From: Candidatus Altarchaeota archaeon
GTDB taxonomy: Archaea; Altiarchaeota; Altiarchaeia; IMC4; QMZM01
Assembly: GCA_030609775.1 (NCBI GenBank)
Contig: JAUWTD010000006.1
Location: forward strand, 1-38,965
Length of the DNA stretch: 38,965 bases
Reading direction: 5' to 3'
In this document: positions 1 to 38,965 of the stretch, in pieces
Layout of the letters: each line of letters opens with the position of its first letter
How positions within the stretch are numbered: position 1 is the stretch's first letter
Made by a program: the position numbers and the translations under genes
The notes under the pieces: generated by a model
Seen by the model: the letters and a program-made list of their open reading frames with translations, nothing else
What the model was told of the DNA's origin: nothing
Database searches by the model: none

Positions 1-3
1 AAT

Positions 4-477
4 CTATATGAATCCTCCAAGCCAGTCTCCAAAGAATGCGAATAATAAGAATTGAAGGAACCTACACGGTATGGAAATCAGTATGAATGATATTATATTC
101 ATCCTTGCAACCCCTGCAGATATTGTAAATACTTTAAAGGGTAGTGGACTGAATGCTGCAAGACCCACTGCAAAAACCCCATATTTCATAAATAAATTAT
201 CAATTTTTTTAACCTTTTTTTCGTCAAACATCCATACTATCACCGGCCTCCCACCCCTAGCACCTATAAAATAACCAATCACTGCACCTATAATTGAGCC
301 AATCGTCGCTAAAATCACAACAGAAAGCGGATCAAGGTTTAAAGCAGTTCCTGCAGTTATTATTATTGCAGTAGGGACAGGGAAAATAAATGATTCCATA
401 GCAGATATTATAAATATGCCTAGGAGTCCATTAGATGCAATAAATTCTATCGTAATCTCTGAGAGTCGTTCAAACAT
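4..477 (-). CDS. DedA/VTT-type (YqaA-like) integral membrane protein
   Basis: Complete 157-residue membrane protein with a TAG stop at the window's first bases. It has four to five hydrophobic segments. The signature E28-S-F-I-F-P-V-P35 lies in the first hydrophobic pair, and a second conserved block (SPLPFKVFTISAGVAR, about 110-125) precedes a late Cys-Arg (CR). Both are typical of the SNARE-associated/VTT (DedA, YqaA) family, whose members are linked to lipid flipping and membrane homeostasis. It is shorter than the usual DedA of about 200 residues and fits the YqaA subgroup better. It is divergent from tfe, with about 80 bp between them. The family call is strong; the transported substrate is unknown. 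Confidence 0.8.
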   Translation of the reverse strand: MFERLSEITIEFIASNGLLGIFIISAMESFIFPVPTAIIITAGTALNLDPLSVVILATIGSIIGAVIGYFIGARGGRPVIVWMFDEKKVKKIDNLFMKYGVFAVGLAAFSPLPFKVFTISAGVARMNIISFILISIPCRFLQFLLFAFFGDWLGGFI

Positions 478-520
478 ATGAATATTTATTCACTCAATCC
501 ATATATATTATGTTAACTTA

Positions 521-547
521 TTCTGTTACAGCCTGTTCTGTTACAGC
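521..547. repeat. Tandem 12-nt direct repeat upstream of tfe
   Basis: TTCTGTTACAGC occurs twice, at 521-532 and 536-547, with a 15-nt period, just upstream of the tfe start codon at 559. It lies downstream of a TATA-like CATATATATTA at about 500-510, so it would sit in or near the 5' end of the transcript. It may be replication slippage or a regulatory repeat; the sequence does not say which. Confidence 0.55.
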
Positions 548-558
548 GAGGGATACTT

Positions 559-1047
559 ATGGATTATGATCTACTGTCTGATGTCTTATCTGAATCAATG
601 AGCCCAGAACACGTTCAGATTATAGTAAAACTTTCCGAACCAAAACGCGATGAAGAACTCGCTTCCGAGTTAAGTGTAAAAGAAACAGTTATAAGAACGC
701 TTCTAAATGACTTGCATGTAAAAAGCCTTGTCGAATACGAGCGCACAAAAAACAAAAAAACCGGGTGGTACACCTACCTCTGGAGAAAAAGAGATGCTAA
801 GCTTAATGAATATATCATAGACTACCTTCAAAATAAACTCAAAGATCTCCAAAATACTCTTGATTCTGAGAAAAATGGCTCAATGTTCAAATGCTCATGT
901 TCCAAGGTTTCTATCGAAAATGCAACAGAAACGAATTTCGTATGCCCTGAATGCAATGAACCCTACAAAGAATCAGATAATTCTACGGATGTAAATGAGA
1001 TAGAGGCTGAGATTGTCCGAATCAACAAAATCATTGAAACCATCTGA
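559..1047 (+). CDS. tfe: Transcription factor E (TFE/TFIIE-alpha)
   Basis: A 162-residue general transcription factor that helps TBP/TFB-dependent promoter opening by archaeal RNA polymerase. Residues about 5-90 form the winged-helix domain (LASELSVKETVIRTLLNDL, then a GWYTYLW wing), followed by a short coiled coil and a C-terminal zinc ribbon. The ribbon Cys are C112, C114, C129 and C132. The first knuckle is C-x-C instead of the usual C-x2-C, which may weaken metal binding. The length is normal for the family. It is the first gene of a compact three-gene run; the next gene begins 35 nt before its stop codon. A TATA-like box sits at about 500-510. Confidence 0.92.
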   Translation: MDYDLLSDVLSESMSPEHVQIIVKLSEPKRDEELASELSVKETVIRTLLNDLHVKSLVEYERTKNKKTGWYTYLWRKRDAKLNEYIIDYLQNKLKDLQNTLDSEKNGSMFKCSCSKVSIENATETNFVCPECNEPYKESDNSTDVNEIEAEIVRINKIIETI

Positions 1048-1540
1048 TGCCATCATACTACTAAAGAAAGAGGGCTGCGATGAAAGACTTATACTACACG
1101 CCATAACTGTTTCTAGGCTAGCGAAGAAAATTGCTGAAAAAATCGAATCCAATGGATACGAAATCGACGTAGACTTCATAGAGGTTGCTGCGTTACTCCA
1201 CGACCTAGGCAGATCAAGAACCCATGGAATAAGCCATGGCATAGAAGGGGCAGCCATCCTACGGAAACTGAATATGGACAGATACGCAAGAGTTTGTGAA
1301 ACCCACATAGCAGCTGGCTTGACCAGAGAGGAAGCCAAGTCCCTGGGTCTTCCTGAAAAAGATTATATGCCCCAGACCATAGAAGAAAAGGTCGTAGCCC
1401 ATGCAGACAACCTAACATGCGGCTCTGATGTAGTGCCAATAGAACAAACCATCAAAAGACTTAAAGAAACCCTCGGATGCAGTCATCCCTCAATCAAACG
1501 AATAAAAACATTAAATGAATTTATAACCGCCTTATACTAA
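1013..1540 (+). CDS. HD-domain (HDIG-type) predicted phosphohydrolase
   Basis: A 175-residue protein of the small archaeal HDIG family. HD residues are visible: H29, the H63-D64 doublet in ALLHDLGRS, H71 and H75 in HGISHG, and D132 in AHADN. These are expected to bind divalent metal and hydrolyse phosphoesters, substrate unknown. The start is taken as TTG at 1013 because GAGG lies 6 nt upstream, giving a 35-nt overlap with tfe. A second in-frame TTG at 1034 would shorten the overlap to 14 nt. The gene is followed after 11 nt by a flavoprotein, so the three are probably co-transcribed. The fold is clear; the biological role is not. Confidence 0.85.
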   Translation: MSESTKSLKPSDAIILLKKEGCDERLILHAITVSRLAKKIAEKIESNGYEIDVDFIEVAALLHDLGRSRTHGISHGIEGAAILRKLNMDRYARVCETHIAAGLTREEAKSLGLPEKDYMPQTIEEKVVAHADNLTCGSDVVPIEQTIKRLKETLGCSHPSIKRIKTLNEFITALY

Positions 1541-1551
1541 ATAATAAAACT

Positions 1552-2130
1552 ATGAAGGTTCTTGGAATAAGCGGTTCTCCGCGAGCAGGAGGGAATACAG
1601 AAATACTTGTTAAGACCGCCCTTAATATTTGTAGCCAGAACGGATCAGATACGTGCTTTATTTCTCTGGCAGACAAAGAAATAAATTACTGTACTGCATG
1701 CTATACCTGCAAAAAACCTCCATACAAATGCGTACACAACGACGATGCTACAGAAATCTTCGAAGAGATGAAATCCGCTGATGCAATAATAATCGGCTCA
1801 CCAACCTATTTCTCATCTGTCCCGGGGAAACTTAAGTCTCTGTTCGACCGGACACTACGCCTTAGAATAGACAACTATCGTCTTTCCGGTAAGGTTGGAG
1901 GTGCAATAGCTGTAGGCGGAAGCAGAAACGGAGGCCAGGAATTTGTTTGCAGAGACATACACAACTGGATGCTTATACATGAAATGATCATCGTTTCTGA
2001 TAAAAAAACCGCCCATTTCGGAGGCATTGGCGTAGGCCGAAATCCAGGAGACATCCTACAGGACGAGACAGGGATTAATACAACAGAAAACCTCGCTAAA
2101 AGAATTTTAGAGATTATCAAAAAAAATTAA
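1552..2130 (+). CDS. Iron-sulfur flavoprotein (NADPH-dependent FMN reductase family)
   Basis: A 192-residue flavodoxin-fold protein. The N-terminal MKVLGISGSPRAGGNTE is the FMN phosphate-binding loop, and SPTYFSSVPG (about 84-93) lines the flavin site. Cysteines C47, C50, C53 and C60 form a compact C-x2-C-x2-C-x6-C cluster motif like that of archaeal iron-sulfur flavoproteins (Isf), which hold a 4Fe-4S cluster and pass electrons from ferredoxin to acceptors such as oxygen or peroxide. It is the last gene of the tfe-HD-Isf run. A hairpin at 2135-2160 follows the stop. The electron acceptor here is unknown. Confidence 0.88.
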   Translation: MKVLGISGSPRAGGNTEILVKTALNICSQNGSDTCFISLADKEINYCTACYTCKKPPYKCVHNDDATEIFEEMKSADAIIIGSPTYFSSVPGKLKSLFDRTLRLRIDNYRLSGKVGGAIAVGGSRNGGQEFVCRDIHNWMLIHEMIIVSDKKTAHFGGIGVGRNPGDILQDETGINTTENLAKRILEIIKKN

Positions 2131-2134
2131 TAAC

Positions 2135-2160
2135 TCCACCCCTATAAAAAAAAGGGTGGA
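2135..2160. terminator. Hairpin between convergent flavoprotein and ftsZ genes
   Basis: Inverted repeat TCCACCC (2135-2141) and GGGTGGA (2154-2160) around an A-rich loop, followed by AAAAAT. It lies between the stop codons of two convergent genes, so it could end transcription from both sides. Archaeal terminators are usually T-runs rather than hairpins, so the function is inferred. Confidence 0.45.
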
Positions 2161-2179
2161 AAAATAGGTCTATACCCCT

Positions 2180-3268
2180 TTATACATCAATCAGGTCTCC
2201 GCCCCAATTGTTATATTCTTGAGTATATTTTATGCCATTACCCTTTGTTTTTCCATTCCCAAGAATGTTTGGAGACTTTACACCTGTTATTATGGCCATT
2301 ACCTCTATCCTATCCTGCAGGGACGGATCAATTCTTGCACCCCAGGTGACTGCAGCCTCCTTAGAAAGCTGATTTGCTATCCTTTCACCTATCTCATTAG
2401 CCTCACCCAAGGTCATATCCTCTCCGCCGGTGATATGAATCAAAGCACCCGTAGAATCCTTGTAGTCGACGTCAAGTAGCGGCTGCCTCAGCGTCTTTTC
2501 AATAGCCTTCTGTACTCTGTCAGGACCCTCTCCTTCACCTACCGATATGACTGCGACTTCTCCATTAGTTAGCACAGCCCGTATATCTGCAAAATCGATG
2601 TTAACCAAACTAGGTTCCATAATCGCTTCAGTAATGCCTTTAACTGCCATGGAAACAACCTCATCTGCTACAAGAAATGCTTTATCCAATGGAAGATTAG
2701 GGACATACTCCACTAACTTATTATTATCTATTACTATCACTGTATCTGAAACCTTTCTCAGTTTCTCTATGCCCATCCTTGCCTTATCTCGCCTGGATCT
2801 CTCAAGTTCAAATGGAAACGTAACAATAGATACGACAATCGCACCCTCATCTTTTGCAATCTCAGCAATCACCGGCGCAGAACCTGTTCCTGTGCCTCCG
2901 CCCATTCCCGCCGTCAGAAACAAGAGATGGGTATCGGATAATAGCTCTGCAAGCTCATGACGACTCGACTCAGCTGCTTTCTCACCTAATTCCGGAAAAC
3001 CGCCGGCGCCAAGTCCACGCATTATCTTTGCGCCGATCATGATCTTTGTGACATTACCTCCCAACTTCTTAAGATCCTGTTTGTCTGTGTTCACAGCCAT
3101 CAATTCGGCACCCTCCAAACCGATATGCTGCAACCTGTTCACTGTGTTGTTCCCTGCACCCCCCGATCCAAGGACAACGAGCTTTAATTGATCCACACCT
3201 TCGAATTCATCACAAATTCGCTTTTCCAACCGTCCGCGCTGTATAGCAGCATTGACTATGGAGTCCAT
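2180..3268 (-). CDS. ftsZ: Cell division GTPase FtsZ
   Basis: A 362-residue tubulin-like GTPase that forms the division ring. It has the nucleotide-binding [13 protein letters not shown] near residue 34, the tubulin G-box [12 protein letters not shown] at about 121-132, and the T7-loop NIDFAD at about 223-228 with both catalytic acidic residues. The start is ATG at 3268 ([10 protein letters not shown]), the usual N-terminus of archaeal FtsZ1-type proteins; the frame stays open 12 codons further upstream but without family similarity. There is no long C-terminal tail. A TATA-like TCTATATTTTA lies at about 3288-3298 on the minus strand and a second at 3312-3324. Assignment to FtsZ1 rather than FtsZ2 is likely but not proven. 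Confidence 0.95.
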
Positions 3269-3311
3269 TTTTTTTTTATCAGATAATAAAATATAGATTA
3301 ACAATTTAGTT

Positions 3312-3480
3312 AATTCGAGTATAAATACGTGCGGGATTCCATCCCTAACCGATTACAGATTCTAAAAAAAAAAACGGGATTTAAAATAGATTCTACCCTT
3401 ATTACCTCTATGGAGTCAGGTAAACTACAATAGCGTTTTTAGTTTGTCACTTATTTTTCCCCCTCAATTATACTCGAATT
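3312..3480. promoter_or_regulatory. Divergent ftsZ/methyltransferase promoter region with shared 13-nt element
   Basis: TTATACTCGAATT occurs at 3468-3480 on the plus strand, 36 nt before the methyltransferase ATG, and again at 3324-3312 on the minus strand, 43 nt before the ftsZ ATG. Each copy points toward its own gene and begins with a TATA-like TTATAC, so both could be core promoters with the same downstream extension. The roughly 250-bp intergenic region holds no gene that I can see. The repeat is directly visible; co-regulation is inference. Confidence 0.5.
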
Positions 3481-3516
3481 CATACCAATATTTTCCAAGT
3501 CTCCCAAACCAAAAAA

Positions 3517-4089
3517 ATGAAAAAAACACCTAAACAAAAACAAATGCCCCTGATAACATTCAAAATAATGACTGCTATAATGTCGGTTAGGAAGTTATTC
3601 AGAAACATAGCTGATGAAATCAAATACGTTGGAATAGAACCCGGATACCATATACTAGACTTCGGATGCGGCCCGGGATTCAACACAATACCTGCAGCTA
3701 AAATAATCGGCTCAAATGGAACGATATATGCACTAGACCTACACAAACAAGCAGCAGACATAATAAAGAAAAAAGCAGAAAAACACAAACTAAAAAACAT
3801 CGAAACAATAATTTCTGACTGCGAAACCGGCTTAGATGATAACACAATTGATGTAGTATATCTCCATAATACCTTGCCTCTAATAAAAAACAAAGAAAAC
3901 GTGTTAGATGAAATACATCGAATCCTCAAACCCGACGGGAAACTATCCTATATGAGCCGATCTATTTCACGAATCAAAGGCGACGACTCAATGAACGACA
4001 AACAACTAACCCAATACCTGGAAGCAGAGAACCGATTCAAACTAATAAAAAACAAAAACAACCACCTAATATTTGTTAAAATTATGTAA
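3517..4089 (+). CDS. Class I SAM-dependent methyltransferase
   Basis: A 190-residue protein with a Rossmann-fold methyltransferase core. Motif I ILDFGCGPG is at about 46-54, the acidic post-I residue is in IYALDLH (about 70-76), and VYLHNTLP gives motif IV. HRILKPDGKL is the usual post-motif VI strand of the UbiE/Methyltransf_11 group. The N-terminal 35 residues are basic and helical and may bind the substrate. It stands alone, divergent from ftsZ. The substrate cannot be told from sequence. Confidence 0.82.
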   Translation: MKKTPKQKQMPLITFKIMTAIMSVRKLFRNIADEIKYVGIEPGYHILDFGCGPGFNTIPAAKIIGSNGTIYALDLHKQAADIIKKKAEKHKLKNIETIISDCETGLDDNTIDVVYLHNTLPLIKNKENVLDEIHRILKPDGKLSYMSRSISRIKGDDSMNDKQLTQYLEAENRFKLIKNKNNHLIFVKIM

Positions 4090-4150
4090 CTTCCCTGATT
4101 CTAAAGGTTCTTTATAGTACTTTTTAAATCCTTAAACTAATATCTTTTCT

Positions 4151-4816
4151 ATGAAGATCAAAGAAATGCTTGAAGACAGCCGACCACGCGAACGCTTAGT
4201 CAAACACGGCGCCGGAAACCTGTCTGACGCTGAAATCCTTGCAATCATCCTACAGCAAGGAACCCGGGATGAGAACGTCATCGACATGAGCAGCCGACTG
4301 ATCAGCAAATACGGCCTAGACAAACTATCAGAATGCAGCCTAAAAGAGTTGCAGGAGATTAAAGGCATCGGGTTTGCGAAAGCCTGCCAGATACAATCCC
4401 TCTTCGAATTCAACAAAAGACATGCATCCGCGAAAAAAACAACCAAAAAAATAAGTTGTGCAGAAGACGCATTCAATCTATTCCATCCCCGGCTCAGAGA
4501 TGAAAAACACGAAAACTTCATCGTGCTCATGTTAAACACAAAAAACCACATCATCGGAGAAGAAACAATAAGCAAAGGCACAATCGATTCATCCATAATA
4601 CATCCGCGGGAGGTGTTTCGGCCTGCAATAAAAAACTCCACCTCTCGGATCATCCTCATACACAACCACCCCTCAGGCGACCCGACACCCTCCAAAGCAG
4701 ATAAAAGAATAACCCAAAGCATCATAGAAGCAGGCAAGGTTTTGGGAATCCAGGTAATAGACCACATAATCGTAGGCGACGGAAAATACACCACCTGGAG
4801 CGAATGGGAAAAATAA
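4151..4816 (+). CDS. radC: RadC-like JAB/MPN metalloprotein
   Basis: A 221-residue RadC-family protein, near the usual bacterial length. The N-terminal half has the UPF0758 region with a helix-hairpin-helix (ELQEIKGIGFAKA, about 67-79). The C-terminal half is a JAMM/MPN+ domain with H171-x-H173, S175 and D184 in HNHPSGDPTPSKAD and a likely catalytic Glu upstream. The family is predicted to be a zinc enzyme; the old link to DNA repair is weak, and members are often carried on mobile elements. Its 3' end abuts an hsdR relic on the other strand, so this may be part of a once-mobile segment. Confidence 0.9.
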   Translation: MKIKEMLEDSRPRERLVKHGAGNLSDAEILAIILQQGTRDENVIDMSSRLISKYGLDKLSECSLKELQEIKGIGFAKACQIQSLFEFNKRHASAKKTTKKISCAEDAFNLFHPRLRDEKHENFIVLMLNTKNHIIGEETISKGTIDSSIIHPREVFRPAIKNSTSRIILIHNHPSGDPTPSKADKRITQSIIEAGKVLGIQVIDHIIVGDGKYTTWSEWEK

Positions 4817-4819
4817 TCC

Positions 4820-5028
4820 CTAGCGGCTAACCCAACCCTCTGACACAATCTCTGCCTGCTGCAACACCAGCTCGGTTGCTCTCTGCTGCTTGTCTGGCGG
4901 ATAACGGTATCTGCGAAGCAGTCGTTTTACCAAGACCTTTAGTTTTGCTCTGACGCTTTGCTTTAACGTTCAATCCAGTTCTTTTTGAGCAATCCTTGGC
5001 TTTCTTTTACCAATTCCACTATTTTCTG
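4820..5028 (-). pseudogene. hsdR: Relic of type I restriction subunit HsdR C-terminus
   Basis: Minus-strand reading gives an open stretch from 4969 to a TAG at 4820-4822 that resembles the HsdR C-terminal domain: SVRAKLKVLVKRLLRRYRYP followed by PDKQQRATELVLQQAE. It is preceded by TGA (4970-4972). The upstream part (QKIVELVKESQGLLKKNWIE) continues in another frame, so a frameshift lies near 4963-4972. No start, helicase or nuclease domain is nearby. I read this as the last piece of a lost restriction-modification locus. The similarity is from memory of the family and is strongest in the KRLLRRYRYPPDKQ block. Confidence 0.7.
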
Positions 5029-5047
5029 GGTAGTTCTTATACTACCC
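5028..5047. repeat. Inverted repeat upstream of SRP RNA
   Basis: Perfect 7-bp arms GGGTAGT and ACTACCC flank TCTTAT. It lies at the upstream edge of the hsdR relic and about 55 bp before the SRP RNA. It may be an old terminator or a boundary scar. No further repeat copy was seen in the window. Confidence 0.5.
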
Positions 5048-5102
5048 AAATAGAATCCAATCAAAAACTAATTTTTTAGCGGCAACTACCTATAATATTA
5101 GT

Positions 5103-5378
5103 GGTGGACTAGGCCGGGGGGCTGGGCGTCCCCTGTTATTTCCAATCGCCCTAACGGAAAGGCTGAAGCCTGGGAGGCGATACATCAACTAGTCATTAGT
5201 CTGAGTTTTCAACGATGATTCTTCGTCTCACTGGATTGTCTTCCATAGCAACTGGGTCAGACCCTGACGGGAGCAGCCCTACCTATGGACGACGATGCTG
5301 GGGAGGTAGCGGAGATGAGAAGAAAACCCAGGTAGCTGATGGCTGGAAGATGTACCCACTTCCGGCGTGTCCGCCACC
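5103..5378 (+). ncRNA. ffs: Archaeal signal recognition particle (7S) RNA
   Basis: About 276 nt, the usual size for archaeal SRP RNA. The 5' segment AGGCCGGGGGGCTGGGCGTC (5111-5130) is the conserved archaeal Alu-domain start. Terminal pairing is seen between GGTGG (5103-5107) and CCACC (5374-5378). The S-domain helix 8 signature GGTCAG, then GGGAGCAGCC (5255-5278), is the SRP54-binding site, and TATGGACGACGATG matches the helix 6 region. The helix 8 apex reads CCC-TGAC-GGG, so the tetraloop is TGAC rather than the common GGAA. The ends are set by pairing and could move a few bases. With SRP54 and SRP19 this RNA targets membrane proteins to Sec61. Confidence 0.93.
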
Positions 5379-5427
5379 TAAATCAAATCTTTTCCCCATA
5401 TTCTATTGTTCTAAAAAAAAAATCCAG

Positions 5428-5595
5428 TCAACCGAGCAAAATAGCAGATATTATCTCCAAGATTATCACGGCTGTAACGACGCTTATAACAAGCCTAGGA
5501 TCCATTTTCGGACCCCCTTCATCAACATCAAAATAACGGATTAATCCCGCCCCACCCATAGGGCTTTCTACACTCTTCTTCTTAACACTTGGCAT
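5428..5595 (-). CDS. secG: Preprotein translocase subunit Sec61-beta
   Basis: A short gene of 55 codons. The protein starts MPSVKKKSVESPMGGAGLIRYF and has the archaeal Sec61-beta pattern: a basic N-terminus, the conserved GAGLIRYFD box (about 15-23), a K-M-D-P-R stretch, and one C-terminal transmembrane helix (about 35-54). It would be the tail-anchored small subunit of the SecY channel. The start is ATG at 5595, with TATA-like GATATTTAAATATTTAATC on the minus strand about 25-40 nt upstream, suggesting a leaderless message. It converges on the SRP RNA with 49 bp between, so two export components are neighbours. Confidence 0.9.
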   Translation of the reverse strand: MPSVKKKSVESPMGGAGLIRYFDVDEGGPKMDPRLVISVVTAVIILEIISAILLG

Positions 5596-5650
5596 TTTAA
5601 TGTATAATTCTTTTGATTAAATATTTAAATATCCGCTTACCCCCCCCAAC

Positions 5651-7084
5651 TTAGCTAGATAAGAGCTCATCTGAGATAAAAAAGAAATTAACTGTCTGAT
5701 TCCTATGCCCTGTAACTCCCGCTGATGTGAATCCCTGCTGACCAAAGGCATAAAACCCTATGAAGTCAACACCCTCCAAATACTTATTAATCAACCTAAA
5801 TTCTTCCTCACATGCCCCATACCCCTCCAAAAACTTTTTCCTGCCGATCGCATAAAATATAAGGCAAACCTTAGGCTTACATCTCTTCTTTATTTTCTTA
5901 AGCGCGGTTTCTGTTGCCTTTATAACCGACTCCTTAGTTGCTTCATTCAAAGATAAGACCACATCCTGCGGCACGTTTGCACAAAAAGTCATACTCCCAT
6001 CTCCATCTACCTTCCAAGGATGCTTCAGCCAACTGTTTCCATGAATGTCTGAGATACCTAAAACATACTTTGACCCAATATTTTCTACTACGGCGATATT
6101 CCCTCTCCTTATCAGCTCTTGTTCATCCATTCCAATCATTTCGGCATAAACCTCTGAAGCCCTCCTATGATTCAATTCATAGACTATTCTCCCCTCTGAT
6201 TTTGTCACAAAAGCACTTTTTTCTGTAGGATACCAGCCATGGGTGCTGATAGAATCTGTTTTACAGTCCAAAGCAACTAATGTAATGAGGACGCTGTCTT
6301 TATAGACTTCACCATTATAGAACTGATATGATTCCTTATATTTTAGATTATCCCCGCTGCCGCCTCCCAGGATAGGGCACCTGTTACCGAATACGCTGAA
6401 GACACCCTCTAATGCGTTCTCTTCTTGCTGGCTCATGAAATCAGGAAACCCAAAAGCAAAAAATAGGTTAAGTTTAAGTATATCGCGTACAGTTGTTCCC
6501 TGACAGATAGTTTTAGAAAAATCATGTTCAAGATCATTTAACGCCATTTCAGCTGCGTTCTTCCCTGCCTTAAACCCATCTTTTTTCAGGTTTCTACCTA
6601 CCCCCACCCCGACACTTATATGCTCTGATTTCATTGCCATAGCAACAACAGAATTCTCTGTTATGCCCTGTTTTGATATTTCTCCACAGGTCGAGCAGCC
6701 AATAATCTTTGTGTCTTCTGGAAATTCCTTATTAAACTGCCTGAAAAACTTTTTTAGATCTATATGAGTCGAAGAAAATACGATAATAAATGAGGGATCA
6801 TCTATCTCTTTTTTTATGTCCTGACTGAGTTTTTCTGAAAGTTTTTTTTCATCTTTTATCTCAGAGTACGCGACAACACTTTGAATGTTTGCGTGTTTAC
6901 TGGATATATGCCAAAGTTTTGCCATACCCACTCTCTTAAACTTTACTAAGCCTTTAACGTACAAAATCTCTAGGTTTTTGGATACAGTTATCCTGCTTTT
7001 GCCAAGATGCTTAGATATGTCTGTGCTAGATGCTCCGAAGTCTACTTTTTTAAGATATTCTAGTATGTTTTTCTGTGTCTTCAT
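5651..7084 (-). CDS. Winged-helix/FIST-domain sensor-regulator
   Basis: A 477-residue protein. Residues about 1-68 form an ArsR/MarR-like winged helix (ASSTDISKHLGKSRITVSKN, then a short basic wing). The remainder matches a FIST_N domain (FSSTHIDLKKFF, IIGCSTCGEIS, VVAMAM) and a FIST_C domain ending in FYAFGQQG. FIST domains are predicted ligand sensors, often fused to signalling modules. A direct fusion to a DNA-binding domain would make a one-component regulator. The start is ATG at 7084 (MKTQKNILEY); a TTG at 7135 is in frame but overlaps palindrome 1. No membrane segment is seen. It is divergent from a small repeat protein with two like palindromes between them. The ligand is unknown. Confidence 0.85.
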   Translation of the reverse strand: MKTQKNILEYLKKVDFGASSTDISKHLGKSRITVSKNLEILYVKGLVKFKRVGMAKLWHISSKHANIQSVVAYSEIKDEKKLSEKLSQDIKKEIDDPSFIIVFSSTHIDLKKFFRQFNKEFPEDTKIIGCSTCGEISKQGITENSVVAMAMKSEHISVGVGVGRNLKKDGFKAGKNAAEMALNDLEHDFSKTICQGTTVRDILKLNLFFAFGFPDFMSQQEENALEGVFSVFGNRCPILGGGSGDNLKYKESYQFYNGEVYKDSVLITLVALDCKTDSISTHGWYPTEKSAFVTKSEGRIVYELNHRRASEVYAEMIGMDEQELIRRGNIAVVENIGSKYVLGISDIHGNSWLKHPWKVDGDGSMTFCANVPQDVVLSLNEATKESVIKATETALKKIKKRCKPKVCLIFYAIGRKKFLEGYGACEEEFRLINKYLEGVDFIGFYAFGQQGFTSAGVTGHRNQTVNFFFISDELLSS

Positions 7085-7120
7085 TTTTGCTTTATATAGA
7101 AGCCATACCAATAGATAACC

Positions 7121-7139
7121 AGTATTGTTAACCAATACT
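7121..7139. promoter_or_regulatory. Candidate operator 1, 7-5-7 palindrome
   Basis: AGTATTG-TTAAC-CAATACT with perfect 7-bp arms, 36 nt upstream of the ATG of the HTH-FIST gene. It has the same architecture and the same ATTG-N5-CAAT core as the palindrome at 7160-7178, centre to centre 39 bp. A dimeric winged helix could bind here; binding is inferred. Confidence 0.6.
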
Positions 7140-7159
7140 ATTAATCAATGCTTTTAAAC

Positions 7160-7178
7160 AAGATTGTGATTCAATCTT
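7160..7178. promoter_or_regulatory. Candidate operator 2, 7-5-7 palindrome
   Basis: AAGATTG-TGATT-CAATCTT with perfect 7-bp arms. It overlaps the upstream edge of the TATA box CTTTATAAATA (7176-7186) of the plus-strand gene at 7205, where a bound protein would block or guide TBP/TFB. It shares ATTG-N5-CAAT with the palindrome at 7121-7139. Confidence 0.6.
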
Positions 7179-7204
7179 TATAAATAACTAAAGAAACAAA
7201 AAAA

Positions 7205-7525
7205 ATGGTTAGAGCAAGCTCCTATGTGTTAAAGGACATATCTAATGTGCTTGAAAACAGAGACCTGAGTAAAATAAAAGAGTTGTATAAACTAAAAGAG
7301 TTGTTTGATAAATTCTCGGCGCGTTATTCCGAAGATTCTGAACTCATTAAAATCTGCGAAAAATACAGCAAATACCTTGAAAACAAAGACCTGAATAAAC
7401 TAAATGAAATAAAGATGTCCCTAAACGTTCTGAGAAGCACCCGGACAAAAAGAACTGCATTAAGTGACGGCCTATGGTTCAAAAACAGGCGGCCGAATAC
7501 GGTGCAATCAATCAATGTCATATAA
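7205..7525 (+). CDS. Small helical repeat protein, function unknown
   Basis: A 106-residue protein that I do not recognise. It is charged and mainly helical, with an internal duplication: LENRDLSKIKEL (about 16-27) and LENKDLNKLNEI (about 58-69), 42 residues apart. The DNA copies (from 7250 and 7376) are nearly identical, so the duplication is recent or conserved. The C-terminal 35 residues are basic (RSTRTKR, KNRRP). TATA box CTTTATAAATA lies at 7176-7186, about 25 bp before the ATG, so the message is probably leaderless. It is divergent from the HTH-FIST gene and shares its palindromes, so it is a likely regulatory target or partner. Confidence 0.7.
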   Translation: MVRASSYVLKDISNVLENRDLSKIKELYKLKELFDKFSARYSEDSELIKICEKYSKYLENKDLNKLNEIKMSLNVLRSTRTKRTALSDGLWFKNRRPNTVQSINVI

Positions 7526-7532
7526 ATTAAGT

Positions 7533-8927
7533 TTAATATGTTTTAGCTATCTTTATCTCCCTACCTTCTCCGCCACAGACTATACACTTTGCAACAGTTT
7601 CATTAACACATAAGATATCTGCGTGCTCCTCAATCCTCTCAGAGCACACACCTCCACTACACAAGCCCGCGATTATGATGCCCTTACCTACCTTACCCTT
7701 GATGTCGTCTATGTTCTCTATTTTAAATATTCTGCTCCTAAACCTCGATTCGGCTTTCTCTCTTAGATTATCTGAGATATCCTTAAAAATCGTTTTAATA
7801 CCTTCTATTTCATCAAAACCTATCTGCGATTTCTCTCCGGTATCTCTCCTAACTACCGTTATCTTACCCTCTTTAAGATCCCTGGGACCCACATCCATTC
7901 TTAAAGGGACACCTTTCATCTCCCAACGATAAAACTTCGATCCCGGCCTATCTTCCCCCTCATCTATTTTCACTCTAATACCTAATGAATCCAATTCCTC
8001 TTTGATTTTTTTGGCATATGCTATGACCTCCTCACTGCCAGACTTCTTGAATACGATCGGAATAATTACGATTTGCAGCGGCGCAATCTCCGGAGGAAGA
8101 ACAAGACCTTTATCATCGCCGTGTATGCTGATTGCCGCAGCAAGCAACCTGCCGAAGCTGGGACCATAAGAGGTCTGAAACACATGCAGGTGTTTGCCTT
8201 CAATATCCTCATAGGTTATATCAAAAACCTTGGAAAAATTCTGACCGAGATTATGGACAGTTGCTATCTGAAGGGTTTTTCCATCAGGCATCAATGTGTC
8301 AAATGCATAGGTTTCATCCGCACCAGGAAAACGATCCCATTCAGGCCTCCTGTTTATTACAAACGGCAGACAGAGCAAATCCTTGATGAGTCTTTCATAA
8401 ATCCTTTTTATATCCTCTACATTTTCTTTGGCGTCTTTTGCATCCACGTGAGCTGAGTGCCCCTCATTCCATAGAAATTCCCTACCCCTTATCAAAGGCC
8501 TTGTATGCTTTGTTTCATACCTATATACTGCACAACTCTGATGAATCTTCAACGGAAGATCATTATGCGACCTAATCCATAGACGAAACATTTCATAAAT
8601 GGGTGTCTCAGACGTAGGCCTCAACGCAAGCCTCCTCTCTAGTTTGTTTGCTCCCGCATGCGTTATCCAGAAAACCTCCTCTTCAAAACCTGCAATATGC
8701 TCTGTTTCTTTACCAAGTGTGTCCTCTGGTATGAGAACCGGAAACAACGTAGGTTCATGGTCACTCTCCTCAAGCATCTTCTCAAGATATCTCTGCATCT
8801 CTCTTATGACAAAGAGACCCCATTTCTTATATATGAGCATACCTTTTACAGGATACCGTGAATCAGTGATATCTGCTTCATCAAGCACCTTATGATACCA
8901 CTCAGACAGATTTTTTTTACACACCAT
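7533..8927 (-). CDS. proS: Prolyl-tRNA synthetase, archaeal/eukaryal type
   Basis: A 464-residue class II synthetase that charges tRNA-Pro. Motif 1 lies in the first 80 residues (GMLIYKKWGLFVIREM); the proline-site LRPTSETPIYEMF is near 102 and motif 2 RGREFLW near 147. Motif 3 is around FGRLLAAAISIHGDDKGLVL. The anticodon-binding domain starts at the LPPEIAPLQIVIIP block. The C-terminal domain carries four Cys (C-S-G-G-V-C and C-I-V-C) for zinc and ends with Tyr, both marks of the archaeal-eukaryal group. It has no bacterial editing insertion. Confidence 0.96.
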   Translation of the reverse strand: MVCKKNLSEWYHKVLDEADITDSRYPVKGMLIYKKWGLFVIREMQRYLEKMLEESDHEPTLFPVLIPEDTLGKETEHIAGFEEEVFWITHAGANKLERRLALRPTSETPIYEMFRLWIRSHNDLPLKIHQSCAVYRYETKHTRPLIRGREFLWNEGHSAHVDAKDAKENVEDIKRIYERLIKDLLCLPFVINRRPEWDRFPGADETYAFDTLMPDGKTLQIATVHNLGQNFSKVFDITYEDIEGKHLHVFQTSYGPSFGRLLAAAISIHGDDKGLVLPPEIAPLQIVIIPIVFKKSGSEEVIAYAKKIKEELDSLGIRVKIDEGEDRPGSKFYRWEMKGVPLRMDVGPRDLKEGKITVVRRDTGEKSQIGFDEIEGIKTIFKDISDNLREKAESRFRSRIFKIENIDDIKGKVGKGIIIAGLCSGGVCSERIEEHADILCVNETVAKCIVCGGEGREIKIAKTY

Positions 8928-8976
8928 TTTATCTGATTTTAATTATTGGAAACCACTGTTTTTTAATAAATCAAGT

Positions 8977-10035
8977 CTAGCCATGCATCTTTGGTAGGAT
9001 TATTTCAATAAAGTTTGTTGCAACGATGACTATCACAGGTCCTAGGAACAAACCCATAAAACCAAATACTACATAACCAAAGAGGTATGCGAGCAACATT
9101 ACTCCCGGATGTATCCTCTTAGAACAAATTATGGGTCTGAGGACGATATCTGGTGCGATGTCAATAAGCATAACCACGGCGCCCAGAGAGATTAACAGGA
9201 AGCCTCCTGCACTTAACAGTATGTTGTTAAAATAAGCTTGACCTATAAGATAAAGGAACATTGGAATCCATATGATCTTTATACCTATTCCCGGCACAAA
9301 GATCGCCAACCCACACAATAACCCAAGAAGGAACGGATAAGGGATTGTGAGGCTTTCAGGCGCAAAAATGTTCAATATATAAAAAAGTATGACTGCCAAA
9401 ACTGAGGTAAGTCCCGCAATAAGAATATTGCCAAAAAATATCCTGTAGAGGTCTTCATCCACTGAATCAAGGAACTTTCGGGATAATTCATTTTCTATTC
9501 CAAACGAAGATTCCAGAAACCATTTCCTGAGCCTGTAGCCGTCTTTTAGAAGATAGAAGCCTATAGTGAACATCAGGAAAAGCTTAAATACTATGTTAAT
9601 GAGGCTTGCTATGGGAACAATCAGAAAATCTTTAAAGCTAGTGCTCGTTGTCATAAACTCCCAGAACTCTTCGGGCGTCAAATGCTGTCCTACAATGCTT
9701 AATTCGTTTAGTATCTCCTTCATGTATTCGCCAGGGATTGCGTAATCTATGCTCTCAAGCAGCTTCGTCAATTCAAATGAGGCGACACTAGTAGCATATA
9801 ATGCGATGATTAACACGGGGAGGATGAGAATAAACAAAGAGACGCCTGCAGAGATGCTTTTTTTGTTAATTCTCTTGTTAATGCGATCATAGATGGGTCG
9901 TGTGACATAATATACAAAAAGCCCATAAAGGATCACGTCAATGAATGGAAGAAACATATACACTAAGGCTGCCATTGATATTAAACCAAAGATTTGCCAG
10001 TACCGTTTGCTCCTTTTAGTTATAATCTCCTTCAT
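8977..10035 (-). CDS. AI-2E family (PerM/TqsA-like) membrane transporter
   Basis: A 352-residue integral membrane protein. Two N-terminal helices are followed by a soluble stretch (about 85-140), a helix with FYLLKDGYRLRKW, and a block of five C-terminal helices with the family motif FVPGIGIKIIWIP and LRPIICSKRIHPGVMLL. The family includes exporters of autoinducer-2 and Na+/H+ antiporters; the cargo in archaea is unknown. It is divergent from the UbiB-like kinase gene, with an AT-rich gap of about 115 bp. Confidence 0.88.
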   Translation of the reverse strand: MKEIITKRSKRYWQIFGLISMAALVYMFLPFIDVILYGLFVYYVTRPIYDRINKRINKKSISAGVSLFILILPVLIIALYATSVASFELTKLLESIDYAIPGEYMKEILNELSIVGQHLTPEEFWEFMTTSTSFKDFLIVPIASLINIVFKLFLMFTIGFYLLKDGYRLRKWFLESSFGIENELSRKFLDSVDEDLYRIFFGNILIAGLTSVLAVILFYILNIFAPESLTIPYPFLLGLLCGLAIFVPGIGIKIIWIPMFLYLIGQAYFNNILLSAGGFLLISLGAVVMLIDIAPDIVLRPIICSKRIHPGVMLLAYLFGYVVFGFMGLFLGPVIVIVATNFIEIILPKMHG

Positions 10036-10160
10036 GTTAAGGTATTAGTAATAAAAGAAATTAAAAGCATCAACCTTCATGCAAGGGCATCCGGTTACTT
10101 TAAAAAAAAGAGGTTATTAACTCAATTAACGTAATCTAATAAAAAAAATAGGTGATCATA

Positions 10161-11816
10161 TTGTTTGGCGGAATACACCGACGGATTGAGCGAATCAGGA
10201 GGGGCCGAAAGATAGCCAATGTTCTCATCAAACACGGCTTTGGGCATTTCATAGAACGCCTGGATCCAAAATTCTCTGGAAAAAAAGACCATAAAAGAGA
10301 TGATGAGAAGACACCCGTTTCAGAGAGGGCAAGACTTGTTTTAGAAGAACTGGGTCCAACCTTTGTTAAATTCGGCCAGATGCTCTCCCTAAGACCTGAT
10401 CTCATCCCACCTGAGTTCGTTAAAGAATTCAGGAAACTACAAGACAGTGTTCCCGGATTTGGTTATGGTGATGCAGAGTCTGCGATTACAAAAGAGTTAG
10501 GTTCCCCCATAGACGACATGTTTTCTTCATTTGATAAAAAACCACTTGCAGCAGCATCCATTGCACAGGTGCATAAGGCGGTTCTCGGCGGAGAAGACAT
10601 TGTTGTAAAGATCCAGAGACCCCGAATAGAAGAAACAATCGACGCAGACCTTGACATACTATTCAATCTGGCAAGGCTTACTGTGAAACACATACCTGAA
10701 AGCGAATTATACAACCCTGTCGGAATCGTTGAGGAATTTACAAAAGCCATACGAAAAGAACTCGATTTCACAATAGAGGGAAGAAACATAGACCGATTTC
10801 TGAGAAATTTTAAGGATGATCCGACAGTATGCGGACCAAAGGTTTACTGGAACTACACCAGCAAACGAATCCTAACTATGGGGTTTATAAAAGGAACCAA
10901 ATTAAGTGAATTAGGCAGCGAGATTGACAAAGAGACCCGGCTTGAGTTTACGGATAAGATAGCACAGTCTTGCATGAAACAGATACTCGTACACGGATTT
11001 TTTCATGCAGACCCGCATCCAGGCAACCTCTTTGTGACCGCGGATGATAAAATAGCATTCATTGATTTTGGCATAGTTGGGACTGTCGACGAATACCTCA
11101 AAGAAAAATTAGCGAGCCTTTTTATTGCCCTAATGCAGAAGGATACAGACCGGATAACAAATGAGCTCCTTGACATAGGCATGGTAACTGATGAAACATC
11201 CCTCCCTGAGTTCAGAAGCGATATAGCGCAACTCATTGAAACATATTATGGAACCAGCCTTCATGCGATTAACATATCTGTGATGCTGAATGAAGGGATG
11301 GAAACAGCCCTCAGACACAGGGTTAGAATACCTGCAGATTTTGCCTTATTGATAAAATCTATCGTGACCCTCGAAGGCGTATGCAGAGAACTTAATCCTG
11401 AGTTCAATCTAACTGAGGCGGCTAAACCCTTCGCAGAGTCCCTTATCACAGAGAGGATGCATCCAAAACGTCTCATAAACAAGATGACAAAAAACCTCTC
11501 TGAGCTAAGTGAGCTGCTAATGATTATGCCAAAAAAAATAAACCAAATACTTTCCCAGCTAGAGAAGGGCAAACTCCTAATAGACATAGAACATAAAGGA
11601 TTAAATCAGTTCATGTCTGAGATAGATATCGTAAGCAACAGGATATCAGTGAGCCTCATAATCTCTTCTATAATTATTGCATCCTCTATCATACTCCTTG
11701 CAGGTAAAGGACCAATGCTCTTTGATCTCCCTGTGTTTGGCATAGTTGGCTACATGATTGTCGGAGTTCTTGGCATGGCTTTGGTCATCTCCATACTGCG
11801 AAGCGGCCGATTCTAG
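10161..11816 (+). CDS. ABC1/UbiB-family atypical kinase
   Basis: A 551-residue protein of the UbiB/COQ8 protein-kinase-like family. Visible marks are the KxGQ motif KFGQMLSLRPDLIPPEF (about 70-86), the Ala-rich loop AAASIAQVHKAV (about 132-143), Lys in VVKIQRP, the catalytic HADPHPGN and metal-binding DFG in AFIDFGIVG. Two transmembrane helices close the protein. These enzymes are ATPases that support lipid or quinone metabolism; the target here is unknown. The start is taken as TTG at 10161 because AGGTGAT, an exact anti-SD match, lies at 10150-10156; a GTG at 10152 is inside that SD. The next gene follows after 45 nt with its own strong SD. Confidence 0.92.
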   Translation: MFGGIHRRIERIRRGRKIANVLIKHGFGHFIERLDPKFSGKKDHKRDDEKTPVSERARLVLEELGPTFVKFGQMLSLRPDLIPPEFVKEFRKLQDSVPGFGYGDAESAITKELGSPIDDMFSSFDKKPLAAASIAQVHKAVLGGEDIVVKIQRPRIEETIDADLDILFNLARLTVKHIPESELYNPVGIVEEFTKAIRKELDFTIEGRNIDRFLRNFKDDPTVCGPKVYWNYTSKRILTMGFIKGTKLSELGSEIDKETRLEFTDKIAQSCMKQILVHGFFHADPHPGNLFVTADDKIAFIDFGIVGTVDEYLKEKLASLFIALMQKDTDRITNELLDIGMVTDETSLPEFRSDIAQLIETYYGTSLHAINISVMLNEGMETALRHRVRIPADFALLIKSIVTLEGVCRELNPEFNLTEAAKPFAESLITERMHPKRLINKMTKNLSELSELLMIMPKKINQILSQLEKGKLLIDIEHKGLNQFMSEIDIVSNRISVSLIISSIIIASSIILLAGKGPMLFDLPVFGIVGYMIVGVLGMALVISILRSGRF

Positions 11817-11847
11817 TTTTTATTGCTAGCATCCTTCATATTCTATT

Positions 11848-11854
11848 GAGGTGA
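11848..11854 (+). promoter_or_regulatory. Strong Shine-Dalgarno GAGGTGA for the phasin-like gene
   Basis: GAGGTGA lies 7 nt before the ATG at 11862. It is one of the few clear SD sites in a window rich in leaderless genes and fits the position of this gene inside an operon with the UbiB-like kinase. Confidence 0.7.
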
Positions 11855-11861
11855 AATAATC

Positions 11862-12173
11862 ATGAAAGAATATCTACGAAAGATTGGTCTATTAGGCCTT
11901 GGGATTGCTGTACTCACCAAAGAGAAGGCAGAAGAAATAGCAAATGAACTCATCAAAAAAGGCGAGATAAGCCAAGAGGAAGGGGTGGCCCTTGCAGAAG
12001 ATCTTCTGAAACAGGCTGAAAAGCAAGGAACGGAACTGAACAAAAAAATAGATGCCCAGGTAAAAAAAACAATCAAGAAAATAAACCTTGCTTCACAAGA
12101 CGATATAAAAAGCTTAGAGAAGAAAATAAAAAGCTTAGAGAAGAAGATTGACGAACTCAAGAAAGACAAATAA
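11862..12173 (+). CDS. Phasin-like coiled-coil protein
   Basis: A 103-residue soluble protein. The N-terminal segment (LRKIGLLGLGIAVLTKEKAE, then IANELIKKGEISQEEG) resembles the phasin/PhaF-like family often annotated next to ABC1/UbiB kinases. The second half is a strong heptad coiled coil (IKSLEKKIKSLEKKIDELKK). The weakly amphipathic N-terminal helix could touch a membrane or lipid surface. No polyhydroxyalkanoate synthase is in the window, so a granule role is not supported. Its place directly behind the kinase gene suggests a partner or substrate of that kinase. Confidence 0.75.
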   Translation: MKEYLRKIGLLGLGIAVLTKEKAEEIANELIKKGEISQEEGVALAEDLLKQAEKQGTELNKKIDAQVKKTIKKINLASQDDIKSLEKKIKSLEKKIDELKKDK

Positions 12174-12201
12174 CAACCTTCTTCTTTTTTTTATTCTTTG
12201 T

Positions 12202-13383
12202 TTAGCTTAAAATCAGGTTCTTAGCCATTTTCAGGAGTTTCGGATGCTTAATTATCTTCTTGAATACTGAAACATAGTTTCCACGAGTTAGCTCAAACAA
12301 ATCCTCACCCGACCAAATGTCTGCAAGATAATCTATTTCTTTATCATTAAGCTTTTCTATGAAGTTCCTGACCTTAAGAACCTTCTTCAATCTCTGGCCT
12401 CTTACCGACTCCCACATCTTAGCGTAATTCTTAATCAGATCCATATTGTTTTCTTCTATTGCTTTTCCTGCAATATCTCCTGCAAGCTTACCTCCAAGCA
12501 TAACCTCATAGATTCCCCCGCCATGCATGGGATTTATCTGCCTTGCAGCGTCTCCAACAACCATGAAATTATCTTTCACAAAATCCTCCATAAACCCTCC
12601 AACCGGGACAGAACCTACGTTAACCTCAAGGATGCTTCCCTGCATAAGCCCAGGTCGTTTGGCTATGAATCTGTCTAAATAATATTTAGCAGTCTTTTTT
12701 TCATTCCCTACAATACCTATCCCTACATTTGCCCTATCATCATCCTTTGGAAACACCCAAACATATCCCCTTGGAGCAAGCTCCTGTCCAACGAAGACGT
12801 GAAGCAAGTCCATCTCATCAAAATCTATTCCACACATCTCATACTCTATGCACGAATCCGCTTCATATGGCACAAGTGTTGTATCTATGCCCATATCCCT
12901 TGCTATCTGAGATTCGACGCCGTCTGCAGCTATGACCATCTTGGATCTAACATATAATTTCTCACCTTGATGTTTCACCTTAACTCCAACAAGTTTCCCG
13001 TCTTCCTTCCAGAGAGACGCATGTGATTCAGCGACAACTGTAGCGCCGTTCCTCACAGCATCTGTAGCCAAATATTTATCAAATATCTTCCTTTCAATAA
13101 CATAACCCATTATGTTCTCTTGCCTGACTTTAAGCTCTTTACCATTTGGTGCATAAACCACCGACCCATAAATCTCAGTGTTTATAAATCTCTTATCTAT
13201 AGGTATACCAAATTCATTGAATGTCCTGATACCCACGCCCTCACCACATCTCTTAGGAGAACCTATCTCCCTGTGTTTATCAACTACTAATACACTTGCT
13301 TTATCTGCTGCGAACTTAGCTGCGGTTGATCCGGCAGGACCTGCTCCGATAACGACGATATCATATTCATCCCCTATTCTCAT
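12202..13383 (-). CDS. Geranylgeranyl reductase family flavoprotein (archaeal lipid saturation)
   Basis: A 393-residue FAD enzyme that reduces the double bonds of geranylgeranyl chains in archaeal ether lipids. It has the N-terminal dinucleotide fold DIVVIGAGPAGSTAAKFA, the family Cys in SPKRCGEGV, and the second FAD motif VVGDAARQINPMHGGGI. The start is ATG at 13383, overlapping the ferredoxin stop as ATGA, which suggests translational coupling. Such reductases can use a neighbouring ferredoxin as electron donor, as shown for Methanosarcina. It is a separate locus from the lipid-backbone genes at 29.8-31.5 kb. Confidence 0.93.
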   Translation of the reverse strand: MRIGDEYDIVVIGAGPAGSTAAKFAADKASVLVVDKHREIGSPKRCGEGVGIRTFNEFGIPIDKRFINTEIYGSVVYAPNGKELKVRQENIMGYVIERKIFDKYLATDAVRNGATVVAESHASLWKEDGKLVGVKVKHQGEKLYVRSKMVIAADGVESQIARDMGIDTTLVPYEADSCIEYEMCGIDFDEMDLLHVFVGQELAPRGYVWVFPKDDDRANVGIGIVGNEKKTAKYYLDRFIAKRPGLMQGSILEVNVGSVPVGGFMEDFVKDNFMVVGDAARQINPMHGGGIYEVMLGGKLAGDIAGKAIEENNMDLIKNYAKMWESVRGQRLKKVLKVRNFIEKLNDKEIDYLADIWSGEDLFELTRGNYVSVFKKIIKHPKLLKMAKNLILS

Positions 13384-13565
13384 TTTATCTCTCTCTCCTT
13401 GATGCTTTTTATATCTATTAAGCCTACTGGACACATCAACTCACATATGCCGCATCTAACACATTTTTCAATGTTTATAATTACCTCATCTATGATCGTT
13501 ATCGCTCTAGTGGGGCATACTGCAACACATCCGCCGCATTCATAACAGTTTTCGATTTTCATCAT
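13380..13565 (-). CDS. 2[4Fe-4S] ferredoxin
   Basis: A 61-residue small electron carrier with two CxxCxxCxxxCP motifs: CYECGGCVAVCP (about 7-18) and CVRCGICELMCP (about 35-46). The start is chosen as ATG at 13565, with GGGAG 7 nt upstream at 13573-13577; an in-frame TTG at 13571 lies too close to that SD. It precedes and overlaps geranylgeranyl reductase, so it is the likely electron donor for lipid saturation. Confidence 0.93.
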   Translation of the reverse strand: MMKIENCYECGGCVAVCPTRAITIIDEVIINIEKCVRCGICELMCPVGLIDIKSIKEREIK

Positions 13566-13668
13566 CTGCAAACTCCCTTTTTATTAGATTCAATTATTAG
13601 AACCATTATAAAAAAAGATAGGGTGTTCATATAATATCCTTAGATTACTATTTAATTTAAGTGAGCCT

Positions 13669-14697
13669 ATGAATCATTATTCGCTTTGGTTGGATAGATA
13701 TGAATGCTGCAGAGATAAAATATCTAGTGATCTTAGAGGCTACAAGGATCAGATAGACAATATCCGGTGCAAGATAATTGATAAAAACCTTATCCTTCCC
13801 CTGGATAACTCCTTTGATGAGATTAAGGCTAAGATGTGTTTTGTGGATGGGGGAGAAGGCATACGAGAACTCCTGGGTGCAGCTGTTTACTTCATTCGCG
13901 CATCAGGATTAATTCTTGATGAATCAGATTCCCCTAAGACCGAGGAATTCATCCGCGACCTAGACATAAACGTTCTCGACTATGATGAATACACAAAAGA
14001 ACGGGTTGAGTTACTGCGAGGCGGAATGGAATTCGATGTTGCATTACGTTGCGTTAAAGAACACAACCCCGCGTTTGTGTTCCTCGACGGATCACTGTAC
14101 GTGAATTCAAGAAGGAAACCCATTGAATGTGAAGAATACCCTGTTTACAGAAAAAAGTATGTGCGCCTACTCAAATTATGTAAAAAGAATGGAACCCACA
14201 TCATCGGCGTCTCAGAGGACAGTAAATCCCGTTTATTTGCAAACTATCTCGCAATCAAATATGGTCTCAGGTTCCCTCGATTCATGACAGATTCATGCAT
14301 CTTGAGGATACTAAAGAAAGATAACACATACCGGACCGTCGACTTCACTCCTCCATCCCGCTTCGAATCAGACGATAAGCTTACTTCCACCCTAATAGCG
14401 TCTTTCCCTACAATCTATATGCAGCCCACTCCTCTTTCTACTCCCCTGCGCGTTGATGTTCCTGACTGGGAACGTAACTTCGATAAGATAATAAACCTTA
14501 TAACACAGCTTTCTACAGGTTCAGGTCATTACGGATACCCTCTGCCGATGTATCTTGTGCACATGGATGCGAAAATAAAGAAAAAACAAGCTGACTGGAG
14601 CACTAGACAACTAATACACTACATCTCCCTGTATGACCCAGAACTCTACAACACAATACTTCACGATACCCGGAGACAGACAAGACCAAACAAATAA
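13669..14697 (+). CDS. nurA: NurA-domain nuclease
   Basis: A 342-residue protein with the NurA fold, a 5'-3' nuclease that works with HerA in end resection. Visible motifs are FVDGGEG (about 58-64), FLDGSLY (about 139-145), GVSEDSKSR (about 182-190), the acidic MTDSCIL (about 208-214) and a C-terminal HMDAKI (about 299-304). These supply the conserved Asp residues for Mn binding and the late His-x-Asp/Ala block. No herA or mre11/rad50 is in the window, so it stands apart from the usual repair island. The family is clear from the motif order. Confidence 0.82.
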   Translation: MNHYSLWLDRYECCRDKISSDLRGYKDQIDNIRCKIIDKNLILPLDNSFDEIKAKMCFVDGGEGIRELLGAAVYFIRASGLILDESDSPKTEEFIRDLDINVLDYDEYTKERVELLRGGMEFDVALRCVKEHNPAFVFLDGSLYVNSRRKPIECEEYPVYRKKYVRLLKLCKKNGTHIIGVSEDSKSRLFANYLAIKYGLRFPRFMTDSCILRILKKDNTYRTVDFTPPSRFESDDKLTSTLIASFPTIYMQPTPLSTPLRVDVPDWERNFDKIINLITQLSTGSGHYGYPLPMYLVHMDAKIKKKQADWSTRQLIHYISLYDPELYNTILHDTRRQTRPNK

Positions 14698-14728
14698 GCT
14701 ATTATGTGCTTATTGTTAATATGTTTAT

Positions 14729-14941
14729 ATGAAAACAAAAGACCTAGCCAAATTATGTTTTATTATCCTAGGCATCCTCTTCTTCGGCGGATTGCTTGTG
14801 TCCAGCATATCCTCTTTTGCATGGAACCTAATTGAAAGCCAAGGAATTGAACTCACCTCATGGGAAAAATCAACAATAACCCTTGCAGTAATCCTAATGC
14901 TTGCAATAGTAACCCATAAACTCATCAAAAAACCCGAATAA
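14729..14941 (+). CDS. Small two-helix membrane protein, unknown
   Basis: A 70-residue protein with two hydrophobic segments (about 9-29 and 47-62) separated by a polar loop, and basic residues at both ends (MKTKD, KKPE). I do not recognise a family. A TATA-like GTTTATATG lies just before the start and a further AT-rich box slightly upstream. It faces rpl34e, with 13 bp between their ends. Confidence 0.55.
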   Translation: MKTKDLAKLCFIILGILFFGGLLVSSISSFAWNLIESQGIELTSWEKSTITLAVILMLAIVTHKLIKKPE

Positions 14942-14954
14942 TTTTTTTTATATA

Positions 14955-15329
14955 TTATTCTTTGTTTGATAAATTATCCCACCAATTCAAAGGAAGATAC
15001 CTCTCTATAGTAAGGTCCCTCCTTATTTCGAGGTCGGTGTACTCCGGATAATTGTTTTTGGCCTCAAAGCGTGTCCTGTATCTGAACAGTTTATCTGTGC
15101 ATTCCGTGCACAAGACTCCTGCATAAGGTCTCTTGGGGATTTTTTCGGTTTTGGATAGCTTTTTGAGCTCAGAGGGTATCTTGTTAGGTACTCCTGTAAG
15201 CGGCTTACCGCATCTCCCACAGACATGCTTGCTTGGTTTCTTTTTCTTATAATGTGTGACAGTAGCCCCTCCCGGGACCTTCACTTTTTTCCTTTTCTTA
15301 GATCTCGACCTATATTGTGGTGCAACCAT
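14955..15329 (-). CDS. rpl34e: Large ribosomal subunit protein L34e with C-terminal extension
   Basis: A 124-residue protein. Residues 1-82 follow the archaeal/eukaryal L34e pattern: YRSRSKKRKKVKVPGG, THYKKKKPSKHVC and two CxxC pairs (CGRC, CTEC) for zinc. The family usually ends near 90 residues. Here about 40 more follow (from about 85: rich in charged and aromatic residues, ending in LPLNWWDNLSNKE). It is the last gene of the adkA-DUF106-rpl34e operon, an order common in archaea. The extension is unusual and may contact rRNA. Confidence 0.93.
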   Translation of the reverse strand: MVAPQYRSRSKKRKKVKVPGGATVTHYKKKKPSKHVCGRCGKPLTGVPNKIPSELKKLSKTEKIPKRPYAGVLCTECTDKLFRYRTRFEAKNNYPEYTDLEIRRDLTIERYLPLNWWDNLSNKE

Positions 15330-15335
15330 TTTTTT

Positions 15336-15755
15336 TTACGTCACCCCTAAAACTTTGTTTACAGTTAATGAAACGACCATTGCGCAGATAAAATACCACC
15401 AAAACCAACCAAAATTGAATCCGAATACGGATGCGACCACATCCAGTAAACCATACTGGTCTCTAAGCCACCCGAATACAAGTATAAACGGAATGAAGGT
15501 GTATATCATAGGTTTAAACGACAACTTCATATTCTCCATCGTCAAACTCATCATATCCTCCTGATTCCGCTGCATTTTCTTCATGTCACCTGATTTTGTG
15601 GCAAGCTTCATCTCTTTTTGGTGAACTTTAATCTTCTCTTTTATCTCCTTCATCTTATCCATATCCAAGACAGCCTTCCTTACAAGGGCACTCATGATGG
15701 AAAGACCCGTGGAGATAGCAGCAATAGTGTACCCTGCATCAGTAATTTCAATCAT
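15336..15755 (-). CDS. DUF106 membrane protein (Oxa1/EMC3/Get1-like insertase)
   Basis: A 139-residue protein of the archaeal Oxa1-superfamily insertases. One N-terminal helix (about 8-26) is followed by a charged coiled coil (about 33-75, MKEIKEKIKVHQKEMK) and two C-terminal helices (about 84-99 and 115-135). This is the three-helix plan seen in Get1, EMC3 and TMCO1. It probably helps insert membrane proteins. It is 1 nt downstream of adkA and 6 nt upstream of rpl34e, so the three are co-transcribed. Confidence 0.9.
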   Translation of the reverse strand: MIEITDAGYTIAAISTGLSIMSALVRKAVLDMDKMKEIKEKIKVHQKEMKLATKSGDMKKMQRNQEDMMSLTMENMKLSFKPMIYTFIPFILVFGWLRDQYGLLDVVASVFGFNFGWFWWYFICAMVVSLTVNKVLGVT

Positions 15756-15756
15756 T

Positions 15757-16320
15757 CTACCCTAAAACCTCTATCATCTCCTTTGCAGCCTCCTCAACCT
15801 TCCCGGCGGGATTCTGGATGACTTTAACAGTGGCTCCGGTAAACACAGAATAAGCTGCCGAAATACTCCTATTCATCTCCTGATGTAACCTGATACCCTC
15901 AACTGACTCACCATCCCTGTTTCGACTCTTATCAAAAGTCCGCCTATCATATATCTCCTTAGCAGAGGCCTCGACAAGAATGATGGCATCCGGTTTAAGC
16001 TTCCTCAAAACCCATTCAGGGAGACCCGGAAGATAACCTCCCGGAGTGCTGATAGTGCAATGTGTGTCCACAAGAACGTTGCCTTCCATGCATCCAATCT
16101 TTTCTGCGGCAAGCTCCTGGATCATCTTCTGTGTTTCAGAGTCTAGTTTTCTCATATCATCCCTGTCTTCAACAATGTTTTTATCTTTTGCTATTCTAAT
16201 CATGACATTACCATAGGTTACCATCTCATACTTGATGTCTTTCTTTTCAAGCAACTCCATCGCCTTCGTGGCGACAGTGGTCTTACCTGTTCCAGGGATC
16301 CCTGTTACAATAACAATCAT
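15757..16320 (-). CDS. adkA: Archaeal-type adenylate kinase
   Basis: A 187-residue enzyme for ATP + AMP to 2 ADP. The P-loop is GIPGTGKTT (about 7-15). The pattern YGNVMIRIAKDKN, DTHCTISTPGGYLPGLP and NRDGESVEGIRLHQEMN is that of the compact archaeal AdkA family, not bacterial Adk. It heads the operon with DUF106 and rpl34e, a linkage seen in many archaea close to secY. Confidence 0.95.
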   Translation of the reverse strand: MIVIVTGIPGTGKTTVATKAMELLEKKDIKYEMVTYGNVMIRIAKDKNIVEDRDDMRKLDSETQKMIQELAAEKIGCMEGNVLVDTHCTISTPGGYLPGLPEWVLRKLKPDAIILVEASAKEIYDRRTFDKSRNRDGESVEGIRLHQEMNRSISAAYSVFTGATVKVIQNPAGKVEEAAKEMIEVLG

Positions 16321-16431
16321 CTAAGAGCACCCAAAATCAATAAACAAGAGATAAAAAGATATGGATTAGGGAATTAAATACTGTTTTAATAGGTGATTGA
16401 ATATTTATTAACCAATACACTGATTGATTCG

Positions 16432-16746
16432 ATGACCCAGCATACCTTAGAGCTTTCAGAAGATTGCCGGAGGATAGAAGAACTCCTAAAAAATAGTGAC
16501 GTGTCAGACACGGTTAGTCTGAAGTATCCTGCAGACAACAAAGAAAATAACTTGAGATATAATGTGAAGAGAAAATACAACAAATGCGGCTACCCCCTCA
16601 TTCATGCACAAGAGATATACTCAAATAAAAAATACCATATAACCGAAGACCGAACATACAATGCCCTCAACGAACTTGTGAAACAAGACAAAGCAAAGAC
16701 CCATACCCACAGTGGACTGCTTTGGTATGCATTACATTTTCCTTGA
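16432..16746 (+). CDS. Small predicted winged-helix protein, unknown
   Basis: A 104-residue protein with no named family that I recognise. The C-terminal 70 residues look like a winged helix: YPLIHAQEIY, then a helical TYNALNELVKQDK and a strand-rich THSGLLWYALHF. The start is ATG at 16432, because a TATA-like GAATATTTATTA at about 16399-16410 sits about 25 bp before it; a GTG at 16393 is in frame but upstream of that box. It is followed 47 nt later by a membrane TPR protein with its own TATA box. Confidence 0.6.
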   Translation: MTQHTLELSEDCRRIEELLKNSDVSDTVSLKYPADNKENNLRYNVKRKYNKCGYPLIHAQEIYSNKKYHITEDRTYNALNELVKQDKAKTHTHSGLLWYALHFP

Positions 16747-16793
16747 CATAAAAACTATTTGGATTTATATGGGAAATCACATGAGTAAACACC

Positions 16794-18029
16794 ATGAAAC
16801 TTAATTCTGCCTACAGTGATGCATATTTTGAGCATTTGAGGAAATATGGCAGGAAATCAAAGCTAAAGAAAACCCTGCTCACAATTGTTGTATCCATAGG
16901 TTTGTTTCTTATCTGTATTATGCTAATAAAAGACATATTCACTATAGTAGAAAACAATTATAACCTAGCTGCAGTATTTATCACAGACCCGGGTATGGTG
17001 GCTAGATCATGGCTTTATGGGGTTGTTGGATTAGCCGGCATACTGATTCTCCGCTTAGAGATACGGGTACGGGGCAAACCTTATACGATCCTTAACCTGG
17101 CAGATGCTGCGTTTGAGCAGGGCGATATCTGCAGTGTTGAGAAGCTACTTGACAACTACCTTGAAAAATGCAGAAGAATACATGATAACGGTAGTATAGA
17201 ATTCGCAGGAGACATGTATTCCTTAGCTTACTGGCTTTTTTCTCATGAAGACTACGGGCAGGGAGAGCAGTTTTATGATGAATACAAAAAAATCCTTAAA
17301 GACATTTTACATAACGAGAAAAACAGGGCATATCTGTTGGCTCTATTGGCATCATTAGAAGTCGATAATACTGATTCAGTTATCCCCTCAGATACAAAGA
17401 AGAAAAACTTGGAGGAATATGCTATACTCGCTGAAGAACTCTACGGCAAGGTAAGCTGGGAATGTGGAATAATCTCACAGTACCTGGGCTGGTTTTACAT
17501 GGGAGAAGGAGCCTATGAAGAGGCAGAAACCCACCTGAAGAAGGCCTTAGAGCTATTCTCAGAAAACAAAAGCGATATGGACAATCTCATATCTAAGTGT
17601 TATGTGTTAAGAGATCTTGGAACTATAAGCTACAACCTGCAACGATTCAGTGATTCAGCCTCTTTTCTCTTACAGGCACAAAAGACCTACGCAGAATACC
17701 TAAACTCCAGGCAGCTGAGTTTACGCACCTTCTACAGCCAAAGATACGGAAGATACGCTATCGAAGACATAGAATTTGAATTCCATTGCATGTATGGCTT
17801 AGGTCTCTGTGCCATGAGCGAAGGCGACTATGAGAAAGCAAAGTCTTTTCTGACCCATGCATTTGATACTGCTAAAAAACGCAGAAAAAAAATCATGATG
17901 AATGCTTTTTTTAGATATGCCCTTGATGAAATATCTGCCATAGGAAAAACACTAGATAATGACGTAGACCAAATCAATCAATTACTCAAGGAAGCCAAGT
18001 CAAGAAGCAAAAAACTTAAAATCACTTAA
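16794..18029 (+). CDS. Membrane-anchored TPR-repeat protein
   Basis: A 411-residue protein with two transmembrane segments near the N-terminus (about 28-46 and 73-87) and a long soluble helical domain. Tetratricopeptide-like units are visible around YLGWFYMGEGAYEEAETHLK (about 228-247), ISYNLQRFSDSASFLLQAQ (about 279-297) and GLGLCAMSEGDYEKAKSFLT (about 333-352), with weaker repeats before. TPR domains bind proteins, and both helices point to a scaffold at the inner face of the membrane. A TATA-like ATTTATATG sits at 16759-16767, about 27 nt before the ATG, so it is likely leaderless. Binding partners are unknown. Confidence 0.75.
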   Translation: MKLNSAYSDAYFEHLRKYGRKSKLKKTLLTIVVSIGLFLICIMLIKDIFTIVENNYNLAAVFITDPGMVARSWLYGVVGLAGILILRLEIRVRGKPYTILNLADAAFEQGDICSVEKLLDNYLEKCRRIHDNGSIEFAGDMYSLAYWLFSHEDYGQGEQFYDEYKKILKDILHNEKNRAYLLALLASLEVDNTDSVIPSDTKKKNLEEYAILAEELYGKVSWECGIISQYLGWFYMGEGAYEEAETHLKKALELFSENKSDMDNLISKCYVLRDLGTISYNLQRFSDSASFLLQAQKTYAEYLNSRQLSLRTFYSQRYGRYAIEDIEFEFHCMYGLGLCAMSEGDYEKAKSFLTHAFDTAKKRRKKIMMNAFFRYALDEISAIGKTLDNDVDQINQLLKEAKSRSKKLKIT

Positions 18030-18161
18030 ATCCTGATTAGGCCCCATAGTGACTCAACTCTCCTAAGTCTCAAAAAAAATTAAGAAAACTTAATAGAAAA
18101 ACTATTTAACACCTGCTACCCGAAAAACCTATTATGCAAAAAGGTTAAAGATAGAGCTATA

Positions 18162-19274
18162 CTACTCCAACTCCCTCTTATTAATCTTTGTACGGGCTTG
18201 ATGTTCTATAAGCCATAGATCACGGATCTGGGAAGGATTAATGAATGTGATGGCGGTGCCTTGTTTCCCTGCGCGGGCCGTCCGACCAATCCTGTGCACA
18301 TAAGTCAGTGGCTCCTGCGGAATATCATAGTTGAAGACATGACTAATATCCGATATATCTATGCCGCGAGCTACGACATCCGTGCAGATGAGATACCTCA
18401 CCTTGCCTTGCCGGAGCTTATCAACTGCTTTTTTTCTGGCAGCCTGGCTCAAATCACCATGAATCCTGTCAACTGAAAACCTCCGTTTCCTAAGAATACC
18501 ATAAAGCGACTCAACCCACCTCTTTGTTTTACAGAAAACAAGGGCTTTTTTCGGCTGCTCCTCTTCAACGACTTTGAAGAAGGCATCCATCTTCTTTCTC
18601 TGATTGACTTCGATATAATACTGTTGAACATCACCAACGGTTAACTCATCACTATCTATGTTAGCTGAAATAAATTTCGGATCACGCATATACTTTTTAG
18701 ACAGCTTGCGAATCGCATCAGGCATAGTCGCCGAAAACAACAAAGTCTGCCGCTTCTCATGTGTTTTCTCCATAATCCATTCAACATCCCCTATAAACCC
18801 CATATCAAGCATACGGTCCGCTTCATCAAGGACAAAGGTTTCCACTCTATCAATCTTGAGTGCTCTCCTTTTTATAAGATCAATTACGCGACCGGGTGTG
18901 CCCACAACAATCTGGGCACCCCTCCTAAGCTGATTTATTTGAGAGTTAATAGATGCGCCACCGTATACTAATGCTACGCTGATACCTGAACCCGTCAGTT
19001 TCTCAAACTCTGAACCAACCTGAATAGCAAGTTCCCTGGTCGGCGTCAAAATTATCGCCTGAACCGATTTATCATCCTTCCTTATCTTTTCTACAATGGG
19101 TATTGCAAAGGCAAAAGTCTTACCTGTACCTGTCTTAGCTTGACCCATTATATCCTTTCCCTCAAGAGCAGATGGAAGCACCATCTCCTGTATGGGGGTC
19201 ATATCCTCAAAACCAAGAAAACGTATGTTCTGCAAAATATCTTCTTTAATTGAGAGTACATCAAAATTTGTCAT
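18162..19274 (-). CDS. DEAD-box RNA helicase
   Basis: A 370-residue minimal DEAD-box ATPase. Motifs in order are Q (GFEDMTPIQ, about 21-29), I (AKTGTGKT), Ia (PTRELA), Ib (TPGR), II (DEAD in VLDEADRMLDMGF), III (SAT), V (CTDVVARGIDI) and VI (HRIGRTARAGKQG). There is no C-terminal extension, as in compact archaeal members. Likely role: RNA unwinding in ribosome assembly or cold adaptation. It is not tightly linked to other genes. Confidence 0.95.
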   Translation of the reverse strand: MTNFDVLSIKEDILQNIRFLGFEDMTPIQEMVLPSALEGKDIMGQAKTGTGKTFAFAIPIVEKIRKDDKSVQAIILTPTRELAIQVGSEFEKLTGSGISVALVYGGASINSQINQLRRGAQIVVGTPGRVIDLIKRRALKIDRVETFVLDEADRMLDMGFIGDVEWIMEKTHEKRQTLLFSATMPDAIRKLSKKYMRDPKFISANIDSDELTVGDVQQYYIEVNQRKKMDAFFKVVEEEQPKKALVFCKTKRWVESLYGILRKRRFSVDRIHGDLSQAARKKAVDKLRQGKVRYLICTDVVARGIDISDISHVFNYDIPQEPLTYVHRIGRTARAGKQGTAITFINPSQIRDLWLIEHQARTKINKRELE

Positions 19275-19359
19275 AGTTAAATAATAACTGAAAAAGAATC
19301 TACGAGCTTACACCTAAAGAAACAATCCTCCACCAGAAAAAAAAGTATACACTATATTT

Positions 19360-19509
19360 TCAATCCCTTTTTGGTCTATGTTTCTGATAGCATTCCCTGC
19401 AATAAACAGGTTTATCTTCAATAGGCTTAAAAGGAACATCACTCGTTTTACCACAGTCAGAGCAGATTATACTAAATGATCTCCTTTCAAATCCCCTATC
19501 TTCTTTCAT
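19360..19509 (-). CDS. Small paired-CxxC zinc-binding protein
   Basis: A 49-residue protein not covered by larger genes. It reads MKEDRGFERRSFSIICSDCG, then a spacer with DVPFKPIEDKP, then CREC and a basic tail. The two CxxC pairs (C16/C19 and C37/C40) should form one zinc site, as in small treble-clef or ribbon proteins common in archaea. The ATG at 19509 is preceded by TATA-like TTATATAAATAAC (minus strand, about 19523-19535), giving a leaderless message. Role unknown, possibly nucleic acid binding. Confidence 0.72.
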   Translation of the reverse strand: MKEDRGFERRSFSIICSDCGKTSDVPFKPIEDKPVYCRECYQKHRPKRD

Positions 19510-19587
19510 TCTACCTCTGTTATTTATATAACTCTAATTTAGATTAAACATTTAAAAGTGCGGCGGTTTATATGTATTTATGTATTC

Positions 19588-21519
19588 CTATTTTTCTGCA
19601 AGTCTCTTTTTTAATTCACCCATTCTATCCCTCAGATATATGGCTTCCTCGAACTCTAATCTATCCGCGGCCCTATCCATCTGAGCATTCAACTCAATTA
19701 AGATAGCAGGTATCTCATTTTTGGGTATGTGTTTGATATCCTTTACTTCAACTGCCTGTTCTTTTACTGGTTTGATAATCTGCTGCGGAATGATATTATG
19801 TTTTTTGTTATATGCTGTTTGGATGTCTCTTCTCCTCTTGGTTTCCTCAACCGCCCTATTTATTGAATTAGTTCTCCTGTCAGCGTATAATATAACCCTA
19901 GAATCAATATTCCTTGCAGCTCTTCCAATGGTCTGGATAATACTTCTCTCATCACGCAAAAAACCCTCCTTGTCTGCATCAAGTATACCAATGAGACCCA
20001 CCTCCGGTATATCCAGACCCTCCCTGAGCAGGTTTATACCCACCAAGACATCAAATCTACCTAAACGAAGCTGCCTTATTATCTCAGTTCTCTCTAACGT
20101 ATCTATCTCTGAGTGAAGATACCTTGTTTTTATCCCCCTCAAAGAAAAAAATTCACTTAATTCCTCAGCAAGCTTCTTAGTCAACGTTGTTACAAGAATT
20201 CTGTTCCCGGCTTTTATGGTTTTTTCCACCTCACATATGAGGTCTTCTAACTGATTTGCTGTAGGCCTTATCAAAATCACCGGATCAACAAGACCAGTCG
20301 GCCTAATAATCTGCTCTACTACCTCATCTGACCTATCTAATTCATAGCGGCTCGGTGTCGCAGATACAAAAATTACGTTTCTTGTGAATTTTTCAAATTC
20401 ATCAAATCTAAGCGGCCGGTTATCATAGGCGCTGGGCAATCTAAAACCATAGTCTACAAGAGATTGCTTACGCGACCTATCGCCGTTATACATGGCGTTA
20501 AGCTGCGGAATAGTCTGATGTGATTCATCAATAAAGAGCAGAAAATCTTTGGGAAAATAATCTAAGAGACAATACGGCCGCTCACCTGCAACCCTCCCGT
20601 CAAAGTGACGCGAATAGTTTTCGATTCCCTTACAGTATCCTGTTTCTTCAATCATCTCAAGGTCGTAGAGGGTTTTTTTCTTTAATCTATGGGCCTCAAT
20701 GAGATCCAGGTTAGGTAAAACACCTTCAAGTTCAGTTTTTATTGACTCAATCGCCCTATCCTTCATCTTCTGAGGTATTACAAAATGCCGGGCAGGATAC
20801 AGATACAAATGCCTGAATTCCTCCACTACAACATTTTCATGTTTCTTTATCTCCACAATCCTTTCTACTACATCACCAAACAACTGAATCCGGATTATGT
20901 TATCCAAGTATCCCGGAACCACATCAACCGTGTCTCCGCGAACCCTGAATTTCCCAGATGAAAGATCAAAGTCATTACGCTCATACTGCATATCAACGAG
21001 TTTTTCAAGCAGATGCTTTCTTTTTAACCTCATGTTTGTCTCTAATGATATCCCCAAATCCCTAAAATTTTTGGGATCACCTAAACCATATATACAGGAA
21101 ACCGATGCAACAATTATAACATCTTTTCTTGAGAGAAGCGAGGCGGTTGCCGAAAGCCTCATCTGCTCAATCTTCGGGTTAATCTGCGCATCTTTTTCAA
21201 TGTACTGGTCTTTTTTGGGGATATAGCTTTCAGGCTGATAATAATCATAATAGGAGACAAAATACTCAACTCTACTACCTGGAAAAAAATCCTTGAATTC
21301 ATTATAGAGCTGCGCTGCAAGAGTCTTGTTATGAGCGATTACGAGGGTTGGTGTCTGCAACTTATTAACTACATTTGCCATGGTAAAGGTCTTCCCTGAA
21401 CCTGTGACACCTAAGAGAGTCTGAATAGTTTTACCCTCCCTGATATTAGAGACTAGTTTATCTATTGCCTGAGGCTGCGAACCCCTAGGCCTAAATGATG
21501 CAACAAGATTAAACGTCAT
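19588..21519 (-). CDS. uvrB: Excinuclease ABC subunit B
   Basis: A 643-residue helicase-like damage-verification subunit of nucleotide excision repair. Domain marks: P-loop GVTGSGKTFTMAN (about 38-50), the beta-hairpin region YYDYYQPESYIP (about 91-102), Walker B DESHQTIPQ, motif V INLLREGLDIPEVG, motif VI QTIGRAARN and the C-terminal UVR domain that contacts UvrC (last 40 residues). The start ATG at 21519 overlaps the uvrC stop as ATGA. Bacterial-type UvrABC in archaea comes from lateral transfer in many lineages. It is the last gene of a uvrA-uvrC-uvrB operon. Confidence 0.97.
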   Translation of the reverse strand: MTFNLVASFRPRGSQPQAIDKLVSNIREGKTIQTLLGVTGSGKTFTMANVVNKLQTPTLVIAHNKTLAAQLYNEFKDFFPGSRVEYFVSYYDYYQPESYIPKKDQYIEKDAQINPKIEQMRLSATASLLSRKDVIIVASVSCIYGLGDPKNFRDLGISLETNMRLKRKHLLEKLVDMQYERNDFDLSSGKFRVRGDTVDVVPGYLDNIIRIQLFGDVVERIVEIKKHENVVVEEFRHLYLYPARHFVIPQKMKDRAIESIKTELEGVLPNLDLIEAHRLKKKTLYDLEMIEETGYCKGIENYSRHFDGRVAGERPYCLLDYFPKDFLLFIDESHQTIPQLNAMYNGDRSRKQSLVDYGFRLPSAYDNRPLRFDEFEKFTRNVIFVSATPSRYELDRSDEVVEQIIRPTGLVDPVILIRPTANQLEDLICEVEKTIKAGNRILVTTLTKKLAEELSEFFSLRGIKTRYLHSEIDTLERTEIIRQLRLGRFDVLVGINLLREGLDIPEVGLIGILDADKEGFLRDERSIIQTIGRAARNIDSRVILYADRRTNSINRAVEETKRRRDIQTAYNKKHNIIPQQIIKPVKEQAVEVKDIKHIPKNEIPAILIELNAQMDRAADRLEFEEAIYLRDRMGELKKRLAEK

Positions 21520-23069
21520 TTTTTATTTAATATCCTTTTTTTCCTAAGAAGCCTATGATATGAAACAGCAAACCTATGGGCTTCATCCCGTATATTCTGG
21601 AGCAGCTTCACTGCCCGGGATTTCCGCTCAAAACATACTGGATCAGAAAACCCTGGAAAATAAATTTCTTCATTTTTTTTTGCAAGGGCAACTACCGGAA
21701 TTTTCACTTCCAAACTATGCAGCTCCCGGAACGCCGAAGAAAGCTGCCCAACACCCCCATCAATTACTACCAGGTCAGGAAATTTTTTTTCTTCCTTTTT
21801 TAATCTTTTATATCTCCTCCCCACAACCTCAGCAATCATTGCACAATCGTCTATACCTTCCACGGTTTTTATCTTAAACCGCCTATACCCTGATTTATCT
21901 GGTTTCCCGTCTACAAACCGCACCATCGACCCAACCGGATTAGAGCCAGATGTATGAGATATATCAAAACATTCTATTGTCTTGGGAATCTTTTGTAAAC
22001 CCAGCTTCTCTTTCAGATCTCGCAGCCTGAGCTCATCCTCCATAAAAGACTTTTCAACATTTTTTTCAACCAAGTCAAGGAGATCCTTTTTCTCGCCTTT
22101 CACCGGCACCGTGACCTTGACCTTTGATCCCCTCTTCTTTGAAAGATAAGTTTTAAGAACCAAAGATATCTCTTCAGGTAAGATCACTTCCCTGGGAACA
22201 GCCTCCTTTGAATAATACTGCAAGATAAATTCCTCAAAAAAATCCTCCACATACACAAAATCGAACTCATCCTTGTTTGAAAGAACTCCGGAATATACAT
22301 TAAATACTGCAAGATGGACAATTGAGTTGTCTACAATATAACCTAAAACATCCTGATCATATGCACGACGAGTCTCCATATTCTGTTTTACGTCAAGGGA
22401 TTCAATAGCAGTTATCTGATCCCTTAAAACCTTTGCATGCTCATATTCACGATTATCTGCTTTCTGAATCATCCGCTCTCTGAGTTCTTTGAGCAACTGC
22501 TTATTTTTCCCGGAAAGCAAAGATTCCGCATCCCTTACAGCTAAGTTATATGCTTCTTTTGTACTTCTTTGAATACACGGCGCACTGCATAAATCCATAT
22601 GAAACCTAAGGCAGGGTTTTTTAGGGAGTCTTTTGCAGGTTCTCAACTTGAATATATTGTTTGCAAAACGCAGAAGAACATCTCTTTTTTCTGCTGAGAT
22701 AAAGGGACCAAAATAAACCCCTTGCGTTGTTTTACTGCGTGCGATAAGCAGCCTTGGAAACTCTTCTTGCGTGAGCAGAATATACGCATACCTCTTCGAA
22801 TCCTTTAGATCAATATTATATTTGGGCTGATGCTTCTTTATCAAGTTGCTTTCAAGGATCAATGCCTCAATTTCGTTTTGGGTTATTATAAAATCAAGCG
22901 AAGAAATATTATCTACTAATGCCTGAGTCTTCGGATCCAAATCTTTTTTCTGAAAATAAGAAGACACCCTCTTTGCAATATCCTTTGCCTTACCTACATA
23001 AATTATCCTGCCGCCACCGTCTTTAAATAGATAACAACCCGGCTCATGCGCAATATTCTCCAAATCCAT
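21516..23069 (-). CDS. uvrC: Excinuclease ABC subunit C, lacking the C-terminal HhH domain
   Basis: A 517-residue dual-incision nuclease. The N-terminal GIY-YIG domain (GCYLFKDGGGRIIYVGKAKD, about 11-30) makes the 3' cut. A UVR domain lies near 190-225, and an RNase H-like domain (CFDISHTSGSNPVGSMV, VIDGGVGQL) makes the 5' cut. Typical UvrC has about 600 residues and ends with a tandem helix-hairpin-helix domain. This protein stops soon after RDEAHRFAVSYHR, at LLRKKRILNKK. The stop overlaps the uvrB start, so the short form looks native rather than a late truncation. Confidence 0.95.
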   Translation of the reverse strand: MDLENIAHEPGCYLFKDGGGRIIYVGKAKDIAKRVSSYFQKKDLDPKTQALVDNISSLDFIITQNEIEALILESNLIKKHQPKYNIDLKDSKRYAYILLTQEEFPRLLIARSKTTQGVYFGPFISAEKRDVLLRFANNIFKLRTCKRLPKKPCLRFHMDLCSAPCIQRSTKEAYNLAVRDAESLLSGKNKQLLKELRERMIQKADNREYEHAKVLRDQITAIESLDVKQNMETRRAYDQDVLGYIVDNSIVHLAVFNVYSGVLSNKDEFDFVYVEDFFEEFILQYYSKEAVPREVILPEEISLVLKTYLSKKRGSKVKVTVPVKGEKKDLLDLVEKNVEKSFMEDELRLRDLKEKLGLQKIPKTIECFDISHTSGSNPVGSMVRFVDGKPDKSGYRRFKIKTVEGIDDCAMIAEVVGRRYKRLKKEEKKFPDLVVIDGGVGQLSSAFRELHSLEVKIPVVALAKKNEEIYFPGFSDPVCFERKSRAVKLLQNIRDEAHRFAVSYHRLLRKKRILNKK

Positions 23070-23070
23070 C

Positions 23071-25893
23071 CTACAAATATTTTTTAAGATAAGCCCCAGT
23101 ATAACTTTTTTTGTTTCTAGATACCTCCTCAGGCGTACCCTGAGCTACGATCTCGCCTCCCAGGTCACCTCCGTGGGGCCCAAGATCAATTACATAGTCT
23201 GCTGATTTTATCACATCCAGGTTATGCTCTATTACAACAACTGAATTCCCTTTATCTACTAGATTATTTAATACAGCTATGAGCTTTTTCACGTCATGAA
23301 AATGCAGGCCAGTCGTAGGCTCATCAAGAAGATAAAGGGTTTTTCCTGTCGCCTTTTTAGAAAGCTCCCGTGTAAGCTTAATCCTTTGAGACTCACCCCC
23401 GGAAAGGGTTGTAGAAGACTGCCCCAGACTAATATATTCAAGCCCCACATCACAGAGGGTCTTAAGTTTCCTTTGGATGGATGGAATATTCTCAAACAAC
23501 ACAAGGGCTTCCTCAACACTCAACGCCAAAACATCCGCAATATTTTTTCCTTTATATCTGATGTCAAGTGTTTCTTTGTTATATCTCCTACCTTTACATT
23601 CCTCACATTTTATGTAAACATCCGGCAGAAAATTCATTTCAATCTTGATCACACCCTCACCCTGACATGCCTCACACCGGCCCCCCCGAACATTAAAAGA
23701 AAACCTCCCCGGCTTATACCCTCTCATCTTACTCTCATGAGTCTGAGAAAACAGCTTCCTTATATCATCAAAGACCTTAGTATATGTCGCAGGATTACTC
23801 CTAGGGGTCCTCCCAATAGGGCTCTGATCTATTATAAGAACCTTATCAACCAAACCGTCATATACTATGTCCTCATGTTTACCTGCATTCTCCCTTGAAC
23901 CATACAACCGGTTTTTAAGCCCCTTATAAAGCGTATCATAGATAAGCGTAGATTTACCTGAACCCGACACACCCGTGACAAGAGTCAAACAACCCACAGG
24001 AATTCCTACACGAATGTTTTTCAGATTATGCTCCCTTGCACCAACAACTTCAATAAATTCCTCTACTCTTCTCCTTTTTTTTGGGACACCTATACCCAAC
24101 CTACCCGAAAGATACCTGCCGGTAAGAGATTTATCATCTTTTACAATCTCCCCGGGCGTACCTTCAAAAACAATATGGCCTCCATGAATCCCCGCACCCG
24201 GACCAATATCAACCACCCAATCAGCATTCCTTATAGTGTCCTCATCATGCTCAACAACAATTAACGTATTACCTAAATCCCGCAACCTAAACAAGGTATC
24301 AATAAGCTTATGGTTATCCCTCTGATGCAACCCAATCGACGGCTCATCAAGAACATATAAAACACCCACTAAATTCGAACCTATCTGCGTTGCAAGACGA
24401 ATCCTCTGAGATTCACCCCCAGACAACGTACCAGCCTGCCTTGACAAAGTCAAATAACCCAAACCCACCTCAACCAAGAAATTAAGCCTAGAAATAATCT
24501 CTCTAAGAAGCTGCTTAGCGATTATCTTTTCCTTTTTATTGAGCTTTAAACCACTGAAAAATTTGAAACAATCCTCCACCGAAAGATCAGTTACATCAAT
24601 TATTGACTTATCCTCCACTTTCACCGAAAGCACCTTCTTTTTAAGTCTCCTGCCCCTACACACCGGACACGCATTCACCCGCATAAACCGCTCCATCCAT
24701 TTCCTCCTAGACTCCGAGCCAGTTTGCTTATACAACCGCGCAAACATCGGAACCACTCCTTCAAACTCCCCGGAATAACTAAAAGACGAATCCCTCTTCT
24801 TTGATGTGAAACTATAAGAGATCCTCTCCTTGGTTCCATAAAGAATTATATCCATTGCTTGGTCTGAAAGCGTCTTAACCGGATCCAACATCGAAAACCC
24901 AAACTGTTTTGCAACACTGCCAATCTGCCTGAGCCTCCAACTGTCAATGATGTTCCCAAATGCAAGAATTCCTCCATCTGCTATGCTTTTTTCTTTATCT
25001 GGAATAATCAGATCCGGATCAAATTCCATGGTTATGCCCAAACCCTCGCATTTTTCACAGGCCCCAAACGGACTATTAAACGAAAACATCCTCGGTTGAA
25101 GCTCCTCAAAGGTTAAACCACATACGGGACATGCCATCAAGGAAGAATAAAGTTTTTCTCTATTATTCTCTGCATCAAACACAATCAAAAGACCCCCTGA
25201 CTTCTCTAACGCATTCTCTACTGCTTCAGCAAGCCGGGAGGTATCAGACGAATCAAGGCGATCAATTACGACCTCAATATCATGTTTCTTGTATCTTTCT
25301 AAACTAATCTTTTCATCCGTTGAAATTATTTCTTTATCAACCCTCACACGCACATAACCTTCCTTGTGCAAATCCTCTAAGAGCTTATCATATGAACCCT
25401 TTTTTTGCCTTATCAAAGGAGAAAGCACGATTAAGTTACCTGAAAAATCGTTTCCTATGGTTTCTGTGATTTTTTCAGCGGTCTGGGATGTGATCGGGAT
25501 ATTATGTTCCGGACAATAGGGTGTGCCTATGCGTGCAAAGAAAAGCCGCAAATAATCATATATCTCGGTGACGGTTCCAACAGTTGAACGAGGATTCTTT
25601 GAGGTGGTCTTCTGTTCAATAGCTATCGCAGGAGAGAGGCCTTCAATGCTGTCTGCGTCTGGTTTATTCATGAGGCCTAGAAACTGGCGGGCATAAGATG
25701 AAAGCGACTCAACATACCGTCTCTGCCCTTCCGCATAAATGGTGTCGAATGCAAGCGTGGACTTACCTGACCCAGATAAACCGGAGAACACAATCAAACT
25801 GTCTCTTGGAAGGGTTAAACTAACGTTTTTGAGATTATGTTCTCTTGCACCCTTTATCACCAGATCCTTTTGCGTGCGCTTCTTTACTCCCAT
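23071..25893 (-). CDS. uvrA: Excinuclease ABC subunit A
   Basis: A 940-residue damage-recognition ATPase with two ABC modules. Module 1 has Walker A GLSGSGKSTLAFDTIYAEGQ (about 37-56); module 2 has GVSGSGKSTLIYDT near 640. The two ABC signatures (LSGGESQRIRLATQ and LSGGESQRIKLTRE), zinc sites (CPVCGLTF...CEKCEGLG; CEACQGEG...CEECKGRR) and Walker B residues (VLDEPSIGLH, LLDEPTTGLH) are intact. The start is ATG at 25893 (MGVKKRTQKD), the family N-terminus; 15 further open codons upstream have no similarity. It is the first gene of the uvr operon, divergent from gpmA. Confidence 0.97.
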   Translation of the reverse strand: MGVKKRTQKDLVIKGAREHNLKNVSLTLPRDSLIVFSGLSGSGKSTLAFDTIYAEGQRRYVESLSSYARQFLGLMNKPDADSIEGLSPAIAIEQKTTSKNPRSTVGTVTEIYDYLRLFFARIGTPYCPEHNIPITSQTAEKITETIGNDFSGNLIVLSPLIRQKKGSYDKLLEDLHKEGYVRVRVDKEIISTDEKISLERYKKHDIEVVIDRLDSSDTSRLAEAVENALEKSGGLLIVFDAENNREKLYSSLMACPVCGLTFEELQPRMFSFNSPFGACEKCEGLGITMEFDPDLIIPDKEKSIADGGILAFGNIIDSWRLRQIGSVAKQFGFSMLDPVKTLSDQAMDIILYGTKERISYSFTSKKRDSSFSYSGEFEGVVPMFARLYKQTGSESRRKWMERFMRVNACPVCRGRRLKKKVLSVKVEDKSIIDVTDLSVEDCFKFFSGLKLNKKEKIIAKQLLREIISRLNFLVEVGLGYLTLSRQAGTLSGGESQRIRLATQIGSNLVGVLYVLDEPSIGLHQRDNHKLIDTLFRLRDLGNTLIVVEHDEDTIRNADWVVDIGPGAGIHGGHIVFEGTPGEIVKDDKSLTGRYLSGRLGIGVPKKRRRVEEFIEVVGAREHNLKNIRVGIPVGCLTLVTGVSGSGKSTLIYDTLYKGLKNRLYGSRENAGKHEDIVYDGLVDKVLIIDQSPIGRTPRSNPATYTKVFDDIRKLFSQTHESKMRGYKPGRFSFNVRGGRCEACQGEGVIKIEMNFLPDVYIKCEECKGRRYNKETLDIRYKGKNIADVLALSVEEALVLFENIPSIQRKLKTLCDVGLEYISLGQSSTTLSGGESQRIKLTRELSKKATGKTLYLLDEPTTGLHFHDVKKLIAVLNNLVDKGNSVVVIEHNLDVIKSADYVIDLGPHGGDLGGEIVAQGTPEEVSRNKKSYTGAYLKKYL

Positions 25894-26025
25894 TCTCCTA
25901 AACCACAATAAAATAGAATTAGATTCCAAAAACCACAAAATACAGTTAAAAATATGGTTTTTTATACAAAAAAAATAGTCAAACCAAAAAGGGTTTTATA
26001 TCATTTAAAATACTAATATCCTATC

Positions 26026-26769
26026 ATGATTCGATTAGTTCTTTTAAGGCATGGGGAGAGCGTATGGAATAAAGAAAACCGTTTCACTGGCTGGACTGAC
26101 GTGGACTTATCTGATAAAGGCATATCCGAGTCAAGGGAAGCAGGGAAAATATTAAAAAAAGAAGGCTACACATTCGATATTGCTTTCACCTCGGTGCTTA
26201 AGCGGTCTATACGAACCCTGTGGATTGCCTTGGATGAAATGGATTTGATGTGGCTTCCAACCCATAAATCCTGGCGCCTAAACGAACGCCACTACGGGGG
26301 ACTACAGGGATTATACAAAAAAGAAACCGCAAAAAAACTCGGAGAAGAGCAAGTACATATATGGAGGAGAAGCTATGCGACCCCACCGCCCGCACTAAAA
26401 AAAACCGATGAACGCTACAGCGGAAACGACCCCAAATACGCTGACCTAAAAGAAGACGAAATACCCTTATCTGAGTGCCTGAAAGACACAGTCGAACGAT
26501 TCCTACCCTACTGGCATTATACTATTGTCCCGGAGATAAAGAAAGGAAAAAAAGTTATCATTGTAGCACACGGAAACAGCCTAAGAGCCCTGATAAAATA
26601 CCTGGATAACATCTCAGATGAAGACATCGTCGGATTAAACATCCCCGTAGGCATACCGCTTATCTATGAACTAGACGAACAACTAAACCCCCTTAAATCC
26701 TACTACTTAGGCGACCCAGAGAAACTAAAAAAAGAAACCGAAGCAGTCAAACACCAAGGGAAAGTTTAA
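26026..26769 (+). CDS. gpmA: 2,3-bisphosphoglycerate-dependent phosphoglycerate mutase
   Basis: A 247-residue histidine-phosphatase fold enzyme interconverting 3- and 2-phosphoglycerate. Catalytic H9 lies in [10 protein letters not shown], followed by [12 protein letters not shown] in [10 protein letters not shown] (about 88), and the second His in [10 protein letters not shown] (about 183). The length and motifs match bacterial dPGM. Many archaea use the unrelated cofactor-independent enzyme, so this copy may have been acquired from bacteria. TTTTATATCAT at about 25994-26004 is a TATA box about 25 nt before the ATG. Confidence 0.95.
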
Positions 26770-26794
26770 ATGCTTTTAATCTGCGGGTGAGAAT

Positions 26795-27688
26795 ATGGGA
26801 CTATGGCAGACATGGGGTAGGTATAGGAGATTTAGTCATTCTAGCGCACTTCCTTATGCTGCATTCTTTCTTATAATGCTTGGATTAACCATGCTGCTTG
26901 AACCCAATAGACATTATGCTTCCATGATGCTGGGTGTCATTACATTATATCTAGTTATCCTGGGCTTTGACATGTTCAGAGAGATAGCCATAAAAAATAA
27001 GTTGGCTGGAAAAAAGATGATGTTTATCCAAGATGTTCCCCTATACTATGAATCCACACAGGCTCTCGTAGTTGGTTTATGGCTGATAATTTTGGCGTTG
27101 GCAGCTTTCCTTGATTCTAGCACACAATACCTACACAAAATCCTTGCAGTATTTCTTCTGGTTCCGGGATTCTATATGTTTAAATACTTCCATTGGAGGC
27201 GCAACATCAAAAACGAAGACAGATCCTATATCCCCCCTAAATTCAATAAAAACGAAGACATACATTATATACCCACATACCCTCACATACTTCAGGCAAC
27301 CGAGACCCTGACTGCGGGCTTCTTCATGCTGATGCTTGCAGAGTATGCTATGTCCCAGTACAAGTAAAACCAGATAGAAGCAATCATAGGTTCAATATTC
27401 CTATTATCTACTCTTTGGATGATCAGTTACGCCCGCAAAATCATCAAATACGATAAAATAAAAGACAACAAAGAATACATTAACTTCAGAAAAATAAACC
27501 AGGCCATGATTTTTGGACACATCCTGATGCTGATTGGCTTGGCAGCGATACTATGGCCTCCTCCACGATACCCTCAACAAATAATACCTGCAGCAGCCCT
27601 GCTAATAGCACCCTTATTCCTAAACTATGCAAGAGAAAAAATCCAAAAAATACCTACCCTGGAAAAAAACAATTGTCTGATACGTTAA
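26795..27688 (+). pseudogene. Four-repeat membrane protein interrupted by an in-frame TAA
   Basis: One frame runs 298 codons to 27688, broken only by TAA at 27365-27367. The first part (190 residues) and the continuation (about 106 more) together make four like units of two membrane helices with a polar linker. Unit starts are near LPYAAFFLIMLGL, QALVVGLWLIILALA, TLTAGFFMLMLAEY and MIFGHILMLIGLAA. The TAA falls inside unit 3, right after its first helix, where unit logic expects continuation. The simplest reading is a nonsense mutation (CAA or AAA to TAA) or a sequencing error; two separate proteins are less likely. SD GGGTGA is at 26785-26790. I do not recognise the family. Confidence 0.75.
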
Positions 27689-27828
27689 AACTATCTAATT
27701 CTCTATTTCCTTCAGGTTTCATCTATCTGCACCTATCAGAACATTCTTTGACCATGGTTTTTTTCGTTATATACCTCATAGCTCATATATTCAACACAAC
27801 AAACGAAAATCATAGTTATGGACGAAAA

Positions 27829-28101
27829 ATGAAACTACAAAAAACCTGGCTCGGACAATTTTATCTCACCATCCCACGGAAACTCATAGACTCCCCAAGC
27901 AGAGACTCCAGTGCAGGCTCTTCATCCGATATTGAAATCCGCATACCTGATGAACTTATAAACTCCGAAGACAGAGATTCTTCTCCCCATATCAAAATAT
28001 ATATCCCACAAAAAATCGTGAAAACCAAAGGATGGAAGAAAGGACAAGACTTAAAAACCAGATTCAATGAAAGAGGGAATCTGGTGTTGGAGGATGTCTA
28101 A
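27829..28101 (+). CDS. AbrB-like protein with triplicated leading strand
   Basis: A 90-residue protein. The C-terminal 37 residues look like one AbrB/SpoVT swapped-hairpin domain (IKIYIPQKIVKTKGWKKGQD, then a GNLVLED strand). Upstream are two partial copies of its first strand and helix: FYLTIPRKLIDSPSRDSS (about 11-28) and IEIRIPDELINSEDRDSS (about 35-52). So the strand-IP-helix unit occurs three times with a period of about 20-24 residues and Ser/Asp-rich linkers. AbrB folds are usually DNA-binding regulators or antitoxins. The start is ATG at 27829; CATATATTC at about 27784-27792 may be its TATA box. No toxin gene is nearby. Confidence 0.6.
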   Translation: MKLQKTWLGQFYLTIPRKLIDSPSRDSSAGSSSDIEIRIPDELINSEDRDSSPHIKIYIPQKIVKTKGWKKGQDLKTRFNERGNLVLEDV

Positions 28102-28262
28102 AAAATTGTTTTGTATCTACCTGGATGAGTCAAAAGGGATCGTGGTTTTAAAGAGGCTTCTTCAAAAGTGTTAGTTATTGGTTATAGTTTGTTCCCTTAG
28201 ATTCTCAGGAACCATTTCCTAAAAAACCCTAAACTTTGCAGCTTTTGAACCTTAGATAGCTA
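28102..28262. other. Intergenic stretch before tRNA-Cys, no gene seen
   Basis: 161 bp between the AbrB-like gene and tRNA-Cys. No frame carries recognisable protein similarity. On the minus strand, a T-run (GTTTTTTAGG, about 28217-28226) downstream of the tRNA could serve as its terminator. Confidence 0.4.
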
Positions 28263-28334
28263 GCTGGGGGGGAGATTTGAACTCCCGTTGGTCGGTCTGC
28301 AGCCGACTGCCTAACCGGACTTGGCCACCCCAGC
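28263..28334 (-). tRNA. trnC: tRNA-Cys (anticodon GCA)
   Basis: A 72-nt cloverleaf. The acceptor stem pairs GCTGGGG with CCCCAGC; the anticodon stem GTCGG/CCGAC encloses loop CTGCAGA with anticodon GCA; the T arm is GGGAG-TTCAAAT-CTCCC; the variable loop is 4 nt. There is no intron and no encoded CCA. A box A-like AATAAATAAC on the minus strand at about 28358-28367 sits about 26 nt before the 5' end. Confidence 0.96.
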
Positions 28335-28357
28335 AAGGAATGAAAGAGAATTGTTTA

Positions 28358-28367
28358 GGTTATTTAT
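28358..28367 (-). promoter_or_regulatory. TATA box of tRNA-Cys
   Basis: AATAAATAAC on the minus strand lies 24-33 nt upstream of the mature tRNA 5' end at 28334, the position expected for an archaeal box A. A hairpin CCTCT...AGAGG at 28442-28457 lies further upstream, in the leader region of the histone-fold gene on the plus strand. Confidence 0.5.
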
Positions 28368-28493
28368 TCTCTTTTTCAGGTTAAAAAATCCTGGCTTATA
28401 TCTTTTTAGAATAAAATACAATACTTAAGTAGCATAATAAACCTCTTTTTTTAGAGGGAAAAAAAATAATATTATTTTGTACGGGATAAAAAA

Positions 28494-29033
28494 ATGGTTG
28501 AAGAAGAAGATACAGGCACAGACAGTTTAGATGATTCAACAGAAAAAATAGAAGAAACCCAAGAAGATGTTGAGGCAGTTGAAGAGGGTGAGGGTATAGG
28601 CCGAGAATATGCTTTAGCTATGGCTCCTGTTGTGCGGATGATGCGAGAAGAGCTAGATAATGACAAGATCATAAGAAGCCGGGTTAAACGTGAAATGAAT
28701 CTGTGGCTTGAAAAAATATGCCGGAAAGTCACGACAAAGATTAATGAGTCAGAGTATACTGTAGTGGAGTTAGATGACTTCAAGACTGCGATAGAGCCCT
28801 ATGAGATGATCGACGATGTCGAACAGGAGCGTAGAAGAATAATTGCAACACTTGAAAAGATAAAACAAGACTGCGATTCATTGATACGTGATGTGAGCCG
28901 GAAATTCATTACATATGATGCGGTGGATATGGACATATCCGAGCCCCAGGACATATCCGGATCCCAGGATATTTCTGAGCTAGACGATGCAGATGATGCA
29001 GACGATGTAGCTGCTGTAGGACAGGAAGATTAA
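28494..29033 (+). CDS. Acidic-tailed histone-fold-like/coiled-coil protein
   Basis: A 179-residue protein in four parts. Residues 1-36 are very acidic. Residues about 41-106 follow the archaeal histone pattern: L-A-M-A-P-V-V-R-M-M aligns with the LPxAPxxRxx start of helix 1, a long helix 2 contains RVKREMNLWLEKICRK, and YTVVELDDFKTAI matches the T-x-x-x-D-x-x-x-A start of helix 3. The conserved Arg of the RT pair is missing (EYT). Residues about 107-138 are a likely coiled coil, and 142-179 an acidic tail with a repeated DIS/QDIS motif. No database search was possible. It leads a run of translation and lipid genes. An alternative is an unrelated helical protein. Confidence 0.55.
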   Translation: MVEEEDTGTDSLDDSTEKIEETQEDVEAVEEGEGIGREYALAMAPVVRMMREELDNDKIIRSRVKREMNLWLEKICRKVTTKINESEYTVVELDDFKTAIEPYEMIDDVEQERRRIIATLEKIKQDCDSLIRDVSRKFITYDAVDMDISEPQDISGSQDISELDDADDADDVAAVGQED

Positions 29034-29057
29034 AAAGAAGAGAAAAAAAAACAAGAA

Positions 29058-29474
29058 ATGGCAGAATACGAATACGGTAAATTATTGGATAGGGCTTGGG
29101 AGAATCTGCCTGAGAAACTGAAGGATCATTCAAGGTTTGAGATACCTAAGGTAGACTCCTTTGTGGAAGGCAACCAAACGATAGTCCGAAACTTCAATGA
29201 AATCTCAAGTATGCTTGGAAGAACTCCAAGACATATCCAGGTCTACCTATCCAAGGAGCTTGCTGCGTTAGTTATAGTGGAGGCTAAGAGACTTATCATT
29301 AATAGGGTGCTTAGGCAGGATATGATCAATAAGCGAATAAATGAATACGCTAAAGAATATGTGATCTGTCATGAATGCGGACGTCCTGACACAAAGTTTA
29401 CTGAGTTAGGGGGCGGAAAAATCATCAAATGCGAGGCATGCGGCGGATGGCGTCCTCTCCGGAAGATTAAGTGA
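29058..29474 (+). CDS. eif2b: Translation initiation factor aIF2 subunit beta
   Basis: A 138-residue protein, the usual archaeal size. The alpha-beta core has FEIPKVDSFVEGNQTIVRNF (about 27-46) and GRTPRHIQVYLSKEL; the C-terminal zinc ribbon has CHECGRPDT and CEACGGWRP. It is part of the aIF2 trimer that delivers initiator Met-tRNA. The stop overlaps the GTG start of DUF424, a pair linked in many archaea. It follows the histone-fold-like gene by 24 nt. Confidence 0.95.
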   Translation: MAEYEYGKLLDRAWENLPEKLKDHSRFEIPKVDSFVEGNQTIVRNFNEISSMLGRTPRHIQVYLSKELAALVIVEAKRLIINRVLRQDMINKRINEYAKEYVICHECGRPDTKFTELGGGKIIKCEACGGWRPLRKIK

Positions 29475-29776
29475 AAGTGATGTATGCGAATGTCTACCGG
29501 AGGGAAGATATTCTTGTTGCAGCATGCGATAAAGAAATAATCGGAAAAACTTTTACCCAAGGAGATAAGTGTATTAATGTCTCAAAGAATTTCTATTGCG
29601 GGGAATTGATGCCTGTACTTAATCTAAGTGATATGTTGTCTGAGGCAACTATCGCAAACCTAACCGGAAACAATGTAGTTGATTATGCTTTATCTCTTAA
29701 GTGTGTAGATGAGCAGCATGTGATAGAGATCTCAGGTATAAAACATGCCCAAGTCATTCTGCTATTAGACCAATGA
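29471..29776 (+). CDS. DUF424 family archaeal protein
   Basis: A 101-residue conserved archaeal protein. It has the family features AACDKEIIGKTF near residue 18 and NFYCGELM near 40, followed by an alpha-beta region ending in KHAQVILLL. The start is GTG at 29471, overlapping the aIF2-beta stop as GTGA; an ATG at 29480 is also in frame. Its constant pairing with aIF2-beta suggests a role near translation initiation or RNA, but no activity is known. Confidence 0.88.
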   Translation: MKVMYANVYRREDILVAACDKEIIGKTFTQGDKCINVSKNFYCGELMPVLNLSDMLSEATIANLTGNNVVDYALSLKCVDEQHVIEISGIKHAQVILLLDQ

Positions 29777-29777
29777 G

Positions 29778-30788
29778 ATGAAAGATATAGAACTTCCAAG
29801 AAAAATCATAGTAGGCGACGATGCAATAGAAAACGTCTGTGAAGTAGTATCTGAATTAGGTTTAATTGGAAAATCCTTGGTGTTGGCAGACCAGAATACT
29901 GTAGCTATTGCAGGAGACAAGGTAAGTTCCATGCTTGATTCAGATATATGTCTCCTTACCGGTCCGATGAATGAGGGAATTTCTGATGCAACCGATGCAA
30001 TAAAAGAAAAAAACATATCCTATGTTGTTGGAGTGGGTGGAGGAACTGTAATAGATACGACAAAGGTTTGCGCATACCATACAAAAATACCTTTCATAAG
30101 TATCCCTACTGCCGCATCCCATGACGGAATCACGTCTTCGCAGGCGTCATTGAAGGGGGAAAAGCCAACGTCTATGAAGGTGCATTCAGCGCTTGGAATA
30201 ATTGCAGACACTAAGATAATCGGCTCAGCCCCTCATCGGTTGACTGCTGCCGGATGCGCGGATGCAATATCAAATTACTCGGCTGTGTTAGACTGGAAAC
30301 TGGCGCATGAAGAAAAAGGAGAATATTATGGAGACTACTCAGCTACATTGTCTATGATGAGCGCCCAGATAATCATGTATAATGCAGAAAAGATCAAAGA
30401 CCATGTTGCAATACTTGTCGAAGCATTGATAAGCTCAGGTGTGGCGATGGGCATAGCCGGATCCAGCAGACCCTGCTCTGGTGCAGAACACCAATTCAGC
30501 CACGCACTGGATATGATCTGTCCAAAGCCTGTGTTACATGGAGAACAATGTGGTGTTGGAACAATTCTTATGACCTGCTTGCATGGGAAAGACTGGGAAA
30601 AAGTAAGGGAGGCCTTAAAGACAGTTAAAGCCCCTGTGAACTCAAAGGAATTAAATATTAGTGAAGAATACATAATTAAAGCATTGACGATGGCACATGA
30701 CATACGGGATAGGTATACTATCCTGCGGGATGGTTTATCTGACAAAGAAGCAGTTAAGCTTGCAAGAGAGACCGAGGTCATAGATTGA
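29778..30788 (+). CDS. egsA: Glycerol-1-phosphate dehydrogenase
   Basis: A 336-residue NAD(P)-dependent enzyme that makes sn-glycerol-1-phosphate from DHAP, the stereochemical mark of archaeal lipids. The dinucleotide site is VGVGGGTVIDTTK (about 87-99), then SIPTAASHDGITSSQ (about 112-126). Metal ligands are expected in GCADAISN (Asp), GAEHQFSHAL (His) and HGEQCG (His). It starts 1 nt after the DUF424 stop and is 6 nt before GGGP synthase, so the first two lipid steps are one transcription unit with translation genes. Confidence 0.95.
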   Translation: MKDIELPRKIIVGDDAIENVCEVVSELGLIGKSLVLADQNTVAIAGDKVSSMLDSDICLLTGPMNEGISDATDAIKEKNISYVVGVGGGTVIDTTKVCAYHTKIPFISIPTAASHDGITSSQASLKGEKPTSMKVHSALGIIADTKIIGSAPHRLTAAGCADAISNYSAVLDWKLAHEEKGEYYGDYSATLSMMSAQIIMYNAEKIKDHVAILVEALISSGVAMGIAGSSRPCSGAEHQFSHALDMICPKPVLHGEQCGVGTILMTCLHGKDWEKVREALKTVKAPVNSKELNISEEYIIKALTMAHDIRDRYTILRDGLSDKEAVKLARETEVID

Positions 30789-30794
30789 GGATAC

Positions 30795-31538
30795 ATGATG
30801 GATACGATAGCGAAATGGTTGCATGAGAAAGGCGAGAAACTGCATTTCACGTTAATAGACCCTGACAAACAAAAACCCAAAGAGGCTGCGAAGATGGCAT
30901 CAGATTGCAGCTCTTATGGCACCGATGCGATAATGGTGGGCGGTTCAACCGTAAACCGGATAAATGTCGGGGAAACCTCTGCTGCGATAAAGGATTCAGT
31001 TGATGTTCCTATTATCCTGTTTCCTAATTCAGTTAACGCAATTACTACGTTTGTTGACTACATATTCTTTATGAGTCTGCTTAACTCCAAGAAAAGGAGA
31101 CTTTTGATAGAGGAACAGTTAGCCGGAGTAATGGCTGTGAAAGAATCAGGTATCTGTCCAATAGGGATGGGATACATTGTCGTAAGCACAAGCACGAAGC
31201 CGACGACAGTAGAGAGGGTAACTGAATTAGATGTTATCCGGGAAGATGACATAGATAAGCTTGTGCGGTATGCTTTAACTGCAGAATACTATGGAATGCA
31301 TTGTGTCTATCTTGAGGCAGGTTCTGGTGCAGAGAAGCCTGTGTCTAATGAAATGATCAGCGCAGTGCGTGATGCCCTGACTATCCCTATCATTGTCGGA
31401 GGCGGCATAAGGGATGGAAAGACTGCATTAGATAAAGTCGAGCATGGGGCTGATGTAATCGTGACTGGTACGATAGCAGAAGAAAAAACACACAAGATTA
31501 AGGAGATAATAGACGCGGTTAACGGCTTCGTGTTCTAG
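30795..31538 (+). CDS. Geranylgeranylglyceryl phosphate synthase
   Basis: A 247-residue TIM-barrel prenyltransferase joining geranylgeranyl diphosphate to glycerol-1-phosphate, the first ether bond of archaeal lipids. Marks are HFTLIDPDKQKP (about 16-27), VGGSTVNR (about 48-55), FPNSVNAI, CVYLEAGSGAEKP (near 170) and the phosphate-binding VGGGIRDGKTA. GAGG lies 8 nt before tandem ATGs at 30795 and 30798. It directly follows egsA. Confidence 0.95.
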   Translation: MMDTIAKWLHEKGEKLHFTLIDPDKQKPKEAAKMASDCSSYGTDAIMVGGSTVNRINVGETSAAIKDSVDVPIILFPNSVNAITTFVDYIFFMSLLNSKKRRLLIEEQLAGVMAVKESGICPIGMGYIVVSTSTKPTTVERVTELDVIREDDIDKLVRYALTAEYYGMHCVYLEAGSGAEKPVSNEMISAVRDALTIPIIVGGGIRDGKTALDKVEHGADVIVTGTIAEEKTHKIKEIIDAVNGFVF

Positions 31539-31573
31539 TGTGTTACTTAACTTTTTAATTCTAAATAAAATAT

Positions 31574-33313
31574 ATGCCAGAGACCTTTGTAAGAGAGCCG
31601 ATTATTTCAGTTCTCGGGCACGTAGACCACGGAAAGACAACGTTTCTAGACTGGATTAGGGGGTCTGTTGTGTCTTCAAGAGAGGCCGGAGGAATAACCC
31701 AACACATTGGGGCAACTGATGTGCCCTTTGAGACAGTAAAAGAGATTTGCGGTTCCCTGCTTGATACATTGAAACTGAAGGTTTCGCTGAGAGGTTTTTT
31801 ATTTATTGACACACCCGGGCATGCGGCATTCAGTAACCTACGGAAGAGAGGTGGAAGTGTTGCAGACCTTGCCATACTCATAGTTGACATCAACGAAGGA
31901 TTGATGCCTCAGACAATTGAGTCAATACAGATTCTAAAAGATAATAGAGTTCCGTTCATTGTTGCAGCCAACAAGGTAGATGCAGTGTCTGGATGGAATA
32001 TAAAACAGGATATAAACCACCAACAAGGCCATGTAAAACAACACTTCGACAATAAATTATATAAGCTCATGGGGCAGCTTTCTGAACACGGATTCGATTC
32101 AGATTTGTTCTCAAACATAAATGACTTCGCAAAACATGTTGGAATCGTTCCAATCTCTGCTAAAAGCGGCTATGGGATACCTGCGTTGCTTATGGTTTTA
32201 ATGGGTCTCACCCAACAATATCTCACGGGTAAACTGACAATAGATGCTAGCTCACCTGCGAAGGGAACAATACTTGAGGTTAAGGAGGATAAAGGATTAG
32301 GTGTCACAATAGATGCGATCATCTATGATGGAGTCATACGGAAAGGGGATTCGATAGCTGTAGGCAGCAAAGAACCCATCCTAACAAAGGTTAAGGCTCT
32401 TTTGAGGCCTAAACCCCTTGACGAGATGAGGGATCCAAAAGACCGATTCACAAACATGCCAGAGGTTTACGCAGCAGCCGGAGTGAAAATAGCAGCCCCC
32501 GGACTAGAAAATGCGTTAGCCGGATCACCCATATACGTGGGTGGACAGGAGATGCTCGACAAACTCAAAGAAGAGATATCTGATGTTGAAATAAGCAGAG
32601 ACCAAAAAGGCGTTATCCTGAGAGCGGATACAATAGGCTCATTGGAGGCGCTCATAAAAACCTTAACTGAAAAAGAAATCCCCATAAAAAAAGCCCTGAT
32701 AGGAAAAGTCTCTAATGCCGACGTGATAGAGGCTTGCGCAGTCAGCCGGGAGGACAAATTTCTAGGAATTGTGCTTGCATTCAATTCAGAGATACTAAAA
32801 GATGCGAAAACATTATCTGAGAGCCGGGATATCCAGATCTTCTGTGGACAGATAATTTATAAGCTCCTTGAAGACTATGAAGACTGGGTGAAAGAAGAGA
32901 AACAGAGAGACCGGGTTCAGTTAGAGAAAAAGATCACCACCCCTGCAAAAATAATGCTTCTGCCTAAACATGTTTTCAGGCAGAGCAAACCTGCAATAGT
33001 CGGAGCCGAGGTTCTCGCAGGAACCCTATCATCTGGAAGCCGGCTTATGAGAGACGACTTGAAAGCTGCAGGCAGAATAAAGCAGATGCAAAAAGAAAAA
33101 GAAACAATAAAAACAGCCAAAACCGGGGACAAAATAGCCTTATCCATAGAAGGCGTAACAGTGGGCCGGCAAATCAATGAAGGAGACATCCTTTACTCCC
33201 TTCTATCACCTGACGAAGTCAAGGAACTATCCGAAGAAGACTTAACCGAAGATGAACTCTCTGTATTAAAAGACCTACAGAAAATACGCAGAGCAAAATT
33301 CAGCTGGAAATAA
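31574..33313 (+). CDS. infB: Translation initiation factor aIF5B
   Basis: A 579-residue GTPase that joins ribosomal subunits. The G domain shows G1 GHVDHGKTTFLDWIRG (about 15-30), G3 DTPGHAAF (about 76-83) and G4 NKVD (about 135). Domain II (GTILEVKEDKGLG), domain III and the C-terminal domain IV are complete. There is no long N-terminal extension, as in archaea. A TATA-like AAATAAAATATATG just before the ATG suggests its own promoter. It converges on the next gene with only 6 bp between. Confidence 0.96.
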   Translation: MPETFVREPIISVLGHVDHGKTTFLDWIRGSVVSSREAGGITQHIGATDVPFETVKEICGSLLDTLKLKVSLRGFLFIDTPGHAAFSNLRKRGGSVADLAILIVDINEGLMPQTIESIQILKDNRVPFIVAANKVDAVSGWNIKQDINHQQGHVKQHFDNKLYKLMGQLSEHGFDSDLFSNINDFAKHVGIVPISAKSGYGIPALLMVLMGLTQQYLTGKLTIDASSPAKGTILEVKEDKGLGVTIDAIIYDGVIRKGDSIAVGSKEPILTKVKALLRPKPLDEMRDPKDRFTNMPEVYAAAGVKIAAPGLENALAGSPIYVGGQEMLDKLKEEISDVEISRDQKGVILRADTIGSLEALIKTLTEKEIPIKKALIGKVSNADVIEACAVSREDKFLGIVLAFNSEILKDAKTLSESRDIQIFCGQIIYKLLEDYEDWVKEEKQRDRVQLEKKITTPAKIMLLPKHVFRQSKPAIVGAEVLAGTLSSGSRLMRDDLKAAGRIKQMQKEKETIKTAKTGDKIALSIEGVTVGRQINEGDILYSLLSPDEVKELSEEDLTEDELSVLKDLQKIRRAKFSWK

Positions 33314-33319
33314 AAAACA

Positions 33320-34096
33320 CTACAACTCGAAATCAATGTCTCCAAAAACAGGGACCTCCACCAGTTTAGGCCTATCTCGTATCGAATGCGTAGTAGTAGA
33401 CTGAATAGTCTTAAATACATGTGATCCAAGGAAAATCCATTTCTTTTTTATGCCTTTAACCTTGAAAAGCGGAGTAATCCCCTTTTTTGCAATAATCTGT
33501 GTGTGAATATTCTCTATATGGGTGGCATGGAATTTTGCATCCGTATCAGCTATATCTATGTTAGCTGCATTAATCTGTCCCTCTGCTTTTAACTCAATTT
33601 TCCCTCCCTTGCCCTGAGAGATAATAATTGTTGCAGACCCTGCTTGAGCGAGTTCAGTGATGACCTTCCACTCTTTTTCCCACTCCCTTCTCTCGTATCT
33701 TCTCATTATTTCTTTTCCAAGAGTGTGTGTATCTTCGATGCAAGGATTCAATATCTTATTTGCTTTAAACACAACACCTGAGGTGTTTTTGAATTCAATT
33801 ATTGCTCCTGCGTCAGCTTTCGTTAATGTGCATCCAGCCACCGGCGGCAAATTACCTGCAGCCTTAAGTGATATTACCACGTTTCCTGCCGACGAATACT
33901 GAAGATTCATCGGAGTATCATCTTCCCTGACCTCAAATTCAATCCCTTTCTCTTTGAGACTAGACTCTCTTTCGAATTTGTTTCCATCCATAACTCCAAT
34001 ATCTCCCAACTTTAGGGTTACTCCCGGAGACCATGTGGCAAAGTAACCTAAACCCTTATATATTTCCTTAAGATACTGTTTTTCTATTAACGCCAT
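33320..34096 (-). CDS. Conserved-looking soluble protein, unrecognised
   Basis: A 258-residue protein that I cannot place with confidence. It has no signal peptide or membrane helix. The N-terminal YLKEIYKGLGYFATWSPG and KLGDIGVMDGNKFERES look like conserved blocks. The middle has several predicted strands (GNVVISLKAAG, AIIEFKN, VVFKANKI) and a helix (GKEIMRRYERREWEKEW), followed by a Gly/Ile-rich strand region (SATIIISQGKGGKIELKA). The C-terminal VPVFGDIDFEL is acidic. An AT-rich box (AAATATTTTATATTAATA, about 34155-34172) lies 60 nt upstream. Possible pore-forming or binding protein, but this is a guess. Confidence 0.7.
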   Translation of the reverse strand: MALIEKQYLKEIYKGLGYFATWSPGVTLKLGDIGVMDGNKFERESSLKEKGIEFEVREDDTPMNLQYSSAGNVVISLKAAGNLPPVAGCTLTKADAGAIIEFKNTSGVVFKANKILNPCIEDTHTLGKEIMRRYERREWEKEWKVITELAQAGSATIIISQGKGGKIELKAEGQINAANIDIADTDAKFHATHIENIHTQIIAKKGITPLFKVKGIKKKWIFLGSHVFKTIQSTTTHSIRDRPKLVEVPVFGDIDFEL

Positions 34097-34212
34097 CGTT
34101 TAAACAGATATGGAATCCCGCTCGTATTTTATTGTTTTATCCTGGCTTTTAAGATAAATATTAATATAAAATATTTAAACATACTGAAATAAAAAAACAT
34201 ATGTTCCTGGAT

Positions 34213-35064
34213 TTATTCTCTTCTCAGGTTCCTTGAGAAATAGTTATTCAATGCTCTTGCACAGTAATTCAAAACCAGGATCATCAATACCAAAACCAAT
34301 GCCGTGCCAAAGGCATTACCCTCTGAGACCCCTTCCGACGTTAAGGTATAAAGGTGTGTAGTCAAAGCCATAGTCGGGTCAAAAACCGAAGAGGGCAGAA
34401 TCGGATTCAATATCGCTGCAGTGAATATTATTGGAGCGGTTTCTCCTGCTGCTCTTCCTAAACCAAGGATCAAACCAGTTACTATGCCAGGCAACGCAGC
34501 GGGCAAAACTATTTTTCTAATAGTGTATAATTTAGTTGCGCCAAGGGCATAGCTTCCTTCCTTATATGTTCCGGGAACCGATTTTATAGCCACCTCTGCT
34601 GTTCTGATGATCATGGGAAGAATCATAAGACCCAAGGTCAATCCGCCGGATAATATGGATACGCCTCCCGTATAATCCTTCAGATAAAAAACAAACAAGG
34701 CAAACCCAAAGAGCCCGAAAACAATGGATGGGACGGCATTCAGGGTATCTGCGCCAATACAAATCATGTTAGTTAATTTCCCTTCTTTCCGGAATTCCGT
34801 GATATATACTGCCGCACCCACCCCAATAGGGGTTGCGAATAGAATAGCTATTGCTACAAGATACAGTGTACCAAGGATTGCAGGAAAAATTCCCCCATCT
34901 CTTCCGGCATTTTTCGGGATACCTGAAACAAACTCAAAACTCAAAGCACCCGCGCCCTTTAAGACTACATAACCAAGGATTGCAAACAGGGAAAAAAATA
35001 TAGCTATACCTGAAACCCAAAACACAGCCTTTGCAATCTTGTCCTCTACTCTTGCCGAAATCAT
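34213..35064 (-). CDS. pstA: Phosphate ABC transporter permease PstA
   Basis: A 283-residue permease with six predicted membrane helices. The ABC-contact EAA-like loop is GTYKEGSYALGATKLYTIRK (about 164-183). It pairs with PstC in the membrane. Its start overlaps the pstC stop (ATGA, 35061-35064). It is the last gene of the operon; the expected ATPase gene pstB does not follow, since the next gene is an unrelated protein after a 116-bp AT-rich gap. Confidence 0.95.
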   Translation of the reverse strand: MISARVEDKIAKAVFWVSGIAIFFSLFAILGYVVLKGAGALSFEFVSGIPKNAGRDGGIFPAILGTLYLVAIAILFATPIGVGAAVYITEFRKEGKLTNMICIGADTLNAVPSIVFGLFGFALFVFYLKDYTGGVSILSGGLTLGLMILPMIIRTAEVAIKSVPGTYKEGSYALGATKLYTIRKIVLPAALPGIVTGLILGLGRAAGETAPIIFTAAILNPILPSSVFDPTMALTTHLYTLTSEGVSEGNAFGTALVLVLMILVLNYCARALNNYFSRNLRRE

Positions 35065-35927
35065 TTCCGTATCCTATATTTGACCAATAAAATATTAGAT
35101 GTTAAACTCATGACTAATACAATGAAAAACAAGATAACCCCTAATGCAAACAAAGCAGAATAATGCATGCTTCCAACGATGGCTTCACCCATCTCCAACA
35201 GAATAGCAGAGGTTAAGGCTTCACCGGGCTCTAAGAGAGATGAAGGAATCTTTTCAACGTTTCCCAAAACCAATACAACAGCCATAGTTTCTCCAATAGC
35301 TCTTCCCATACCCAAGATTGTTCCAGCCATTACCCCGGGCATTGCCGAAGGCAACAAAACATTCCGGATAGTCTGCCAATCCGTTGCCCCAAGAGCTAAC
35401 GAACCCTCCTTGTATGTTTTAGGGACGGCTTCAAGGGAATCCTGTGAAATACTTATTATTATCGGCAGAATCATCACCGCCAAGGTTACTGAACCTGCAA
35501 GCAGGGTTTCCCCGGTCGGAAGATGAAAAGAAACCTTTATTAATCTAACGACCACCACCAACGCAAACAAACCATAGACGATAGACGGAATCCCAGCCAA
35601 TAACTCAATAGACGGCCTTAAAACACGTTTAGCCCACCTAGGGGCAATCTCGGATAATAATATCGCACATGAAACACCTAAAGGAACAGCAATAACTAAA
35701 GACCCTACTGTTATGCAAATAGAACACAGTATAAACGAAAAAGCACCGAATTCATTATTCCCCGGATCCCAGTCAGTTCCAAAAACAATGCTCGCTATCC
35801 CCCTCTCTTCGAATAGGGTGAAACTCTCATTGAAGAGAAAAAGAATAATAAGCAGGATACTGAGGCTCGCAGTCACTGCAAACACAAAAAGAATATACTC
35901 AACGACATCCTCATATCTTAGAGACAT
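35061..35927 (-). CDS. pstC: Phosphate ABC transporter permease PstC
   Basis: A 288-residue permease with six helices. The conserved coupling loop is KTYKEGSLALGATDWQTIRN (about 169-188), and ELLAGIPSIVYGLFA (about 107-121) is typical of PstC. It follows the metallophosphoesterase gene by 6 nt, and its stop overlaps the pstA start. Confidence 0.95.
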   Translation of the reverse strand: MSLRYEDVVEYILFVFAVTASLSILLIILFLFNESFTLFEERGIASIVFGTDWDPGNNEFGAFSFILCSICITVGSLVIAVPLGVSCAILLSEIAPRWAKRVLRPSIELLAGIPSIVYGLFALVVVVRLIKVSFHLPTGETLLAGSVTLAVMILPIIISISQDSLEAVPKTYKEGSLALGATDWQTIRNVLLPSAMPGVMAGTILGMGRAIGETMAVVLVLGNVEKIPSSLLEPGEALTSAILLEMGEAIVGSMHYSALFALGVILFFIVLVMSLTSNILLVKYRIRK

Positions 35928-35933
35928 TTTTTT

Positions 35934-36677
35934 TTATGGAATAAACGGCTCACGTGCATTCAGGATCTCCTCAAAATTAATAGTTCTGCCGCCGACTACC
36001 TTAATTTGGGCATTAACTCGGTTATCCTCTATTTTGAGGATATTATATGAGTTAGCGAAAAACCCGCGGAATTTTTTAGAGGAAACCGTTCCAACATTAA
36101 CTACCTGCGAGCTGCCAACAACCAGACTCCACGGCCGATGCCGGTGCCCACACAAAACCAGGTTCACCCTGCTTTGAGTTATCGCCCGGAGAACATCCCC
36201 TGCATCAGCAACAGTGCTTCTTTCTAAACCTGTGTCCGGGATCGGGACCAGGTGATGATGCAAGGCAACTACCTTAAATTTATCTTTTCTTTCATCCAGG
36301 ATCTTTCTGAGCCACTGCACCTGCCTATAACCTACCTCGCCTCCGTCTTTATCCGGCCGTGCACTGCTCAGATAAACCACGACAACATCCCTGAATTCCA
36401 GGACACGGGGCTTCTGAAAATATCTCTTACATAACAGATAACCTGTAGAACGATAATCATGGTTCCCGGTGCCTACAATAGTTCTCTTGCATTCTATTCG
36501 GTCTAAATGCTCTCTTGCAAGCTCATACTCACTAAGAAAACCATTCTCTGTGAGGTCCCCTGTCACAATAACAATATCTGGTGCAAGCTCATTAATCTCC
36601 TTTACGGCGACATCAAGCGCCTCTGGATTAAATCTTGAATCTCCGCAATGAAGATCCGAAAGATGCACGATCAACAT
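35934..36677 (-). CDS. Calcineurin-like metallophosphoesterase
   Basis: A 247-residue dinuclear-metal phosphoesterase. Motifs are in order: HLSDLHCGD (about 5-13), GDLTENG (about 40-46), GTGNHDYRS (about 70-78), ALHHHLVP (about 138-145) and LCGHRHRP (about 173-180). All metal ligands are present. There is no signal peptide, so it acts inside the cell. It sits between pstS and pstC with an ATG overlapping the pstS stop (TGATG), so it is made with the phosphate importer. Likely substrate: a cyclic nucleotide or phosphodiester; not known. Confidence 0.9.
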   Translation of the reverse strand: MLIVHLSDLHCGDSRFNPEALDVAVKEINELAPDIVIVTGDLTENGFLSEYELAREHLDRIECKRTIVGTGNHDYRSTGYLLCKRYFQKPRVLEFRDVVVVYLSSARPDKDGGEVGYRQVQWLRKILDERKDKFKVVALHHHLVPIPDTGLERSTVADAGDVLRAITQSRVNLVLCGHRHRPWSLVVGSSQVVNVGTVSSKKFRGFFANSYNILKIEDNRVNAQIKVVGGRTINFEEILNAREPFIP

Positions 36678-37504
36678 CAGCCCACCTCTATGAATCCTTC
36701 TTCTCCAACTATCTTTTGGCCTTCACTACCTAGAACAAAGTCTATGAATTCTTTGACATAACCTGATGCTTCGCCGTTGGTTAACATATACAAGCTCCTT
36801 GAAACCGGGTACTCTCCTGATTTTATGTTCTCCTTTGAAGGCATAATACTATCTATCTTAACAGGTTTTACTTTTTCATCAATGTAACCGATTCCAACAT
36901 AACCAATCGCGTTCTCGTTACTTGCTACCGAGGCCTTAACCGCCCCATTACTTGGCTTCTGCAAGGCATTACCTGATGTCTCTAATTTATTCATCACCAA
37001 TTTTTCAAAGGTTGATCTGGTTCCGGAACCCTCTTCTCTTATAATGACTACGATCTCTAAATCCTTTCCGCCAACCTCCTTAAAGTTTCTAATCTTGCCT
37101 GCGAATATGTTCCTTACTTGCTCTTTTGTCAGATCACTGAGTGAATTACCTGGATGCACCACAACAGCAATACCATCATAGGCTACTGTATACGTCTTCA
37201 ACTCAGGATATGTGCTAGTCTCTGCCTCCTTCAAATCCCTTGAAGACATCCCAATGTCTGCTGTCCCTTCCGCTACCAACTTTATCCCCGTGCCTGAACC
37301 ACCCCCTTGAATAGCTACTAACACACCTGGGTGTTTTAACATATATGCTTCAGCACAAACCGACGCAATAGGCTGCACCGTAGTGGAGCCGGCAACACTT
37401 AATCTATCTTGTTTAGTTTCTTCACTAGTGCATCCACACAATAGGACTACAGATACTAGCAAAAACAATAATCCAATACCTCTCATTCTCTTATTTTCTT
37501 TCAT
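36677..37504 (-). CDS. pstS: Phosphate-binding lipoprotein PstS
   Basis: A 275-residue extracellular phosphate receptor. The signal peptide (about 6-22) ends in a lipobox LLCGC, so the protein is lipid-anchored at C24. The mature part has the phosphate-binding loops VAGSTTVQPIA (about 37-47), GGGSGTGIKL (about 67-76), SSRDLK (near 87) and REEGSGTRSTFE (about 155-166). It heads the pstS-phosphoesterase-pstC-pstA unit and is divergent from the AbrB-PhoU gene. Confidence 0.95.
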   Translation of the reverse strand: MKENKRMRGIGLLFLLVSVVLLCGCTSEETKQDRLSVAGSTTVQPIASVCAEAYMLKHPGVLVAIQGGGSGTGIKLVAEGTADIGMSSRDLKEAETSTYPELKTYTVAYDGIAVVVHPGNSLSDLTKEQVRNIFAGKIRNFKEVGGKDLEIVVIIREEGSGTRSTFEKLVMNKLETSGNALQKPSNGAVKASVASNENAIGYVGIGYIDEKVKPVKIDSIMPSKENIKSGEYPVSRSLYMLTNGEASGYVKEFIDFVLGSEGQKIVGEEGFIEVG

Positions 37505-37595
37505 TTACATCACTTATTTTTTTTATGTTTATATACATAACTGGATATATAAATAGTTCATATATAAAATATATAATCTATATAGTTTTATAAAA
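37505..37595. promoter_or_regulatory. Divergent pstS / AbrB-PhoU promoter region
   Basis: A 91-bp region almost all A/T between the two start codons. Several TATA-like runs (GTTTATATACATA at 37527-37539, GGATATATAAATAG at 37543-37556, and a run at 37559-37579) can serve both directions, with leaders of about 20-45 nt. The AbrB domain of the divergent gene is a candidate binder here. Confidence 0.55.
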
Positions 37596-38510
37596 ATGGA
37601 ATATAGAAAAATACAAGTAACCGGCGAAGGCACCTACATCATCTCTCTGCCGAAAAAATGGGTCAAAAAAAACCAGTTAGGTAAAAAAGATGTAATCTCC
37701 GTCATAGAAAAAGACGACGAACTCTTACTGAGACTAAAAGAGAAAAAAGAACAAGAAACTGAAATAAAAATAAATACAAAAGACGCCGAATTTCTTTCCA
37801 TGTCCCTGATAACCAAATACATTCAAGGATACGACACAATCATCTTCACATCAAAAGACTACATAAACCCAGAGATACGAAAAAAGCTGATAAAGAGTTC
37901 CACCTACCTGATTGGATTAGAGCCCTTCGGAGAAACCAAAAACCAACTAACATTCAAGATGTTCATGAAGGAAAGAGGACAATTAATCGAATCGGCACAA
38001 AGAATGCATGACATGTCCCTTCTATCATTCACCGAACTTATGGATGACCTGGAAATGGAAGCCTATAACGAAAACATTCTAGACGGAATAATCCAAAGAG
38101 ACGATGAAATAGATAAATTCTATTTCCTGATCCTGAGACAATTATCCACTTTAAGCGGATTTGAAGCAACGGTCTGGGTGCAAATAGCCAAAAGCATCGA
38201 AAGAATCTCAGACCACATAGAACAAATAGCAATACTCACCAAAGAATGTAAACGAATGAAAAAAGAAGACATCAAAACATACAAAGAAATGATAGATATG
38301 TACAAGGGAGTCATATTAGCATTGAAAAATGAGAACCCCCCACTAGCTAACGATATCCTGAAAAAAATACAAAAATTCAGACTAATGGAAAAGAAAAACA
38401 TACACACAATAGATAACAGCAAAGGACAATGCGTCCTATTCTACGAAAGCTTCAGACGAATCAGAGAATACATATCAGACATAGCCGAATCAGTTATAAA
38501 CCTATCATAA
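37596..38510 (+). CDS. phoU: AbrB-PhoU phosphate uptake regulator
   Basis: A 304-residue two-part protein. The N-terminal AbrB/SpoVT domain (about 1-48: RKIQVTGEGTYIISLPKKWV) should bind DNA as a swapped hairpin. Residues about 90-304 form two PhoU-like helical bundles (IIQRDDEIDKFYFLILRQL; ERISDHIEQIAILTKE) that bind metals and sense Pst activity. This fusion is common in archaea. Divergent from pstS, so it probably represses or tunes pst transcription. Confidence 0.93.
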   Translation: MEYRKIQVTGEGTYIISLPKKWVKKNQLGKKDVISVIEKDDELLLRLKEKKEQETEIKINTKDAEFLSMSLITKYIQGYDTIIFTSKDYINPEIRKKLIKSSTYLIGLEPFGETKNQLTFKMFMKERGQLIESAQRMHDMSLLSFTELMDDLEMEAYNENILDGIIQRDDEIDKFYFLILRQLSTLSGFEATVWVQIAKSIERISDHIEQIAILTKECKRMKKEDIKTYKEMIDMYKGVILALKNENPPLANDILKKIQKFRLMEKKNIHTIDNSKGQCVLFYESFRRIREYISDIAESVINLS

Positions 38511-38580
38511 GAAAATTTATAACCTCTGAAATCAAAATACTTTTCTTAGAATAGAAGAAGAGAGAAAAAAAATAAAGAAA

Positions 38581-38965
38581 ATGAGTGATCTGGTTATAAA
38601 AAACGCTAAACTTGTTTTATCTGACGGGGTCTTTGAAGGAGGACTCGTAGTCGAAGACGGGAAAATAAAGAAGATAACCTCTGATTCTGGTCTGCTTAAA
38701 GCCGACAGAATAATAGATGCCAACGGAAACTACGTTCTCCCCGGATTAATAGATGCGCACGTGCATTTCAGGGAACCGGGTTCAAGCTCCAAAGAGGACT
38801 GGCTTACTGGATCCTCTGCTGCGGCAGCAGGCGGAGTCACAACAGTCCTCGACATGCCTAACACGCAACCTCCCACGTCCACAATAGAACAACTAAACCG
38901 GAAAAGAGAAATCGCCCAATCCAAATCAATAATAGACTACGGATTCCATTTCGGAGCATCCGCAG
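38581..38965 (+). CDS. pyrC: Dihydroorotase, 5' part only
   Basis: The window ends after 128 codons; the rest lies downstream. It starts [16 protein letters not shown] with the amidohydrolase small beta domain, then [20 protein letters not shown] with the metal-binding HxH motif and substrate Arg (about 55-74), and [11 protein letters not shown] (about 93-103). This is a class I dihydroorotase of pyrimidine synthesis. It has its own AT-rich upstream sequence (AAATTTATAACC, about 38513-38524). Confidence 0.92.

Follow-up and report, generated by a model that had tools for sequence, protein, structure and literature searches.

Does the DNA between a gene for an HTH-FIST fusion protein and a small gene divergent from it hold the operators of the fusion protein, and what would such a regulator switch? 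We addressed this question in a stretch of 38,965 nucleotides from Candidatus Altarchaeota archaeon (contig JAUWTD010000006.1), the whole of which is called the window here. An SRP RNA of the archaeal type at 5102-5376 (Rfam RF01857, 148.6 bits) marks the window as archaeal. A complete RadC gene (UPF0758_N plus RadC JAB domain; 4151-4816) adjoins this RNA, and RadC is mainly bacterial. The features that the argument concerns are the following.

5651..7084, minus strand: HTH-FIST regulator gene, 477 aa (Pfam domains; the orthologues share the start Met)
5732..6790, minus strand: part coding for FIST_N and FIST_C, residues 99-451 (Pfam)
6902..7084, minus strand: part coding for the winged HTH, residues 1-61, with recognition helix GKSRITVSKNLE
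7091..7098, minus strand: TATA-like box on the regulator side, TTTATATA on the plus strand, kept in the alignment of loci and in spacing
7121..7139, no strand: predicted operator 1, distal to the small gene, AGTATTGTTAACCAATACT, kept in three orthologous loci
7160..7178, no strand: predicted operator 2, proximal, AAGATTGTGATTCAATCTT, centred 36 bp before the small ATG
7177..7184, plus strand: TATA box TTTATAAA of the small gene (from the sequence; similar spacing in three other loci)
7205..7525, plus strand: small gene, 106 aa, paralogue of an A-ATPase-operon protein (family search and gene context)

Pfam searches placed FIST_N at residues 99-307 of the regulator (E=6e-46; 157.2 bits against a gathering score of 23.2) and FIST_C at residues 309-451 (E=1.3e-19; 71.1 bits against 28.5), and this succession of the two domains, both above their gathering scores, identified it as a FIST sensory protein. 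The N-terminal winged HTH, at about residues 2-61, was matched only weakly (HTH_5, E=0.0018; 18.5 bits against a gathering score of 22), and the threshold of HTH_24 was passed by distant HTH-FIST relatives. The fusion proposed in the preliminary description was thus borne out, strongly for FIST_N and FIST_C and weakly, in the window protein, for the winged HTH. A sensor and a DNA-binding domain in one chain make a one-component regulator, and the window protein has both, its HTH part being weak. In archaeal one-component regulators of the ArsR-, TrmB- and Lrp-like kinds, a winged HTH is joined to a ligand domain and a palindrome covers the BRE/TATA region of a divergent gene. The window regulator is alike in architecture, but its ligand domain is FIST and its matches to ArsR-type HTH models fall below the ArsR/SmtB cut-offs (HTH_5, 18.5 against 22 bits; NF033788, 23.8 against 55 bits). 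A PDB sequence search with the regulator gave no convincing relative, and the AlphaFold2 model made from the single sequence, with no alignment, was unusable (pLDDT 34).

The region between the divergent regulator and small genes is 120 bp long (7085-7204). It had been described as holding two 7-5-7 palindromes with an ATTG-N5-CAAT core, 39 bp apart, one of them lying over the TATA box of the small gene, and all of this is present exactly as claimed: operator 1 reads AGTATTG-TTAAC-CAATACT, operator 2 reads AAGATTG-TGATT-CAATCTT, the distance from centre to centre is 39 bp, and operator 2 overlaps the first 2 bp of TTTATAAA. Two perfect palindromes with 7-bp arms and a 5-bp spacer were obtained in none of 5000 dinucleotide shuffles of the 120-bp region, and at least one perfect 7-5-7 palindrome in 142 of 5000. 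The bare ATTG-N5-CAAT core occurs twice in the window against 1.3 expected, and 14 times in the 1.36-Mb genome against 7 for a reversed control. The rarity belongs to the close pair and to the extended arms; the bare core is not rare. The core was also considered as the mark of a large regulon and rejected as such, the other 12 genome sites lying on contigs without copies of the small gene.

Scans of genome contigs with the regulator, as a single sequence and as an alignment, found no relative, and the orthologues came from a search of many genomes. Three further genomes of the phylum (G009, G001 and G014) have orthologues with 74-75% identity, and these loci form clade 1 with that of the window. 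The preliminary description had suggested looking in related genomes for an HTH-FIST gene beside a homologue of the 106-residue protein with palindromes in between. This arrangement was found at all four clade-1 loci: the two genes diverge, and an ATTG-N5-CAAT palindrome separates them. These four loci are the whole of the clade-1 evidence; that of G014 is truncated at a contig end and its small gene is broken (L047 917-1254, G014:C37), being read in two frames with stops beside a perfect operator.

When the loci were aligned, the operator core proved to be ATTGTTWAACAAT. The ATTG and CAAT arms of the original design are kept, but its free N5 spacer is not: the core is palindromic and the middle five bases are fixed. 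A search of 29 genomes of the phylum for the exact 13-mer ATTGTTWAACAAT gave four occurrences. Three of these, one per genome in G001, G009 and G014, are at the HTH-FIST/small-gene locus; the fourth is in G026, in which the search for HTH-FIST gave nothing. The window carries a copy with one mismatch at its HTH-FIST locus, as the core of operator 1; in operator 2 what is conserved is the position, not the core sequence. The idea of paired operators holds for the window, but pairing occurs in only two species, with two sites 39 bp apart in the window and two overlapping sites 13 bp apart in G001. G009 and G014 have one palindrome each, and the conserved element is one proximal operator.

The spacing of this element to the promoter of the small gene is nearly constant. 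At the four clade-1 loci the centre of the proximal operator lies 36, 36, 36 and 38 bp before the small ATG and the centre of the TATA box 24.5, 24.5, 23.5 and 26.5 bp before it, so that the operator is placed about 12 bp before the TATA box centre, while the flanking sequence differs between the loci. The proximal 19-bp site runs into or near the TATA box at every one of them. In the window the TATA box is centred 24.5 bp before the ATG, and the small gene is leaderless; this spacing fits the expectation for leaderless archaeal transcripts. On the other side, the TATA-like box of the regulator is 35.5 bp from the centre of operator 1 in the window and 35.5-36.5 bp from the nearest operator across the clade-1 loci. 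The regulator leader of the window is about 30 bp shorter than those of the three orthologues, and the TATA-like box is only 10.5 bp from the ATG (7084-7098), too close to serve because of this shortening. In the lineage of the window, either the regulator is transcribed from another start site, for which GTTTAAAA (7151-7158, minus strand) is one option, or its expression has changed.

The HTH-FIST module is a real, conserved archaeal one-component module built of parts of known kinds. The reading that best fits these data, and which we consider likely, is that the FIST regulator, its predicted operator and the small gene as target form a self-contained unit. The FIST domains would bind a small ligand, and the N-terminal winged HTH would bind the ATTGTTWAACAAT palindrome between the two genes, probably as a dimer. 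The case for the operator is comparative: the palindrome is conserved, nearly confined to these loci and constant in its spacing. With its centre 36 bp upstream of the small start and 12 bp upstream of the TATA centre, the proximal operator would cover the expected BRE and the entry to the TATA box. Since the site covers the expected BRE, repression is the first guess, and the regulator probably acts on the small gene as a repressor: in one ligand state it would block TBP/TFB at the leaderless small gene, and in the other state it would relieve the block, the opposite sign being conceivable. In the orthologues the operator would also stand about 62 bp upstream of the expected regulator start, and at this distance autoregulation, mild or activating, is likely.

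The same geometry could serve an activator. It is possible, though we doubt it, that HTH-FIST binds upstream of BRE/TATA and brings TBP/TFB to the promoter of the small gene, and maybe to its own, as some archaeal activators do. An activator would likewise need the fixed spacing of the operator to both core promoters, the start expected for the regulator itself is situated well downstream of the operator, and G001 and G000 have a second site further upstream. However, the proximal 19-bp site reaches the TATA box or its vicinity at every locus and covers the expected BRE, and a site over the BRE is the usual position of an archaeal repressor.

Next to the repressor reading we also weighed whether the palindromes might be the operators of an unrelated transcription factor encoded elsewhere, to which HTH-FIST is merely a neighbour. 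Such palindromes are used by winged-HTH repressors of many families, but three lines of evidence make this improbable. First, across the 29 genomes the site is hardly found outside HTH-FIST loci. Second, it is missing along with HTH-FIST at empty sites. In G002 and G005 the prolyl-tRNA synthetase gene stands directly before Sec61beta and the SRP RNA, and small gene, regulator and palindrome are all missing; G002 is of the same genus as G009. These empty sites show that the regulator, the palindromic site and the small gene occur here as a set or not at all. Away from an HTH-FIST gene, none of 25 small-gene loci has the palindrome upstream of the small gene, and the one chance match among them lies downstream of it (L085). 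In G001, the entire promoter survives in degenerate form at a paralogue without a regulator, apparently together with part of the regulator leader. Third, a different site accompanies the HTH-FIST genes of a second clade.

This second clade shows 25-28% identity and a clear HTH_24 match, and comprises three tandem copies in G014 and one copy each in G004 and G255, the latter outside the phylum. Beside their own genes (G014:C61, G004:C28 and G255:C28) stands a different palindrome, approximately GTGCAATATTGCAC, and in each of the three genomes the best or joint-best match to this motif is at an HTH-FIST gene. The recognition helix carries LHRNTV in the second clade as against KSRITV in clade 1, and this joint change of helix and site is as predicted for a DNA-binding regulator. 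In a loose first look, which may miss some cases, 73 of 394 archaeal genomes matched the regulator profile but only the six genomes of these two clades through both HTH and FIST, so that the fusion appears to be rare. Upstream of the three tandem genes of G014 (L048 1-4135) lie copies of the (G)TGCAATATTG type. The gene of G004 (L049 5373-11383) is found near genes for an aldehyde dehydrogenase-family protein, a V4R-domain protein and KaiC-like ATPases, a neighbourhood that looks like a signalling cluster.

That the palindromes have no regulatory role, being due to chance or to a mobile element that once carried the gene pair, is very improbable. Palindromes arise easily in A+T-rich DNA, and in three genomes the module looks like an insertion that separates prolyl-tRNA synthetase from Sec61beta, G014 having it at another place. 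But the palindromes stand between the divergent genes and not at the module ends, the perfect pair was never seen in the shuffles, and the spacing to the TATA box is fixed in four loci despite differing flanks.

What the predicted repressor would control is a member of a small helical family of A-ATPase operons. The small protein matched the profile of this family with E=1e-43, a value from a profile that includes the window protein. The family, of about 90-105 residues, turned up in 23 of the 61 genomes searched, and these 23 belong almost entirely to the order of the window. It is defined by homology to the gene after atpD and by a C-terminal LWxKDRRP-type motif. Its members end in a motif resembling SSGGxxLWxKDRRP, and the window copy, which has GLWFKNRRP, belongs to it by both profile match and alignment. 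In 14 genomes of the order one copy follows atpB-atpD of the A-type ATPase operon, the loci of the ~95-aa family at the operon end being L063, L064, L069, L071, L073-L076, L078-L080, L082, L084 and L090, and paired CBS domains are encoded next to many copies. On contig C62 of the window's own genome there is such an ATPase-operon copy, accompanied by a CBS gene (L084, L099). The window copy is homologous to these but lies away from the operon, divergent from HTH-FIST. The ATPase-operon paralogues thus suggest that HTH-FIST controls a paralogue of an ATPase-operon protein. The small gene would be a second version of the helical protein normally found at the operon end, often beside a CBS-domain protein, and, to judge by its paralogues, the switch probably tunes an accessory component that serves the ATPase or the CBS partner.

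No Pfam, NCBIfam or PDB family was found for this protein: a Pfam scan of 28 members gave scattered weak matches only, and a PDB sequence search with the window protein gave no convincing relative. An AlphaFold2 model of it made with no alignment shows four helices at low confidence (pLDDT 59). The term repeat protein, which had been applied to it, describes one 15-residue internal repeat that is clear in the window copy and not general in the family, and we rejected it as a family label. Among the copies away from the ATPase operon, one adjoins a glycine-cleavage H gene (L103 3314-4023) and two adjoin a CBS gene (L091 3054-5018 and L094 82-2071).

FIST is well established as a unit of sensing, and as to what it senses here, the nearest guide is NosP of bacteria, stand-alone FIST proteins that bind haem, respond to NO and signal by way of a histidine kinase (PMC12570481). 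The window regulator has the FIST_N + FIST_C unit in common with NosP, and the NCBIfam NosP model matches its residues 72-451 (E=4.9e-41), with a score for NF041558 of 141 bits against a cut-off of 450 bits, below what assignment to NosP requires; unlike the stand-alone NosP, its FIST unit is fused to a DNA-binding domain. Most archaeal FIST proteins in the comparison share the histidine H282 of the window protein, which could serve as a haem ligand. CdpA of V. cholerae may detect haem through FIST (PMC8846402). In CdpA and the FIST-GGDEF/EAL/HD-GYP proteins (PMC8846402), FIST-FIST_C is likewise the sensory half of a one-protein signalling unit, but the output of the CdpA type is c-di-GMP turnover, whereas that of the window protein is a winged HTH with a conserved DNA site. 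It is conceivable, but unlikely, that a FIST transcription factor sensing haem or NO/redox directly switches an alternative A-type ATPase accessory protein; if so, a single protein would connect the sensing of gas or redox state with energy conservation in an archaeal phylum.

No description of FIST, HTH, a matching operator and an A-ATPase-linked target in combination was found in the literature searched, which was covered in part. FIST domains are widespread sensors, and in the literature found their output passes through kinases or c-di-GMP enzymes. A FIST-HTH fusion with a predicted operator and target offers a simple read-out for the question of what FIST domains sense. The analysis also brings to light a small, uncharacterised protein whose gene is retained at the A-ATPase operon throughout an archaeal order, accompanied by genes of CBS proteins; should this protein regulate the ATPase, it would be a new control point of archaeal energy metabolism. 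In G014, the module is adjoined by CBS, desulfoferrodoxin and rubrerythrin genes (L047, G014:C37), and the last two hint, in this single case, at redox stress.

Follow-up and report, generated by a model that had tools for sequence, protein, structure and literature searches.

An ATG-initiated open reading frame (ORF) of 179 residues at the head of a translation and lipid synthesis gene cluster raises the question of whether a divergent, acidic archaeal protein belongs to a known type of histone and, if so, what it would do in the cell. The ORF lies within a 38,965-nt stretch of DNA (hereafter, the window) from a 1.36 Mb genome in 85 contigs, the nearest named kin of which are Candidatus Altiarchaeales/Altiarchaeota MAGs. 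The first-pass annotation had proposed a tailed coiled-coil histone and had regarded it as an oddity compared with classical histones. The architecture it described is that of the published coiled-coil (CC) histones (PMC11390915); the tails and the additional helix are real, whereas the supposed oddity is not, both features being ordinary for this already described family. Judging from its conservation, the ORF is a genuine and old gene, far beyond what chance would produce, because homologues are found across many archaeal genomes (23 of the 61 related or sampled) and at at least 80 named loci.

Table 1 Features of the CC histone gene and its neighborhood in the window
Feature	Coordinates	Strand	Evidence
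tRNA-Cys (GCA), divergent	28262..28334	-	ARAGORN
CC histone gene	28494..29033	+	ORF, homologues, AlphaFold2 model, histone-fold matches
Acidic N-terminal tail, residues 1-38, net -15, low pLDDT	28494..28607	+	Model and charge count
Histone fold, residues 39-105 (helices 43-53, 62-83, 93-104; R48, R51, R61, K65)	28608..28808	+	Model, structural and family alignment
C-terminal heptad helix, residues 106-138, predicted tetramerisation coiled coil	28809..28907	+	Model and family alignment
Acidic C-terminal tail, residues 139-179, net -15, low pLDDT	28908..29030	+	Model and charge count
aIF2-beta (PF01873)	29058..29474	+	Pfam 1.9e-30; 24-nt gap
DUF424 protein (PF04242)	29471..29776	+	Pfam 2e-21; 4-nt overlap with aIF2-beta
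Glycerol-1-phosphate dehydrogenase (G1PDH; Fe-ADH_2)	29778..30788	+	Pfam 4.3e-32; 1-nt gap
Geranylgeranylglyceryl phosphate synthase (GGGPS; PcrB family)	30795..31538	+	Pfam 4.2e-52; 6-nt gap
aIF5B-type translation initiation GTPase	31574..33313	+	Pfam GTP_EFTU 9e-35, GTP_EFTU_D4, IF-2; 35-nt gap

Histone fold, coiled coil and acidic tails

In the AlphaFold2 model of the monomer, built from a 64-sequence alignment, the three fold helices (Table 1) are followed by a fourth spanning residues 106-137, with pLDDT of 94-98 across residues 41-130 and above 90 in all fold helices. The core is modelled as short-long-short, as had been proposed, its best structural matches in the PDB are histone folds, and no clear match to a non-histone family was found. 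VIA-align superposed the model on HMfA (1b67; Z 6.2, 1.4 Å, 64 residues) and HMfB (1a7w; Z 6.1, 1.6 Å, 64 residues) at approximately 12-14% identity in the structural alignment; the scores of NF-YB and eukaryotic H3/H4 were tied with these, and the Z values are modest, as would be expected for a 65-residue helical domain. The best Foldseek matches were all histone folds, none with an E below 0.001. Of 22 homologues, 13 matched PF00808 with an E of at most 0.1 (lowest 1.7e-5), some CC histone homologues exceeding the Pfam cut-off; the window protein alone scored 14.5 bits, under the gathering score of 21.4. The low rmsd across almost all of HMfA, the uniformity of the histone-fold matches, and the independent PF00808 matches together identify the core as a histone fold.

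Other profile comparisons were weak. The hhalign alignment to canonical Altiarchaeota histones did not extend beyond helix 1 and a portion of helix 2 (probability 30%, E 5e-4), a phmmer search of the PDB with the single window protein returned nothing meaningful, and the family profile retrieved from the PDB only borderline histone-fold matches (NC2, NF-YB; E 0.09-0.6) amid coiled-coil noise. The only NCBIfam match, to the coiled coil of a toxin subunit, is due to chance (E 0.042; it scored 13 bits, whereas the cut-off is 40). Two motifs need rewording. The start of helix 1 does align with that of histones, but it reads LAMAPVVR here and LPFxxAxVVR in relatives rather than LPxAPxxR; the T...D pair at the start of helix 3 is present, but spaced as T-x-x-x-x-D (T89, D94) and not as T-x-x-x-D. 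The RT arginine is indeed missing: E87 stands in its place, and the column holds P, E, or D, never R, in the 64 homologues. The DNA-contact positions proposed for CC histones (R32, K35, R45, K49; PMC11390915) correspond, at one constant offset of 16, to R48, R51, R61, and K65, which are basic in 73%, 100%, 97%, and 100% of the 64 homologues, respectively.

The fold is followed, as annotated, by a coiled coil, modelled as a 32-residue heptad helix with a conserved hydrophobic core: positions 106, 109, 116, 120, 123, 127, 130, and 134 are hydrophobic in 64 out of 64 homologues, and the heptad register stands out against column permutations (p = 0.003; 64 homologues). Within this core, Cys127 (window positions 28872-28874) is kept in 63 of the 64 homologues of the alignment (A2), which was gathered with a pattern favouring Cys or Ala at this position. 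We rejected Cys127 as a family-wide feature; Ile or Val occupies the position in the other aenigmatarchaeal lineage.

Both ends of the protein carry the acidic tails described by the first-pass annotation (overall pI 4.1), which are predicted to be disordered (AlphaFold2 pLDDT 49-66). Of the 64 homologues, 60 have a negative N-terminal tail; in two aenigmatarchaeal members, the folds of which are more basic, its charge is close to zero, and tails are absent altogether at two loci, L041 and L044. Fold and coiled coil together have a net charge of -1 in the window protein, compared with +3 to +6 in the tailless aenigmatarchaeal members; being slightly acidic, this part of the protein could have low affinity for DNA.

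Family membership and distribution

Schwab et al. (2024; PMC11390915) defined 17 groups of prokaryotic histones, among which the CC histones have a long helix C-terminal to the fold, are predicted to form tetramers through a coiled coil, and commonly bear highly negative tails at either terminus; they are found in Altiarchaeota, Aenigmatarchaeota, Iainarchaeota, Micrarchaeota, and Methanobacteriota. The window protein shows all the defining features that were amenable to testing and probably is a CC histone. Its homologues are encoded by Altiarchaeota, Aenigmatarchaeota (37 of 156 genomes of the phylum), Diapherotrites/Iainarchaeota, a MAG labelled Micrarchaeota, Methanofastidiosum, and Methanobacteriaceae, a range that overlaps the published one, in which Altiarchaeota are named. 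Most have acidic tails, matching the published family. In Methanobacteriales, a homologous single-family protein is present in 132 of 150 genomes, and it is through these relatives of HMfC, not through the HMfC sequence itself, that the link to the described family runs.

The same genome encodes a canonical, tailless histone (G000:C48:7478-7666; PF00808 E 8e-17) in which the RKT motif is present; the CC histone is thus not its only histone but an additional one.

A different assignment, as a histone-fold transcription regulator of the NF-Y/NC2 type that would bind specific sites at promoters or in the TBP complex, contact other proteins through its helix and tails, and have no role in bulk chromatin, finds some footing in the structural comparisons: NF-YB chains are the top structural matches to the model, NC2-alpha is the best family-profile match among solved structures (E 0.086, not significant), and the low expression of the CC histone of M. 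smithii (PMC11390915) would suit a regulator. However, the scores of NF-Y, eukaryotic histones, and HMfA/HMfB are tied, the window protein contains no additional DNA-recognition module, and HMfC of Methanothermus fervidus, which is the sole CC histone assayed and is devoid of tails, bridges DNA in vitro, with no sequence selection reported (PMC11390915). We therefore consider a regulator of this type unlikely and retain the assignment to CC histones.

Genomic context

As annotated, the CC histone gene heads a cluster that continues with aIF2-beta, DUF424, G1PDH, GGGPS, and aIF5B genes in close succession (Table 1) and would be transcribed as a single unit. Elsewhere, DUF424 is listed among the uncharacterised proteins of archaea that are linked to translation genes (PMC6393860). 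Upstream, the divergent tRNA-Cys gene bounds the intergenic region that must contain the promoter of the cluster. Elsewhere in the window, the ORF at 27553-28101 (+) contains two repeated stretches near its C-terminus that by eye resemble AbrB-like swapped hairpins, and a 258-aa ORF at 33320-34096 (-) is convergent with the aIF5B gene; neither has a Pfam match (E 0.01). The window also holds a full gene for the UvrA excinuclease (23071-25938, -), a repair gene of bacterial type in this archaeon.

CC histone genes form single-gene operons as a rule (PMC11390915), and the window gene, followed 24 nt on by aIF2-beta on the same strand, does not. Since this property is typical but not defining, its lack is no bar to membership of the family. 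The Altiarchaeota family to which the window genome belongs and one aenigmatarchaeal clade are exceptions to the published rule. In the former, the CC histone gene is located directly 5' of aIF2-beta in all 12 genomes in which both were found; in the latter, it is found between aIF2-beta and DUF424 (L041-L044) or immediately precedes DUF424 with gaps of 0-2 nt (L180, L182, L183). No aIF2-beta or DUF424 neighbors were seen for other aenigmatarchaeal CC histones, and the genes of Methanobacteriales and Diapherotrites stand alone. In the sister family, the arrangement directly before aIF2-beta occurs in none of four genomes, and the aIF2-beta-DUF424-G1PDH order is found without a CC histone at L153, L155, L157, L163, and L166, the CC histone of these genomes being encoded elsewhere. 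Thus, aIF2-beta-DUF424-G1PDH-GGGPS is an older cluster, present without the histone in related Altiarchaeota, and the CC histone was rejected as its defining gene. In the protein tree, the phyla separate, and there is strong support both for the Altiarchaeota group and for the linked aenigmatarchaeal clade, which do not form a joint clade, a topology that would fit a single ancestral linkage as well as two insertions. The sole novelty of this locus is its conserved place in the cluster, a minor detail.

The surroundings of the L041-L044 genes include an upstream gene for an OB-fold RPA-like protein, as well as MCM and RFC large-subunit genes, as recognized by sequence; hence, the CC histone sits among replication genes in the linked aenigmatarchaeal clade. 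One of these contigs (L044; JAEOTG010000321.1) is filed under a Heimdallarchaeota MAG and has the aIF2-beta-CC histone-DUF424 order seen in Aenigmatarchaeota. Another contig of the same assembly carries a further aIF2-beta gene with DUF424 after it, and the L044 contig has probably been mis-binned.

These neighborhoods bring up the question of whether the histone might coordinate the state of chromatin with translation or lipid synthesis, being functionally coupled to aIF2-beta and DUF424 and perhaps acting as an autogenous regulator of the cluster. The invariant position before aIF2-beta in the family, the recurrence of aIF2-beta and DUF424 as neighbors in the aenigmatarchaeal clade, and the departure from the single-gene rule all speak for such a coupling. 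Against it, the older cluster stands without the histone in the sister family, so that its gene order argues only weakly for a functional tie, and CC histones are unlinked in Methanobacteriales, Diapherotrites, and most Aenigmatarchaeota. We regard a coordinating role as very improbable; it is decidedly unlikely as well that a coupling of their level or activity to translation initiation led CC histones to enter the aIF2-beta/DUF424 cluster in two phyla, at differing positions around the gene pair. If true, the coupling would amount to a link between chromatin and translation in Altiarchaeota and Aenigmatarchaeota. The conserved linkage offers a small, testable lead on the roles of CC histones and of DUF424.

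Proposed mode of action and comparison with known histones

By analogy with HMfC, two chains of the window protein would form a histone-fold dimer contacting DNA through the helix-1 face (R48, R51, R61, K65), and two dimers would join via their long C-terminal helices into a tetramer capable of holding two DNA duplexes, that is, of bridging rather than wrapping DNA. The disordered acidic tails may shield the basic face and so lower or adjust the affinity for DNA, in keeping with the published suggestion that such tails are intramolecular inhibitors (PMC11390915). The CC histone would act alongside the cell's canonical nucleosomal histone, and co-transcription with aIF2-beta would tie its level to the translation machinery. 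The expectation of the first-pass annotation that bridging or regulation is likelier than simple wrapping agrees with what is reported for the CC histone family. That the protein is instead an acidic chaperone handling the canonical histone of the cell, without binding DNA itself, is very unlikely: the strongly acidic tails (-15 each, pI 4.1) and a canonical histone encoded in the same genome would fit, but the basic positions of helix 1 are kept, the tailless L041 and L044 proteins rule out the tails as the core function, and HMfC bridges DNA without tails (PMC11390915). With the preferred assignment to CC histones, a divergent, acidic-tailed ORF of an uncultured archaeon joins a family with measured DNA-bridging activity (HMfC), and the genome would thereby encode one histone that wraps DNA and another that bridges it.

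Compared with canonical nucleosomal histones, the window protein shares the fold of HMfA, HMfB, and the histone encoded at G000:C48:7478-7666 (1.4-1.6 Å over 64 residues) but differs in having tails and a C-terminal helix and in lacking the RT arginine; it is not expected to take part in hypernucleosomes. MJ1647, the bridging histone of Methanococcales, is likened by description: its dimers are joined by a C-terminal tetramerisation domain, and a similar assembly and DNA bridging would be expected of the window protein, although MJ1647 is restricted to Methanococcales and CC histones have little sequence similarity to it (PMC11390915). The RdgC histones (PMC11390915) also combine the fold with a large C-terminal helix in a tetrameric bundle and are encoded by the first gene of a multi-gene operon, but they are only 15-20% identical to CC histones, and their operon encodes an RdgC-like protein and a membrane (TM) protein, neither of which is among the window neighbors. 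MJ1647, DUF1931, and RdgC histones did not figure among the structural or Pfam matches listed, which carries no weight for or against a relationship. The closest likeness is to HMfC and the other CC histones (PMC11390915), with which the window protein has in common the fold with a long C-terminal helix, the basic positions in register, the occurrence in Altiarchaeota, the highly negative terminal tails, and the presence of canonical histones in the same cell; it differs from HMfC, which has no tails, in being tailed at both ends, and from the family rule of single-gene operons in that its gene heads a multi-gene cluster.
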